A stretch of DNA of 53,676 bases from Bacillota bacterium (GTDB taxonomy: Bacteria > Bacillota > Clostridia > Acetivibrionales > JANLFN01): the NCBI GenBank assembly GCA_030705825.1, contig JAUZPR010000007.1, positions 1 to 53,676 of the forward strand. The letters are read 5' to 3'. Under the pieces are notes generated by a model. It was given only the letters and a program-made list of their open reading frames with translations. It did not search any database and was not told the origin of the DNA. This document shows positions 1-53,676 of the stretch, one piece after another. The position numbers and the translations under genes were made by a program. The first letter of the stretch is position 1. Each line of letters starts with the position of its first letter.

Positions 1-402
1 GTAAAGGATAAGATAAATGCCTCAAAGGCGGATAATATGACTGCTGTCAGGCAGGATATAAACAGCTGGTCTCAATTACATAAAAACAAATATAACATTA
101 TATATACGTCAATGGTATTACATCATATTTCAGATCTGGATACAACTCAAAAACATCTGTACGAAATGCTAACCTACAATGGTTACCTATGCATAATAGA
201 TCTTGTCGAGGATGACGGGAGCTTTCATAAGGATGAATTGGATTTCAAAGGACATAATGGCTTCAATCCAGATCAATTGAGCAAAATATTGGAGAAGTTA
301 GGTTTTAACAGCATTAGTTCACATGTTTTTTATGAGGGCATCAAGGAAACTGAAGGTTCAGAGATTAAATATTCCTTGTTTTTAATGACAGCAAGAAAGT
401 AA
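1..402 (+). CDS. Class I SAM-dependent methyltransferase, C-terminal part (5' truncated by window edge)
   Basis: The reading frame is open from base 1, so this is the last 133 residues of a gene that starts outside the window. The visible part has the second half of a Rossmann-type methyltransferase: a strand 4 region with SMVLHHISD (typical post-motif of class I methyltransferases acting on small molecules), then a strand ending in GYLCIIDLVEDDG, and a C-terminal F-x-S-I-x-S segment. The SAM-binding glycine motif lies in the missing part. The substrate cannot be inferred. The next gene is convergent (471..683, minus). Confidence 0.75.
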   Translation, partial: VKDKINASKADNMTAVRQDINSWSQLHKNKYNIIYTSMVLHHISDLDTTQKHLYEMLTYNGYLCIIDLVEDDGSFHKDELDFKGHNGFNPDQLSKILEKLGFNSISSHVFYEGIKETEGSEIKYSLFLMTARK

Positions 403-470
403 AAGAAACGGTCCAACAGAAAACTGCGAACCGCTGTAATTATCGATTACAGAATGTGAACACATTTCAT

Positions 471-683
471 TTAGAACATACCGCCTGGTCCAAACGGAGT
501 AGGAGCCATACTGCAGCAATTTACCGGAATTATATAGTGACAATGTTGATGGAAATGGTAATGACATATAGTGCCTGTCATCGGCATCATTTGCATAGGC
601 ATTTCAGCCGGCATCTGCATAGGCATCTGAGCGGGCATTTGTGCATTTTGCCAGCCAAAAGCGGGATTTTGAAATTGACACAT
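471..683 (-). CDS. Small Met/Pro- and His/Cys-rich protein (70 aa), possible metal-binding or spore-coat protein
   Basis: A 70-residue protein preceded by a strong ribosome binding site, GGGAGGTAC, 5 bases before the ATG. Residues 17-36 are a run of Met-Pro-Gln/Ala units (MPAQMPMQMPAEMPMQ), followed by a His/Cys cluster (HYHFHQHCHY), a Cys-Cys pair and a Gly/Pro-rich end. There is no signal peptide or membrane segment. I do not recognise a family. The composition would suit copper or other soft-metal binding, or a small spore-coat protein; both are inference. A TATAAT box lies at 704..709 on the minus strand, without a clear -35. The plus-strand frame over the same bases is a His-rich shadow and has no ribosome binding site. 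Confidence 0.65.
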   Translation of the reverse strand: MCQFQNPAFGWQNAQMPAQMPMQMPAEMPMQMMPMTGTICHYHFHQHCHYIIPVNCCSMAPTPFGPGGMF

Positions 684-832
684 AAAGTACCTCCCTGAAG
701 CTGATTATATCAACATACTATGCAATTCTATAATGTCTGGTTACTGATTAATCGAATTATGTTAACAGATTGTGAAATGTGCTTTTCATTATTCTCATTT
801 GTCCGATAAATGGTAACTTAATTCACCTAATA

Positions 833-861
833 TTGACATTTATGTATTAATATGTTAGTAT
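833..861 (+). promoter_or_regulatory. Sigma-A-type promoter of the metalloprotease gene
   Basis: TTGACA at 833..838, a 17-base spacer, then TAGTAT at 856..861. It predicts a leader of about 140 bases before the start at 1012; the leader contains the palindrome at 893..914. Confidence 0.6.
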
Positions 862-892
862 GAGTTTGTGGAATAAATTGGATATATGTAGT

Positions 893-965
893 AATCTTGC
901 ATTAATGCAAGATTAAGGAGGTATGACAGGAAACCTTGTTACACAGAATCTGACGAAATATGTGT
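893..965 (+). repeat. Leader palindrome plus AAGGAGGTATGA element, left copy
   Basis: Bases 893..914 are a perfect 22-base palindrome (arms AATCTTGCATT) within the metalloprotease leader. It is followed at once by AAGGAGGTATGA (915..926), then TTACACAG (939..946) and a segment containing GACGAAATATGTG. A related copy in the opposite orientation lies beyond the gene at 1625..1699. The GGAGG here is 1 base from an ATG, too close for normal initiation, and is about 90 bases from the gene start, so it is unlikely to be a simple ribosome binding site. Confidence 0.5.
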
Positions 966-1011
966 GCACAGTATCCATTAACAATGAATAAATATGAAAG
1001 GGTGAATGGAC

Positions 1012-1608
1012 ATGAAAAAAAGAAAATTGGGTTCATTTTTGTTGATTGTAGTTATTCTGACGTTAGTATTATTTAGCTTTAGCGTAAATGCTCAATATGG
1101 TGATTATATAGTTGGGCATAAGCTTTCAAGCGGTGTCAGTAATGTGCATTATTATCTGGATCCTTCGATGTCATCAACCTATCAGAACGCAATTACCTCA
1201 GCTATGAATTCCTGGTGCATTTCCGGCTGCGATGTCATAAAAGTCACACAAGTAACCGACCTTAACAGTGCTGAAATTAAGTTTTCAAATAAGAATTATG
1301 TAAACAATTCAGCTACTCAGACCGCCCGTGGATATACTTTATATTATATAAACGGCAGTGGGTACACTGCACCTGGCGCCGCATCATTTCCGACTACTGA
1401 CTGGTTAAGGTGCAGTGTAGTTCTGAAAGATAATTTATCATTTGCAGAAATTGTGAGCACTGCATGCCATGAAATTGGCCATTGTCTTGGATTGGTACAT
1501 CCGTCTGAAAGCGTCATCCCAAGTAGTGTTATGTTTACTTATGACTCTACCAAAAGAACAAATGCACCAACCATTTATGATGTCACACAAATAAATAAAA
1601 TATATTAA
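1012..1608 (+). CDS. Secreted matrixin-like zinc metalloprotease
   Basis: 198 residues. The N-terminus is a classic signal peptide (MKKRKLG, hydrophobic core, cleavage after VNA-Q near residue 28). Near residue 150 is the zinc motif HEIGHCLGLVH, which fits HExxHxxGxxH of metzincins; SSVMF about 20 residues later fits the Met-turn. The size (about 170 mature residues) matches a single catalytic domain of the matrixin (M10) type without prodomain or binding modules. I chose the ATG at 1012 over the in-frame ATG at 1006 because GAAAGGGTGA is well spaced for 1012. Expected to be exported; substrate unknown. The gene is monocistronic, with its own promoter, and flanked by inverted copies of a hairpin element. 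Confidence 0.8.
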   Translation: MKKRKLGSFLLIVVILTLVLFSFSVNAQYGDYIVGHKLSSGVSNVHYYLDPSMSSTYQNAITSAMNSWCISGCDVIKVTQVTDLNSAEIKFSNKNYVNNSATQTARGYTLYYINGSGYTAPGAASFPTTDWLRCSVVLKDNLSFAEIVSTACHEIGHCLGLVHPSESVIPSSVMFTYDSTKRTNAPTIYDVTQINKIY

Positions 1609-1624
1609 TAGTATAAATTATGTC

Positions 1625-1699
1625 CTACCATATATATTTGCCGTGAAACTGTGTAATTCGTTCATACCTCCTTATGAAACGTCTGTTAAATTGGCAGAC
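1625..1699 (-). repeat. AAGGAGGTATGA element, right (inverted) copy
   Basis: On the minus strand this reads: hairpin with arms GTCTG/CAGAC (1681..1699), then AAGGAGGTATGA (1673 down to 1662), then TTACACAG (1657 down to 1650), then CACGGCAAATATATATGG. The same order (hairpin, AAGGAGGTATGA, TTACACAG, AAATAT) is seen on the plus strand at 893..965. The two copies bracket the metalloprotease gene as imperfect inverted repeats. Confidence 0.45.
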
Positions 1700-1737
1700 T
1701 TCAATTATACCAAACTAAAAGAAAGAGCTTTACCTAA

Positions 1738-1760
1738 CCCCGCGATTACGCGGGGTTTTT
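1738..1760 (+). terminator. Rho-independent terminator
   Basis: Perfect stem CCCCGCG/CGCGGGG with an ATTA loop followed by TTTTT; about 130 bases after the metalloprotease stop. Confidence 0.85.
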
Positions 1761-1916
1761 AATTATATAATAAAATGAAGCTGTTAAACACTTCCCTTAA
1801 AACGAAAAATAGCATCAATTTATTATATCATCAACTCCTTGTTTGACTTCTTCAAAAGGCTCTTGTTAAACAGTTTCTGACAGTGTATCTGGAAATAATT
1901 AAGCAAACTTATAGGG
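1761..1916. other. Intergenic stretch without recognised features
   Basis: AT-rich sequence between the terminator and the next promoter. I see no open frame with a ribosome binding site and no strong hairpin. Confidence 0.5.
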
Positions 1917-1945
1917 TTTAACCTCACAGCTTTTTGTGCTATAAT
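1917..1945 (+). promoter_or_regulatory. Sigma-A-type promoter of the 1978 gene pair
   Basis: TTTAAC at 1917..1922, 17-base spacer, perfect TATAAT at 1940..1945, 32 bases before the ATG at 1978. Confidence 0.5.
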
Positions 1946-1977
1946 GATTCCACAAATTTTTAGTGAGGAGGTATCAG

Positions 1978-2349
1978 ATGGAAAAAAAGAGAATACTTAA
2001 ACTTATCTCATTGTTAATAATTGCTTTAATGATTTTTCAGTTGATACCAAGCACTTTAAACTGTATTGAAGGGCTTCAAGGCCATACACAAAATTCCAAA
2101 GCATCCTTGTCAACGGCTTCTATTCAGACTGACGCATCATTCATTGGCAGGGAAAACCAAAAGACATCAGCTCAAAATATACAATTAAGAAATACTTCAA
2201 TATATTTACCTAAAATATCCTGTGTAGATATTTCCAACTTTTGCGTATCATTTCAGGAAATGCCCTTTGACTTTAGAAAAGTCATAAGGCAATCTATTCC
2301 TCATTATTTCAATGGGAGCAAGTATAAAAATAATCACTTCGCTATCTAA
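1978..2349 (+). CDS. Small exported or membrane-anchored protein of unknown function
   Basis: 123 residues. The ATG at 1978 has GAGGAGG 6 bases upstream; the in-frame GTG at 1963 lies within that ribosome binding site and is rejected. Residues 1-25 are a basic-hydrophobic signal or anchor segment (MEKKRILKLISLLIIALMIF). The rest is Ser/Thr/Gln-rich with two cysteines and an aromatic C-terminus, and matches no family I know. A 44-residue membrane protein follows after 25 bases with its own ribosome binding site, so the two probably form an operon. Confidence 0.6.
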   Translation: MEKKRILKLISLLIIALMIFQLIPSTLNCIEGLQGHTQNSKASLSTASIQTDASFIGRENQKTSAQNIQLRNTSIYLPKISCVDISNFCVSFQEMPFDFRKVIRQSIPHYFNGSKYKNNHFAI

Positions 2350-2374
2350 AATTTTAGATATGGAGGTGAGATTG

Positions 2375-2509
2375 ATGAATTTTACAATTGTTCTTGTAAT
2401 TGCTTTTTGTGTGCTTTTTTGCATCGGTGGGCCAATTATTGGACACTTAGCGTCAAAAGCCAGCGAAAAAGCCGACAGAGAAGAAGCAAACAAAATGAAA
2501 AATAAATAA
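2375..2509 (+). CDS. Single-pass small membrane protein (44 aa)
   Basis: ATG at 2375 preceded by GGAGGTGA with 5-base spacing. One transmembrane helix (residues 3-24, ending in a GGP turn) is followed by a charged tail rich in Glu, Lys and Ala (SEKADREEANKMKNK). No family recognised. An upstream in-frame ATG at 2312 lies inside the preceding gene without a ribosome binding site. Confidence 0.6.
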   Translation: MNFTIVLVIAFCVLFCIGGPIIGHLASKASEKADREEANKMKNK

Positions 2510-2628
2510 TGCAAAAAATTTAGACCTGGGCATATTGCAGATAAGCATTATGCCTGGTGTCTGCTTTATGTATGTTGCCATCTGCAAAAAGCAAGAAGAA
2601 AAGGGAATATGTTTTGTGAGGTGATTGA

Positions 2629-3486
2629 ATGACAAAGAAAAACCAGATACGTAGAGAGGTTATCAGGTACTTTTTTCTGTTAATAGGTTCGATATTGGCA
2701 GCAGTGGGGTTGGAAATATTTCTCATCCCCAATAACATCATAGATGGTGGTATCGTCGGGATATCAATAATTTCAAGTTATTTAACAAAATTGCCTTTGA
2801 GTGCGTTTATAATAGTTTTCAATCTTCCTTTTCTTTTTCTAGGATATAAGCAAATTGGTAAAACTTTTGTTTTTTCATCCATGTTTTCCATAGTGTCCTT
2901 ATCATTCTGGGTATATATTTTCCACCCGATACCTGGACTTACAAATGACATTTTACTGGCTACGGTTTTCGGGGGAATCATTTTAGGTGTTGGGGTCGGT
3001 ATGATCATTCGCTACGGTGGTTCGCTTGACGGTACTGAAATGGTGGCAATAATTTTTAATAAGAGAACAGCTTTTTCCGTGGGTGAAATGGTGATGTTCT
3101 TTAATATCTTTATTTTGAGCAGCGCAGGATTGGTTTTCGGCTGGGATAGGGCTATGTATTCACTTATTGCGTATTTTATCGCATTTAAGGTTATTGATAT
3201 AATGATCGAAGGATTGGATGAAGCAAAAGCAGCGATAATAATATCTGAAAAAGGTGAAGAAATTGCCCAAGCTATAAAGGCCCGTTTAGGGAGAGGTGTA
3301 ACATTTTTAGAAGGCCATGGCGGTTTTTCCAAAAATCAAAAAACCATACTTTATTCTGTAGTAACCCGTTTGGAGGTTGCAAAGCTTAAATCCATTATAT
3401 CCGATAAGGACGAAAGAGCGTTTGTAACGATAAATGATGTTTCTGACGTTATGGGAGGTAAACACAGGAAAAGAGCAATTCACTAG
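2629..3486 (+). CDS. YitT family membrane protein (DUF161 + DUF2179)
   Basis: 285 residues, a normal length for the family. Five or six transmembrane helices fill residues 10-180, with the typical N-terminal pattern GSILAAVGLEIFLIPNNIIDGG and the internal G-x-SLDGTE segment. A cytoplasmic C-terminal domain (about 205-285) contains RLGRGVTFLEGHGGFS and the ITINDVSDVMGG-like end characteristic of DUF2179. GAGGTGA precedes the ATG. The family is widespread in Firmicutes; its transport role is not established. The gene stands alone, with a terminator after it. Confidence 0.9.
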   Translation: MTKKNQIRREVIRYFFLLIGSILAAVGLEIFLIPNNIIDGGIVGISIISSYLTKLPLSAFIIVFNLPFLFLGYKQIGKTFVFSSMFSIVSLSFWVYIFHPIPGLTNDILLATVFGGIILGVGVGMIIRYGGSLDGTEMVAIIFNKRTAFSVGEMVMFFNIFILSSAGLVFGWDRAMYSLIAYFIAFKVIDIMIEGLDEAKAAIIISEKGEEIAQAIKARLGRGVTFLEGHGGFSKNQKTILYSVVTRLEVAKLKSIISDKDERAFVTINDVSDVMGGKHRKRAIH

Positions 3487-3500
3487 AATCAGAATCTCTC

Positions 3501-3547
3501 AAAGGAGCTTTGCAACTATAATAAATGCAGAGCTCCTTTGTATTTTT
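3501..3547 (+). terminator. Rho-independent terminator after the YitT gene
   Basis: Stem AAAGGAGCT/AGCTCCTTT, extended by GCA/TGC, then TTTGTATTTTT. It may also serve the convergent Staygreen gene. Confidence 0.75.
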
Positions 3548-3561
3548 GGAACTGTCTCAAC

Positions 3562-4011
3562 TTATTTATAATCATTCATTCTTCCCCAGTATTCTACTCT
3601 ATTAAGATATGGATTGGTTGAACTAAAATTGATAAATATAGGAGAATAGCCTAGTATTGGGTGTGTAATAAAAAAAGCTCTGTCTCCATAGCGGATTGCT
3701 TCCATGGCTAGAGGAAGTTCCTTTACAAAAACGCTGTTCCGTATTGCCGATACAGAAGGACTAAATTCTCCACCATCCACATAGCAGTATACATTTAAAT
3801 AGTACTGCCCATTCACGGTACGCCATTCTGCTAGCACTTCATCTCTCATTTTAGTAATTTTATCATAGGCATATTCCGGACCCACCGTTAGGAACAGTTC
3901 GGCGGATACGTCTGAATGTGTAAGCGTATAACGCCGAGGTATAATGGGCTCTGTCGGAGTTACTCCCGGCCTGAATTCAACATGAAGCTTTTCAGGATTA
4001 AGCTTTTCCAT
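3562..4011 (-). CDS. Staygreen (SGR) family protein
   Basis: 149 residues matching the bacterial branch of the Staygreen family throughout: the N-terminal LNPEKLHVEFRPGVTPTEP, then RRYTLTHSDVSAELFLT, a central AEWR...YLNVYCYVDGG, and the C-terminal TNPYLNRVEYWGRM. Plant SGR proteins remove magnesium from chlorophyll a, and some bacterial homologues have Mg-dechelatase activity in vitro. A heterotrophic clostridium makes no chlorophyll, so the native substrate is unknown; a tetrapyrrole or another metal chelate is possible (inference). The start has only a modest GGAAG sequence 8-9 bases upstream. No tetrapyrrole genes lie nearby. It sits just outside the integrated element. Confidence 0.8.
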   Translation of the reverse strand: MEKLNPEKLHVEFRPGVTPTEPIIPRRYTLTHSDVSAELFLTVGPEYAYDKITKMRDEVLAEWRTVNGQYYLNVYCYVDGGEFSPSVSAIRNSVFVKELPLAMEAIRYGDRAFFITHPILGYSPIFINFSSTNPYLNRVEYWGRMNDYK

Positions 4012-4282
4012 ATACTACACTTCCATTAGTTATAATACTTTGCTATTTTAAGAACAGAACTACTTAAGCTACCTTTTGACACCTCACACAATTGTTTGAG
4101 ATCATTGCACTCATAAAAAAACTAATTGCTATACAGCATATGTTTCCTTATTGTCAGAAGTGATTAACGTAATATGTTTATATAATTGATTAATGCTTAT
4201 GTTGCAAGCTTGGGTGGAACGGAATTAAGTTTATTAATAATAGAATGGTTTCGGTAATGGATTCAGCGTGCAGTGGACGCAT

Positions 4283-4325
4283 AAAAAAACGTGATCCTGG
4301 AAAGCTTCCAAAACCTCGTTTTTAA
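4283..4325 (-). terminator. Terminator of the original tRNA-Arg locus
   Basis: Read on the minus strand, ACGAGGTTTTGGAAG and its partner CTTTCCAGGATCACGT form one long stem, followed by a T-tract. It lies directly downstream of the tRNA-Arg 3' fragment, as expected if this was the native tRNA terminator before integration. Confidence 0.6.
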
Positions 4326-4331
4326 CGTATT

Positions 4332-4374
4332 GCGTCCCGGGCAGGAATCGAACCCGCATCAGTGGAACCGGAAT
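4332..4374 (-). repeat. tRNA-Arg 3' fragment (attachment-site copy)
   Basis: Matches the 3' half of the tRNA-Arg gene at 6094..6168, from the anticodon loop through the acceptor stem, with one mismatch (4341 against 6105). The CCA is altered. It cannot make a tRNA. Confidence 0.85.
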
Positions 4375-4489
4375 TGTAAGCAGTACGTTCTATCACAAAT
4401 TGAAATTTGTTAAAACGTTGATATTATAATGGTTTTAGATATTGGTTATTTTAAAATACATTGCAGAAATTTAAATAAAATTAAATTAG

Positions 4490-4509
4490 TTGGTGTAGAC
4501 GTTGGTGTA
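4490..4509 (+). repeat. TTGGTGTA pair, left
   Basis: Two direct copies of TTGGTGTA at 4490..4497 and 4502..4509. A second pair with nearly the same spacing is at 6027..6045. They may be arm-type binding sites of the lost integrase (inference). Confidence 0.4.
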
Positions 4510-4589
4510 AATCACTATCTACTCTTACATGATTTCAAGAAATATAATAAAACATTAAAGTTACAACATTTCCGGTTTTATAAAATTTC

Positions 4590-4715
4590 TTAGCGGTAGC
4601 ATCTTCCCCATCCACAAGAACCAAAGCCTCTTCCCCATTTTCTACTTCTTCCTGACGACGAATTAAAACAAGCTACCCATCCAATTATATATACTAATGG
4701 GTTTATACTATCCAT
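4590..4715 (-). CDS. Possible 41-aa Gly/Trp/Cys-rich peptide
   Basis: Open frame of 41 residues: a hydrophobic start (NPLVYIIGWVACF) and a basic, glycine-rich tail (RKWGRGFGSCGWGRCYR) with three cysteines in total. The tail looks selected rather than random, but no convincing ribosome binding site precedes the ATG, so this is a tentative gene. It lies inside the eroded element. It could be a membrane-active peptide or a remnant. Confidence 0.3.
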   Translation of the reverse strand: MDSINPLVYIIGWVACFNSSSGRSRKWGRGFGSCGWGRCYR

Positions 4716-4765
4716 AATTAATACAACAAAAATCGTTATAAAGTTTAAAAACGCGCTTGATTGAG

Positions 4766-4967
4766 TGACTTAGAGATTCCTGGCTTCCATCTAAAGAGTC
4801 AGGTAAAACCATCACGAATAATGGTTTTAGGTGAATACCGAACGGAATCCGTTGGAACCAATAAAAATGGGACATTCCTTACTCTAGAGGAATACCAGTA
4901 AATCTGAAAGGTGTGTCCCATATCATTGAACCATAGCTAAGGATGGAAGCCTGGAATCTCTTGAGCG
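4766..4967 (+). ncRNA. Multi-branched structured segment, possible non-coding RNA
   Basis: A closing stem of about 20 bp with one mismatch pairs 4772..4791 with 4942..4961. Inside it are separate hairpins: AAAACCAT/ATGGTTTT (4805..4828), AACGG/CCGTT (4841..4853), and TGGGACA/TGTCCCA (4868..4874 with 4914..4920), which encloses ATTCCT/AGGAAT (4874..4893). More hairpins follow to about 5045 (GCGA/TCGC; CCCC/GGGG). No coding frame explains this. The strand is uncertain. A CAGGTAA after the first closing strand is worth comparing with HEARO/omega RNAs of IscB-IsrB elements, but I cannot confirm that identity. Confidence 0.4.
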
Positions 4968-5059
4968 AAATATCGCGCCCCTGTTAAGAGCCTCCCCGGC
5001 GAGGGGCGACTTTTGCTCAGCTTTTCGTCGTTGAAAAGCCGGAATTATATTTTTAGACC

Positions 5060-5245
5060 TTTCATGCATTAAGACATACCTTCGCATCAAGGGGACTTGA
5101 AAACGGGATAAATCCAAAAGTAATGCAGGAGATTTTAGGACATACAAGTATAACGATGACATTAGACCTTTATAGCCATGTATTGCCAGATATTAAAAAA
5201 GATGCTATAAATAAACTTAAAGATATTTTTAAATGTACTACATAG
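5060..5245 (+). pseudogene. Tyrosine recombinase (integrase), C-terminal remnant
   Basis: Only the last 61 codons remain, with a stop codon in frame just upstream at 5054..5056. They contain the tyrosine-recombinase motifs HALRHTFAS (R-H of the active site), LGHTSITMTLDLYSHV (second His and the nucleophilic Tyr) and a charged tail (DIKKDAINKLKDIF). The N-terminal arm-binding domain and the first catalytic Arg are missing and are not found upstream, where the multi-hairpin segment lies. It fits a phage or ICE integrase using the tRNA-Arg site. Confidence 0.85.
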
Positions 5246-5296
5246 TCTTATACTACACATTAGTTTGAAAGTGCGAACTATGAAAGAAGAAAGACA

Positions 5297-5917
5297 TTGA
5301 AAACAAGTAGTAAAACTGATATTGACACATATTGGAATCATAATACAGTCTATCACAAATGGTTATTATCACATGTCAAAGGAAGAAAAAACGTATTAGA
5401 CGTTGGATGTGGTGATGGACTTTTAGTTTATAGACTATCGAAGGTTTGTGACCAAGTAATAGGTATTGATACGCATAGGCCCAGTATTGAGAAAGCGAAA
5501 CAAAGATTGTACAATACAAAAAACACTTCGGTTATCAATGTAGGATTTGAGAATTTTAAGGGAGAACCTCACACCTTTGATGCAATTATTTTTGTTGCAT
5601 CATTGCATCATATGGATTTGGATTTCTGTATAAAAAAATCTGTAGAACTTCTTAAACCAAGTGGCAAATTACTTATAGTTGGTTTAGCACACCCACAAAG
5701 TGTTTTTGATTGGATTATTAAGATTGGTCGCATATTACCTGTCAAATTAGGGGATTTATTTCACGATGTAAAAGGTGATGTTGGCGCACCAATAACAAAT
5801 GCAAAAGAAAGGCTCGGAGATATAAGAAAAATTGCAAAAGAAGAATTACCTAACGCAAAAATAAAACAAGCATTGTATTATCGTTATTTGTTGACTTGGG
5901 TAAAGCCAAATAAGTAG
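5297..5917 (+). CDS. Class I SAM-dependent methyltransferase (element cargo)
   Basis: 206 residues, a complete small-molecule methyltransferase fold. Motif I is VLDVGCGDG (about residues 34-42), the acidic strand 2 end is GIDTHRPS, the post-motif is FVASLHHMD, and strand 5 is KLLIVGLAHP. The start is TTG at 5297 because in-frame stops exclude upstream starts; the preceding sequence is purine-rich (AAAGAAGAAAG) but a weak ribosome binding site. It begins 51 bases after the integrase remnant and is followed by the tRNA-side att copy, so it travelled with the element. The substrate is unknown. Confidence 0.75.
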   Translation: MKTSSKTDIDTYWNHNTVYHKWLLSHVKGRKNVLDVGCGDGLLVYRLSKVCDQVIGIDTHRPSIEKAKQRLYNTKNTSVINVGFENFKGEPHTFDAIIFVASLHHMDLDFCIKKSVELLKPSGKLLIVGLAHPQSVFDWIIKIGRILPVKLGDLFHDVKGDVGAPITNAKERLGDIRKIAKEELPNAKIKQALYYRYLLTWVKPNK

Positions 5918-6026
5918 ATGGGACAGTTTCTTACTGTTAGAAAATTATAAGAAGCATAATCAACAGTAAGCTTATTGCACATTGTTTATATTTTACGAAT
6001 TACTTTAAATATTAAAATAGATTGGG

Positions 6027-6045
6027 TTGGTGTAAAATTGGTGTA
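6027..6045 (+). repeat. TTGGTGTA pair, right
   Basis: TTGGTGTA at 6027..6034 and 6038..6045, about 50 bases inside the right att copy; it pairs with the copy at 4490..4509. Confidence 0.4.
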
Positions 6046-6050
6046 AAAAC

Positions 6051-6086
6051 AAAGGGTTTGCAAGAAATCAATTCTTGAAACCCTTT
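6051..6086 (-). terminator. Terminator of tRNA-Arg
   Basis: Long stem AAAGGGTTT/AAACCCTTT, extended by CAAGAA/TTCTTG. On the minus strand it is followed by GTTTTTAC. It lies 8 bases beyond the CCA end of tRNA-Arg and may also stop plus-strand transcripts of the element. Confidence 0.75.
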
Positions 6087-6093
6087 ACTTATT

Positions 6094-6168
6094 TGGCGTC
6101 CCGGACAGGAATCGAACCCGCATCAGTGGAACCGGAATCCACTACCTTATCCATTAGGCCACCGGGAC
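6094..6168 (-). tRNA. tRNA-Arg(CCG)
   Basis: Full cloverleaf with 7-bp acceptor stem GTCCCGG/CCGGGAC, anticodon loop TTCCGGT (anticodon CCG), T loop TTCGATT and an encoded CCA. It is the attachment site of the element to its left. Confidence 0.95.
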
Positions 6169-6298
6169 ATATCATTACTACCAATATATTATAACAGGAT
6201 TGAAGGTATTTACAACTGTAATTCAACGGAAATTTGTACTATTCATATATTATATATTCCCAATCAGTAGTTATACTCAATAAGCTTTTAATATGCAA

Positions 6299-6345
6299 AA
6301 ACACCCTGAAAGCTTTGATATGCTCTCAAGGTGGTTTTTATATAT
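6299..6345 (-). terminator. Terminator after htrA
   Basis: Stem CACCTTGA/TCAGGGTG on the minus strand, followed by TTTTTGC; A-rich on the other side, so possibly bidirectional. Confidence 0.7.
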
Positions 6346-6350
6346 CAAAA

Positions 6351-7559
6351 TTATCCTTTATCTTCAGTTAAAGTTACACTCAAAGTTAGAGTACTTCCCT
6401 TGCGGTATACCGTAAGCGTTACTACATCACCCGGTTTATGCTTGCTCATCTGGGCTTCCAGATCGCTGAACGAAGTTAGCGCTTGTCCGTTAAACTTGGT
6501 TATTATGTCTCCGCTTTTTACACCTGCTTTATCAGCGCCGCTCAGTAAGGTAACCTCCTGGACCAAAACTCCGTTGGGTAATTTGTTGACCTTGGCAATC
6601 TGGTTATTATATCTGGTATCAATAGATATTCCTAGCAATGGCCTTCCCGGTACATATTTATTGGTTATAAGTTGATTTGCAATCTCTTTTGCGGTATTTA
6701 TGGGTATTGCAAATCCTATGCCCTCAAAACCGGTCTCTTCAATCTTTGCAGAGTTGACACCTATGATCTGTCCCTGTGAGTTAATAAGGGCTCCTCCGCT
6801 GTTACCCGGATTTATTGCGGCGTCAGTCTGAATCAGCTTCATCTGGCTGTTGCCTTCTCCTTCGATTGTCCTGTTCAATCCGCTTATTACACCTGCAGTA
6901 ACCGAACCCATAAATTCCAGTCCTCCGGGGTTGCCTATAGCCACTGCCAACTCTCCAACCTTGATTTTATCCGAATCACCCAATTCCGCTACCGGCAGAT
7001 CTGTTGCATTAATCTTGATTACCGCAAGATCGGTATTGGAATCTCCACCTATGTACGTTGCCTTATATGGGGTATTCTGCTGGTTTGGAAGATATACATC
7101 AATCCCACTGCCGCTGCTAATTGCTTTTGTTGACTTATTAATGGCATCCGAAACTACATGGAAGTTAGTCAATATGTATCCGTCATTCCTTATTATTATT
7201 CCCGATCCTTCATCAGAACTTTGATTCTGTCCTGAAAAGAAATCGTTGCTTACAAATTGAACACTTATACCTACTATTGAAGGGCTCACCTTATCGGCTA
7301 CATTAGTTACAACAGATTCAGGCTGAGTAATGTCTGACAGCTTAGTATATATATTACTGTCCGAATTCTGAACGGAAGCCGTCTTTGCTGCGGGTAATGC
7401 ATTAGATTGGACAATTGTCTCCGGCTTTACGAAAGAAAATATGCCAAACGAAATAATCGATCCGATCAATCCGGCGGCAACAAGCTGTGTAAATTTCAAA
7501 AACCCCTTTTTTCTGTCTTTCTTCTTTTCAACAACAATATTATTCTCTTCTAATAACAT
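6351..7559 (-). CDS. htrA: HtrA/DegP-like membrane-anchored serine protease with PDZ domain
   Basis: 402 residues. A short basic cytoplasmic tail is followed by one membrane anchor (about residues 25-45) and a linker. The S1C trypsin-like domain carries the triad His134 (TNFHVV), Asp177 (NTDLAV) and Ser254 (GNSGGA). One PDZ domain occupies about residues 305-395 (GVKSGDIITKFNGQ). It should degrade or refold damaged proteins at the outer face of the membrane. The ATG at 7559 is about 11 bases from GGAG; a nearer ATG is out of frame and stops quickly. The gene is transcribed alone. Its length and single PDZ match HtrA-type proteins of Firmicutes. Confidence 0.93.
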   Translation of the reverse strand: MLLEENNIVVEKKKDRKKGFLKFTQLVAAGLIGSIISFGIFSFVKPETIVQSNALPAAKTASVQNSDSNIYTKLSDITQPESVVTNVADKVSPSIVGISVQFVSNDFFSGQNQSSDEGSGIIIRNDGYILTNFHVVSDAINKSTKAISSGSGIDVYLPNQQNTPYKATYIGGDSNTDLAVIKINATDLPVAELGDSDKIKVGELAVAIGNPGGLEFMGSVTAGVISGLNRTIEGEGNSQMKLIQTDAAINPGNSGGALINSQGQIIGVNSAKIEETGFEGIGFAIPINTAKEIANQLITNKYVPGRPLLGISIDTRYNNQIAKVNKLPNGVLVQEVTLLSGADKAGVKSGDIITKFNGQALTSFSDLEAQMSKHKPGDVVTLTVYRKGSTLTLSVTLTEDKG

Positions 7560-7811
7560 TCATTTAACAACTCCTTTCGGTAAATATCATAAGTTTTCAT
7601 AATCTTTTTATTAAAGTATAACTTTCAAATTTGTACTAACTATGAAAAAATTATTAAAATTTTATTAATACAAAAATATGCAAAAAGTATCTAAAACAAG
7701 CCTGGAACGCCTGTTTTATTTCCCTTGACTTCGATTTACCCTATTTTTCAATATAGTTTGATTAAAGTAGTTTATCTTCTTTTATCTGAGTTTTTCATTT
7801 AATTACTTGAT

Positions 7812-7840
7812 TTGACACACAAATGTAATAGATATATAAT
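7812..7840 (+). promoter_or_regulatory. Consensus sigma-A promoter of the riboswitch-P60 transcript
   Basis: TTGACA at 7812..7817, exactly 17 bases, then TATAAT at 7835..7840. Both hexamers are perfect. The start of transcription should lie near 7847. Confidence 0.85.
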
Positions 7841-7894
7841 TTTTAACGTTCACAGTCATTGCGATTTAATCAAAATTTAATCAAATCGTAATGA

Positions 7895-8016
7895 ACATGA
7901 AGGCTGAATCCCCCTTGTAAGGGGTACGGAGGAACCAGTTTAATGGGGCTAGTCCATCCATAAGGATGGTAGGGTGATCCTATTACCCGAACCCGTCAGC
8001 TAACTTCGGAAGCTAA
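7895..8016 (+). promoter_or_regulatory. c-di-AMP riboswitch (ydaO-yuaA class)
   Basis: The leader shows the conserved blocks of this class in order: CTGAATCCCCC, GGGGTACGGAGGAACCA, ATGGGGCTAGTCC, TAGGGTGATCC, then CCCGAACCCGTCAGCTAAC and TTCGGAAGC. The following gene is an NlpC/P60 wall hydrolase, the usual target. In the known cases c-di-AMP binding lowers expression. I see no clear terminator, and the ribosome binding site begins within 10 bases of the 3' end, so control may be translational here (inference). Confidence 0.93.
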
Positions 8017-8029
8017 ATAGGAGGTTGTT

Positions 8030-8950
8030 ATGAGTAAGTTTAAAAAATTCCTTCCAATGGGCACCTATTGTGCAGTTTTTGTAACACTCTGCTCAATATT
8101 GGCCTATACTCCAGTCAGTTCAAGTTCGGGAGTACCATTACAGAATGCTGTGGCGGTTGCATCTTCCGGAGATATTAAAACATCATCCGACATAGATCCA
8201 ACTACACAGGCAGTACCTAACCAGGCTGAGATTTACCGTAATTCGGTACTGGCCAGCCGCAGCGAAGAAGATTTATTCTCGGAAATTGAGGATGACAGTA
8301 TAATTGCTGCTATCAACGACAACAATGTTAACGTAAGAAATTACCCTGATACTGAGCATGCCGTAGTAAAACAGCTGAGCAAGGACGATACGGTTACTGT
8401 ACTCACTAAATACAAAGACTGGTTTAAGGTACAGGTCTCAAATGATATTATTGGATGGGTTAACAAGAAATTATTGGACTTTAATGATACTAAGGAATAT
8501 GAAAGTGCAAACAGTTTAGTTGCTTCAATTCCCATAGAAAAACCTGATTACATAGCACCCGTTATATCGAAAGGTCAGCAGATAGTTGCTTATGCCAAAA
8601 AATTTCTGGGTGTAAGATATGTCTGGGGCGGCACTACTCCAAGGGGCTTTGACTGTTCAGGTTTTGTAAAATATGTATACAGCCATTTCGGAGTGGGCCT
8701 TAACAGAGTTGCTTCAGATCAAGCTACACAGGGCTATAAAGTTTCCAGAAGCAACCTGAAACCGGGAGATCTTGTTTTCTTTGATACAAACGGCGGACGC
8801 AATGATATATCTCACGTAGGGATCTACATTGGAAACGGGAACTTCATTGAAGCATCATCAAGCTATTCTCACCATAAAATAATAGTCGCAGATATGGATA
8901 GCGGTTCTTATGCACATCAGTTTATGACTGCAAGAAGAATATTCAAATAA
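8030..8950 (+). CDS. SH3b + NlpC/P60 peptidoglycan endopeptidase
   Basis: 306 residues. N-terminal hydrophobic export segment (about 12-30), then a Ser/Thr-rich linker. A bacterial SH3 domain lies at about 93-150 (NVNVRNYPDTEHAVVKQL... GWVNKKLL), and a C-terminal NlpC/P60 domain at about 183-306 has catalytic Cys209 (FDCSGF) and His262 (SHVGIYIG). It should cut the stem peptide of peptidoglycan outside the membrane. GGAGG is 5 bases from the ATG. Expression is under the c-di-AMP riboswitch, linking wall hydrolysis to turgor and cell-wall signalling. A strong terminator follows. Confidence 0.95.
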   Translation: MSKFKKFLPMGTYCAVFVTLCSILAYTPVSSSSGVPLQNAVAVASSGDIKTSSDIDPTTQAVPNQAEIYRNSVLASRSEEDLFSEIEDDSIIAAINDNNVNVRNYPDTEHAVVKQLSKDDTVTVLTKYKDWFKVQVSNDIIGWVNKKLLDFNDTKEYESANSLVASIPIEKPDYIAPVISKGQQIVAYAKKFLGVRYVWGGTTPRGFDCSGFVKYVYSHFGVGLNRVASDQATQGYKVSRSNLKPGDLVFFDTNGGRNDISHVGIYIGNGNFIEASSSYSHHKIIVADMDSGSYAHQFMTARRIFK

Positions 8951-8961
8951 CACATATGGAT

Positions 8962-8996
8962 AAAGTCCACTATATTAAATGTAGTGGACTTTTTAT
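8962..8996 (+). terminator. Rho-independent terminator after the P60 gene
   Basis: Stem AAAGTCCACTA/TAGTGGACTTT followed by TTTATTTT. Confidence 0.9.
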
Positions 8997-9057
8997 TTTC
9001 AGTAAATTATATCCTCGGTACCTCAAAAAGTATTATAATTAATTCTTTAAGATGTAG

Positions 9058-9672
9058 CTATTTCAGTAGTGGAAGATATAAGTTACTCGATATGAAACTC
9101 AGCGCCGGCAATAGAAGCAAGCTCCAAGCGTAAACAGCAATAAAGGCTCCTATTTTATTTCTTCCTTCCAGCTTGTAAACAACTCCGGCTCCCCGGACTA
9201 TTATTGCGCAGAACCAGACATTAACCAATGTATCAAGTACACTCGGCGAATAGGTATAATCTGTTGAACCGCTTCCTCCGCCACCAAGTATTATTGATAC
9301 AATGTTTATAAGTAATATTAATACATTGGCAGCTGTATAAATCTTTATAAGTTTTACCAGATTTCCACCGCCGGATATGCTTACATCCTTCTTTGAAATT
9401 CTATTTAATAAATCACCTAATGGTTTACAAAACAAAAATGCATCAATCAATCCAAGAAAAATAATAAAAGCAGTTGAAACTAATATGTTTGTAGTTACTA
9501 CCGAACTGCTTTTACCGGTAAAAAGCTTATGAGAATTCTGAGAAATATAAGGAAGCAGGTCGTTTATCCCAACCAGAATAAAGGCTATGTATAAGGTACT
9601 TCGTTTACTTTTTATACCTTGATAGAAGCTCTTTGGCAGTAAAAAAATATCAAGCAGCTTAAGTTCGTTCAT
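9058..9672 (-). CDS. Multi-pass membrane protein, Yip1-like
   Basis: 204 residues with about five hydrophobic helices (about 28-48, 62-85, 112-132, 145-165, 178-200). The N-terminus (LKLLDIFLLPKSFYQGIKSKRS) and the overall helix pattern resemble bacterial Yip1-domain proteins, whose function is unknown. A Gly-rich loop (GGGGSGST) precedes helix 4. The start at 9672 follows GAGGAG; a TTG one codon upstream is ignored. Not obviously linked to its neighbours. Confidence 0.6.
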   Translation of the reverse strand: MNELKLLDIFLLPKSFYQGIKSKRSTLYIAFILVGINDLLPYISQNSHKLFTGKSSSVVTTNILVSTAFIIFLGLIDAFLFCKPLGDLLNRISKKDVSISGGGNLVKLIKIYTAANVLILLINIVSIILGGGGSGSTDYTYSPSVLDTLVNVWFCAIIVRGAGVVYKLEGRNKIGAFIAVYAWSLLLLPALSFISSNLYLPLLK

Positions 9673-9834
9673 CAATAATCTCCTCTATTGCTAACCATAA
9701 CAAAAATAGAATCTAAAACCTGATAATTTGAGATAACATAATGAAAGATTCATTAAATATAATATATCTTTACAAGCCCAAAATCAATTGCATTGATAGG
9801 ATTGCCGGAAATGTCCGTAGAGCCGGATCTCTTC

Positions 9835-9870
9835 ATTAAAAGCAAAAGCCGGGATAAATATTCCCGGCTA
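9835..9870 (-). terminator. Terminator downstream of the spoIIE gene pair
   Basis: Stem AGCCGGGA/TTCCCGGCT (9847..9869). T-rich sequence follows on both strands, so it may be bidirectional. Confidence 0.7.
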
Positions 9871-9883
9871 TAAGTTTTTTTAA

Positions 9884-10228
9884 TCAGAATAATCTGGACA
9901 GTACAAATATCAAAAACGCAACACTGCAAATAAGTACAATATTTATAACCACATTGGTTATAAACTTCCTCTTAAGCTTATTTGGCCTTTTAGTAGGATC
10001 TATAATATTTATACCCCTGTTTTTGCATTCACATATGTAGTTATTGATAATTGATTCTGCTTCCTTAAGCAGGAATTCATTATCTTTCTTTTTTCCTTTT
10101 TTTATTTCTACTGCCTGGGTATTGTCTCCTGAAGGAGCAGGATCGGTTTTTAATATTAAAATAGCCTCTTCAATAAAGTTTGATGGAATATCTTTTATTA
10201 CAACTATTTTTCTTGTATTTCCATTCAC
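9884..10228 (-). CDS. Small tail-anchored membrane protein downstream of spoIIE
   Basis: 114 residues from a GTG start with GGAGG 8 bases upstream; the longer frame up to 10291 has no such signal. The N-terminal half (RKIVVIKDIPSNFIEEAILIL) is predicted soluble, a Lys-rich middle follows (EIKKGKKKDNE), and a single C-terminal transmembrane helix lies at about 90-110. It starts 75 bases after the spoIIE stop with no terminator between, so it may be co-transcribed and used in sporulation (inference). No family recognised. Confidence 0.6.
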   Translation of the reverse strand: MNGNTRKIVVIKDIPSNFIEEAILILKTDPAPSGDNTQAVEIKKGKKKDNEFLLKEAESIINNYICECKNRGINIIDPTKRPNKLKRKFITNVVINIVLICSVAFLIFVLSRLF

Positions 10229-10302
10229 ATTACAAATCCTCCGAAAAATGTATTCCCTATTATTTTTTCTAATTGAATGGAAACTATACAAGAATATTTA
10301 AA

Positions 10303-12711
10303 TTATATTCTTTTCCATACCTTGGCAACTACTACCATCATATCATCGACAGGCCTACCTCCTGAGCTTCCATATGCCTCATCAAGTATCCTGTCAGCTA
10401 TCTCCTGGGGATTTGTGCTGGTTATACTCTTTATGACACTTACAAGGTCCTTTTCTTCAGTCTTGCAGTTTCTCAGAGAATCTATGACCCCGTCAGTAAC
10501 CATTATTACAAAATCCCCACTGTTAACTTTTTTATGCACCAGTTCTACTTCAATATTACTTAGTATTCCTACAGGCAACGAGGCTGATTTAACAGTCTCA
10601 ACAACGTCACTACCTTCTCTTTTAATATATGTAGGTACTGCACCTATTTTTACAAATTCCACATCTCCTTTATAAAGATCAATTATTGACATATCAATAG
10701 TGGAAAATGAATCGTCACTTGATTTTAGAACCAAAATAGAATTAATTAATTTTATTGTAGTATCCTTATCAAACCCGGATTCCATGAACTGTTCCAGAAG
10801 GTTTACAGTTGCTTTGCTCTGTACAGAAGCCCTTTGCCCGGAACCCATCCCATCGCTTAAAGCAAGTATATACCTTCCATCACCGGTATTCATGAAAGTA
10901 TAGCTGTCTCCTGATACTGCATCATCATACATTGACATTTTTGAAACACCTGTAGTAACTCTGAAAATTTCCTCTTCAACAAGTCTTAGGGTACAGATGT
11001 CATTCCTTGAAGAGTAGCTGCACTCTCCTATTTCTTTTACCATCTTTCTACCGACAATTCCTGTAACAACTTTTTCTATATTACTGACGCACACTCTTTT
11101 ACCCCCGCAGCCTTTGTGGAAAATCGTGATTTCGTACTTTCCAAACTTATTTTCTAATACAATTACTTGACTTGCCTTAATACCTGCTCCATTCAATTCC
11201 CCAAGAATCACGTCTTCTATATCACTTCTAAAATGTATTTCAGTATTGATTTCAGAAGCAAGATTGTATATTACCTTTGACAATCCCTCCAATTGCTGTG
11301 ATATCAGATTTCTACTTTCGCCGATTTTACTTTTCCAGACCATGTCAATTCTGAAAATTTCATAAATATTATTGACCTCTTCAGCAAATTCACAGATTCT
11401 CTCACACCTTTCAAGGAAATAGTCCGGAATATCGGACTGTTCGATCCTGCCTTTACTATCAAGCTTTTCAACTATTTTGAACATAACCTGGTATGTATTA
11501 TAGAAATTTCTGTCCCAGCAGTACATGCAAAGACTGCAGTTCTTACAAACCTTATCTGCCACCCTGTCAAAAAGAGAAGATATATCCTGTTTATCAGTAA
11601 CAACTTTTGTTTCTGAGATTTCTCCAAATGTTTTTGATAATTCCTTAAACGCATGTGCAAATTTATTAAGCCTTTCTATTGTTATTTCTCTGATTTGTGA
11701 TGTATATGTCTTATTCCCCTCGGCAGCCCCACTTCCCCTTCTGAAGTTACCTGTAAGCATTTCTATGACTTTCTCTGGTATAATAAAGAAAATGATCACT
11801 CCGACTATAATTTCCTTAAGATATATCAATACTTCTATGGAGCCGTTCAGATAGAGGGTAATTATAGTATTGCCAAGAATAAAACCGACTACTGAACCAA
11901 TTTTACCAAGATTACGAAAAACCCCTGAAAGAAGACCGCAAAACGCATATGATGCTATAACAAAAGGCGTAACTGATGAAGACATACTTACCATGAGTCC
12001 CATGGTAACACCAACAGCAGTACCGGCACCTGAACCGCAGTTATAACTTATTAGCAGTACACAAACAACAGCCATAATATTTTTTATATTAAATCCTAAA
12101 AGGATAATATTATTAAATCCAGCCAATGCAAGTGATGCCAGAATTGCTATACTGACTATTTCTTCATTAGTATAACTGTATTTTCGCTTATTACCAAAAA
12201 TAGAAGGTACTGCATTTAAGAATATAAATACAAGCGCGAATGCCACAAAACCCTGAAGAAAGTTTTTCAAAACATCATATAGAAGAAAGCCCTGCAGGTA
12301 TGTAGTAAGCAGCGCAGGGACAAGTACACTTCCAAAAGCAATAATGGAATATCTAACATTAATATTTGTTTTATTATTTCTGAAAGGTATATTAAATGCA
12401 TTAAAAAGAAGCATTGCAGCTATTGTAATATATATCTGTTCACCTGCACCACCCGTAAACATACCAAATATTATTGCTACTGCCAATAGCATCCTGTTTA
12501 CACCTAAACCGTTTACAGCAGCATACAAGGGTAGACCAAAAGGCATCATTCCCCCGAATAAAGATGCTCTTCCCAAAAGAAATCCAAGTACTAATAGAAT
12601 AATATTGTTTTTTGAAAAAATACTTTTTAAGAGTCCCTTTTCACCGACATTCAACTTTAAGTCTGCCACACCTAAATTTCTATGATATGGCTCTATTTCT
12701 GTTTTCATCAT
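10303..12711 (-). CDS. spoIIE: Stage II sporulation protein E, PP2C phosphatase
   Basis: 802 residues, typical for SpoIIE. The N-terminal third (about 30-320) has roughly ten transmembrane helices. A cytoplasmic regulatory region follows (about 330-590) with a Cys cluster CKNCSLCMYC. The C-terminal PP2C domain (about 600-800) carries the metal motifs ALSDGMGSG, VTDGVIDSL and DDMMVVVAKV. In Bacillus it dephosphorylates SpoIIAA to activate sigma-F in the forespore and also acts at the polar septum. A GGGGGG run 5-6 bases before ATGATG is the ribosome binding site. The promoter has an unusually wide spacer (see 12758..12791). A tRNA operon lies upstream. Confidence 0.97.
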   Translation of the reverse strand: MMKTEIEPYHRNLGVADLKLNVGEKGLLKSIFSKNNIILLVLGFLLGRASLFGGMMPFGLPLYAAVNGLGVNRMLLAVAIIFGMFTGGAGEQIYITIAAMLLFNAFNIPFRNNKTNINVRYSIIAFGSVLVPALLTTYLQGFLLYDVLKNFLQGFVAFALVFIFLNAVPSIFGNKRKYSYTNEEIVSIAILASLALAGFNNIILLGFNIKNIMAVVCVLLISYNCGSGAGTAVGVTMGLMVSMSSSVTPFVIASYAFCGLLSGVFRNLGKIGSVVGFILGNTIITLYLNGSIEVLIYLKEIIVGVIIFFIIPEKVIEMLTGNFRRGSGAAEGNKTYTSQIREITIERLNKFAHAFKELSKTFGEISETKVVTDKQDISSLFDRVADKVCKNCSLCMYCWDRNFYNTYQVMFKIVEKLDSKGRIEQSDIPDYFLERCERICEFAEEVNNIYEIFRIDMVWKSKIGESRNLISQQLEGLSKVIYNLASEINTEIHFRSDIEDVILGELNGAGIKASQVIVLENKFGKYEITIFHKGCGGKRVCVSNIEKVVTGIVGRKMVKEIGECSYSSRNDICTLRLVEEEIFRVTTGVSKMSMYDDAVSGDSYTFMNTGDGRYILALSDGMGSGQRASVQSKATVNLLEQFMESGFDKDTTIKLINSILVLKSSDDSFSTIDMSIIDLYKGDVEFVKIGAVPTYIKREGSDVVETVKSASLPVGILSNIEVELVHKKVNSGDFVIMVTDGVIDSLRNCKTEEKDLVSVIKSITSTNPQEIADRILDEAYGSSGGRPVDDMMVVVAKVWKRI

Positions 12712-12757
12712 TTGTACCCCCCGGTTTCGATTCTGGATTAATTTGACTGCAGAGAAG

Positions 12758-12791
12758 ATTATATTCCCAAGGCCTGTAAAATATTTGTCAT
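12758..12791 (-). promoter_or_regulatory. Candidate Spo0A-type promoter of spoIIE
   Basis: On the minus strand: ATGACA (12791..12786), 22 bases, TATAAT (12763..12758). Some Spo0A-activated sigma-A promoters, including spoIIE and spoIIG of Bacillus, have 21-22 base spacers. The sequence over the -35 (TTTGTCATT on the plus strand) partly resembles a Spo0A box. Confidence 0.4.
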
Positions 12792-13006
12792 TTTAGGAAT
12801 CAACAGCTTGAGAAGTTTATGACAGGTAACGCCAAAACATACCGGAAGGTAAAATTTGATTTAAAATTGAATTAAAACTAGCTATTACTTATTTAAGTTG
12901 AAAACAGTGAATTTATAAAGAAAATTTGTTGTTTTAAGTCTAAAACTTTTTTGAGAAACCGTATTAAGATTATAAAACCTAAATCGGACATACTTCATTA
13001 AATAAA

Positions 13007-13044
13007 AACAAAAAACGGTCTGATATAATCATATCAGACCGTTT
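13007..13044 (-). terminator. Terminator of the tRNA operon
   Basis: Near-perfect stem ACGGTCTGATAT with its complement (13014..13042), followed on the minus strand by TTTTTTGTTTTT, immediately after tRNA-Val. Confidence 0.9.
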
Positions 13045-13120
13045 TGGTGGGCACTATAGGGCTCGAACCTATGACCCCCTGCTTGTAAGGCAGGTGCTCC
13101 CCCAGCTGAGCTAAGCGCCC
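13045..13120 (-). tRNA. tRNA-Val(TAC)
   Basis: Acceptor GGGCGCT/AGTGCCC, anticodon loop CTTACAA (anticodon TAC), T loop TTCGAGC, encoded CCA. Last gene of the tRNA operon. Confidence 0.95.
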
Positions 13121-13127
13121 AAATTTC

Positions 13128-13203
13128 AGTTAATAGATTATAGATTATAGTAAAAACTTTAAATCTAAAAAAACTATTAACTATAATCTATTATCTATTA
13201 ACT
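13128..13203. repeat. Long inverted repeat in the Val-Glu tRNA spacer
   Basis: A 24-base arm (13128..13151) is repeated inverted at 13180..13203 with one mismatch and a 28-base loop. Very AT-rich (TTAATAGATTATAG). Confidence 0.75.
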
Positions 13204-13210
13204 GCCTTTA

Positions 13211-13286
13211 TGGTGACCCGTAGGGGATTCGAACCCCTGTAGCCGCCGTGAAAGGGCGGTGTCTTAGGCCGCTTGACCAACGGGCC
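13211..13286 (-). tRNA. tRNA-Glu(TTC)
   Basis: Acceptor GGCCCGT/ACGGGTC, anticodon loop CTTTCAC (anticodon TTC), T loop TTCGAAT, encoded CCA. Middle gene of the tRNA operon. Confidence 0.95.
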
Positions 13287-13295
13287 ATTAACATA

Positions 13296-13365
13296 GTTGG
13301 AGGTCAGATGCAAGGTGTCAAAATTTATAGCAGGTTATTCCAACCTCTTACATCTAACCTCCAAC
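13296..13365. repeat. Inverted repeat in the Glu-Met tRNA spacer
   Basis: GTTGGAGGTCAGATG (13296..13310) is repeated inverted at 13351..13365 with one mismatch and a 40-base loop. It is unrelated in sequence to the spacer repeat at 13128..13203. Confidence 0.7.
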
Positions 13366-13372
13366 ATGAACA

Positions 13373-13449
13373 TGGTAGCGGCGGTCGGATTTGAACCAAC
13401 GACACTTCGGGTATGAACCGAATGCTCTGGCCAACTGAGCTACACCGCC
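13373..13449 (-). tRNA. tRNA-Met(CAT), probably elongator
   Basis: Acceptor GGCGGTG/CGCCGCT, anticodon stem TTCGG/CCGAA with loop TTCATAC (anticodon CAT), encoded CCA. It lacks the three G-C pairs typical of the initiator anticodon stem. First gene of the operon. Confidence 0.9.
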
Positions 13450-13465
13450 ATGTGCGTGCTTATAT

Positions 13466-13495
13466 ATTGTAGCAAAAAGGTTGTTACTTAGTCAA
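13466..13495 (-). promoter_or_regulatory. Sigma-A promoter of the tRNA operon
   Basis: TTGACT (13495..13490), 18 bases, TACAAT (13471..13466), about 16 bases upstream of tRNA-Met. Confidence 0.75.
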
Positions 13496-13568
13496 GAGAA
13501 AAATCATTTATTTATTATTAAATTATATTCCTCTATTACCAGTCTAAACCGCAGGGTATACATTAAAG

Positions 13569-13601
13569 GAGTCCGGTACTTAAAATTACCGGACTCTTTT
13601 T
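13569..13601. terminator. Hairpin terminator between the zinc-ribbon gene and the tRNA operon
   Basis: Perfect stem GAGTCCGGTA/TACCGGACTC. A TTTTT run follows on the plus side and a weaker CTTTAATG on the minus side, which is the side used by the gene at 13628. Confidence 0.65.
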
Positions 13602-13627
13602 AATGTATTTATAATTATAATTATAGA

Positions 13628-14257
13628 CTATTCTATCTTTTGCCCGCAGTTTACACAAAAATCATTTCCCGGCGTAACACTCGAACCGCAGTTGCTACAG
13701 AACCTGGGCGGATCTTGATTAATATAAACAGGATTGTCCGCTCGTATATTAGTTACAGGTTTTGAATAAATGGAGTAAAAAATATAAGCAGCAGTACCTG
13801 CAAATCCAAGTAATATAAGATAGAAACCAATATTATATCTTACTTGCAGCAAAGAACCCGAAAGTACGGAACCCAATTCTGAGGACTCTGATTTAGACTG
13901 TCCGCTTATATTTATTGTTGAAAGTATAGTGCTGATAAGACCTAATACAGCCATTACTCCTGACAATAACAAACTTTTTCCCTTCTTCATGAAAGTAACT
14001 GCAAGAGCTACAATACCCGCTAAGAAAGCAAGAAGTACAAAGAATTGCGGTCCATAACCACTTGAAGTGCCTGATGATCCCATATCTCCAAGTCCAAGGT
14101 TATCAGCTATATGATACTTTCCGCCAAATACAAGATTTAGTCCGCTAAAGGTTTCAACCGGTTTACCGCTGCAGGAAACTGTTACAAAAGGTAAGAAGAA
14201 ACATACCAGTACAATTATCAGGATAACTCTAATTATAGTTTTCTTTGAGCCAGACAT
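13628..14257 (-). CDS. Membrane protein with C-terminal zinc ribbon
   Basis: 209 residues. Four predicted transmembrane helices (about 8-27, 72-88, 95-113, 140-160), a periplasm-side loop after helix 1 containing a conserved-looking CSGKPVETFSGLNL, and a C-terminal zinc-ribbon FCSNCGSSVTPGNDFCVNCG (two C-x2-C pairs). It resembles the zinc-ribbon-tailed membrane proteins common in clostridia; function unknown. Separate transcription unit from cbpA. Confidence 0.7.
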   Translation of the reverse strand: MSGSKKTIIRVILIIVLVCFFLPFVTVSCSGKPVETFSGLNLVFGGKYHIADNLGLGDMGSSGTSSGYGPQFFVLLAFLAGIVALAVTFMKKGKSLLLSGVMAVLGLISTILSTINISGQSKSESSELGSVLSGSLLQVRYNIGFYLILLGFAGTAAYIFYSIYSKPVTNIRADNPVYINQDPPRFCSNCGSSVTPGNDFCVNCGQKIE

Positions 14258-14360
14258 AATCTACCCCCTATATGCATTTTACTGATTTAAGCAACAAGAC
14301 TATAATACCATATATATCTGTGCTTATAAACACAATACTCCTATCTTTCGTCTTAATTCG

Positions 14361-14400
14361 CAAAAAAACAAACCTGCAGGCTTAGCTACAGGTCTGTTTT
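14361..14400 (-). terminator. Terminator of the cuaABC-cbpA operon
   Basis: On the minus strand, ACAGACCTGTAGC pairs with GCCTGCAGGTTTGT, then TTTTTTG. It lies about 30 bases after the cbpA stop. Confidence 0.8.
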
Positions 14401-14429
14401 AACTGTACATATTATAACTTGTAATATTA

Positions 14430-16841
14430 TTACATTACTACATCAACCTTATGACTCTTACCATCATTGAACACAGGGACTTTATTCCCGTTTAACGGTT
14501 TACCGTCAACCTGTACCGACTTAACTCCCTTGCATACACCCGCCGATTTCTTTATGTTAATTTCATAGGTTGAATTTCTGAACTTTCTCTTCATTGTAAA
14601 ACGATTCCAATTGGATGGTATACAGGGATTAATTACAAGCCCGTCATAATCTGCCTGAACTCCAAGTATATACTTGGTAGCAGCCTGATAAACCCAGGAT
14701 GATGTACCTGAAAGCCAGCTGTTCCTACCCAGTCCGAACTGAGGATGTTCATCTCCCAAGATATTCTGCGGATATACATAAGGTTCGCATTCGTATTGGT
14801 CAAGAACGTCATTTTTATATACTGGATTTATTTGTGTATAATACTGGAAGGCCCTGTCACCGTTACCCACAATTGTTTCAGCTATCATTGCCCACGGGTT
14901 TGTGTGCAGGAATATTCCTCCGTTTTCCTTTGCTCCCGGAGGATAGGTAGTTATACCTCCCTTTTCCGGAACATAACCATTATATCCCGGAGTACTCAGC
15001 TTGACTCCATTCCTTGTATTCAACATTCTATTTACCGATTCAAGAGCAATTTTTGCCCTCTTATCGTCAGCAAAACCGGACATAACACTCCAGGTCTGAG
15101 CATTGATATAGATCTTACCTTTATCATTGGAATTAGAACCAATGGGTTCTCCGTTATAATCAAAGTATCTTACATACCATTCTCCGTCCCAGGCATGTTT
15201 ATTTACGTTAGCTCTAATTTCTTCATAATACTGTTCATACAAGCCCGTTTTTTCGGTATCACCTATATACTTCAGCAGATTTATCAATTCTTTAATGGCT
15301 GCACCATATAGATTTGCCGTAAACATTGATTCAGCACCTGTCGGCAGGTTTACAGTATCGTTCCAGTCTGCAAAGCCCAGAAGCGGGATTCCATGAGCTC
15401 CTACATCCTTATATGTAAATTCAACAGCACGTTTCATGTGATCAAGAACAGTCCCTGTTTCAATAGGATTATCGTTTTTGTCCTTTTCATAATAAGGAAT
15501 GTCTTTTGATAGAAACTCAAAACTACCGGTTTCTTTCAGGTAGGTACATACAGCTAAAATGATCCACAGATGATCATCACTGTAATACTTCGGCCTGTCT
15601 TCCATTTCTGCCGAGTCACCTACTGATCCTTCCATAGTCAACGGATTGAACTGATGCATGGCAGACCCGTTACGCTTCTGTACGCTCAGTAATTTTTCAA
15701 TAAGTACTCTTCCTTCTTCAGGAATATGTGCAAGCACACCCATAACGTCCTGTGAGCTGTCCCTGAAACCGATACCTCTGCTTGAACCGAAGCCAAGCTG
15801 GTACAAAGAAAGGTATCTTGACCAGTTCTTTGTAATATAACACTGTCTGGGATTATGGATATTCAGCATAGTGTTCATTGCAGCATCAGGAGTATCTACA
15901 ACAATAGTATCGAGATATTCGTCCCAGAACTTCTTGAGCTGGTCAAATGCAGCGTCAACATTCTTAACATCACGGAATTTTTCTATGGATACTTCGTCTG
16001 CTTCGATATTTGTACATTGTCCAAGCTGGGTAATTATTGTTCTGCTTTCACCTTTTTTGATATCCCCAAGATGATGCATCAACGCACCGATGTTATCACC
16101 CCTTAAAGCCTCATAATTGCTTAACTCATCATTAAGTAGACTCAAAGGACATTTCCATGTGCCGTACCCATTATCACCGAGGAATTTGCTTCTATCCGAT
16201 TCAAAAGATGCTACGGGATAGTTTGATGTAATAAAATTAAGCCTCAACTCTTTATTCATAAAGGCATATTGTGCTAATAGTTTCAGACCATCAGCTTCTT
16301 CAAAAAGCTTTGACTGCATTGTTTGAGGAACCCAGTCTGCATTAGTAAGCTGCATAAGAGCATTAAAGTGAGTATATTCAACAACGGGTATAGCATCTAT
16401 ATTCAGAGTGTTATCGTTGAGATTTGCAACTGTTATTTTTCTAATGACTCTGGATTCTCCAACAGGAACAAATATCAAAACATCTGTCCTTATTCCGTAA
16501 AATTCTGAAATTATCCTGCTGTATCCAAGACCGACGTGGCACTCATATTTATCATATTTATCAAGTGTAGGTACAAAGAATGGTGAAAATATTTTATAGG
16601 AGCCATTTTCTTTATACCTTAAGTAAAGTGTTTCACCTTTGAAATCTGAATCTGGCATTTGAGGTATGTACTTTATTATTCTGTTTAAAGCCGGGTCACC
16701 CTTACAAATAAGTGAACCACCTGTGTTATCTACAAAACCTCCGAAGCTTAAACCGCCGATATAATTTATCCATTTAACCGGAGTCTTGGGGTTCGTAATA
16801 ACATATTCCCTGTTTTCATTATCAAATAAACCGTAATTCAT
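14430..16841 (-). CDS. cbpA: GH94 cellobiose/cellodextrin phosphorylase
   Basis: 803 residues, the usual length of GH94 cellobiose phosphorylases. The N-terminal beta-sandwich (about 1-300) begins with GLFDNENREYVITNP. The (alpha/alpha)6 catalytic domain contains GSSRGIGFRDSSQDVMG (about 352-368, sugar and phosphate site) and GFADWND, where Asp492 fits the general acid. It should split cellobiose or short cellodextrins with phosphate into glucose 1-phosphate and a shortened sugar in the cytoplasm, saving ATP. AGGAGATAGCTT precedes the ATG. It is the last gene of the cuaABC transport operon, so imported sugar is passed straight to it. By position it corresponds to cbpA of R. cellulolyticum; preference for cellobiose over longer chains is not visible from sequence alone. 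Confidence 0.92.
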   Translation of the reverse strand: MNYGLFDNENREYVITNPKTPVKWINYIGGLSFGGFVDNTGGSLICKGDPALNRIIKYIPQMPDSDFKGETLYLRYKENGSYKIFSPFFVPTLDKYDKYECHVGLGYSRIISEFYGIRTDVLIFVPVGESRVIRKITVANLNDNTLNIDAIPVVEYTHFNALMQLTNADWVPQTMQSKLFEEADGLKLLAQYAFMNKELRLNFITSNYPVASFESDRSKFLGDNGYGTWKCPLSLLNDELSNYEALRGDNIGALMHHLGDIKKGESRTIITQLGQCTNIEADEVSIEKFRDVKNVDAAFDQLKKFWDEYLDTIVVDTPDAAMNTMLNIHNPRQCYITKNWSRYLSLYQLGFGSSRGIGFRDSSQDVMGVLAHIPEEGRVLIEKLLSVQKRNGSAMHQFNPLTMEGSVGDSAEMEDRPKYYSDDHLWIILAVCTYLKETGSFEFLSKDIPYYEKDKNDNPIETGTVLDHMKRAVEFTYKDVGAHGIPLLGFADWNDTVNLPTGAESMFTANLYGAAIKELINLLKYIGDTEKTGLYEQYYEEIRANVNKHAWDGEWYVRYFDYNGEPIGSNSNDKGKIYINAQTWSVMSGFADDKRAKIALESVNRMLNTRNGVKLSTPGYNGYVPEKGGITTYPPGAKENGGIFLHTNPWAMIAETIVGNGDRAFQYYTQINPVYKNDVLDQYECEPYVYPQNILGDEHPQFGLGRNSWLSGTSSWVYQAATKYILGVQADYDGLVINPCIPSNWNRFTMKRKFRNSTYEINIKKSAGVCKGVKSVQVDGKPLNGNKVPVFNDGKSHKVDVVM

Positions 16842-16925
16842 AAGCTATCTCCTACTTATATGTAATTATGAAAAGGTGATAGCCTACTTTTATGTAAGCT
16901 ATCACCATAATAACAATTTATAGTA

Positions 16926-17807
16926 TTAACCTTTTACAGCTCCGGCAGTAAGTCCGCCGATTATATATTTCGAAGCAAATATGAATACAATCATGATTGG
17001 TACAACCGATATTGCAAGTGAAGTATAAACAGCTCCGAATTGGTCTCTGTAGAAACCATTAACCATGTATGTCATAATCGGAACGGTATACCTGTCTTCC
17101 CTCTGCATTATAACCAATGGAGTGAAGAAGTTGTTCCATGAAGTTATAAATGTGAATATGGACATGGTTGCAATTGATGGAGTTATCAAAGGAAGAACTA
17201 TCCTGTTAAATATCTTGAACTCACCACAGCCATCCATACGCGCCGATTCTATGAGTGAATTGGATATGGCTCCTTCTATATAACCTCGTACAAAGAATAC
17301 AAGATTGGCATTTGCCGCCATTGGAAGTATCAATGCAAGTGGGTTACTGATAAGGTGCATTGCGTTCATCAACTGATAGAATCCGATTATACCCAATTGT
17401 GGAGGAATCATCATTGTTGCCATAACAGCCCAGAACAAAATGTTTTTGCCCCTAAACTTGTATTTTGCGAAGCCATATGCTGCTAGGGAACCAAAATATG
17501 CGGATAAGAGTGTTCCGAAAACAGATATTATTACACTGTTTTGGAAACCATACCAATATCTTGGTGTATTTTTCATTATTACTTTGTAGTTGGCAATCAA
17601 TTGGTCACTTGGTAAAAGATTTATTTTTGCTCCAATATCATAACTACTATGGGTAGCATTTATCAACATCATGTAAAAAGGTATAAAACATATTAGTGCC
17701 AAAACTATCAAACCAACATACAAGAATATTCTGCTTGAACTAAAGTTTTTTCCTCTATTCAAAGAAACTTGTCTGTTTGTCTTTATTTTTACAGCCTCAT
17801 TCGCCAT
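16926..17807 (-). CDS. cuaC: Cellodextrin ABC transporter permease, MalG type
   Basis: 293 residues. Six transmembrane helices with the binding-protein-dependent permease signature ESARMDGCGEFKIFNRIVLPLI (EAA loop) at about 190-211. The C-terminus GGLTAGAVKG is typical of MalG/CUT1 proteins. I chose the ATG at 17807, preceded by GGGGGTGA; the longer frame would start inside cuaB. It lies 14 bases after the cuaB stop. With CuaB it forms the membrane channel of a CUT1 sugar importer. Confidence 0.9.
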   Translation of the reverse strand: MANEAVKIKTNRQVSLNRGKNFSSSRIFLYVGLIVLALICFIPFYMMLINATHSSYDIGAKINLLPSDQLIANYKVIMKNTPRYWYGFQNSVIISVFGTLLSAYFGSLAAYGFAKYKFRGKNILFWAVMATMMIPPQLGIIGFYQLMNAMHLISNPLALILPMAANANLVFFVRGYIEGAISNSLIESARMDGCGEFKIFNRIVLPLITPSIATMSIFTFITSWNNFFTPLVIMQREDRYTVPIMTYMVNGFYRDQFGAVYTSLAISVVPIMIVFIFASKYIIGGLTAGAVKG

Positions 17808-17820
17808 ATTAGTCACCCCC

Positions 17821-18732
17821 TTAATCGATTGATACATCTCTGTTAATAAATTTAAATGCGATAATAACGAATATTGTCGTCAAAATACAGAGACCCACAC
17901 CTATTGAAGCTCCATAACCATAATTGTTTGCTTGGAAAGTCTGACTGTACAGGTACATACTGATAGTTTGCGCTGAATAATCAGGCGCACCAGTACCGCT
18001 GGTCAACATGTATGGAACATCGAATATTGCCAAACCACCAATTATTGAAGTAACTATATTATAAAGAATTGTTGGTCTCAAGCTTGGAAGAGTAATATAG
18101 CGAAATTTTTTCCACCAGCCTGCACCGTCAACATCTCCGGCTTCATACAGTTCCTCAGGTATAGCTTTTATACCTGCCATAAAAATAATCATACTATATC
18201 CGAACCACAACCACCAAAGTAAGAATGAACACAGGAAACGAGTCCAGAATATCGATCCAAAAAAGTTTGTTGCTGAATCAGTAGTTGAAATTCCTAAAGA
18301 TATCAACAAATTATTAACCGTACCACCCTGCCATGCAAACAGCTGGAAGAATAGACCTGCAATTGATACTGCAGTTACCAGAGCCGGGAAAAAGTAAACA
18401 GCTCTGAAAATGCCTTTGCCTTTCAATTTCTTGTCGTTAAGAACCACAGCAAGAATTATTGCAAAAATCATCTGTGGCGTTACAGCGAAAAGCCATATTT
18501 TAAAAGTATTTAGAATACTATCCCAGAAAAAGTGATCTTTTACCAGGTGTTTAAAATTGTCTATTCCTATAAATGCTGGTGCAATAGTACTTCCATCCCA
18601 TTTTGTGAAGCTCAGGTAAATTGAATATACCAAAGGATACGCTGTAAATAACAGCATTGCCACAAAGAACGGAAAAATGAAGAAGTAACCATATCTGCCA
18701 TACTTGTCATCAATCTGTAATCGTTTGAGCAA
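17821..18732 (-). CDS. cuaB: Cellodextrin ABC transporter permease, MalF type
   Basis: 303 residues from a TTG start at 18732, with GGGGGTGG 8 bases upstream; the longer frame to 18783 has no ribosome binding site. Six transmembrane helices (first at FFIFPFFVAMLLFTAYPLVYS). The EAA loop is ELYEAGDVDGAGWWKKFRYI, at about residues 205-225. Pairs with CuaC. An intrinsic terminator separates it from cuaA, so it is probably expressed by partial read-through at a lower level than the binding protein. Confidence 0.9.
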   Translation of the reverse strand: MLKRLQIDDKYGRYGYFFIFPFFVAMLLFTAYPLVYSIYLSFTKWDGSTIAPAFIGIDNFKHLVKDHFFWDSILNTFKIWLFAVTPQMIFAIILAVVLNDKKLKGKGIFRAVYFFPALVTAVSIAGLFFQLFAWQGGTVNNLLISLGISTTDSATNFFGSIFWTRFLCSFLLWWLWFGYSMIIFMAGIKAIPEELYEAGDVDGAGWWKKFRYITLPSLRPTILYNIVTSIIGGLAIFDVPYMLTSGTGAPDYSAQTISMYLYSQTFQANNYGYGASIGVGLCILTTIFVIIAFKFINRDVSID

Positions 18733-18836
18733 AATTATCCACCCCCAGAATTTCTTAATAAAATCGTAGCCATAATAACTCAAAATAATATAAATAAATC
18801 TATAATAAAATTTTATTATTTTCCCAATTTAATTTG

Positions 18837-18880
18837 AAAAAAACTGCCCTATTGTCCCTATAGGAGCAACAGGGCAGTTC
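18837..18880 (-). terminator. Intra-operon terminator/attenuator between cuaA and cuaB
   Basis: ACTGCCCT/AGGGCAGT with an inner stem TTG-CTCC/GGGACAA, followed by TTTTTTTC on the minus strand. It lies just after the cuaA stop and before cuaB. Confidence 0.85.
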
Positions 18881-18889
18881 CAAAACCAA

Positions 18890-20272
18890 TTATTCTATAG
18901 TCAAATCAGGATATTTAGCTTTAACTGCATCTTTGAATTTCTTGATAGCGTCTTCTTTGGTCTTTGTAGTTCCATTGAAGAAGTCATCAGTTGCAGTCTG
19001 GAATGCAAGGTTGATAGTATCATCTTTATCAGTGAACAATGCACCGTTAATCTTAGCTACATCATCAGCAGTCCATACTTTGTAAGGATTCTGATTTACA
19101 GTCTTGTTGATGAAGGAATCATCATTTCCGAGTTCGCCGATGAGGTCAGTGTTGTTGATGAAGTCACCGGTCTGTTTAGCCCATGCTTTGAGGTGATCAG
19201 GATCGGAAGTATACCACTTAACAAGTCTCCAAGCAAGTTCTTTGTTCTGTGACTTGCTGTATACACCAAACCATGTGCCGCCCCAGAAATAAGACCAAGG
19301 ACCTTTTGCCAATCCCCATCTACCCTTGTCAACGTTAGCCTTATCGTTGGTTGCAATTATGTAAGGAATTCCCCATGTAGGAATAGCATACATAAATGTT
19401 ACATCATCAGCAAAGGAAGCTGTCCAAGGATTCTGCCAAGCTTTCTTACCTGCATCATATTTTCCGTCTCTAACTTTCTTCATAACGTCGATGAATGTAG
19501 TCATCATAGGATCTAAGATAAGCTTGTTGTCTTTTACCCATGCATCTGCACGAGCGCCTCTAGCCATCTGGTACAATTCATCCTGGCTAGGAATGAGTTT
19601 TGCTTTTCCGCCACTCTTGTCAGAAAGAGTCTTAGCAACTTCTAACATCTTGTCAGGAGTTGAAATCATGTCTGAAATCTTTGCAGGATCATCAGTACCG
19701 AGATATTTAGTAGCCATATCTCTCTTGTATCCTACAGCACCAGGAGTTGCCTGATGTGAAAGTGCTCTGAGAACGCCCTTTGTATCAGTACCAATCTGTA
19801 CTGTGTAAGGAACCATTTTACCAGTTACGTCTTTTGCGTTGTAAGGAGCAGCGCTGAGATCGTCATAGCAGTCAGCCAAGTTAACAAATCTTGTAACGAA
19901 AGCTGATTCTGCAGGGATGATATCAGGAACACCACTGCCTGACCTTAAAGCAGCAGTAAGTTTAGTCTGATATGCAAGGTTAGTATCGATTGTAACCTGG
20001 AGATCGATTTTAACCTTCGGGAATTCTGTCTGTAATGCTTTCTGCAATGTAGGTCCATCAGACTGATTGAAGTGCCACAATAAAATACTACCTGATAAAT
20101 CTGCATCGCTAGTTGGTGCAGCAGCTGTGCTAGCTGTAGGTGCTGCTGAAGAAGCAGGAGCAGCTGTACTTGTGCTCTTGTCAGATGAGCTTCCGCATCC
20201 AACAACCACTGTAGCAAACATGAACACGCAAACTACCATTGCCAAGACCTTAATGAGACTTGATTTTCTCAT
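18890..20272 (-). CDS. cuaA: Cellodextrin-binding lipoprotein of the ABC importer
   Basis: 460 residues. Lipoprotein signal with lipobox VVVGC (Cys26), a Ser/Ala/Thr-rich linker to about residue 60, then a family 1 extracellular solute-binding fold (SGSILLWHFNQSDGPTLQKAL...; AWRLVKWYTSD near the C-terminus). It should capture cellodextrins and deliver them to CuaB/CuaC. An AGGAGG lies upstream of the ATG (about 20283-20288). No ATPase gene is in the cluster, so a shared MsmK-type ATPase elsewhere must power uptake. It corresponds by order to cuaA of R. cellulolyticum. Confidence 0.9.
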   Translation of the reverse strand: MRKSSLIKVLAMVVCVFMFATVVVGCGSSSDKSTSTAAPASSAAPTASTAAAPTSDADLSGSILLWHFNQSDGPTLQKALQTEFPKVKIDLQVTIDTNLAYQTKLTAALRSGSGVPDIIPAESAFVTRFVNLADCYDDLSAAPYNAKDVTGKMVPYTVQIGTDTKGVLRALSHQATPGAVGYKRDMATKYLGTDDPAKISDMISTPDKMLEVAKTLSDKSGGKAKLIPSQDELYQMARGARADAWVKDNKLILDPMMTTFIDVMKKVRDGKYDAGKKAWQNPWTASFADDVTFMYAIPTWGIPYIIATNDKANVDKGRWGLAKGPWSYFWGGTWFGVYSKSQNKELAWRLVKWYTSDPDHLKAWAKQTGDFINNTDLIGELGNDDSFINKTVNQNPYKVWTADDVAKINGALFTDKDDTINLAFQTATDDFFNGTTKTKEDAIKKFKDAVKAKYPDLTIE

Positions 20273-20734
20273 TTTCTAACCATCCTCCTTGTATATTCTT
20301 TTTTTTTATATTAAATTACGTAACTTTATGTGACCATAAAGTCAGCGCAACATAATATCGCCGAGCAAACAAAAAATCTGCCGTCGAAGTCATCACACTG
20401 TTTGAAAAATAAAGGAGGCCCATTATTCAAATCACTTTAATTTAAATAAAAGGCGAAACTGAATCTATACTATGATTTTATAAGAAAAAGGACTTATAAA
20501 AAATGGAGACTATTGCACTATTGTGTACCAGGTTGTTTACTTGGGAATGCAAATAATTACAACAAGATTTTGCAACGTTTTATGTCCTTTCTGAGCCTTT
20601 CATTTGTTGAAGCATGTACACAATGTGTGCTTTAAGCAAGTCATCCAAATTTATTATTTAAATTAAACTTAAGTTACTAAATTTGTAGGACAAGATTTTC
20701 TATCTGCTTTGTGCAATATTAGATACCTCATGCA
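20273..20734 (-). promoter_or_regulatory. Regulatory region between cuaR and cuaA
   Basis: 462 bases with no gene. It holds a palindrome with arms ACTTTATG/CATAAAGT (20323..20342) in the probable cuaA leader, and two inverted copies of ATTGTGTAC (20520..20528 and 20616..20624), the second inside an imperfect dyad AAGCA...TGCTT (20612..20634). These are candidate binding sites for CuaR or another regulator; no exact cre box was found. No confident -35/-10 pair could be assigned. Confidence 0.4.
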
Positions 20735-22369
20735 TTAATTTGAGTTTTGCAGTTCCCTATATTCTGTCGGTGTAACACCTACATATTTCTTAAAAAGCTT
20801 TGAAAAATAGTGAGCATCAGGTATTCCCACCATTTCCGCGATTTCATATGCTTTATACTGTACATCCTTCAGAAGCTCTTTTGCTTTTTCTATTCTTATT
20901 TCATTAAGATAGTCTACAAAATTCTTTCCCAATTCCTTTTTAAACATCCTGCTTATATAATACGTACTTACATAAATGTTCCTGGCTACTTCATTCAAAG
21001 TAACTTGTTCATTATAATGTTCCTTAAGATAATCAATAGCCTTTCTCAATATAAGTTTGATGCTTCTGTTATTAAAACTGTTTACTTTGGAAGCTACACT
21101 TACCGAGATCTCCTCCATCAATTCATTCAGATCCTTGATTGATTCGCACTTCTGTATAAGATTATATAAACTTCCAATATCCCTTTTGGGGTCTATTTTC
21201 TTGTCATTGTCCGCAACTGATATTGATATCCGGATATTATTAATGGATGATATTGTATTCCAATAAAAATTCCTTAAATATTCCATGCCTATCTTTTCAG
21301 CAGCATCGGTTACATAGCTGAAAATTTCATCAAGCTTACTTTTTACAGCTATCAAATTGCCGGCTTTAATTCCTTCAATCAGGATTTTCTGATTCTTCTC
21401 AAGTATAGAGTAGTCATCATATTTGAAGAAGGAATCCAAATCCTTATAAAAAATTACCGAATTATTTCCTATATAAAATTTGTGTTCAAGCGCTTCCTGA
21501 CATTCTCTCAGCTTTTCAGGCAGCTGTAGCGGCCCTGTTCCTTCTTCACTCACTGCCAGGGTTATTGTAAAGCCAAAGCAGTTTTGTACTATTTCCTGAA
21601 GATATGTGCATTTACTGCTTATATCCTCAAAGCATTCGGTTGTTTCCCCAAGCGGTTCAACTATAAATGCAATAAGATTATTATCGAGTGATATGCTCAC
21701 GACTCTAAACTTATCTGAAAATACTTCATCAAATGAGTTAATAATTCCAAATTGATAAAGGTGTTTATTATACTGCTCGGTTTTTGAATCGGCCTTGCTC
21801 TCGCTTTCATTTTCAGCGATGATCAGTGCAAACTTTCCTATATCTATATCGAGTATTTCCAGATTGGCGCCAATTTCAGTATCATTTGTACTGATTTCAT
21901 ACATTATATTATATAAAAGCTTTTCTCTTAATATCGGTATGTTTTGTTCAAATATTTTCTTGAACTTTCCGAATTCAGCATCCCTGTCCTTCTGGAATTT
22001 CAATTCCTTAACCGCTCTTTTTATAACCGAATTAAGTTCCTCTATTTTTGTGGGTTTCAGGAGATAATCAAAAGCACCCAGCTTAATTGCCTCCTGTGCA
22101 TATTCAAAGTCTCTGTAGCCCGTCATAATGATAACCTTACTTTGAGGTATGACATTCTTTATTTCTCTTATCATTGTCAGCCCGTCTACTTCGGGCATTT
22201 TTATATCTGTTATTACTATATCCGGATAAAGCTGACTGATAAGCTTATACCCCTCCATACCGTCAGAGGCCTCACCACAGACATCACAGTCAAATTGTTT
22301 CCAATTTACCGCATTACGCAAGCCTTTTCTAATTATTGATTCGTCATCAACAATCAATACCTTAAACAC
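20735..22369 (-). CDS. cuaR: YesN/AraC-type response regulator of the cellodextrin cluster
   Basis: 544 residues. N-terminal receiver domain (1-120) with acidic pair DD (9-10), phosphoacceptor Asp in VITDIKMP (about 56) and Lys in LLKPT. A long central linker domain follows (about 130-430). The C-terminal AraC/XylS double helix-turn-helix lies at about 440-540 (VTLNEVARNIYVSTYYISRMFKKELGKNF... VGVTPTEYR). GTG start with a GGGGGGG ribosome binding site 6 bases away. It lies 20 bases downstream of the sensor gene and should activate cuaABC-cbpA when phosphorylated by CuaS. Confidence 0.9.
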   Translation of the reverse strand: MFKVLIVDDESIIRKGLRNAVNWKQFDCDVCGEASDGMEGYKLISQLYPDIVITDIKMPEVDGLTMIREIKNVIPQSKVIIMTGYRDFEYAQEAIKLGAFDYLLKPTKIEELNSVIKRAVKELKFQKDRDAEFGKFKKIFEQNIPILREKLLYNIMYEISTNDTEIGANLEILDIDIGKFALIIAENESESKADSKTEQYNKHLYQFGIINSFDEVFSDKFRVVSISLDNNLIAFIVEPLGETTECFEDISSKCTYLQEIVQNCFGFTITLAVSEEGTGPLQLPEKLRECQEALEHKFYIGNNSVIFYKDLDSFFKYDDYSILEKNQKILIEGIKAGNLIAVKSKLDEIFSYVTDAAEKIGMEYLRNFYWNTISSINNIRISISVADNDKKIDPKRDIGSLYNLIQKCESIKDLNELMEEISVSVASKVNSFNNRSIKLILRKAIDYLKEHYNEQVTLNEVARNIYVSTYYISRMFKKELGKNFVDYLNEIRIEKAKELLKDVQYKAYEIAEMVGIPDAHYFSKLFKKYVGVTPTEYRELQNSN

Positions 22370-22389
22370 TTGTTACCCCCCCTTGTACA

Positions 22390-24180
22390 CTAATATTCGC
22401 GAGGAATCGTCACAATTACTTTGGTATATTTTCCTGCTTCACTTTCAATTCTCAAACCATATTTATCACCAAAGAACAATTTGATTCTTCTATTTACATT
22501 TTCTATTCCGATACTTTTCGACCGTTTCTTGCCCAGGTTCTTAAAGTATACATCATTTGTCTGTGACAGATTCTCATTGATATGCTTGAGTTCTTCGTTC
22601 TCTATACCAAGACCGTTATCAATAACTTCTATTTTCAAATCATTGTACAATCCGTATGCAGTAAGCTGGATTACTCCTTTTTCCCTTATCCTGTCAATGC
22701 CATGATAAACGGCATTTTCAATCAAAGGCTGAATAAGCAGCTTGGGAATATTGATATTTTTAACATCCTCCTGTAGACTCTTGTGAAATTCAATCCTATC
22801 TTCATATCTCCTTTTCATTATTGATATATAATTATCTATATAATCAAATTCTTCCTTGACTGTAATCAGTTTATCATCTCTTCCGATACTGGCTTCCATT
22901 AATGACGCAAGTGAAGAGACTGTTTCACTTATTTCAGGGACATTGTTGAGCTGAGCCATCCAGTTGATTGATTCAAGCGTATTAAAAAGAAAATGCGGAT
23001 TTATCTGCGCCTGTAACGCTTTAAGCTCTGCTTCCTTCCTTGTAAGCTGTTCCAGGTATATTTCATTCATCAGATAATCTATTTCTTTTGCCATTTCATT
23101 AAATGATTTATTTAAATATCCGATTTCATCCTTCCTATCGTCTTTAACTTCTGTTACGCTCTCGCCTTTTTCGAGCTTCTTCATACTCTTGACAATCCTG
23201 CTTATAGGTGTTGTTATATCAAATGCAGTATAAATGCTTAATACCGAAAGTAAAAGTACCGATGCTATACATAATATCACTACCCACCGGCCAAGTACAC
23301 TAACTTCCTTGTATAACGTACCCAATGAAATATAGGTGACTATATGCCAGTCAGGTTGTTTCATTGAGATATAGGATACCAGAAGGTTTGTTTTACCATC
23401 GGTGTAATAACCTTTTTTATTTGCCATGGTTTTTGGCAGAATACTGGTTAAAAGGTCTTTCTCTCCAGGATTCTTGCTTACAATTGTATTACCGTTTCCT
23501 GTTACTATTGCTACATTTTGTACATCGGAAGAATTCAGGCTTTGATAAACCGTTTCGAGAAACTCTTTTTTTATCATTATGACCTGAAGCCCTATTTCAC
23601 GGAAAGTATCCCTGTCGTATATTGTCCTTGTAAGATAAACATTATTGACCTTCCCGTTTTTCATGTCAACATACCATACAATCTTACCGCTGCCTTTTCT
23701 TGCCTTTTGGAGTATGTCGTTATAGTTCATGTCATATCGTATACCTGTTTTTTCGGTATTATTGTCATAAGGATAATAATCCCCTTTATTTGTAACCATA
23801 CAAACTGCCTGGATTTCCTCCCTCCTTGACAATACGAATTTCTTGAGTACATTATTAATCTCATTTTCCTTTTCGTATCTGTCAATGGCACTCATATTTT
23901 TTGTGGCGGCATCTTTCAAAACAGCATATATGGTTTCGTCATAAAGCAAATAATCAGATAAGGTTGATATGTTGGAAACATAATCATCCATTCTGAGTTC
24001 AATCATTCTGAGGATATCCTGCGAATATGCCGTAAATTTGTTTTGAATTATGTTAGAAGATATTTTGTAACTGATGAATCCAATTAAAATTAACGGTATA
24101 ATTATTTGAACATATAGAACCAGAAGCATCTTACTTCTAATCGACAGGTTTTTATACAATCTCTTGGCTTTATTCTCCAA
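22390..24180 (-). CDS. cuaS: YesM-type sensor histidine kinase of the cellodextrin cluster
   Basis: 596 residues, TTG start. Transmembrane helix 1 (about 18-38), an extracellular dCache-like sensor (about 40-300), helix 2 (about 300-322), HAMP (about 322-375), the His_kinase domain with phosphoacceptor His in NPHFLFNTLES (about 397), and an HATPase_c domain with NAVYHG, DNGLGI and GIGIENV. This is the usual architecture for sensing sugars through an accessory binding protein. It follows cuaD by 32 bases and precedes cuaR, so the three form a sensing operon. Confidence 0.92.
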   Translation of the reverse strand: MENKAKRLYKNLSIRSKMLLVLYVQIIIPLILIGFISYKISSNIIQNKFTAYSQDILRMIELRMDDYVSNISTLSDYLLYDETIYAVLKDAATKNMSAIDRYEKENEINNVLKKFVLSRREEIQAVCMVTNKGDYYPYDNNTEKTGIRYDMNYNDILQKARKGSGKIVWYVDMKNGKVNNVYLTRTIYDRDTFREIGLQVIMIKKEFLETVYQSLNSSDVQNVAIVTGNGNTIVSKNPGEKDLLTSILPKTMANKKGYYTDGKTNLLVSYISMKQPDWHIVTYISLGTLYKEVSVLGRWVVILCIASVLLLSVLSIYTAFDITTPISRIVKSMKKLEKGESVTEVKDDRKDEIGYLNKSFNEMAKEIDYLMNEIYLEQLTRKEAELKALQAQINPHFLFNTLESINWMAQLNNVPEISETVSSLASLMEASIGRDDKLITVKEEFDYIDNYISIMKRRYEDRIEFHKSLQEDVKNINIPKLLIQPLIENAVYHGIDRIREKGVIQLTAYGLYNDLKIEVIDNGLGIENEELKHINENLSQTNDVYFKNLGKKRSKSIGIENVNRRIKLFFGDKYGLRIESEAGKYTKVIVTIPREY

Positions 24181-24212
24181 ACCTATATCCCTTCCAATCG
24201 GTCATTATAAGT

Positions 24213-25535
24213 TTAATTCTCCTGCTCTCCGTAATTATATAAATTTGCAGCCTGATCCCAAAGCTGCTGCGGGGTTTCCTTGTCTTCAAGAACATACGGG
24301 AATCTTTTAATAATGGTATTTTCCCATATGGTTCTATCTACATAATGATCAGGAGGCCCTATCAATTCATCTGCCTCTGAAAGCAACTGACGCCCTTTAA
24401 CCATAAGCTTGCTGTAATTTACCATACTGGTGTCAATTTTAATATTACAGAGCATCCCTGTCTGTTGTGCAAATTTATAGGCTGAGTTTTTTGAGGTCAG
24501 CTCTTTCAGCAGCCTGATTGATGCTTCTCTTTTCTTCGGGTCACTCCATGCTGAAGTACTCATATAAAACGTTCCGTTGCCCAAGCCGTAAACTAGTGAA
24601 TTCTTAGCCGATTGCCCTCCCTTTATATATGGAAACGGTACTATATCCACGTTCGGATCATTTTTTACCGTGCCTATAAACCATGAGCCCTGCACAATCA
24701 TTGCCGCTCTTTTTTGAATAAAAAGGTTATTTCGTTCTGTATCACTCATTGTATATGCATTGGTAGGAGTCGGAAAAGCATGGTTCTTCTTCAGGTCCTT
24801 CATATAATCCATTGCATAGACAAAGCACTTGTTATATTGTTTATACTTGAAAGGAATCTCAACATCCTGTTTCCCTCCAAGTTTTGCAACTATGTTCTGA
24901 TAGATATAAGAACCTTCCGGAGAAGAATTATAAGCTATAGGTATTATATTTCCTTTATAAAATTTATTGGCAGCATCCAAAAGTTCATCATAGGTTTCGG
25001 GTATTTTTACATGAAAAAACTTGAATAAATCGGTATTTACAAATAAGCCTTCATAAATTATTTCAAAGGGAAGGCCATATATCTTGTCGTTATAAGTGGT
25101 AAAATTCCACATATTATCATTGAAACTATCCTTCCAGATCGGATCGCTGTTGAGAACTCCGGTAAGGTCTGCAACCTTTCCGATATCTATAAGCGTCCGT
25201 ATATCCGATCCAGGCCAGATTCCAAAAACATCAGGGTCATTACCCGATGCAAAGTCCGTTTTGATTTTTGGAAGGAAATCGCCTCCGAAAAGTGACTCGT
25301 TTACAATATTTACGTCAGGGTTTTCGGCATTGAATTTATCCAATATCTCCTGAAGCGTATCGGCGTTTGTATCAACACCGCCCCAGCTGCTGATAAAGCG
25401 TATGGTTACCTTGTCATCCTTTGTTGTAGTAGAATCCGGTACAACAACATTAACCTGCGAAGATTCACAAGAAACAAGAGTAACCGAAAGCAAGATTACC
25501 ATGGCTAAAACGGCAGCTTTTAGCCTTAATGCCAT
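24213..25535 (-). CDS. cuaD: Solute-binding lipoprotein that probably feeds the CuaS sensor
   Basis: 440 residues. I chose the ATG at 25535, with GGAGGGGGAC just upstream. Lipobox LVSC (Cys23), then a family 1 solute-binding fold (TIRFISSWGGVDTN; NDPDVFGIWPGSD; AAMIVQGSWFIGT; GNGTFYMSTSAWSDPKKREASIRLLKEL). Unlike cuaA it is not next to permeases but leads the cuaS-cuaR operon. In R. cellulolyticum the equivalent protein works with CuaSR in signalling rather than transport. It should present an extracellular cellodextrin to CuaS (inference here). Confidence 0.85.
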   Translation of the reverse strand: MALRLKAAVLAMVILLSVTLVSCESSQVNVVVPDSTTTKDDKVTIRFISSWGGVDTNADTLQEILDKFNAENPDVNIVNESLFGGDFLPKIKTDFASGNDPDVFGIWPGSDIRTLIDIGKVADLTGVLNSDPIWKDSFNDNMWNFTTYNDKIYGLPFEIIYEGLFVNTDLFKFFHVKIPETYDELLDAANKFYKGNIIPIAYNSSPEGSYIYQNIVAKLGGKQDVEIPFKYKQYNKCFVYAMDYMKDLKKNHAFPTPTNAYTMSDTERNNLFIQKRAAMIVQGSWFIGTVKNDPNVDIVPFPYIKGGQSAKNSLVYGLGNGTFYMSTSAWSDPKKREASIRLLKELTSKNSAYKFAQQTGMLCNIKIDTSMVNYSKLMVKGRQLLSEADELIGPPDHYVDRTIWENTIIKRFPYVLEDKETPQQLWDQAANLYNYGEQEN

Positions 25536-25607
25536 AAAGTCCCCCTCCAACATAAAAAACAATACCTTATATAAGATATTTAAAATGAATCTTTTTGTCC
25601 AATATCG

Positions 25608-25613
25608 ATTATA
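25608..25613 (-). promoter_or_regulatory. Possible -10 of the cuaDSR operon
   Basis: Perfect TATAAT on the minus strand about 75 bases before the cuaD start. The region 17 bases upstream (TATTCA) is a poor -35, as expected for an activated promoter. Confidence 0.35.
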
Positions 25614-25744
25614 TACTATTTGTATAAAATTGAATAGGAAAAATAATCACCTGTTTATGTTAATAGTGGGATATATTATTTGACATGTTTTTTTAATTTT
25701 GGGGCTTAATTTAATATAGGATTGTTCATTAAGGAGAATTTTTT

Positions 25745-26464
25745 ATGCCTCTAAGTATTCTTATTACGGTTTTGAGAACATTTGCCGCCTTTTTTGTTGC
25801 CTTAACCATAGCTAGATTTATAGGCAGGAAAACAATTGGACAAATGACCTTTTTCGATTTTGTAGTAGCAGTAACTCTTGGCTCTGTTACAGCAAATGCA
25901 GCTATCGGGCTCAATCACCAATTTTACTCGGTAGTTACGGTACTTATATCTTTAGGAATAGCAGAAATCATAACAGCTTTTCTAAGGTTAAAAAATTTGC
26001 GTTTTAGTAAGCTTGTGAATTCTGAACCTGTTACTGCTATAGAAAACGGGCAGATTATTGATAAAAACCTGAAAAAGACCAGACTGACTTTAACAGACTT
26101 AAATATGATGCTTCGTTCAAAAAATATATTCAATATAGCTGACGTTGAATTTGCTATATTGGAGACCAATGGCGAGCTTTCGGTTCTTCCAAAGTCACAG
26201 AAACAGCCGCTGACTCCGTCAGACCTGCATATGCCAACGGAATATAAGGGGCTGGACAGGGATATGATAGTTGACGGTAAAATCATGTATGAGAATCTCA
26301 AGGCTGCAAAGCTTGATGAAAAATGGCTTCTTAACGAGTTGCAGGCAAACGGTATTAACAGCTCCGGGGAAGTTTTTTTCGCAGCTTTGGATACATCTGG
26401 ATATTTATATGTTTCAAAGAGGCGAAACACTCACGAGGATGAAGGTCATTACGGAATAGAATAA
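25745..26464 (+). CDS. YetF/DUF421 family membrane protein
   Basis: 239 residues with AAGGAGAA before the ATG. Three N-terminal transmembrane helices (about 4-24, 35-55, 58-80) with the family pattern RFIGRKTIGQMTFFDFVVAVTLGSV. Two YetF-type soluble repeats follow (SEPVTAIENGQI...LRSKNIFNIADVEFAILETNGELSVLPK; then LLNELQANGINSSGEVFFAALDTSGYLYV). In Bacillus such proteins are spore or envelope membrane proteins of unclear function. It is divergent from cuaD and convergent with the gene at 26476, only 12 bases apart. Confidence 0.88.
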   Translation: MPLSILITVLRTFAAFFVALTIARFIGRKTIGQMTFFDFVVAVTLGSVTANAAIGLNHQFYSVVTVLISLGIAEIITAFLRLKNLRFSKLVNSEPVTAIENGQIIDKNLKKTRLTLTDLNMMLRSKNIFNIADVEFAILETNGELSVLPKSQKQPLTPSDLHMPTEYKGLDRDMIVDGKIMYENLKAAKLDEKWLLNELQANGINSSGEVFFAALDTSGYLYVSKRRNTHEDEGHYGIE

Positions 26465-26475
26465 AACATATTAAT

Positions 26476-27423
26476 TTAAAGGTTCGTTCCGGAATTTATA
26501 TCATCAAGAAGCTGTTCCATTTTGTTCGAATTCTTATAAATGATTTCTGCATACTTGCTTTCCTCATCCATTCCGGATCTGCTTTTTATATCAGTAAGTA
26601 TTTCAGCATATCCTTTTATAATTGCACTTGAATTTTTTAGTTCATGAATTAAATCAGCCATTCTTTTTTGATTTTTTAAATTAATTTCTTCTGTTAGAGA
26701 CTTTTCGGAAAGCAGGCTGCCGGATAGCTTATTCATGTTTTTATATATGTCTCTGTATATACCCTTCTCAGCTACCGGGCTGTAATCACCATTAACAACG
26801 TTGGTAAGTCCTTCAATTACATCGTTATACGGCAGTACCCGGCTGGCATAAAAGTAACCTATAATTGCTATCAGGAAAAAGGTTATTATCATTGATGCAA
26901 TTTTAAAGTTATCCCAAGCTGTAAAAAAAGAAAATATCCGGTTTACACTTAAGTAATTTACAGCTAATACTCTCGGTATTCCCATTATGTATGTATAATC
27001 TAAATTCTGAACCTTCCGGTCATTATTTATAATGGAAATTGAATAATTTTTTGAATAGATATCCAGATTTTCTTCGGCAGACAATTTGTGTATGATTTCC
27101 TTTTGCCGGTTAATATTGACCTTTGCAGGGAGTAATCCAGGTTTATTGAAGCTGCTTAATTCCTGCGCATTTTCATCCAGAAATATTATCCAACCATTAA
27201 TTTTGTTAAGAATATCCTGAAGCTTCGGGTTAAGCCTTGGAACACCATTGACTATGGTTATATTACCCGCGAATCTATCAATATCTTCTGCCCCCAGCGG
27301 ACTTACATACTCTCTTCCTTTTGTTTGCCAATACAACGATGAAAGAAAGTTATTCAATACCTCAAATGTCATAATTGAAAAGAAAGCCAGTATAATAAAT
27401 AAAACTGCAGTTTTCCATTTCAT
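26476..27423 (-). CDS. Histidine-kinase-like membrane protein lacking the ATPase domain
   Basis: 315 residues; ATG at 27423 preceded by AAGGAG. Helix 1 (about 5-25), an extracellular domain (about 30-160), helix 2 (about 165-185), a HAMP-like linker, and a dimerisation/phosphoacceptor helix with MADLIHELKNSSAIIKGYAE (H-box, His about 263). The protein ends some 45 residues later at a normal stop, and no N/G1/G2 ATP-binding boxes exist. There is no room for them because the next gene ends 12 bases away. It lies 62 bases after dacF in the operon of the VanRS-like system. It could be a phosphotransfer partner, a modulator that dimerises with the neighbouring kinase, or a decayed kinase. Confidence 0.75.
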   Translation of the reverse strand: MKWKTAVLFIILAFFSIMTFEVLNNFLSSLYWQTKGREYVSPLGAEDIDRFAGNITIVNGVPRLNPKLQDILNKINGWIIFLDENAQELSSFNKPGLLPAKVNINRQKEIIHKLSAEENLDIYSKNYSISIINNDRKVQNLDYTYIMGIPRVLAVNYLSVNRIFSFFTAWDNFKIASMIITFFLIAIIGYFYASRVLPYNDVIEGLTNVVNGDYSPVAEKGIYRDIYKNMNKLSGSLLSEKSLTEEINLKNQKRMADLIHELKNSSAIIKGYAEILTDIKSRSGMDEESKYAEIIYKNSNKMEQLLDDINSGTNL

Positions 27424-27485
27424 CAGGAACAACTCCTTCTAATTATTGGAAATTATAATCAAAATCCTTAATCTTTATCAGTGAA

Positions 27486-28529
27486 TTAATGATTCAATCC
27501 ATATTCAAGCAGCTTGGTTGAATCTCCCCACTCCGCCTGCTCGGTATCTTTCATAACAACGGCAATAACGCTTTTGCCATTTAAAGCTGCAGAAGAAACA
27601 AGGCAGTAACCTGCCTGAGTGGTATGACCAGTTTTTAAACCCGTAGCATATTTAAAGTAATATCCACTGTCAGGAACTATCAGTTTATTGGTATTCTGCC
27701 AGAGTCTTTGCCGGTTCTTAGCCTTACTGCTTTTATCAAAGGACGACCAATCCTTCATACTGAATTCCGAAGTTTTTACTACATCCCTAAGATATTTGCT
27801 TTTCATGGCTTCCCTTGCAATCAATCCAAGATCATGAGTGGTTGTATAATGCTGAGGATCATGATAACCATCGGGATTAACAAAACTTGTATCGTGTGCT
27901 CCCAATTCTTTGGCACGTTCATTCATCATCCTGCAAAAATAGGCAACCGCATCGTGTATGCTCATATCCTTTTGTCCGCTTACTTTCCGGGCTGTGTATA
28001 CAGCCAAAACATATGCAGCATCGTTGCCTGACGGAAGCAAAAGTCCTTTTAGCAAGGTCTTTAGAGGTATCTTTTCATTGAAATCCAAACCCGCCTTGCT
28101 GGCGTCTACTTCTGCCAGATTTGCCTCTTCACCCACTGTTATAACATCATTCAAATTTCCGTTTTCTACAGCAAGGAGTGCAGTCATTATTTTTGTAGTG
28201 CTGGCAGGATACATACGTCGGTTGGGATTTACAGAATATATTTCTTTTCCTGTTGTTTCATCCATCAAAAAAGCACTTTCGGCAGTAAGGTTTTGCAGTT
28301 CCCTGATGTCCTGGCTTTCGGTCACGTTTACCTGAGTCTGGTTGCTGTCTTTATATGATTTACCGGAATTCTGCTTTTGGTCAGGTAAATTGAAAACAGA
28401 ACCCTCACCGGTATAATTTTTTAAATCAGATTTTGAATGAATGGTGTATTCTATAACCGCTGATATCAGGGTAACCAAAACAAGCAAAATTGCCACCCTG
28501 TGAATAATAACACGAGTATTTCTTTTCAT
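27486..28529 (-). CDS. D-alanyl-D-alanine carboxypeptidase (penicillin-binding protein, S11)
   Basis: 347 residues; ATG at 28529 with GAGGG 7 bases upstream. Membrane or signal segment at about 8-28, then a linker. Serine peptidase S11 motifs: S-x-x-K in ASTTKIMTA (about 113), SGN in LPSGNDAA (about 168) and KTG in GLKTGHTT (about 302). It trims the terminal D-Ala from peptidoglycan stem peptides outside the membrane. Its place directly after a VanRS-like regulator pair suggests control by cell-wall signals. DacF/DacA type; it lacks an obvious C-terminal amphipathic extension. Confidence 0.92.
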   Translation of the reverse strand: MKRNTRVIIHRVAILLVLVTLISAVIEYTIHSKSDLKNYTGEGSVFNLPDQKQNSGKSYKDSNQTQVNVTESQDIRELQNLTAESAFLMDETTGKEIYSVNPNRRMYPASTTKIMTALLAVENGNLNDVITVGEEANLAEVDASKAGLDFNEKIPLKTLLKGLLLPSGNDAAYVLAVYTARKVSGQKDMSIHDAVAYFCRMMNERAKELGAHDTSFVNPDGYHDPQHYTTTHDLGLIAREAMKSKYLRDVVKTSEFSMKDWSSFDKSSKAKNRQRLWQNTNKLIVPDSGYYFKYATGLKTGHTTQAGYCLVSSAALNGKSVIAVVMKDTEQAEWGDSTKLLEYGLNH

Positions 28530-28618
28530 TAAGCATCCCTCTTTTCTTCTGTCCATTTAAGTTTACAGTGAGGTTCTTAATGAAAAGTCATTAAATTTAT
28601 GAAGTTTTTCTTAAGATT

Positions 28619-29695
28619 TTAATTGTTCAGTTTTAATATAACGGTAAAAGTAGTCTGTCCATTATTACTTGATACAGATAAATTGCCTCCATGAAGATCA
28701 ACAATGTTTTTAGCTATAGCAAGTCCCAATCCGGTACCGCCGGTTTTTACAGAACGTGACTGCTCTACGCGGTAAAACCTCTCAAATATATGCGGCATGG
28801 CATTTTCGGGTATTGTTGTTCCATAATTTGTTACGCTAATTAATGCACTATCATTATCGGTTTTCATGACAATATCTATTTTTTTACCTTCACTGCCATA
28901 TCGTACAGCATTTGTAACAAGATTGTCGAATACTCTTGCCAGTAAATCACCATCAGCCATAATCAATACTTTTTCCTGAGGTATATTCAAGCTGCATTCC
29001 AATCCACCGTTTTCAAAAATCGGATAAAACTCCTCAGTCAACTGTTCCAGCAATTCACCCAAATTGATTCTGACAGGCCTTAATTCGATACCACCATAAT
29101 TGATTCTAGTAAATTCAAACAATTCATCAATAAGCTTGTTCAATCTGATTGTTTTCTGGTATGCAATATCTGCATAATACCTAAGTTCCGCTTCATCCCT
29201 GTATCGGTTGTTCACTATGAGTCCAAGATAACCCAGTATGGAGGTCAGCGGTGTTCTCAGGTCATGCGAAACACTTGTAATTAGTTCGTTTTTGGATCTC
29301 TCGGAGTTTCTTTCCACTTCGATGGAAGTTTTAAGCTGATCCATCATATTATTAATATTTCCCGCAAGCATACCAAGTTCATCAGTAGACCTTACCGGTA
29401 TTCTGACATCCAGCCTTCCCTCAGAAATTTTTTTCAGGGTCCTGGATATCTCTTCAAAGTAACTGATGCTTCTCTTTGTTAAAACATAATAGAAAATAAA
29501 GAAAAAAAGCACTCCCACAGTTATCATGCATGGCAAAATGCCTATACTATGATATGCATATCTCAGCATAGTCTGGAATGTTGAGAATCTATACAGCAGA
29601 AAAGCCATCCCGAGCAGTGCAAATGCACAAGCGACAGATAAAATGAGGCTTAACAGGAATACAAATATGATTTTCCATCTAAAACTACTTTTCAA
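28619..29695 (-). CDS. Sensor histidine kinase, VanS/BaeS-like
   Basis: 358 residues from a TTG start (GGAGTAGG 8 bases upstream), overlapping the regulator gene by 11 bases. Two transmembrane helices (about 8-28 and 50-72) enclose a very short outer loop, so the signal may be sensed in the membrane. HAMP at about 73-125, H-box ITSVSHDLRTPLTSILGYLG (His about 145), then an N-box NLVTNAVRYG, F-box HIFERFYRVEQ and G-box GGTGLGLAIAKNIV. All catalytic parts are present. Partner of the regulator at 29685. Confidence 0.93.
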   Translation of the reverse strand: MKSSFRWKIIFVFLLSLILSVACAFALLGMAFLLYRFSTFQTMLRYAYHSIGILPCMITVGVLFFFIFYYVLTKRSISYFEEISRTLKKISEGRLDVRIPVRSTDELGMLAGNINNMMDQLKTSIEVERNSERSKNELITSVSHDLRTPLTSILGYLGLIVNNRYRDEAELRYYADIAYQKTIRLNKLIDELFEFTRINYGGIELRPVRINLGELLEQLTEEFYPIFENGGLECSLNIPQEKVLIMADGDLLARVFDNLVTNAVRYGSEGKKIDIVMKTDNDSALISVTNYGTTIPENAMPHIFERFYRVEQSRSVKTGGTGLGLAIAKNIVDLHGGNLSVSSNNGQTTFTVILKLNN

Positions 29696-30386
29696 TTTTA
29701 TAACCTACTCCCCATACTGTTTTAATATACTTTGGCCTTCTGGGATCATCTTCGATTTTCTCTCTTATTTTTCTTATATGGACCATAACAGTGTTATTTG
29801 ATTCAAAATACTGTTCCTTCCAGACCTTTTCAAAAATTTCTTCTGCTCCGAACACCCTGCCCCTGTTGACTGCAAGAAGATATAATATTTCAAACTCAAT
29901 GGGTGTTAGTGACACTTCGTTTTCATACAATACTACCGTATGGCTTTCAGGGTCTATGACAAGTCCGTCAATACATAGCTGGCCTTTATCCTTTATGCCT
30001 GTCCCTTGAGGGTTTAAATAAAGAAACCGTCTTAGCTGGGATTTGACTCTGGCTGCAAGTTCCAAGGGATTAAAAGGCTTGGTCAGGTAATCGTCCGCAC
30101 CATTTGAAAGTCCCAATATTTTATCCATGTCTTCCGATTTCGCACTCAGCATTATAATAGGGATATTCCTGGTCTTGCGTATTGTCCTGCAAGCCTCAAG
30201 CCCATCCATACCCGGCATCATAATATCAAGTATTATAAGCTGAACGTCGTTTGTATCCAGAAGATTTATTGCATCTTTGGCATTGTATGCTTTCAAAACC
30301 TCATATCCTTCATTGGAAAGATATATTTCAACCAAATCTGCTATTTCCTTTTCATCATCCACTATGAGGATTTTCAATCTTTCCAT
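29685..30386 (-). CDS. OmpR/PhoB-family response regulator, VanR-like
   Basis: 233 residues. Receiver domain 1-120 with DDEKE (acidic pair 10-11), phosphoacceptor Asp in LIILDIMMPG (about 54) and Lys in LTKPF (about 104). Winged helix at about 135-233 (VSLTPIEFEILYLLAVNRGRVF... KYIKTVWGVGYKIEK). AGGGGATT precedes the ATG. First gene of a four-gene unit: regulator, sensor, D,D-carboxypeptidase, ATPase-less kinase-like protein. VanR-like is a resemblance, not proof of glycopeptide resistance; no vanHAX genes are present. Confidence 0.93.
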   Translation of the reverse strand: MERLKILIVDDEKEIADLVEIYLSNEGYEVLKAYNAKDAINLLDTNDVQLIILDIMMPGMDGLEACRTIRKTRNIPIIMLSAKSEDMDKILGLSNGADDYLTKPFNPLELAARVKSQLRRFLYLNPQGTGIKDKGQLCIDGLVIDPESHTVVLYENEVSLTPIEFEILYLLAVNRGRVFGAEEIFEKVWKEQYFESNNTVMVHIRKIREKIEDDPRRPKYIKTVWGVGYKIEK

Positions 30387-30499
30387 TCTGTAATCCCCTA
30401 AAATCTAGTTTTTTCCATACCTATAAGTATTATAAATTTTTAATATTAAAAATAACAGACATTATTTCTTAATTTTTTCTTAAGGTTTCTACCCTGTAC

Positions 30500-30534
30500 A
30501 AAAAAAGAAGCCCTTCGAGTGAAGAACTTCTTGG
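30500..30534 (-). terminator. Terminator after the 34-aa membrane peptide
   Basis: Two-part stem AAGAAG/CTTCTT enclosing CTTC/GAAG, followed by TTTTT on the minus strand. It ends the small gene at 30556. Confidence 0.75.
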
Positions 30535-30555
30535 AAATCTTAAATATTACTCATA

Positions 30556-30660
30556 TCAAGAGAAGAGTCTTTGATTCCGATTAGCATATTTTTTGTGAAT
30601 TGCCACTGCAGTCAGGGTGATAAAAGAAAAGACCAATACTATAACCAATACATACAGCAT
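30556..30660 (-). CDS. Single-pass membrane peptide (34 aa)
   Basis: ATG at 30660 with a GGGGGG ribosome binding site 8 bases upstream. One hydrophobic helix (residues 1-20, LYVLVIVLVFSFITLTAVA) and a basic tail (HKKYANRNQR). A terminator follows within 60 bases, so this looks like a real mini-gene between the HelD-type gene and the response-regulator operon. Size and layout recall regulatory or transporter-associated membrane peptides (KdpF-like, but not matching it). Function unknown. Confidence 0.55.
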   Translation of the reverse strand: MLYVLVIVLVFSFITLTAVAIHKKYANRNQRLFS

Positions 30661-30789
30661 ATGCAATACCCCCCTGGATACCTCATACCTATATTATAAG
30701 TCGGGTCTTCCGGCAAGGACAAGCATAGTCTATTTTTTAACAGTGTTATTTATTTCCTAACAATATAAGACAATTTTTTATCAATACTG

Positions 30790-33078
30790 CTATAAATCTT
30801 CAATTAATGGGGAGGGTTCTCCATGAAAATATAACCCCAGTTTGTGAAGAGGTCTTGTCATAGCTACGTATAAAAGCTTTGCATCCAACTCATTAATGCC
30901 ATACGTTTTACTGTCGGCATCGGCTACCATTACGGCATCAAATTCCAGCCCCTTTGAAAGATGGGCTGGGACTACTACTATACCCCCCTTGTACACCTCT
31001 TCCTTTCCGGTTACAAGATAAATTGAATCATCATATTTTAAAAGCAGCGCAAGCATTTTCATGCACTGGGCTAAGGTTTTACAAATAACTGCGGCGGATT
31101 TATATCCGTCCTTTTTCAGCTGCCCTATATACCCGGCAATATGATCTGCAATATCCTTAAAATTATCCTTCCTTATTATATTGACTTTATCTCCGTGTCT
31201 TACCACCGGCTCTGCAGTAACAAAATTCCTGCCGGGAATTTTCCCTATAACCTTATTGGCAGCCTCCATTATTTCTATTGTTGTTCTGTAGCTCTGAACC
31301 AATGTCAAAAACCTGCTGCGCCTGTCGTCAAAAACTTCTTCAGTTACATCCTTCCAATCCCTTATACCTCTGTAGGAATGGATTCCCTGGCACAAATCGC
31401 CCAGCAGGGTAAATGAGCTGTCTTTGACAATCTTTTTCAGTACATAAATCTGGAAAGCGCTGAAATCCTGAGCCTCATCTATGATTATATGCCTTACCGG
31501 CAGCTTTTCATCCATACCGTATATCTTGAATTTCAGGTATGTTATAGGGGCAATATCTTCAATTTCTACATAACCGGCTGTAAGAGTCCTGGATGTGTAT
31601 TCCCTTAAGAAATCACAAAGCTCCTGATCGGCTCTGTCTGCTACAGCTTTATTGAATATATCTTCAGAACCTACAAAATCCTTGTAATATTCAAAGGGAC
31701 TCAGCCTGGAGATCTTGCTTATGTAATCCCCCACCGCTCTTTTGGAATACTTTTCTATGTTCCCGGTAATCCTGTTTTTCTTGTCAATAGCTTCAATTAT
31801 GAGCTTTTGTCGTTCATCGGAATCCTTCATTGTCAGTTTTAGCGTGAGTATCTTTTTGTCACAATCATCCTGAAGCTGGTTTATTATTGCATCCTTCTGC
31901 ACTTTCAGCCTGTTGGACATATATTTCTTGATTTCATTGATTCTCCAAGCAAAGGGAAATTGCTTATATGCTTCTATAAAAAGCCTGTTTAATTCTTCAT
32001 GTTTAAAAAGAACCTTTTTACCGATTTTAAAATCCTCTTTGGGGATAAATGACTGTTCAACTATCTTTATATAATCGTCAATTATATCCCTGAAAACCAT
32101 TGATGTCTTTAACTCCGAAGATCTTCTCAAAAGCTCGTTTGTTTTGATTTCTTCAGGTGTATTGTTTGAATTCAAAAAGAGTGCCAGTTTCTCATCAGCA
32201 TCCCGGATTTTGAATTTTTTACCCATCAGTTCCATTGCGAAAGCCTCAAAGGTAGTTTGTTTTACCTTTTCCACCCCTAATTCCGGAAGTACTTCGGAAA
32301 TGTAATTAAGAAACAACCTGTTGGGTGCAATTATCATAAAATTTTCGGGTTCGAAATTCTTCTCGTAGGTATAGATAAGATATGCGATCCTGTGCAGGGC
32401 GATTGTAGTCTTACCGCTTCCTGCTGCTCCCTGGACTACAAGGGGTGTCCACATATCGGCTCTGATTATTTCATTCTGTTCAAACTGTATGGTGGAAACA
32501 ATTTCTTTCAGTCTGTTTTCGGCACTGGCTCCCAGGTATGTTTGAAGAAACTCGTCATTTGTGGTTATATCTATGTCGAAAATCTCCTGTAGCTTACCAC
32601 CATTAATGGAAAACTGCCTTTTGAGCATGATCCTGCCGTCTATGTCACCGCCGGGGCATTTATAAGATGCTTCACCAAGCCTGCTTTCATAATACAGATT
32701 CGATATGGGAGCTCTCCAGTCAACAATTATGATTTGCTGGTCTTCTTCCCTGGCAAGTGACATCTTGCCGATATAAAGCTTTTCAACCTTATGGGAACCG
32801 TCTTCCTTAAAGTCAACTCTGGCAAAATAGGGTTTGCTTCTTGCGGTCAGAAGGTTTCTTATCTTAAGGGCAAGACTGCCCTGAATAGTTGCATTTACCA
32901 TATAATCTATATAACTCTGGCTGCTCTCAGAACTCATATGCTTTTTAGCATAGTCCACCTCAACATCCAGCTTCGCTTTCTTTACTTCAGCCTGATTCAG
33001 GCTCTTTTCCACATATTCCAAAGTTTCATTGCACCTTTGAGCTTCTTCCCTGTAAGAGGGATGATCTGCGGCCGGCAT
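30790..33078 (-). CDS. HelD-like superfamily 1 helicase/ATPase (RNA polymerase recycling)
   Basis: 762 residues; the ATG at 33078 follows GGAGGTAGG, whereas the frame to 33114 lacks a site. The N-terminal coiled coil (about 5-60, EEAQRCNETLEYVEKSLNQAE) is the arm that enters the RNA polymerase secondary channel in HelD proteins. Walker A QGAAGSGKTTIALHR at about 215-230, an insertion domain, motif II IIDEAQDFS, QSYRTT, and the C-terminal motif VVPAHLSKGLEFDAV, with YVAMTRPLHKL near the end. HelD removes stalled RNA polymerase from DNA; some members give rifamycin resistance. Encoded alone. Confidence 0.85.
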   Translation of the reverse strand: MPAADHPSYREEAQRCNETLEYVEKSLNQAEVKKAKLDVEVDYAKKHMSSESSQSYIDYMVNATIQGSLALKIRNLLTARSKPYFARVDFKEDGSHKVEKLYIGKMSLAREEDQQIIIVDWRAPISNLYYESRLGEASYKCPGGDIDGRIMLKRQFSINGGKLQEIFDIDITTNDEFLQTYLGASAENRLKEIVSTIQFEQNEIIRADMWTPLVVQGAAGSGKTTIALHRIAYLIYTYEKNFEPENFMIIAPNRLFLNYISEVLPELGVEKVKQTTFEAFAMELMGKKFKIRDADEKLALFLNSNNTPEEIKTNELLRRSSELKTSMVFRDIIDDYIKIVEQSFIPKEDFKIGKKVLFKHEELNRLFIEAYKQFPFAWRINEIKKYMSNRLKVQKDAIINQLQDDCDKKILTLKLTMKDSDERQKLIIEAIDKKNRITGNIEKYSKRAVGDYISKISRLSPFEYYKDFVGSEDIFNKAVADRADQELCDFLREYTSRTLTAGYVEIEDIAPITYLKFKIYGMDEKLPVRHIIIDEAQDFSAFQIYVLKKIVKDSSFTLLGDLCQGIHSYRGIRDWKDVTEEVFDDRRSRFLTLVQSYRTTIEIMEAANKVIGKIPGRNFVTAEPVVRHGDKVNIIRKDNFKDIADHIAGYIGQLKKDGYKSAAVICKTLAQCMKMLALLLKYDDSIYLVTGKEEVYKGGIVVVPAHLSKGLEFDAVMVADADSKTYGINELDAKLLYVAMTRPLHKLGLYFHGEPSPLIEDL

Positions 33079-33203
33079 TAAACCTACCTCCGTAATTTCA
33101 TCTATATGTTCCAATCGTAAATATCCAATAAATAAACAAGTTTTATTTTAACTTATAAGGCATGAATTATACAAACATAATTTTAATCAGCCATCCATAG
33201 CCA

Positions 33204-33235
33204 AATAGACGGATTAATTTAAAACTCCGTCTATT
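33204..33235 (-). terminator. Hairpin terminator after the ABC exporter operon
   Basis: Perfect 10-bp stem AATAGACGGA/TCCGTCTATT with a 12-base loop; the T-tract is short, so termination may be weak. Confidence 0.5.
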
Positions 33236-33316
33236 GACATAGTGCCTTTTTCCATTTCCCTGATTTCCATGAAATAAACATTTCTCGGCTAAAAGGAATA
33301 AATAACATAATAATTT

Positions 33317-34063
33317 TTAAATTCTTAAACTATCTCTCCTTGCTTTCCTTTTAACACTTTGTATGCTCACAGTAAGCATTCCTAAGCCCAATAGCAAGTA
33401 TGCCAGTCTGGCTAAAAGGAACTTGTCACTAACAGAGAATGCAGGTTCACCGCCCGCACTCACAGGCAGGGTAATGGGGTAATTATTATAATATCCACGT
33501 CCGAAAAAGTCAAACGCCCCTGATATATGTACAAAGCAAAGCGCCAATGATACCAGCATCAGTACATAAAATAGTCCTTGATGTACGCGCCCGGCCAGAA
33601 TACCCAATCCAAGAATAAACACATAACTTGGGATCAAGGTGTATATTATCGGCAGGAGAAAGGCCGTAAAATTATAATACTTGAAAAAGCTAATGTAAAA
33701 ATATGCACTAATGATGAGCAGCACAGTAATAATCAGGATAAAACCTACCGTAATGGCGGTGCATCTGGTTAACATGAAGCGAATAGGATCTACCGGGGTG
33801 GCAGAAGTTATGACCTGAACCTGTTTTTCCTTTTTGGAGAAATATCTGCTCATCATAAACAGTATAGTCAAAGATATTATTGGCATAACGGTAGACAGAT
33901 ATGTTCCAAAGCTCCAGCCGGAGAATGGCGCAGTATAGGCAGTTCCGGCAATTATATCACTGGTTAGGGTATACCATGCATACAAGCCGTTGATTGCCAG
34001 TAATCCAATAAAAAACTTGTTGAATATCTGTCGTTTCAGTTCATATTTCAATATCTTACTCAA
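33317..34063 (-). CDS. ABC-2 type exporter permease
   Basis: 248 residues from a TTG at 34063 that overlaps the upstream stop by 8 bases, with AAGGAGG 9 bases before it inside the upstream gene. The longer frame starting at 34189 lies entirely within that gene and is rejected. Six transmembrane helices (about 17-37, 57-75, 98-120, 132-152, 160-178, 215-235). The N-terminus SKILKYELKRQIFNK is typical of ABC-2 permeases. Part of an exporter with the ATPase at 36239 and the fused permease at 34056; substrate unknown, possibly a peptide antibiotic. Confidence 0.8.
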   Translation of the reverse strand: MSKILKYELKRQIFNKFFIGLLAINGLYAWYTLTSDIIAGTAYTAPFSGWSFGTYLSTVMPIISLTILFMMSRYFSKKEKQVQVITSATPVDPIRFMLTRCTAITVGFILIITVLLIISAYFYISFFKYYNFTAFLLPIIYTLIPSYVFILGLGILAGRVHQGLFYVLMLVSLALCFVHISGAFDFFGRGYYNNYPITLPVSAGGEPAFSVSDKFLLARLAYLLLGLGMLTVSIQSVKRKARRDSLRI

Positions 34064-36242
34064 GCTCCAATTCCTCCTTTGTAAGGCCGCAGGCATCCAA
34101 AAAATCCTGATAGGTGAAAGGTTTTGCATATCCATTCCCGGAATTGTTTTCCTGAATCGTGCGCAATATTTTATCCATTTTTTCTTCACCGCCTACCAGT
34201 TTTTCAGCCTTCAGAATCATTAGCGGCATACGGCAATATAGGTTAGTATCAGTGTTTGCTATCTTTAAATCCGCCTGGTACCGCTCCGGTAATTTTTCAA
34301 GGTACTCGGGATGGCGGTAGTAGAAGCCACGATTTTGAGCATCCACCTTTGATTGCCAGACATCGACATAATTCTGCTTTGAGTAGAGCTCGCCGTACTT
34401 TTCCTTCATTAGGCGATATGTGGTGTATACTGTAAGTCCTTCACTGGACCAGCATTCATCGCCACCGTGGCATTCAACACCCAAGCCTCCCCACCACTCA
34501 TGAATAATTTCATGAGCGAACACCTCTGCGGCATTTGCACCTTTAAGTGGATTACTTAGATTGACAGATGTAAATATAGGTTCGTCCCATTCCACCCAAC
34601 CGTCACTTGCATTTCCACCTCCGGAACCATTTCGTTGCAGCAGCATCATACGCCTATTGTCAGAAAACCTTATTTTACCCTGATGGCTGGTGCAATAATC
34701 AAAAACACTCTTAATTGCATTGGGAATGTCATATGACCGCATATTTTTGTCGTATTTTGAACTGTACACTAAATCGACATTAATGCCGGCAACTGTAAAA
34801 GGAATTACACTATAGTCACACGCCGTAATCCATATATACTGGCTACACTGCACTTCTGTTTTCCAGGTTCTGGTCCCATCCTTATTGTCAGTGTGTTTAT
34901 CAACAAATTTGTGTTCTACAATGGGGGTAAGCTTTGACGGCAAGGTTATTTCAAGCCAACTGCTACCCGGTAAACCAAAGCTTGTGTTACATGGCACAGA
35001 ATAAGCATTATTAAGTGATACATATTCTGTCGAAACCTCAACCCCCCACCCCGTTGGTGAAAAGCACCGGAGCAAAGCCGGAAAGCCTTCATATTCGACG
35101 GTTAGAATTTGATTTTCTGCCTTTGGAAGAGTAAAAACAGTCTGTCGTTCACCGTTAACATCATTGTCCAGAGTTCTAAAATCCAATTTCTTACTTCCAT
35201 AAGTTAAACCAAGAATCCTATATCCGGGATTAAGCCAGAAGCTGTCCTCCGAAATCCCATTACTGCTTGATATGGTATACTGAGCTATACCATGCACTGT
35301 TCCTGAAATGGGTTTTGCAGTAATTCTGAATGATACATTGTAACAAATGGAGTTACTTGAGCTGCTCAAGCGGGTTGCATTCATATGGTTGTAATCAAAT
35401 TCAAGAGGACCATGATCAACAAAAGGCTGTCCCCGCCATAGCAATGCTCCTGCCACAACAAGTACAGCGGCAGCTATGGGGATATACACCTTACGGATGC
35501 CACGCCAAAATGAACCTATTAGATTCCTTTGATATCGGCGTATACATGTCAGAGAAAAAACAAATACTCCTCCTGCTATCGCCAGCCATAAAATCCGGGT
35601 ATATAGGGTGATTCTAAAAGTATACGCATTGGAGAACCCGTCGGAATACGTTACTATTAGAGGGTTGATCCATCGGGTAAAATAGCTTTTTTGAAAATAG
35701 GGGCTGTAGCATAAATAAACGCACCCAGCATACAAAAGACCGCTTAGTTCTATGCGCCGGGTGATTTGATAAAGTGCAGCTGCTAAAATGGTGGAAATCC
35801 ACCATGTAGGAATCATTATGATGAAAAAGCTGGCAAGATAAGTTGCAAAATCAAAGATATAATCCAGCTTAATTATTGTATATGGCAGGTAGATTATAGT
35901 ACAAACCAGCCCTGTCAGTGTCAAAAAGCCTATCAAAGCCAATATCCTTGCCATTGCCATTTTAACTGGAGATGAAATGGAATCAATAAGCGCGTTAATT
36001 CTTGCACGGTATGTACGATCAGCTTCAATTATCGCCAGAACTGCAAATAAAACCGCACCGATTGCCGTACCCGCAAGCACAGGATTAGCAAGATATTTTC
36101 CTGACATCACTACATTTGAGCTTGGAATATAAAGAGAATATCCAAACAACGGAGTAAAAAGGCTTAGAGCCGCAACAGAAAGACATATTTTAGAATGAAA
36201 CATCCGCCGCAGTTCCACTCTAAACAAGGAAAAGAGTTTCAT
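34056..36242 (-). CDS. ABC permease fused to an M1 aminopeptidase-like domain
   Basis: 728 residues. The N-terminal part (about 1-275) has six or seven transmembrane helices of an ABC-2 permease. The C-terminal part (about 290-728) is an M1-type metallopeptidase fold, with HEIIH at 577-581 and the third zinc ligand Glu601 in WSSEGLTVYTTY; the spacing is 19 residues instead of the usual 18. A GSSWLEITLP segment fits the N-terminal beta-saddle of M1 enzymes. The peptidase would face the cell exterior. The ATG overlaps the ATPase stop (ATGA), which shows tight coupling. It may trim or destroy an exported or extracellular peptide. Confidence 0.88.
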   Translation of the reverse strand: MKLFSLFRVELRRMFHSKICLSVAALSLFTPLFGYSLYIPSSNVVMSGKYLANPVLAGTAIGAVLFAVLAIIEADRTYRARINALIDSISSPVKMAMARILALIGFLTLTGLVCTIIYLPYTIIKLDYIFDFATYLASFFIIMIPTWWISTILAAALYQITRRIELSGLLYAGCVYLCYSPYFQKSYFTRWINPLIVTYSDGFSNAYTFRITLYTRILWLAIAGGVFVFSLTCIRRYQRNLIGSFWRGIRKVYIPIAAAVLVVAGALLWRGQPFVDHGPLEFDYNHMNATRLSSSSNSICYNVSFRITAKPISGTVHGIAQYTISSSNGISEDSFWLNPGYRILGLTYGSKKLDFRTLDNDVNGERQTVFTLPKAENQILTVEYEGFPALLRCFSPTGWGVEVSTEYVSLNNAYSVPCNTSFGLPGSSWLEITLPSKLTPIVEHKFVDKHTDNKDGTRTWKTEVQCSQYIWITACDYSVIPFTVAGINVDLVYSSKYDKNMRSYDIPNAIKSVFDYCTSHQGKIRFSDNRRMMLLQRNGSGGGNASDGWVEWDEPIFTSVNLSNPLKGANAAEVFAHEIIHEWWGGLGVECHGGDECWSSEGLTVYTTYRLMKEKYGELYSKQNYVDVWQSKVDAQNRGFYYRHPEYLEKLPERYQADLKIANTDTNLYCRMPLMILKAEKLVGGEEKMDKILRTIQENNSGNGYAKPFTYQDFLDACGLTKEELELE

Positions 36243-37102
36243 CGTCCATCCTCCCCTTTATCAATACAATAAAGGTAGGCATCCTCCAGCGTAGGTTCAA
36301 CCGCCTCTGCAAAGCTTGGCAAATGTTTGGCCACCACACGGCACTGAATGCCTTTGGCAGTGTTTACTTTAGAAACAACTTGACAGCCATCAGGAGTTTT
36401 GTCTCCGATTTGAGACACATACACGCCTACATGCCCAATAGTCTGGGCAATCAGTGCAGCAGGTTCGCCGTCAAACATAATCTGACCGTCATTGATGACC
36501 AGCACCCGATTGCAGATAGATTGTACGTCTTCAACTATATGAGTGGAGAGCAACACGATTTTATCCTGTGCCATCTCCGAAAAAAGGTTGCGGAATTTTA
36601 CCCGTTCTTCAGGGTCAAGTCCAACTGTAGGTTCGTCTAAAATCAATAATTGTGTATTGCCCAGCAGTGCCTGTGCAATCCCTACACGTTGGCGCTGGCC
36701 GCCTGAGAGCGCCCCAATACGTGTTTTTCGCTGTTCACTCAGGTTTGTTTGCTCCAGGACATCTTTAATTGCTTTTTTATTGCTAATCCCTTTTAACGCA
36801 GCCATATATTCAAGAAACTGCCACACAGGCAGTTCGTCATAAAGGCCGAAAGATTGCGGCAGGTAACCCAGCGCTGCTTTCAACCGCTTTTCCTGCTTAA
36901 GGAGCGGCTCTCCATCCAGCAAAATTTCACCTTTTGCAGGTATAAGCCCGGCAATAATAAGCTTCATCAGCGTGGTTTTACCCGCTCCGTTTGGTCCCAA
37001 TATACCGATCAGACTTGGGCTTTCCATTTTTACAGTAATATTCTGCAGTGCTTTTTTGCCAGAGGGATAAATCATCGTGATATTATTGGCTTCAATTTTC
37101 AT
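36239..37102 (-). CDS. ABC exporter ATP-binding protein
   Basis: 287 residues; ATG at 37102 with AGGAGG 7 bases upstream (the frame to 37183 has no site). Walker A GPNGAGKTTLMK (about 37-48), Q-loop YLPQSFGLYD, signature LSGGQRQRVGIAQALLG, Walker B LLILDEPTVGLDPEE and H-loop STHIVED. The C-terminal extension (GVYVSQIGDKTPDGCQ...) is like that of the BcrA/CcmA group. It energises the two permeases encoded after it and overlaps the next gene by 4 bases. Confidence 0.93.
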   Translation of the reverse strand: MKIEANNITMIYPSGKKALQNITVKMESPSLIGILGPNGAGKTTLMKLIIAGLIPAKGEILLDGEPLLKQEKRLKAALGYLPQSFGLYDELPVWQFLEYMAALKGISNKKAIKDVLEQTNLSEQRKTRIGALSGGQRQRVGIAQALLGNTQLLILDEPTVGLDPEERVKFRNLFSEMAQDKIVLLSTHIVEDVQSICNRVLVINDGQIMFDGEPAALIAQTIGHVGVYVSQIGDKTPDGCQVVSKVNTAKGIQCRVVAKHLPSFAEAVEPTLEDAYLYCIDKGEDGR

Positions 37103-37211
37103 TTTTATTCCTCCTATCGTATCCATTCTACCAGATAATCTGTGGAGTTTTGGTGGAGGGATTGTGTTTTTTGTGTGAAGCAATTACCCAATAAGAATAG
37201 ATAGTGAGGAT

Positions 37212-38615
37212 TCAAGAATCAGGAGGTGGGTTAAAAATGACAGTAAACCTTACTCCATTTTTACAATTTTCTATTGAATACTCTGCATTGTACGCCTCCA
37301 GAATCATACGGGTGATATATAAACCCAGACCGGTACCGGAGCCGGAATTCATGTTGACACGATAGAAAGCATCAAAGAGACGTGGAAGATGCTCTTTTGG
37401 AATGTATGCCCCGGAGTTGACAATTTCAACCCGGGTTCTGTTATCCTGATGAAATAACTGTACCGAAACCGTTGCCCCCCGCGGTGAATGCGTAACAGCA
37501 TTACCTGCAATATTCCCCAGTGCTTTCCGCATTAACTCTGAATCACCCTGTATATGTATGTCAGGCGTTATATCCGGACTCATCTTAATTTCACTTGCCT
37601 CAGCTAAATCAGAGCAATCGTCCATCACTTCCTCTAACACAGCTGACAAATCCATCTGTTTATCAATCAGACTACCGCCCGCAAGATCCATTTGTGAAAT
37701 AGAAAGAATCTCCCGTATAAAGCAATCTAGTGAAGCTAAAATTTCGGATGATCTAGCCAAATATTTATCCCTGTCTTTGTAAACGCCAATATTTGCTTTC
37801 ATTCCCTCTAACTGTCCTATAACTATGGATATCGGGGTTTTCAGTTGGTGTGATACAGCTGAAAAAAAGAGAAGCCTTCTATGTTCCCGCTCTTTTTCAA
37901 GAGTAATCTCACCCTGAAGTGACCGGTTTTGATTATGCAATGCCGACATAGCAGCACTTAGTTGGTCAGACATATCATTCAAGCTTTTTGCCAGTACTCC
38001 GATTTCATCCTCCCGAAGGTCAGGACAGTACCAGCCAAAGTCTTGACTGGCAATTTTTGATGCTATTTTGCTCATCCTCAAAATTGGACGAACAGAATAG
38101 CGGGAGTAAAAAAAAGCTCCGCCGAATGATAAAATCAAAATTGCAGTACCTGTCCAGGGCAAGCTGCGGTTAATTCCTTCGGTGATTTGTTCTGCTCGTA
38201 CCTGACTGCCGAGAACTGTAAGAATAAACTCTTCATCAGAGTCAGAAAATCTAAAGGGATATTCTTTCCCATTAATATCTGCAGTTTTGCCGGAGACGGA
38301 AAAGGTAAAAAAATCCACTTCCTTTCTCTGTGCATTCATCAAATTAATATCAGCACCTGTCTCTCTAATAAACTCAGCAAACAGTCTGCCGCTGTTTTTT
38401 GCAGGAGTTTTTCTCAATTCCGAAACCATTGCCGTAGCCTTTTCATCCAATACATTATCGGATTTTACGACAGCGGGTAAAAATAGGCTGATGAAGCCGT
38501 ACACAGAACAAGACACCGCCAAAAGAAGCGCCAAAATCAGCAAAAAAGATTTTGTCGTCAGACTTCCTTTAATCCACTTTTTTAAGCTTGTAGCCAACAC
38601 CGCGAACCGCTTCAA
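37212..38615 (-). CDS. Sensor histidine kinase of the exporter operon
   Basis: 467 residues. I chose the TTG at 38615, which has GGGAGGGG 9 bases upstream inside the regulator gene; other TTG/GTG starts a few codons later are possible. Two transmembrane helices (about 20-42 and 155-175) enclose a 110-residue outer sensor. HAMP with DLREDEIGVLAKSLNDMSDQ, H-box FFSAVSHQLKTPISIVIGQLEG, N-box GNIAGNAVTHS, G-box GSGTGLGLYITRMI. Complete and probably active. It overlaps the regulator by about 47 bases and precedes the ATPase gene by 109 bases. Confidence 0.88.
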   Translation of the reverse strand: MKRFAVLATSLKKWIKGSLTTKSFLLILALLLAVSCSVYGFISLFLPAVVKSDNVLDEKATAMVSELRKTPAKNSGRLFAEFIRETGADINLMNAQRKEVDFFTFSVSGKTADINGKEYPFRFSDSDEEFILTVLGSQVRAEQITEGINRSLPWTGTAILILSFGGAFFYSRYSVRPILRMSKIASKIASQDFGWYCPDLREDEIGVLAKSLNDMSDQLSAAMSALHNQNRSLQGEITLEKEREHRRLLFFSAVSHQLKTPISIVIGQLEGMKANIGVYKDRDKYLARSSEILASLDCFIREILSISQMDLAGGSLIDKQMDLSAVLEEVMDDCSDLAEASEIKMSPDITPDIHIQGDSELMRKALGNIAGNAVTHSPRGATVSVQLFHQDNRTRVEIVNSGAYIPKEHLPRLFDAFYRVNMNSGSGTGLGLYITRMILEAYNAEYSIENCKNGVRFTVIFNPPPDS

Positions 38616-39234
38616 TGCAATCGGCCCCTCCCAGCTTTTTACGGATATTCTTAATGTGAGTGTCCACAATTCGTGCGTCCCCGTAATAGTTGTAGTTCCA
38701 TAGTTTGTCAAGAAGATATTTCCGCGCCACAACCTCTCCGGGGCGCAGCAAAAGTTCCCTTAGGATTTCAAATTCGCGAAGAGTCAATTCCAATTCCTGA
38801 CCGTATACATATGTCATATGAGTTTTATCATCCATAGAAATATCACAAAAAATAAGCTTTTCTGATTCCTGAAGTGAAGTGCGGCGAAGAACTGCTGCAA
38901 CCTTGTGAAGAATAATCTGAATGGACGTTGATTTTGATACATAGTCATCAATACTCAGGTTAAAACCCTTTACCTGATGTGCTTCGCTGTCCAACGCGGT
39001 CAGCATGATTATTGGCACATCCGAGGTTTTACGGATGTATTCACACACTCCATATCCGTCAATTTTGGGTAGCATTATATCCAAAAGGATCAGATCAAAT
39101 TTATTATTTCGTACAGCTTCTAAAGCCTCAGCACCGTCTTCTGCAACAGAGACGGTGTGTCCTGCATTCTCAAGAAAGTTTTGCAGGAGTTCTCTATAGT
39201 CGTGGTTGTCCTCTACAATTAAAATGTGCGCCAT
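38569..39234 (-). CDS. OmpR-family response regulator of the exporter operon
   Basis: 221 residues. Receiver domain with EDNHDY (acidic pair), phosphoacceptor Asp in LILLDIMLPKIDG (about 52) and a LysSer variant at SKS (about 102). Winged helix at about 125-218 (LELTLREFEILRELLLRPGEVVARKYLLDKLW ... RIVDTHIKNIRKKLGG). AAGGAT precedes the ATG. First gene of the operon: regulator, sensor, ATPase, fused permease, permease. The layout resembles peptide-antibiotic detoxification modules (BceRS/BcrABC style), although the permeases are of the ABC-2 type. Confidence 0.92.
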   Translation of the reverse strand: MAHILIVEDNHDYRELLQNFLENAGHTVSVAEDGAEALEAVRNNKFDLILLDIMLPKIDGYGVCEYIRKTSDVPIIMLTALDSEAHQVKGFNLSIDDYVSKSTSIQIILHKVAAVLRRTSLQESEKLIFCDISMDDKTHMTYVYGQELELTLREFEILRELLLRPGEVVARKYLLDKLWNYNYYGDARIVDTHIKNIRKKLGGADCIEAVRGVGYKLKKVD

Positions 39235-39776
39235 AATTTATCCTTACATACTATTTATCCTACCAGATTAACGCCAACATCTCTGATCAGTTCCTTAAAG
39301 ATAGTCGGTGGTTTTAGCTTAATCCACCAAAATCCATAAAAGCCTCGAAATAAAATGACTCACCATGGCTCGCATTCTTAAGAGGCGTGGTGAGTTCAGT
39401 TACCACTATAATATGAAATATGAATATAAATGTCAATAAATTAATTCATTAGTTTTACTTTGTGATTATGATGCATTTATGCTCTGGCCGCTTTCCGGAT
39501 TCAACCTCAACATCAGGCTTTTCCTAGGCAAAACTAAAGCTCCGTTTTACGGAGCCATAACAAGAAATGTAAAGTTAGGAGGAAGAAAATGAAAAATTAA
39601 GTTCATAATATTCAAATTTACTGTGTTGATTAAATAATAACAGGTAAATGTTATTAAACTAATACGGATTTGTGAATATATTATTAACTCAACTTTCCCA
39701 CTTTGAAATAAATAGCAATTCTCAACATCCCCACCAATAATTAACACTTTTATTTTGCAATTTAATGTATCCAATC
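39235..39776. other. Intergenic region with several hairpins
   Basis: About 540 bases with no convincing gene. Seen: GGTGG/CCACC hairpin (39307..39328), an 8-bp dyad ACTCACCA/TGGTGAGT (39358..39365 with 39388..39395), and a terminator-like AGCTCCG/CGGAGC hairpin (39538..39556) followed on the minus strand by TTTAGTTTT. A 75-codon minus-strand frame at 39547..39774 has no ribosome binding site. Confidence 0.5.
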
Positions 39777-39805
39777 TTGCATAGGTTCATATAATGTATT
39801 ATAAT
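39777..39805 (+). promoter_or_regulatory. Sigma-A promoter of the 56-aa Cys-rich gene
   Basis: TTGCAT (39777..39782), 17 bases, perfect TATAAT (39800..39805), 41 bases before the ATG. Confidence 0.7.
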
Positions 39806-39846
39806 TAGTACATTATCCATATACTTCAACGGGGAGGTATATCAAT

Positions 39847-40017
39847 ATGTTGTGTTGTTCCGAATGTAATTATTTCAAAATGTTGTCTTCAGGTATTGAC
39901 TCTTCAATATGCAACAAGTTTATGTGCGAATATTCAGATTACATTTTTCCAAATAATATCGACGAACTCAATGAATATCCTTGTAATTTGCCTGCAGTAA
40001 TGCAGGGAAATGCTTGA
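39847..40017 (+). CDS. Cysteine-rich small protein (56 aa)
   Basis: GGGGAGG lies 9-10 bases before the ATG and a good promoter precedes it. The protein has seven cysteines, arranged CC-x2-C (residues 3,4,7), C22, C27, C46 and surrounding aromatic residues: LCCSECNYFKM, ICNKFMCEYSDY, NEYPCNLPA. This could bind a zinc or iron-sulfur centre. It is cytoplasmic by composition. No family recognised. Its stop codon abuts the stop of the convergent gene at 40018. Confidence 0.65.
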   Translation: MLCCSECNYFKMLSSGIDSSICNKFMCEYSDYIFPNNIDELNEYPCNLPAVMQGNA

Positions 40018-40164
40018 TTAATTCCGGGTAATATTTTGAATTAAATTATAAGTATCATCATACCGGGCTTTTTCGGCCTCAACAATAAATTCAAGAGAGC
40101 ACAGATCAAGCCCGATAATTTTGCCTTCTAAGTATTCGGTGTAGTAAATGTTGATATAATCCAT
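40018..40164 (-). CDS. Small acidic protein (48 aa), unknown function
   Basis: 48 residues beginning MDYINIYYTEYLEGKIIGLD and ending with a predicted helix (CSLEFIVEAEKARYDDTYNLIQ). AAAAGG lies 7 bases before the ATG, a modest site. The amphipathic, gap-free composition looks coding. It is convergent with the 56-aa gene, with no base between the two stops. No family recognised. Confidence 0.5.
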   Translation of the reverse strand: MDYINIYYTEYLEGKIIGLDLCSLEFIVEAEKARYDDTYNLIQNITRN

Positions 40165-40221
40165 GAATGAGCCTTTTTATTTTTAGTATCCGTATAAAGT
40201 TATTTCATTATTCCTGTTCAG

Positions 40222-40257
40222 ACAAAATAAAACCTCCGGAGTATACCGGAGGCTTTA
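40222..40257 (-). terminator. Terminator of the four-gene GHMP/TrpF/ADH/aldolase operon
   Basis: Stem CCTCCGG/CCGGAGG (40233..40252), followed on the minus strand by TTTTATTTTG; about 20 bases after the aldolase stop. Confidence 0.85.
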
Positions 40258-40273
40258 AAATAGCTTGATTCAA

Positions 40274-41074
40274 TTATGCATTCTTACTGTGTTCAAGAAG
40301 CTCAACCGCTGTTTTGACACTCATATTTTCATGAATGATTCCGTATGCTGCCGACAGCAGTGCTGCAGGATGAGGGCTTTGCCATACATTCCTGCCCATT
40401 ACTATTCCCTTTGCGCCACCCTGAATAGCATTATAAATCATGTTCAGAGTATCCAGATCTGTTTCGCATTTAGGGCCCCCTGCTATCATAACAGGAACCG
40501 GGCAGCCTGAAGTTACCTTCTCGAAATCGGTTTCGGTATAATAGGTCTTAACTATATCGGCACCGTGCTCTGCACAGACTCTTGCTCCAAGTGCAATAAA
40601 CCTGGGATCCTTCTTTTTGTCTTCATTGTTTTTACCAAGGCCGCAAACACCTAATAGAGGCACATTCCACTTACGGCAGTCTGTAGCCAGCTTAGATAAA
40701 TCAACCAAGGTTTCATGCTCAAATTCGGAACCTACAAAGGCTGACGCTGCAACCGCATCGGCACCTAGCATCAGAGCCTCTTCAACAGAAGAGGTCAAGC
40801 CTTCATGAGTCAGATTCGGTCCGGCTATTGTCGCCGCTCCGCTTGCCCTCATAATTACACCCGGTGTACCTGACGGCTCGAAGGAATATGTATACATTCC
40901 CTTTGTGATAAGCCATGCATCAACTTTTCCGGTATCATCCAGCATTTTTACAGTTGTTTTCAAATCTGATATTCCTGTCATAGGTCCCAGAGCCATACCG
41001 TGATCTACGGCTATTACCAGGCTTTTACCGGTATCCTTTATTATTCTTTTTAACCTGCTCTGCATTCCGTTCAT
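40274..41074 (-). CDS. DhnA/LsrF-type class I aldolase
   Basis: 266 residues; GGGGAGG 8 bases before the ATG. A (beta/alpha)8 aldolase of the DhnA family: AVDHGMALG at about 22-30, LGADAVAASAFVG, the Schiff-base lysine in GADIVKTYYTE (about 177), PVPVMIAGGPK, and the phosphate-binding GAKGIVMGRNVWQ at about 230-242. Relatives are archaeal fructose-bisphosphate aldolase, ADH synthase of the alternative shikimate route, and LsrF. The conserved phosphate site implies a sugar-phosphate substrate. Last gene of a tight operon with a beta-RFAP-synthase-like protein, so it may make or split a ribosylated intermediate (inference). Confidence 0.82.
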   Translation of the reverse strand: MNGMQSRLKRIIKDTGKSLVIAVDHGMALGPMTGISDLKTTVKMLDDTGKVDAWLITKGMYTYSFEPSGTPGVIMRASGAATIAGPNLTHEGLTSSVEEALMLGADAVAASAFVGSEFEHETLVDLSKLATDCRKWNVPLLGVCGLGKNNEDKKKDPRFIALGARVCAEHGADIVKTYYTETDFEKVTSGCPVPVMIAGGPKCETDLDTLNMIYNAIQGGAKGIVMGRNVWQSPHPAALLSAAYGIIHENMSVKTAVELLEHSKNA

Positions 41075-41094
41075 TTAAAAAGCCTCCCCAACGT

Positions 41095-42129
41095 TTATTT
41101 AAACAGCACTATTCCCTTTATCATATCCTGATTCTTGGCTCTTTCTACCGCATCAAGCATATTGTCGAGGGTGAACCTGTCCGAAATCATATCTTCCACA
41201 ATTATTTCACCGCTTGCAATCAGTTCCAGTGCCTTCTTGAAGTCATCGGGAGTTGAAGCGAACGAGCCTGTTATTGTTATTTCTCCATAATGAACCCATC
41301 TGGGATCAAGAGTTATAGGCTGTCCTGCCGGAGGTCCTCCAAATATGTTTAATATACCTCCGTTCCGAACTAACCTGTAGCTGTCTTCTATGACCTTTGG
41401 AATACCCAGAGAGGTAATTACAACCTCTGCTCCAGTTCCACCGGTAATTTTGCGCAGCTCTTCTTCCAGATTTGCTTCCGAAACATTTATACAATAATCG
41501 GCACCCATTTGTTTTGCAATCTTAAGCCTTTTATCAAGGACATCGGCCATAATTACCGTTGCACCTGCCCATTTGGATACCTTCAGATGTATAAGTCCCA
41601 TAGGCCCTGAACCTACTATGACTACTCTGTCTCCAGGTTTAACCCTGTTTTTTCTTAGCGCTGCAATTCCGCATGATAGAGGTTCCGCAATTACCGCCTT
41701 TTCATAGGAAAGCTCATCAGGTATTTTTATTACACCGCCGATATTTATAATTTGAGCAGGAAGCTTGACATATTCGGCAAAGCCGCCGTTTATTCCGTGC
41801 CCAAGTCCAAATTCCTTCAAGCAAAGATTATGGTGTCCATTTTTGCAATAATAGCATTCGCCGCAAACCGCAATCGGATAAACTGCCACTCTCTCCCCCA
41901 GGTTAAATCCCTTAACGCCTTCCCCCATCTCGTAGATCTCACCTACCACCTCATGGCCTAAAATAGTAGGCAGTTCCTTCGGAAGTCCTTGACCTAGCAG
42001 GGTTTTGACATCGGTTGCACAAATCCCCGAGGCTTTTATCTTTACTGTAATTTCCCCCGAACCAGCCTTTGGAGTAGGGTAATCCTCAACCCGTATATCA
42101 TTTTTTCCGTATACTACTGCTGCTTTCAT
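41095..42129 (-). CDS. Zinc-dependent medium-chain alcohol/polyol dehydrogenase
   Basis: 344 residues. Catalytic zinc ligands Cys37 (GICATDV), His59-Glu60 (LGHEVVGE); structural zinc cysteines in CGECYYCKNGHHNLC (about 89-103). NAD(P)-binding Rossmann motif VGSGPMGLIH (about 168-177), then MADVLDKRL; an acidic residue (MAD) after strand 2 suggests NAD+. It resembles sorbitol/threonine dehydrogenases. The ATG overlaps the TrpF-like stop (ATGA), and the aldolase starts 20 bases later. It probably oxidises or reduces a secondary alcohol on the operon's intermediate. Confidence 0.85.
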   Translation of the reverse strand: MKAAVVYGKNDIRVEDYPTPKAGSGEITVKIKASGICATDVKTLLGQGLPKELPTILGHEVVGEIYEMGEGVKGFNLGERVAVYPIAVCGECYYCKNGHHNLCLKEFGLGHGINGGFAEYVKLPAQIINIGGVIKIPDELSYEKAVIAEPLSCGIAALRKNRVKPGDRVVIVGSGPMGLIHLKVSKWAGATVIMADVLDKRLKIAKQMGADYCINVSEANLEEELRKITGGTGAEVVITSLGIPKVIEDSYRLVRNGGILNIFGGPPAGQPITLDPRWVHYGEITITGSFASTPDDFKKALELIASGEIIVEDMISDRFTLDNMLDAVERAKNQDMIKGIVLFK

Positions 42130-42827
42130 AGTTTTTTCATCTCCATCTTTCTCACATTGCGCATTAGTTGTTTTATTTTTACCGGGTCCTTTTTGCCCGG
42201 ATACGCTTCTACTCCTGAACAGAGGTCAACACCGGCAGGTTTAAGATACGAAATGGCTTCCTCAACATTCTCGGGCCTGATTCCGCCAGCCAGTAATACA
42301 GGTACCTTTCCACCGACAGTCCCCATCAATTCCTTGACTACACTCCAGTCTGAAGTTAGACCGGTACCCCCAAATTTTTGTACGCCATCTACTTTTGCCA
42401 CAGTATCGAACAACAACAAGTCGACACCTGAGTCTATATATTCCGACGCAATCCTTTTGACTCCGTCAAGATTCACACCCTCGCCGGCACAGGGAAGATG
42501 AACCGACTGCCACAGTTCAAGCCCCGGATAGTCCTTTTTCATACGCCGGATAAGTTCCGGAGCTTCCTGGCTAAGAAACTGAATGGAAAACGGGTGAAGT
42601 TTTTCCACAAGATAGCGAAGTCTCTCTTCCTGCATACAGAATACCAGAGCAACTGCTGGAATTGGCGGATTCGCGAAAAGCGACTCTGCCTCTTCAATAG
42701 TCAGTGACCTCTTTGAAAAACCAACCTCAACAACTACTCCAAAATAGTCTGCACCTTCCTGGTATGAAATAAGTGCATCTTCCATGTTTGTAGTGCCGCA
42801 AATTTTAACCAAGTAACCATCCTTCAT
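42126..42827 (-). CDS. Phosphoribosylanthranilate isomerase-like (TrpF-fold) protein
   Basis: 233 residues; ATG at 42827 with GAGAGGG 9 bases upstream, overlapping the GHMP gene by 23 bases. TrpF features: strand 1 VKICGTTN with the catalytic Cys, GADYFGVVVEVGFSKRSL (phosphate and RS motif as in FxxxSxR), catalytic Asp in LLLFDTVAK, then FGGTGLTSDW and LLAGGIRPENV, and a C-terminal VDLCSGVEAYPGKKD. Both catalytic residues are kept, so it should do an Amadori-type isomerisation of a phosphoribosyl-amine. No other trp genes are near, which argues against simple tryptophan synthesis. It may use the product of the GHMP protein. Confidence 0.8.
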   Translation of the reverse strand: MKDGYLVKICGTTNMEDALISYQEGADYFGVVVEVGFSKRSLTIEEAESLFANPPIPAVALVFCMQEERLRYLVEKLHPFSIQFLSQEAPELIRRMKKDYPGLELWQSVHLPCAGEGVNLDGVKRIASEYIDSGVDLLLFDTVAKVDGVQKFGGTGLTSDWSVVKELMGTVGGKVPVLLAGGIRPENVEEAISYLKPAGVDLCSGVEAYPGKKDPVKIKQLMRNVRKMEMKKL

Positions 42828-44010
42828 GCTGGAAAGCCCTCTCAACACCGTTTTCTTTTATTTTAGCGCCAACATTATCCACCTGTGTTTCAATAATTCT
42901 GCTTTCAGGCACACCCTGTGTATGCAGGTATTTTATTATCCTGTCGTAAACATCATCTTTCTGGGTCAATGCAAATATTGTCGGGCCAACCGAGCTCATA
43001 CCGGCAATCTCGGCACCTATGTTCCTGAAGGTGCTGATATAACTATAAATTGGCGCACCAAACGAACCATGCTGTTCACACTCGGCTCTTTTAGACCCGA
43101 GGAAGCACAAATCAAACATGGCATCACCCATTGCCTTAAGATCTCTCTTAATCATAGCGGGAATCATATTCATCAGTATTAATTGAGATTTAACACAGGA
43201 CTGCATGGAATCAAGATATCTTGCTCTTGTCATAAGCAGTTCAGCCTCAGATTCAGCCGCAGTTTCCTTACCTGTAAATTCATCCTCAAGACTAGGGACA
43301 TCAGGAATAAAAATAATAACCTTTGTATCAGGCAGGTCAATCCTATAAACCATTTCAAGGTCATCAGCACCGATTACCCAACCGCCGTTTACACCGGCCA
43401 TAGCGCCTATACCCGTTTCAAATGCCCTTATGAGATAACCGTTTCCATTCGGACTTTCTTCACATGAATGGTAACCAAGTATCCTTCTTAATTCTCTGCC
43501 TGTAAAAGGCCTTCCCAGAACCTCATTTATGCCAATGCATGCGGCACACATGGTTCCTGCCGAGGAACCCATACCCACATGCCTCCGTTTATGATCATAC
43601 AGTTCAATTTCAAAACCGCCCGGATATTGAAGCAATTCCTTGAAAATATATCCAAAGTGTTTTACGATAAGCGTCCTCTCACCCTTGACCCTGATTTCAG
43701 GTTCTTTTATTGATTTTACTTTTGCATGAAAGTATATCTGTACACCGACACCGATCCCACCGCCGCCTGCCCTATCCAGGTTAAACCTGTTCATATCGAG
43801 TACGGATGGGTGTAATCTGGCTGGAACTGTAATTTCCACTTCTCTTTCATATACTTCCTTTACTGTTCTTGGAGCAACACCGAAATTTTCAAGCGGAATA
43901 ATAAACTCCTTTTGTCCGGGTTCGAACTCCTCCAGAAAAGTTGTTACACGGTCAATCATACTACCGATAATATTGATTTCAATTTTCTTCTTTGATGCAA
44001 TTTCAGACAT
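42805..44010 (-). CDS. GHMP-superfamily protein, beta-RFAP-synthase-like
   Basis: 401 residues; GAGGAGGGG before the ATG. About 60 residues precede the GHMP fold, which begins VPARLHPSVLDMNRFNLDRAG, the arrangement of beta-ribofuranosylaminobenzene 5'-phosphate synthases (xRLHxxxxDMNG...GGxG). A glycine loop follows at HVGMGSSAGTMCAACIGIN (about 166-184). True RFAP synthases use PRPP to attach ribose through carbon to p-aminobenzoate or p-hydroxybenzoate in methanopterin synthesis; relatives (ForT, PyfQ) make C-nucleosides. It could instead be a genuine sugar kinase. First gene of the operon, with its own promoter. Confidence 0.7.
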   Translation of the reverse strand: MSEIASKKKIEINIIGSMIDRVTTFLEEFEPGQKEFIIPLENFGVAPRTVKEVYEREVEITVPARLHPSVLDMNRFNLDRAGGGGIGVGVQIYFHAKVKSIKEPEIRVKGERTLIVKHFGYIFKELLQYPGGFEIELYDHKRRHVGMGSSAGTMCAACIGINEVLGRPFTGRELRRILGYHSCEESPNGNGYLIRAFETGIGAMAGVNGGWVIGADDLEMVYRIDLPDTKVIIFIPDVPSLEDEFTGKETAAESEAELLMTRARYLDSMQSCVKSQLILMNMIPAMIKRDLKAMGDAMFDLCFLGSKRAECEQHGSFGAPIYSYISTFRNIGAEIAGMSSVGPTIFALTQKDDVYDRIIKYLHTQGVPESRIIETQVDNVGAKIKENGVERAFQHEGWLLG

Positions 44011-44154
44011 TTTTTCCCCTCCTCAAATAAATAACTGCCATCCTGACAAATACTACAAAACAATTCATGTAAGAGGAGAAATAACAGATGTTAAAGATGT
44101 GACTGATATAATCTGTTTTCTACCATCCTACCATTCTACAATAACTACAATTTA

Positions 44155-44183
44155 ATTATATTCATATTTTTTGGCAATGGCAA
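44155..44183 (-). promoter_or_regulatory. Sigma-A promoter of the four-gene operon
   Basis: TTGCCA (44183..44178), 17 bases, TATAAT (44160..44155). It predicts a leader of about 140 bases that contains an AACAGAT/ATCTGTT stem (44084..44117). Confidence 0.7.
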
Positions 44184-44248
44184 TATATTAATGGAAATTT
44201 CAAGCAAACTTGAATAACACATTATTATTTGGGGTAGAATTTTCTTTC

Positions 44249-44929
44249 TTACATCAAATCCAAAAGTTTCTGATTCTGCCTGAGCCACTTTCTTCCTTTA
44301 TTATATCCCGGCATTATTTTCTCTACTTCCTCCCAGAAGTATCTTGAATGGTTCTTTTGCCTGACATGGGCAAGTTCATGTACCGCTACATAATCAATAG
44401 CCTCAACAGGTGCCATAACAAGCCTCCATGTGAAATTCAAGCTGTCTTTTGAACTGCAGGAACCCCATCTTCGGCGGGCATTTGTTACTTTAACCGATTT
44501 ATATTTTATTCCTGCCAAGCTCGAGTACAGCTTGACACGTTCTGAAATTATACCGGCAGCTTGTTTTATGTACCATTCCTTTACATGCTGCTCCGCATTC
44601 TCTATAAATTTAATCGGAACGCAAAGCATATCATCCTCTAAATAAATAAAATCCCTCCCGGTTACTACATGAAACTTGTATTCCTTTCCCACATAAAGAA
44701 AAGATTCTCCTTCAATAAATTCTTTTTCCTTATATACAGAACTTTGTATTTTAGCAAGCTGCTGCTTTTTTTCTATCCAGTTTCTTTTGTTTTCAACAAT
44801 CTCTTTTATATAAGATAAAGGTATCCTGAGAGGAGCCCTTACGACCAGCTTTCCGTCAGGCTCAACAGCCAGCGATACTGTTTTGCGTTTCGACCTGATG
44901 ATTTCGTAATTGCTTGTATGATCAAACAT
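44249..44929 (-). CDS. YgjP-like (DUF45) zinc metallopeptidase
   Basis: 226 residues; ATG at 44929 with GGAGG before it. N-terminal DUF45 region (IIRSKRKTVSLAVEPDGKLVVRAPLRIPLSYI), then KVTNARRRWGSCSSKDSLNFTWRLVMAP and the zinc motif VAVHELAHVRQKNHSRYFWEEVEKIMP (His about 186 and 190, Glu 187; third ligand probably His196). Matches YgjP/M48-like proteins throughout. In bacteria the family is often linked to restriction systems; none is visible here. Single gene. Confidence 0.88.
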   Translation of the reverse strand: MFDHTSNYEIIRSKRKTVSLAVEPDGKLVVRAPLRIPLSYIKEIVENKRNWIEKKQQLAKIQSSVYKEKEFIEGESFLYVGKEYKFHVVTGRDFIYLEDDMLCVPIKFIENAEQHVKEWYIKQAAGIISERVKLYSSLAGIKYKSVKVTNARRRWGSCSSKDSLNFTWRLVMAPVEAIDYVAVHELAHVRQKNHSRYFWEEVEKIMPGYNKGRKWLRQNQKLLDLM

Positions 44930-45063
44930 TACTACCTCCAAAACATATATTCACCTATAAACCATATACAATGGTATCAAATAAAAGCTTTACAATCAAA
45001 AGATAAATTAGACTCACGCCAATCAATCCAATTTAATATTATAATGTTAGGTTGGTGATTAAT

Positions 45064-45321
45064 ATGAAAAATTTTAACTGTATACCTCCCTCCAACTTTG
45101 CTTTAATTGCTGCATTTTTGGGGGTAATACTTACCGAGGGTCTCGACCTCAATGAGCAGAATGCCATAGGTAACTTTATTCTGTCAGTGGGACAGACTAT
45201 TTTAACCAAGGCTTCACAGGCTGAAGGCCAAAAAGAACATAATATCAACAATACTGAGGTTGGCAGAACCCTGGATGATTTAGGAAGACAGATTGAAAAG
45301 CTTAAACGGCAGTTAGAATAA
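45064..45321 (+). CDS. Small conserved-looking protein (85 aa), unknown function
   Basis: ATG at 45064 with GGTGATT a few bases upstream; the TTG/GTG codons at 45052-45055 are inside that site. Residues 1-25 are moderately hydrophobic (NFALIAAFLGVILTEGLD), the middle is LNEQNAIGNFILSVGQTILTKASQ, and the C-terminus is a predicted coiled coil (EVGRTLDDLGRQIEKLKRQLE). The pattern resembles small clostridial proteins of unknown role. A TATAAT lies at 45040..45045, very close to the start. Confidence 0.65.
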   Translation: MKNFNCIPPSNFALIAAFLGVILTEGLDLNEQNAIGNFILSVGQTILTKASQAEGQKEHNINNTEVGRTLDDLGRQIEKLKRQLE

Positions 45322-45447
45322 ATTACTTCGCAATAGCATTTTTTCCCAGAGGATTTTTGCAACATATATAGAATTTTATTCCTGAATACCGATAGTTTAG
45401 TACAATTATGCCCTACCAAAACGAGTACTGCCTGATGGAGGAATAAA

Positions 45448-47586
45448 ATGCCTTATATAAAAAAAGCTATGCAGCTGGTTTTTAAAACAATTACTCCTCA
45501 AACCATTTTGTTATATGCGGTATTTCTTGCAGGATTGACTATTCTAAGCTTCTATGATTTCACCCTGTTCCACAGTGTTGTTGAACTGATTGGGGTCTTC
45601 TTACTTTTTACAGTTGCAATAATCGCCTATAATACTTATCACATATCTGAAAATTATATTCTCACTTACCTGGGAATAAGCTTCGGGTTCGTTTGCATGT
45701 TCAGTATGCTTCACATTCTCACCTACGAAAGAATAAATGTTTTACGTGGTGATACGGCAAATTTGACACTATACTTTTCAATTGCCTCAAAATACCTGGA
45801 AAGCCTTTCGCTTTTGTTAATACCACTGTTCGTACATAAAAAAATCAAAATTTTAAGAAAACCTAAAACTATTGTCTATTGTTATATAATAATAACTTTA
45901 GTAATTATAGGCTATGCACTTTTACTTAATAGACTTCATATAAATTTCTTACACAATTCCACTTCAACCTTATACAAGAAAATTAATGATATATTTATTT
46001 CTCTTAACCTTTTTATCACCATGATAATCTTTATTACCCAAAGAAAAAATCATAGTATGAATATATTTAAATATTTCCTGTCATTTTTATTCTTTTCAGT
46101 TTCATCTCAAATTTTATTAACATTGTCAAGTATGAATGATTTCTGTAGCGCGATAGGACATTTGCTCAGACTTTGTTCATTCTTCTGTATTTACAAAGGT
46201 CTTGTACAGAACAGCTTGAAAGAACCTGTTCAAATGCTGTTCAGCAGCCTTGAAATTGCGGTAAAAGCGCATAATATAAAAACAGAAGAGCTCACCAAAA
46301 CAAATGCAGATTTGCTGCAGGAAATAAAAGAACGAAAACAAGCTGAATTTATTCTTTATCAAAGCGAGGAGCGTTACAAGGAACTTGTGGACCTTTTACC
46401 AGATGGACTGATACTGCACAGCAACGGTGTTATTTTATTTGCCAACAAAGCAGCTTTAAAGCTCGCAGGTGCTTCAAATTACACTGAATTGACAGGTCTG
46501 TGTATATGGGGTTTTCTTCCACCAGAAGACGTTGAAATTGCAATTAAGCTCACTGAAGAAATACTTGAAAACAGAACAGTCATACCCTTGAGTGAAGAGA
46601 AGATAAAAAGGCTGGATGGACAAATCATAGATATAGAAGTTACAGCTGCTCCATTTATATGCAATGAAGGAAATCTGGTCATGGTAATAGCGAGGGATAT
46701 ATCTGAAAGAAAAAATTCAGAGGAACTTAGAAGAAATATCTTTGAACAAAATACCCTTTTAAATAAAACTCTTGAAACCGATAAAATAAAAACCGAATTT
46801 TTCGCGAACATATCCCATGAATTAAGAACTCCATTAAATGTAATATCCTGTACACTTCAACTGATGTCAAAAAATCTTGATACAACAGCCTCTACCTATA
46901 ATGAAAACAAGCTGAAAAAACATTTCAATATAATTCACCATAATTGCAGCAGGCTGCTCAGGCTGGTCAATAACCTGATCGATCTTACAAAAATAGATGC
47001 CGGATATCTGGAGCCCAGCATACAAAATTACAATATAATAGAAATCATTGAAGATGCAGCCCTTTCTGTGGCTCAATTTATCGAAACTAAAGGTATAAAT
47101 CTTATTTTTGATACTGAGATAGAGGAAAAATACATTGCATGTGACCCTGAAAAAATTGAAAGAGTTATTCTGAATCTGCTTTCAAACGCAACAAAATTTA
47201 CAGATCCGGGCGGCACTATATCCATAAATATTCGTGATAAGGATAGCAGAATAGAATTAACTGTTACCGATACAGGTATAGGTATTCCTCCTGACAAGCA
47301 GGAGGTCATATTTGAAAGGTTCAGGCAGGTTGACCAATCGCTTACCAGGAACCATGAAGGCAGCGGGATAGGCTTGTCGTTGGTAAAATCACTTGTTGAA
47401 ATGCACAACGGAAAAATCAGTCTTAAAAGTGAATTCGGTAAGGGTAGCTGTTTCACAGTAGAATTACCTGTCAGAATTATGGACGAAAACATACATAATA
47501 AGATGAATACGGCTGCATATTTGAACCAATCCCGCAAAGAAAGGGCTGCTATGGAATTCTCGGACGTCTTTACCGGAAACGGATGA
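45448..47586 (+). CDS. MASE3-PAS hybrid-less sensor histidine kinase
   Basis: 712 residues; GGAGGAATAAA precedes the ATG. The N-terminal MASE3 membrane sensor (about 15-255) has eight helices (LYAVFLAGLTILSFYDFTLFHS... ). A short coiled coil follows, then a PAS domain (about 305-420, ELVDLLPDGLILHSNG), H-box FFANISHELRTPLNVISCTLQLM (His about 460), N-box NLLSNATKFT, D-box TDTGIGIPPDKQE and G-box SGIGLSLVKSLVE. No receiver domain, and no response regulator gene adjacent, so it is an orphan kinase. In Firmicutes such orphan PAS kinases often feed Spo0A (possible here, not shown). Confidence 0.9.
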   Translation: MPYIKKAMQLVFKTITPQTILLYAVFLAGLTILSFYDFTLFHSVVELIGVFLLFTVAIIAYNTYHISENYILTYLGISFGFVCMFSMLHILTYERINVLRGDTANLTLYFSIASKYLESLSLLLIPLFVHKKIKILRKPKTIVYCYIIITLVIIGYALLLNRLHINFLHNSTSTLYKKINDIFISLNLFITMIIFITQRKNHSMNIFKYFLSFLFFSVSSQILLTLSSMNDFCSAIGHLLRLCSFFCIYKGLVQNSLKEPVQMLFSSLEIAVKAHNIKTEELTKTNADLLQEIKERKQAEFILYQSEERYKELVDLLPDGLILHSNGVILFANKAALKLAGASNYTELTGLCIWGFLPPEDVEIAIKLTEEILENRTVIPLSEEKIKRLDGQIIDIEVTAAPFICNEGNLVMVIARDISERKNSEELRRNIFEQNTLLNKTLETDKIKTEFFANISHELRTPLNVISCTLQLMSKNLDTTASTYNENKLKKHFNIIHHNCSRLLRLVNNLIDLTKIDAGYLEPSIQNYNIIEIIEDAALSVAQFIETKGINLIFDTEIEEKYIACDPEKIERVILNLLSNATKFTDPGGTISINIRDKDSRIELTVTDTGIGIPPDKQEVIFERFRQVDQSLTRNHEGSGIGLSLVKSLVEMHNGKISLKSEFGKGSCFTVELPVRIMDENIHNKMNTAAYLNQSRKERAAMEFSDVFTGNG

Positions 47587-47646
47587 AAAGATATAAATTG
47601 ACAAATCTCATGGATTTCGATTTTGTGATATTTGGAAAATATGCTC

Positions 47647-47684
47647 TAAAAAAGAGGTATGCTCCCTTAAGGATCATACCTCTT
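47647..47684 (-). terminator. Terminator of tkt
   Basis: Stem AGAGGTATG/CATACCTCT. TTTTTTAG follows on the minus strand; it lies 13 bases after the transketolase stop and may also serve the kinase gene. Confidence 0.8.
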
Positions 47685-47696
47685 CTAAGTCAAATC

Positions 47697-49691
47697 TTAT
47701 TTTTTCAACAATGTCAGTGCATGGTTGACTACGTTATCCACAGTAAAACCGAATTCCTTGAATAATCTATCGGCAGGAGCCGAAGCACCGAATGTATCAA
47801 TTGATATGATATCACCATCCAGCCCGGTGTATTTATGCCATCCGAAAGAGCTGGCAGCTTCTACAGCGAGACGGGTTCTTATATTATCAGGGAATACGCT
47901 CTTCTTATATTCATCGCTTTGCTCTTCGAAAAGCCTCCACGACGGCATACTTACTACTCTTGACGAAATACCCTTTTCCTTAAGAACCTTGGCTGCCTCA
48001 TAAACCAGCTCAACCTCCGAACCAGATGCCATTAAGATTATGTCAGGCTTCTTGTTTTCAGCATCAACAAGTATGTATGCACCCTTAAGAGCGTCCTTAC
48101 CGGTTTCCTGATACAAAGGCAGATTCTGCCTGGTCAATACCAATGCCGTAGGTCCGGTCTTTCTTGATACTGCACTGTACCAGCCGGCAGCAGCTTCTTT
48201 TGCGTCAGCTGGACGGAAAACGTTGAAATTTGGTATGCTTCTGAGCGCTGCAAGGTGTTCTATAGGTTCATGAGTTGGTCCATCCTCTCCAACGCCTATA
48301 CTGTCATGAGTAAGTATATAAGTTACGGGAAGTCCCATTAATGCCGAAAGTCTCATTGCATGTTTCATATAATCCGAGAATACAAAGAAGGTAGCAACAT
48401 AGGTTCTAAGTCCGCCATGTACGGTAATACCGTTTGCTATGGCTGCCATTGCATGCTCCCTGACTCCATAGTGCAGATTTGAACCGGTTCTGTCTTCAGC
48501 CGAAAAATCTCCTCTGCCTTTCATGTTTGACTTGTTTGAAGGTGCCAGGTCGGCGGAACCACCTATCATGTTGGGCAGAAGCTTGGCAAGCCTGTTGAGG
48601 ACATCTCCTGATGAAGCTCTTGTAGCAGTCGGTTTGCTGTCAAACTTCCAGAAATCCTCATTATTAAGGAGGTCCACAGGCAGTTCATTGCTGTTCCAGG
48701 AATTCCATTCTGCAGCCAATTCCGGATATTCCTTCTCATATGCAGCCCATATCTTATTCCATGCCTCTTCACCTTTGGAAAGCTGCTGTGTAACTTCAGA
48801 CATATGTTTTTTAACTTCTTCAGGTACTGTGAAAGCTTCGGACCATTTCCAGCCCAGGAATTCCTTTGTTTCCTTTATGCAGTCTTCGCCAAGAGGTTCA
48901 CCGTGAGCCGATGACTTGCCCTGTTTGGATGGGCAGCCATATCCTATTTGTGTTTTTACTATTATAATAGCCGGCTTTTTATCTTCTTTCTTTGCTTCTT
49001 CCAGAGCCTTGGCGATTGCATCTATATCATTTCCGTCATTAACCCTGAGAACCTGCCATCCATATGCTTCATAACGTTTTCCTACATCTTCACGGAATGC
49101 TATGTCAGTATTGCCTTCAATTGTTATGTTATTTGAATCATAGAGTAATGTCAGTTTTCCAAGACCCAGTGTACCTGCGAGTGAAGCCGCTTCCGACGCA
49201 ATTCCTTCCATCATGCAGCCATCACCGGATAACACATATGTACGATGGTCTACTATTGTATGACCAGGGCGGTTGAACCTTGCTGCAAGATAGCTTTCTG
49301 CTATTGCCATTCCTACTCCGTTGGCAAGTCCCTGTCCCAAAGGTCCTGTAGTTATCTCAACCCCTTTTGTATGCTTATATTCCGGATGTCCGGGAGTTTT
49401 GCTTCCCCATTGACGGAAATTCTTTAAGTCCTCAATGGTAAGACCATATCCAAAAAGGTGAAGCAGGGAGTATACAAGAGCAGAACCATGTCCGCCTCCG
49501 AGAACAAAACGGTCCCTGTCAACCCATGAGGGATTTGCAGGATTGTGTTTCATGGACTTTGCCCAAAGAGTATATGCCATTGCGGCAGACCCCATTGGAA
49601 GGCCGGGGTGGCCGGATTTTGCCTTTTGCACTATCTCAGCCGATAGGATTCTGATTGTATTTACAGAAAGCTGATCAAAATTTGTACTCAT
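47697..49691 (-). CDS. tkt: Transketolase
   Basis: 664 residues, full length; the ATG at 49691 is 6-7 bases from AAAAGGAGA. Thiamine diphosphate motif [34 protein letters not shown] (about 152-185), His in [10 protein letters not shown] (about 25-34), a pyrimidine domain with [14 protein letters not shown] (catalytic Glu), [17 protein letters not shown]-like loop, and a C-terminal domain. It moves two-carbon units in the pentose phosphate pathway, linking C5 sugars to glycolysis. Single gene with its own terminator. Confidence 0.96.
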
Positions 49692-49936
49692 AACCATTCT
49701 CCTTTTATGTAAAATTCTATTTACCTGGCGGTTTTAAACTAATAGTTTATTTATTGTACTATTGCCAAATATATATTAGCACAACAGCTCCATATATTAC
49801 AATAAAACTTTATATAGACGTAAGTTTCATTTGTCTTATTAATTTGAAAGAATACTCCAATAGCAATTACGTTAACCATATAATATAATTAAATAAGACC
49901 TATTTCTCCCGTAATCATTATAATGTGGGGTGTTTT

Positions 49937-51178
49937 ATGAAAAAGCTGTTTTGTTTGATATTGCTTATAACCTTGGTATTTTCATTATTAACAGTTGCCG
50001 TATACGGGGAAGGAAATATAAAAGTAACAGTTGACGGGAGGCTTTTAAGCACAAGCTCCGCACCCGTTAATGTCGGAGGAAGGGTACTTGTCCCACTTAG
50101 AGATATTTTTAATGCACTTGGGGCTTCGGTAGATTGGGATGGTAGCACAAGGACGGTAACGGCTGTAAAAAGCGGCACAAATATAGTTCTGCAGATTGGC
50201 AGCAAATCTGCAAAGGTAGACGGCATATCCACCGAATTGGATGTAACAGCACAGATAATAAACCAGAAAACCTATGTTCCGGTAAGATTCATAGCTGAAA
50301 GCCTTGGGGCAGTAGTAAGCTGGAATAGCAATAATAATACTGTAGCTATAATCAGTCCTGATAAGGTTGAGTTTTCGGACAGAACTACCTTTAACAGCAA
50401 GTTCAGCCTTAGCGGCCATGTTAAGGGCAGTAATCTGGTATTGGTCCAGGCGCAAAAAGGCAGCCAGGTATGGAGTTCCTTTTTAGTACCTTCCAATGGA
50501 GTAATAAGTCTTAATGTTTACCTTCCATATGGACCCGGCAGCTATGACCTATTAGTTGCAATGAAAAATGAACCTGGGACCGACAGGACAGGTAATTACG
50601 AATACCTGGAACAATTCAAGACGGAAAACAAGGATACCCGTGATTTGACCTATCTTTTACCTGAAGATGGGATACAGAGCGATTCACAGGAAATAATAGA
50701 CCTTGCCCGGCAGATAACCAAAGATTGTTCCGGTGATTATGATAAAACAAAAGCAATACACGATTGGATTGCTCAAAACATAGCTTATGATGTAGATCAG
50801 TTATTAAGCGGTAAAATTACTGTATACAGTTCACTGGACGCACTTCATAATAAAAAAGCCATATGCCAGGGCTATGCAAATCTTAACGCAGCCCTTCACC
50901 GCGCAATCGGAATAAAGACAAAGGTAGTAACAGGCATTGCCATACAGAATGATATGGGAGAAACCTGGGATAACACAACTGAAACAACCGAGAATCATGC
51001 CTGGAATGAAATACTCATCGGCAGTAGGTGGGTTATTGAAGATGTAACCTGGGATGCAGGCGCGGTAGATTCACAAACCAACCGGTTTCAATTCTCACTC
51101 TCCCACAAATATTTTGACCCCGATCCTGCTGTTTTCGCAAATGATCACCGTGCAAGCACCTCAAATACAAATGAGTAG
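49937..51178 (+). CDS. Secreted protein with Cu-amine-oxidase-N-like stalk and transglutaminase-like domain
   Basis: 413 residues; GGGGTG 4 bases before the ATG at 49937 (the in-frame ATG at 49925 is upstream of that site). Signal peptide (about 1-25, cut after VYG). Stalk domain of the copper-amine-oxidase-N type at about 28-120 (VTVDGRLLSTSSAPVNVGGRVLVPLRDIFNALGASVDWD, a repeat found in clostridial wall proteins), a beta-rich middle, then a transglutaminase-like domain: catalytic Cys in KAICQGYANL (about 312), His in NHAWNEIL (about 355) and Asp in EDVTWDAG (about 371). Probably a wall-bound protease or peptide cross-linker. Confidence 0.85.
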   Translation: MKKLFCLILLITLVFSLLTVAVYGEGNIKVTVDGRLLSTSSAPVNVGGRVLVPLRDIFNALGASVDWDGSTRTVTAVKSGTNIVLQIGSKSAKVDGISTELDVTAQIINQKTYVPVRFIAESLGAVVSWNSNNNTVAIISPDKVEFSDRTTFNSKFSLSGHVKGSNLVLVQAQKGSQVWSSFLVPSNGVISLNVYLPYGPGSYDLLVAMKNEPGTDRTGNYEYLEQFKTENKDTRDLTYLLPEDGIQSDSQEIIDLARQITKDCSGDYDKTKAIHDWIAQNIAYDVDQLLSGKITVYSSLDALHNKKAICQGYANLNAALHRAIGIKTKVVTGIAIQNDMGETWDNTTETTENHAWNEILIGSRWVIEDVTWDAGAVDSQTNRFQFSLSHKYFDPDPAVFANDHRASTSNTNE

Positions 51179-51272
51179 CTTACTCGTTGAATAAAAACTT
51201 TGGCTTAAAGGCAAACTACGTAGGTTAAACCAACTGAGTCAACTTATTCTTCGATAAGGTACTTTTTCTGTT

Positions 51273-51300
51273 CCCTTCCCACAATGCGAAGGGGGAAGGG
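51273..51300. repeat. REP-like palindrome
   Basis: CCCTTCCC/GGGAAGGG with a 12-base loop, followed by GGGCTAGGGATGAGGG. It stands between two genes and is much richer in G+C than its surroundings. It looks like an extragenic repeat; other copies cannot be checked here. Confidence 0.45.
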
Positions 51301-51341
51301 CTAGGGATGAGGGTTATTATCAGAGGTAAATTGAATAACAA

Positions 51342-51378
51342 TAAAAACAGCCTCCGGGTATTCCCCAAAGGCTGTTTT
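51342..51378 (-). terminator. Terminator of the MFS exporter gene
   Basis: AAAACAGCCT/AGGCTGTTTT arms, with TTTTTATTG after the stem on the minus strand. Confidence 0.85.
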
Positions 51379-51420
51379 CTCAGGATGATGCCAACAATAT
51401 TCTATATATTTTCAAGCTGA

Positions 51421-53100
51421 CTAGGATTCGTAAACCACATCAGCAGGACCGCCTTCTTTTTCCTTTTTCTTGTCACTGAAGACTGCAAAAAGTATTCCTA
51501 TAATAATCATAAACCCGCCGAATTTGAAAGTGCTGTCAAAAGCATTGGCCAGGTTATCCTTGAAGGTTCCTTCTATCTTGGGCCACAGCTTTTTAACCTC
51601 TCCTATTTGTGCATCGAACATTGCCTTAACCTTATCCCTGCCCGCAGAAGGTGTTTTCTCAAGAGTCTGTTTCTCCATCTGTTCCAGTGGCTGAACAGCT
51701 AGATTGACATTGATATCATGGTTCTCCTGGGATATTTTTATGTCCTTGATCTTACCGAGAAATGCTTCCTTGACCTGGGGCATCAGTACAGTATCCTTCT
51801 GAACTATGGTTGAAACATTGTCTTTTGCCTTATTTACCTGGGTAGTTACTCCCGAATTCAATACCGTGATTAAAACAGCAACTCCCAGAACTGCACCAAG
51901 AGCCCTTGTCATATTTGTAACCCCCGAAGCCACTCCTACCTTCTCCTGAGGAACGTTTCTTACAACAGAACCCATAACCGGTGCCATTGTCATACCAAGT
52001 CCCAATCCTGCTATAAGAAGTCTCCATACTGCATCCATTCTGGTTGATTCGGCGCTCAGTCCGCTCAGAAGAAAAATCGAGATTGACAATATAGCCATTC
52101 CAAGTGTTACAAAGAATCTGCTGCCCCGCTTGGTAGTTATTGGTCCAACAATTGCGGAAGATACCATGGACGTCAAAGGCATGGCTGATATGGTAAGTCC
52201 TGCCTGTAAAGTGGTAAGCCCTAAAATCTGGGTAAGGAAATAGGACATTATAAAAGTTGCCGCCATTATACCCGCTCCGAAAATAAACAGTGTCATACTT
52301 GCTGCATCAAAAGGCAGAATCTTTAGCAGCCACATCGGAAGCATGGGTTCCTTGGACTTAAGTTCAATAAGTATAAACGCTGCCAGTGCAATAACAAATA
52401 TTCCGAACATAGCCAAGGTAGTAGCCGATGTCCAGCCGTAATCAGTTACTTTTATAAGTCCATAGGTCACGGCAAACATTGATATGGATATGCTTATCAT
52501 TCCTGCCCAATCAATCCTTTTTGTTGCGGTAGGATCATAGGACTCCTTAAGATAAACAGCAGCAAGAATTACTGCAATTATGCCAATAGGCACGTTTACA
52601 AAGAAAATGGAATGCCATTTGAAGCTTTGTGTGAGTATACCACCCAAAGCCGGACCACTGGCTGCGGCAAGACCCGAAATTGCACCCCAGATTCCCATTA
52701 CCATTCCATGCTTTTCAACAGGAAAAAGCTCCATTGCAAGGGGTATGGTAACAGGCACGACTATAGCGGCTGCAAGCCCCTGCGCTACTCTGAAGAATAT
52801 TAACATTCCTACGGTAGATGAAACTCCCGCCATAAATGAAGAAACCGTAAACAGGGAAATACCGATTATAAATAGTTTTTTACGGCCAAACTGATCTGCA
52901 AGCCTTGATGCAGTTATAAGAAAAACTGCAAATGCAAGGTTGTATCCGTTCATAACCCAGCTAATACTTTGCATATCTGAATTGAAATATTTTGTCATTT
53001 CAGGCAGTGCTATATTTACTATGGTTGTATCAAGCAATGCCATAAAAAACCCAATTATTATTGCTGCAAAAGAAATAGCTCTTTTAGTGCCAACTTTCAT
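51421..53100 (-). CDS. DHA2-family MFS multidrug exporter (14 TM helices)
   Basis: 559 residues; ATG at 53100 with GGGAGTG upstream. DHA2 signatures: LDTTIVNIALPEM in helix 1, LADQFGRKKLFIIG after helix 2 and GPALGGILTQSFKWHSIFFVNVPIG in helix 5. About 14 helices. Between the last two helices is a long outer loop of about 105 residues, with predicted coiled-coil character (VNKAKDNVSTIVQKD... LEQMEKQTLEK). That is unusual and may act as an external domain. It should expel drugs or hydrophobic compounds using the proton gradient. It is divergent from a TetR regulator and controlled by three shared operators. Confidence 0.93.
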   Translation of the reverse strand: MKVGTKRAISFAAIIIGFFMALLDTTIVNIALPEMTKYFNSDMQSISWVMNGYNLAFAVFLITASRLADQFGRKKLFIIGISLFTVSSFMAGVSSTVGMLIFFRVAQGLAAAIVVPVTIPLAMELFPVEKHGMVMGIWGAISGLAAASGPALGGILTQSFKWHSIFFVNVPIGIIAVILAAVYLKESYDPTATKRIDWAGMISISISMFAVTYGLIKVTDYGWTSATTLAMFGIFVIALAAFILIELKSKEPMLPMWLLKILPFDAASMTLFIFGAGIMAATFIMSYFLTQILGLTTLQAGLTISAMPLTSMVSSAIVGPITTKRGSRFFVTLGMAILSISIFLLSGLSAESTRMDAVWRLLIAGLGLGMTMAPVMGSVVRNVPQEKVGVASGVTNMTRALGAVLGVAVLITVLNSGVTTQVNKAKDNVSTIVQKDTVLMPQVKEAFLGKIKDIKISQENHDINVNLAVQPLEQMEKQTLEKTPSAGRDKVKAMFDAQIGEVKKLWPKIEGTFKDNLANAFDSTFKFGGFMIIIGILFAVFSDKKKEKEGGPADVVYES

Positions 53101-53140
53101 TAAAATCACTCCCAACTATGTTGTCAAAGCTTGTTTAATA

Positions 53141-53221
53141 ATGTGAACCTTATTTCACTTTTCTAATTATATGAAATAAAGTTCACATTTGTCAATACGT
53201 AATGTGAAATAAAGTTCACAT
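53141..53221. promoter_or_regulatory. Divergent promoters with three TetR-type operators
   Basis: Three copies of one 20-base site: 53141..53160 (inverted orientation), 53169..53188, and 53202..53221, which is the most symmetric (ATGTGAAATAAAGTTCACAT). The exporter promoter is TTGACA (53195..53190), 18 bases, TATAAT (53171..53166) on the minus strand, and the middle site fills its spacer. The right site lies immediately upstream of the -35 (53224..53229) of the regulator promoter. Binding would block the exporter. Confidence 0.75.
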
Positions 53222-53223
53222 AC

Positions 53224-53252
53224 TTGACAAAAATTTTAGCTGATTATAGAAT
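53224..53252 (+). promoter_or_regulatory. Promoter of the TetR-family gene
   Basis: TTGACA (53224..53229), 17 bases, TAGAAT (53247..53252). The right operator ends 2 bases upstream. Confidence 0.6.
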
Positions 53253-53269
53253 TAGTACAGGTGATGATC

Positions 53270-53676
53270 ATGACCAAATGCGGAGAAGTAAGGATACCCA
53301 AACAGAAAAGAAGCTTGAATACTAAAAATCAAATAGTAGAAGCTGCTATGAAACTGTTCTCCGAAAAGGGTTATCATGGAACAAATACAAAGGAAATTGC
53401 CAAAGAAGCAGGTGTGGCAACAGGCTGCTTCTATTCATATTTTACCGACAAGAAATCTGTCTTTAAGGAAGCCCTTTTAATATACTGCAACCAATTCAAT
53501 ACTATCCTGAGAGAACATTCCGAATTACTTAGTCAACATTGCATTGCCAAAAAAGACTTTTTTGTTGGTCTTATTAAAAGCATGATGGATGCCCATAATA
53601 TATTTACCGAGTTCCATAATGAGCTTATTGTAATGTGCTATTCAGATAAGGAAATACACGATTTTGTGGAAAAACA
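53270..53676 (+). CDS. TetR-family transcriptional repressor (3' truncated by window edge)
   Basis: The first 135 residues are visible. AGGTGAT lies 4-5 bases before the ATG at 53270; an in-frame ATG at 53264 overlaps that site. The DNA-binding domain (about 16-62) reads TKNQIVEAAMKLFSEKG, then TNTKEIAKEAGVATGCFYSYFTDKKSVF, a clear TetR helix-turn-helix. The ligand domain begins with CNQFNTILREH and is cut by the window end. Divergent from the MFS exporter with three shared operators, so it most likely represses the pump and perhaps itself until a drug binds. Confidence 0.9.
   Translation, partial: MTKCGEVRIPKQKRSLNTKNQIVEAAMKLFSEKGYHGTNTKEIAKEAGVATGCFYSYFTDKKSVFKEALLIYCNQFNTILREHSELLSQHCIAKKDFFVGLIKSMMDAHNIFTEFHNELIVMCYSDKEIHDFVEK

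Follow-up and report, generated by a model that had tools for sequence, protein, structure and literature searches.

A mobile-looking four-gene cassette of anaerobic bacteria tentatively linked to aromatic amino-acid supply

The stretch of DNA analysed here (the window, 53,676 nucleotides) carries four open reading frames, all on the minus strand. Gene 1 (42805-44010) encodes a GHMP-superfamily protein of 401 amino acids that resembles RFAP synthase and ForT in profiles and alignment. Gene 2 (42126-42827) encodes an isomerase of TrpF fold, assigned by profiles, alignment and fold. Gene 3 (41095-42129) encodes a Zn-dependent, probably NAD-dependent medium-chain dehydrogenase, recognised by profiles and Zn ligands, and gene 4 (40274-41074) a DhnA-type class I aldolase/thiolase, nearest to LsrF and with its Schiff-base lysine kept. 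The profile search assigned GHMP N and C, PRAI, ADH_N/ADH_zinc_N and DeoC/LacD domains to the four products. Since homologs of the second product begin with MKDG, its ATG is likely at 42827, which gives a 23-base overlap between genes 1 and 2; genes 2 and 3 overlap by 4 bases and a 20-base gap separates genes 3 and 4. The single promoter is σ70-like (TTGCCA-17-TATAAT, 44155-44183, minus strand; 11 of 12 consensus positions) and the single intrinsic terminator, with 12 pairs and a T-rich tail (40228-40257, minus strand), marks the operon end. The four-gene operon proposed in a preliminary description of this DNA is thereby confirmed in its overlaps, gap, promoter and terminator.

Across Firmicutes and Desulfobacterota, 14 genomes carry the identical gene set in identical order, at 42-81% identity. 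Conservation of the entire unit across phyla excludes chance, and the four-gene unit (the cassette) is real. Its carriers are unrelated, oxygen-avoiding bacteria, and the sequences flanking it are unrelated among the 14 genomes. The expectation that the genes stay together in relatives was thus borne out in distant Desulfobacterota and syntrophic Firmicutes but not in close relatives of the window genome, as the cassette was absent from all 59 of them. Its presence in distant phyla, the unrelated flanks and this absence point to a mobile unit acquired by horizontal transfer. No neighbouring gene is conserved beside the cassettes that could hint at a substrate, neither tailoring genes nor a sugar transporter. 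Standalone GHMP2 relatives (36-41% identity) lack the remaining three cassette genes; no clue to function came from them. The literature searched contains no description of the cassette or its pathway.

Downstream of the promoter lie tandem 8-9 nt repeats (GTAGTTATT-GTAGAATG-GTAGGATG-GTAG, 44120-44148, minus strand) that start 6 nt past the −10 box, and an additional copy of the repeat unit (TCAGGATGGCAG, 44035-44046, minus strand) is found near the ribosome-binding site. Both had been missed in the preliminary description. No Rfam riboswitch was found upstream of the operon. The leaders of Firmicutes cassettes begin with such 8-nt repeats, and in most leaders checked these start 4-7 nt past the TATAAT box. 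In the host the same repeats precede aroH, aroF-tyrA-aroA and aroA-aroK-aroC, and in other cassette genomes they precede genes for DAHP synthase, a TrpX-type transporter, a TRAP transporter and an acyl-CoA ligase. Both trp operons of the window genome lack them, as did all five Desulfobacterota leaders examined. The shared repeats suggest that the Firmicutes cassette is probably co-regulated with aromatic amino-acid supply in a putative regulon, which lends independent support to the link with aromatic compounds invoked earlier. Such regulation is more in keeping with the metabolism of amino-acid precursors than with a new cofactor. The TRAP protein was considered as a reader of the NAG repeats, for which the 8-nt spacing is presumably unsuitable. 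The element is a candidate aromatic amino-acid control signal in syntrophic Firmicutes.

The GHMP protein scores 85.9 and 90.2 bits with the RFAP-synthase models compared to at most 34 bits with kinase models, and its top PDB sequence match is ForT. Both scores are under the curated cut-offs (113.5 for TIGR00144, 328 for NF040726); the TIGR00144 cut-off was exceeded in none of 13 cassette genomes, and methylotroph RFAP synthases reach 146-159 bits with the same model. Comparing folds, the GHMP model (pLDDT 71) gave Z scores of 25.3 with ForT and 24.3 with homoserine kinase, that is, a tie. In substance, the sequence evidence sets the protein apart from true sugar kinases. A small maximum-likelihood tree, with long branches and too few kinases, was uninformative. 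The window protein matches the previously reported RLHxxxxDMN arrangement exactly, and none of its R, L, H, D, M and N varies among 11 homologs. We mapped the PRPP-site residues of ForT (PMC8183095, PMC9832568) and find R19, H99, the HxGxGS pyrophosphate loop and the essential E211 as invariant R65, H144, H144-S149 and E255. The pABA-site residues D19/R26 correspond to D72 and R80, invariant in cassette proteins, where R80 aligns at most one position off R26, as it does in the Phyllobacterium enzyme. Two 5'-phosphate contacts of ForT are not kept in cassette proteins (T106 becomes A, I, T or S; R135 is R or P), its acceptor-site Q266 is E, and the N terminus carries a conserved extension of some 57 amino acids. 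Given the scores under the cut-offs, the altered phosphate contacts and the Q266 replacement, both the use of PRPP and the identity of the acceptor are in doubt.

The TrpF-like protein has the TrpF fold with intact phosphate-site residues. Its catalytic Cys and Asp, already remarked upon, are invariant in cassette proteins, as is the Arg of the SxR motif. Its top score of 129 bits (equivalog cut-off 215) leaves it under all TrpF equivalog cut-offs. Two further trpF genes exist in the host, each in a trp operon; this settles the earlier question of whether there is another trpF and indicates that tryptophan synthesis is not the role of the cassette TrpF. That role is ruled out by these two genes and by several cassette genomes that retain the TrpF-like gene without a trpC (IGPS) match. 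The gene 3 product keeps its catalytic and structural Zn ligands. The aldolase keeps the Schiff-base Lys, its KTYYTE and GLGK aligning with KTYYVE and GVGK of LsrF, and scores 269.7 bits with the LsrF model NF006081 (cut-off 297); with the ADH-synthase subfamily it reaches 231 bits (cut-off 241).

MCH, a methanopterin marker, was detected in three archaeal controls and in none of 18 cassette genomes, ruling out a methanopterin/tetrahydromethanopterin role and leaving the earlier idea of a methanopterin-like cofactor unsupported. In methylotroph plasmids a HisA-family protein, Orf17, adjoins RFAP synthase. We dropped it as a precedent for pairing RFAP synthase with an Amadori isomerase, since an orf17 deletion leaves dH4MPT intact and Orf17 is dispensable for it (PMC8141765). 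The alpha subunit of indolepyruvate:ferredoxin oxidoreductase (IOR) is above cut-off in all 16 cassette genomes versus 2 of 14 controls. IOR is common in strict anaerobes, and its presence is therefore weak evidence.

Tentatively, we favour as a possible reading that the cassette is a mobile four-enzyme pathway for aromatic amino-acid supply, turning an aryl carboxylate and PRPP into arylacetyl-CoA and DHAP. The GHMP protein would join an electron-rich aryl carboxylate of the 4-hydroxybenzoate/4-aminobenzoate type to PRPP, yielding an aryl C-riboside 5'-phosphate, CO2 and PPi; for this step we infer C-riboside formation from homology and the kept PRPP-site residues. The TrpF-like protein may then open the ribose through a tautomerisation of Amadori type, helped by the para OH or NH2, giving ArCH2-CO-CHOH-CHOH-CH2OP. 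We know of no precedent for ring opening of a C-riboside by a TrpF-type enzyme. The Zn/NAD dehydrogenase could oxidise C4 to ArCH2-CO-CHOH-CO-CH2OP, which would be the LsrF substrate bearing an aryl group on its methyl, and the LsrF-like enzyme with CoA might release arylacetyl-CoA and DHAP by thiolysis. The direction of the dehydrogenase and the order of these last two steps are guesses. Arylacetyl-CoA would pass through IOR to arylpyruvate and on to a Tyr/Phe-type amino acid. It is decidedly doubtful that the cassette represents a new route from C6-C1 aromatic acids to arylacetyl-CoA/arylpyruvate (C6-C2/C6-C3), by grafting and then cutting the ribose of PRPP, that feeds the aromatic amino-acid synthesis of anaerobes and extends TrpF Amadori chemistry to a C-riboside. 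If right, PRPP ribose would be a carbon donor for aromatic side chains beyond methanopterin and C-nucleoside antibiotics, and this ribose-donor logic would be linked to how sulfate reducers and syntrophs are nourished with aromatic amino acids.

The same first two or three steps may instead have a biosynthetic end: an aryl-deoxyribitol, an aryl-hydroxyacetone or, as first proposed, a C-nucleoside-like metabolite or cofactor, with the aldolase catalysing a plain retro-aldol or addition. The RFAP synthase/ForT-like active site, the supply of cofactor or antibiotic pathways by RFAP synthase products and the strong conservation across phyla all agree with this; however, conserved downstream tailoring genes and the methanopterin marker are missing, and the Firmicutes leader element groups the cassette with amino-acid supply rather than cofactor genes, so that we consider such an end product possible but doubtful. 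A salvage of sugar phosphates like that of Lsr or 5-deoxyribose, through a GHMP kinase, a TrpF-fold isomerase, oxidation or reduction by the dehydrogenase and LsrF-like cleavage, is unlikely. The GHMP sequence resembles RFAP synthase/ForT far more closely than any kinase model, with the RFAP-type D19, Arg, H99 and E211 invariant, there is no conserved sugar transporter nearby, and putative co-regulation is with aroH/aroF/aroA, even though kinase, isomerase, dehydrogenase and aldolase form a classic combination, the aldolase is nearest to LsrF and the GHMP fold ties with homoserine kinase.

In an N-riboside branch of tryptophan/anthranilate metabolism, the GHMP protein would attach phosphoribose to an aminoarene, TrpF would perform its normal Amadori reaction, and dehydrogenase and aldolase would degrade the product. 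The complete TrpF active site with its invariant SxR Arg and the TrpX-like transporter in the same putative regulon speak for this branch, yet the bond made by RFAP synthase/ForT enzymes is C-C, an IGPS match is lacking in several cassette genomes and the leader element is absent from both host trp operons; we regard it as quite unlikely. An alternative shikimate entry like archaeal AroA'/AroB', with the aldolase as ADH synthase, could draw on its ADH-synthase score and on the putative co-regulation with shikimate genes. It is very improbable, as the cassette has no DHQ synthase II, the host has a DAHP synthase and a protein reading by eye as AroB at C188, the MJ0400 YPRG loop is missing from the aldolase, and the GHMP and TrpF proteins would be without a role.

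Several known systems come close to the cassette proteins or to the proposed pathway. The cassette GHMP protein shares with beta-RFAP synthase and ForT/PyfQ the GHMP fold, the pyrophosphate loop with its His99, the Glu211 equivalent and the PARLH...D...R motif, whose D is absent from ForT. It differs from these enzymes in its 20-24% identity, scores and N-terminal extension, from ForT in the T106 and R135 phosphate contacts, and in context, with neither H4MPT genes (beta-RFAP synthase) nor C-nucleoside antibiotic genes (ForT/PyfQ) nearby. Like TrpF, the second protein combines fold, catalytic Cys/Asp and SxR Arg with a GGTG and SGVE..G.KD phosphate site; unlike TrpF it has QFLS for QLHG and an invariant WQS motif, and is a third copy beside the two in trp operons. 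The aldolase is a class I DhnA enzyme with the KTYYxE Lys and GxGK loop of LsrF (3-hydroxy-2,4-pentanedione-5-phosphate thiolase), but neither lsr genes nor an AI-2 transporter gene lies close to it, and it carries a GGPKxxTD stretch like that of MJ0400. This archaeal ADH synthase is likewise a DhnA-type aldolase and acts in aromatic biosynthesis, whereas the cassette has neither its loop nor its partner DHQ synthase II. Finally, a route from arylacids to amino acids through IOR is known in methanogens (PMC3462420). The proposed arylacetyl-CoA would enter it, an acyl-CoA ligase gene has the leader element and IOR occurs in every cassette genome tested; however, the methanogen route starts from preformed arylacetate, whereas the cassette would build the side chain from ribose.

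All four ORFs of the preliminary description were found on the minus strand, and Pfam agrees with the protein families assigned there. The GHMP gene (42805-44010) overlaps by 23 bases the TrpF-like gene (42126-42827), whose start at 42827 is taken from homologs beginning MKDG; this in turn overlaps by 4 bases the dehydrogenase gene (41095-42129), which is separated by 20 bases from the aldolase gene (40274-41074). The single promoter and terminator that had been described correspond to a promoter-like TTGCCA-17-TATAAT site and a 12-pair terminator at either end of the set. In several other genomes the dehydrogenase-aldolase gap is 245-460 bases, compared to 20 in the window, and at locus L016 (11047-11204, minus strand) this gap holds an Rfam TwoAYGGAY RNA match (45.2 bits, gathering 43). 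Upstream of the cassette and on its strand lies a transketolase gene (47697-49697), with a YgjP-like gene and a sensor kinase on the opposite strand in between; no transketolase gene was seen adjoining the cassette in other genomes.

The GHMP protein, used as query against 84,980 species genomes, gave 13 loci, from Desulfobacterales, Desulfuromonas, Desulfonema magnum, Desulfallas, Desulfotruncus arcticus, Pelotomaculum and Syntrophomonadaceae. Genome searches added three further complete cassettes (loci L028, L030 and L070), for a total of 14 including the window. On every contig of sufficient length the cassette is complete and its gene order identical, with identities to the window proteins of 65-80% (GHMP), 42-62% (TrpF), 59-77% (dehydrogenase) and 65-81% (aldolase); outside the four genes, no neighbour is generally common to the cassette loci. 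The expectation that the genes stay together in relatives thus holds for gene order across distant loci but not for the relatives of the window genome, where the cassette occurs in 0 of 59. It is present in 7 of 398 genomes sampled from the window's phylum (window genome counted), and the GHMP protein reaches full score in 3 of 297 genomes sampled from Desulfonema's phylum, six of which carry a more distant standalone relative. The cassette is a real, patchily distributed enzyme unit that has spread horizontally, and it is undescribed in the literature searched. A second GHMP subfamily (loci L058-L063; e.g. L068:8994-10151) occurs in Desulfobacterota at 36-41% identity without the other three genes; in the one clear case an NtrC-type response regulator gene is next downstream.

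The TrpF-like protein has the TrpF fold and active site, with scores below the equivalog cut-offs. A role in tryptophan synthesis, which a host genome devoid of any other trpF would have favoured, is rejected: the window genome has two others, both within trp operons (separate clusters L017 and L018, at C63 and C124, one trpF each). Moreover, no IGPS was found in six draft genomes that keep the cassette copy (G271, G360, G460, G463, G465 and G466, some probably one genome twice), and in the last four this copy is the only PRAI-family match. Two Desulfobacterota genomes encode divergent TrpF-family proteins of ~290-300 aa (L032:6342-7205 and L035:5839-6741) close to an elongation factor P-like gene.

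Tandem 8-nt repeats, (GYAGRAYG)n, are present in the leaders of all Firmicutes cassettes examined (in the window at 44120-44148 and 44035-44046, minus strand), and are lacking in all five leaders inspected from Desulfobacterota. In a set of 14 leaders, of cassettes and of aro/trp genes, the repeats usually begin 4-7 nt past a TATAAT-like box, several cases being less clear, and their start is the presumed transcript start. At three loci (L009, L011, L014) a terminator hairpin lies between repeats and gene; judged by eye, the terminator loops of some leaders (CCTACC/CTATGC) might base-pair with the repeat region. We searched nine cassette genomes for the pattern and inspected the matches. In the window genome the element precedes aroH chorismate mutase with no mismatch, and aroF-tyrA-aroA and aroA-aroK-aroC with one mismatch each; the remaining two one-mismatch matches, one within an ORF and one intergenic beyond the aroB end, look like chance, and the two trp operons have no site. 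Among the other genomes, it lies upstream of three DAHP synthase operons, four TrpX-type ABC transporters, two DctP transporters, an acyl-CoA ligase (twice) and, on a contig ending in an IOR-alpha fragment, a sodium symporter adjoining an aminotransferase. Family scores of aroH, DAHP synthase and aroA exceed their cut-offs; TrpX reaches 332 of 390. Since the reversed pattern gives 2-5 matches per genome, compared to 1-9 with the true pattern, single weak matches are not meaningful alone; their clustering on aromatic genes is. We suggest that the repeats are a candidate aromatic amino-acid control element, with shared regulation predicted from sequence and for Firmicutes only. The loci with this candidate element, in several Firmicutes, are the window and L105, L106, L108, L109, L111-L114, L120 and L122; it stands at the presumed transcript 5' end, with a terminator after it in some leaders.

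We infer that, with an electron-rich aryl acid as acceptor, the four family chemistries join into an unbroken chain. The GHMP protein would carry out decarboxylative C-ribosylation of the acid, and the TrpF-like protein would open the C-riboside to ArCH2-CO-CHOH-CHOH-CH2OP in a vinylogous version of the TrpF Amadori step, which requires OH or NH2 in the para position. Oxidation at C4 with NAD would yield the 3-hydroxy-2,4-dione 5-phosphate, and CoA-dependent, LsrF-style cleavage would release arylacetyl-CoA and DHAP. Arylacetyl-CoA could then join the arylacid route via indolepyruvate oxidoreductase (IOR) known in Methanococcus (PMC3462420). IOR alpha exceeds the cut-off in 16 of 16 cassette genomes tested versus 2 of 14 controls. 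Because strict anaerobes often have IOR, this is a consistency check and not proof of the chain. We know of no precedent for a TrpF-type opening of a C-riboside. Orf17, the HisA-family protein encoded beside RFAP synthase in methylotrophs, fails as one (PMC8141765). Also counting against the chain are the changed 5'-phosphate contacts of the GHMP protein. Enzyme homology and the shared leader element, independently of each other, support an aromatic link of the cassette. In our judgement the broad reading, that the cassette ribosylates an aryl compound as part of aromatic amino-acid metabolism, is marginally favoured; the full chain from aryl acid and ribose phosphate to arylacetyl-CoA and DHAP is a tentative proposal, rather less probable than its failure.

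Both the catalytic and the structural Zn ligands are retained in the dehydrogenase, whose Asp/Glu following the second strand points to NAD as cofactor. The aldolase is nearest LsrF (270 bits, cut-off 297), sharing its GxGK and KTYYxE loops with the Schiff-base Lys, then ADH synthase (231, cut-off 241), and lacks the YPRG loop of MJ0400. The GHMP protein has RFAP synthase as top NCBIfam match (90 and 86 bits; homoserine kinase 34) and ForT structures as best PDB sequence matches. The proposed RFAP-synthase kinship is upheld by these matches, but not by the curated cut-offs, both of which it misses (methylotroph RFAP synthases score 177-181 with NF040726 and 146-159 with TIGR00144). By fold, the AlphaFold model of the protein (pLDDT 71; active-site loops <50) matches ForT at Z 25.3 and homoserine kinase at Z 24.3, which amounts to a tie. 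Residues known from structures of ForT with PRPP and from ForT mutants (PMC8183095, PMC9832568) were located in the cassette GHMP proteins: R19, H99, essential E211 and the H-x-G-x-G-S turn are invariant. The two residues that hold the 5'-phosphate, T106 and R135, are not retained, and Q266, which in ForT binds an acceptor carboxylate, is Glu. With RFAP synthase the cassette proteins share His at the S21 position and an invariant equivalent of D19, needed in the Methanothermobacter enzyme (PMC6787355), with an invariant Arg at most one position from R26. From these scores and the residue map, the GHMP protein lies outside the curated RFAP-synthase family and has a changed substrate pocket, but most probably works like the RFAP synthase/ForT group.
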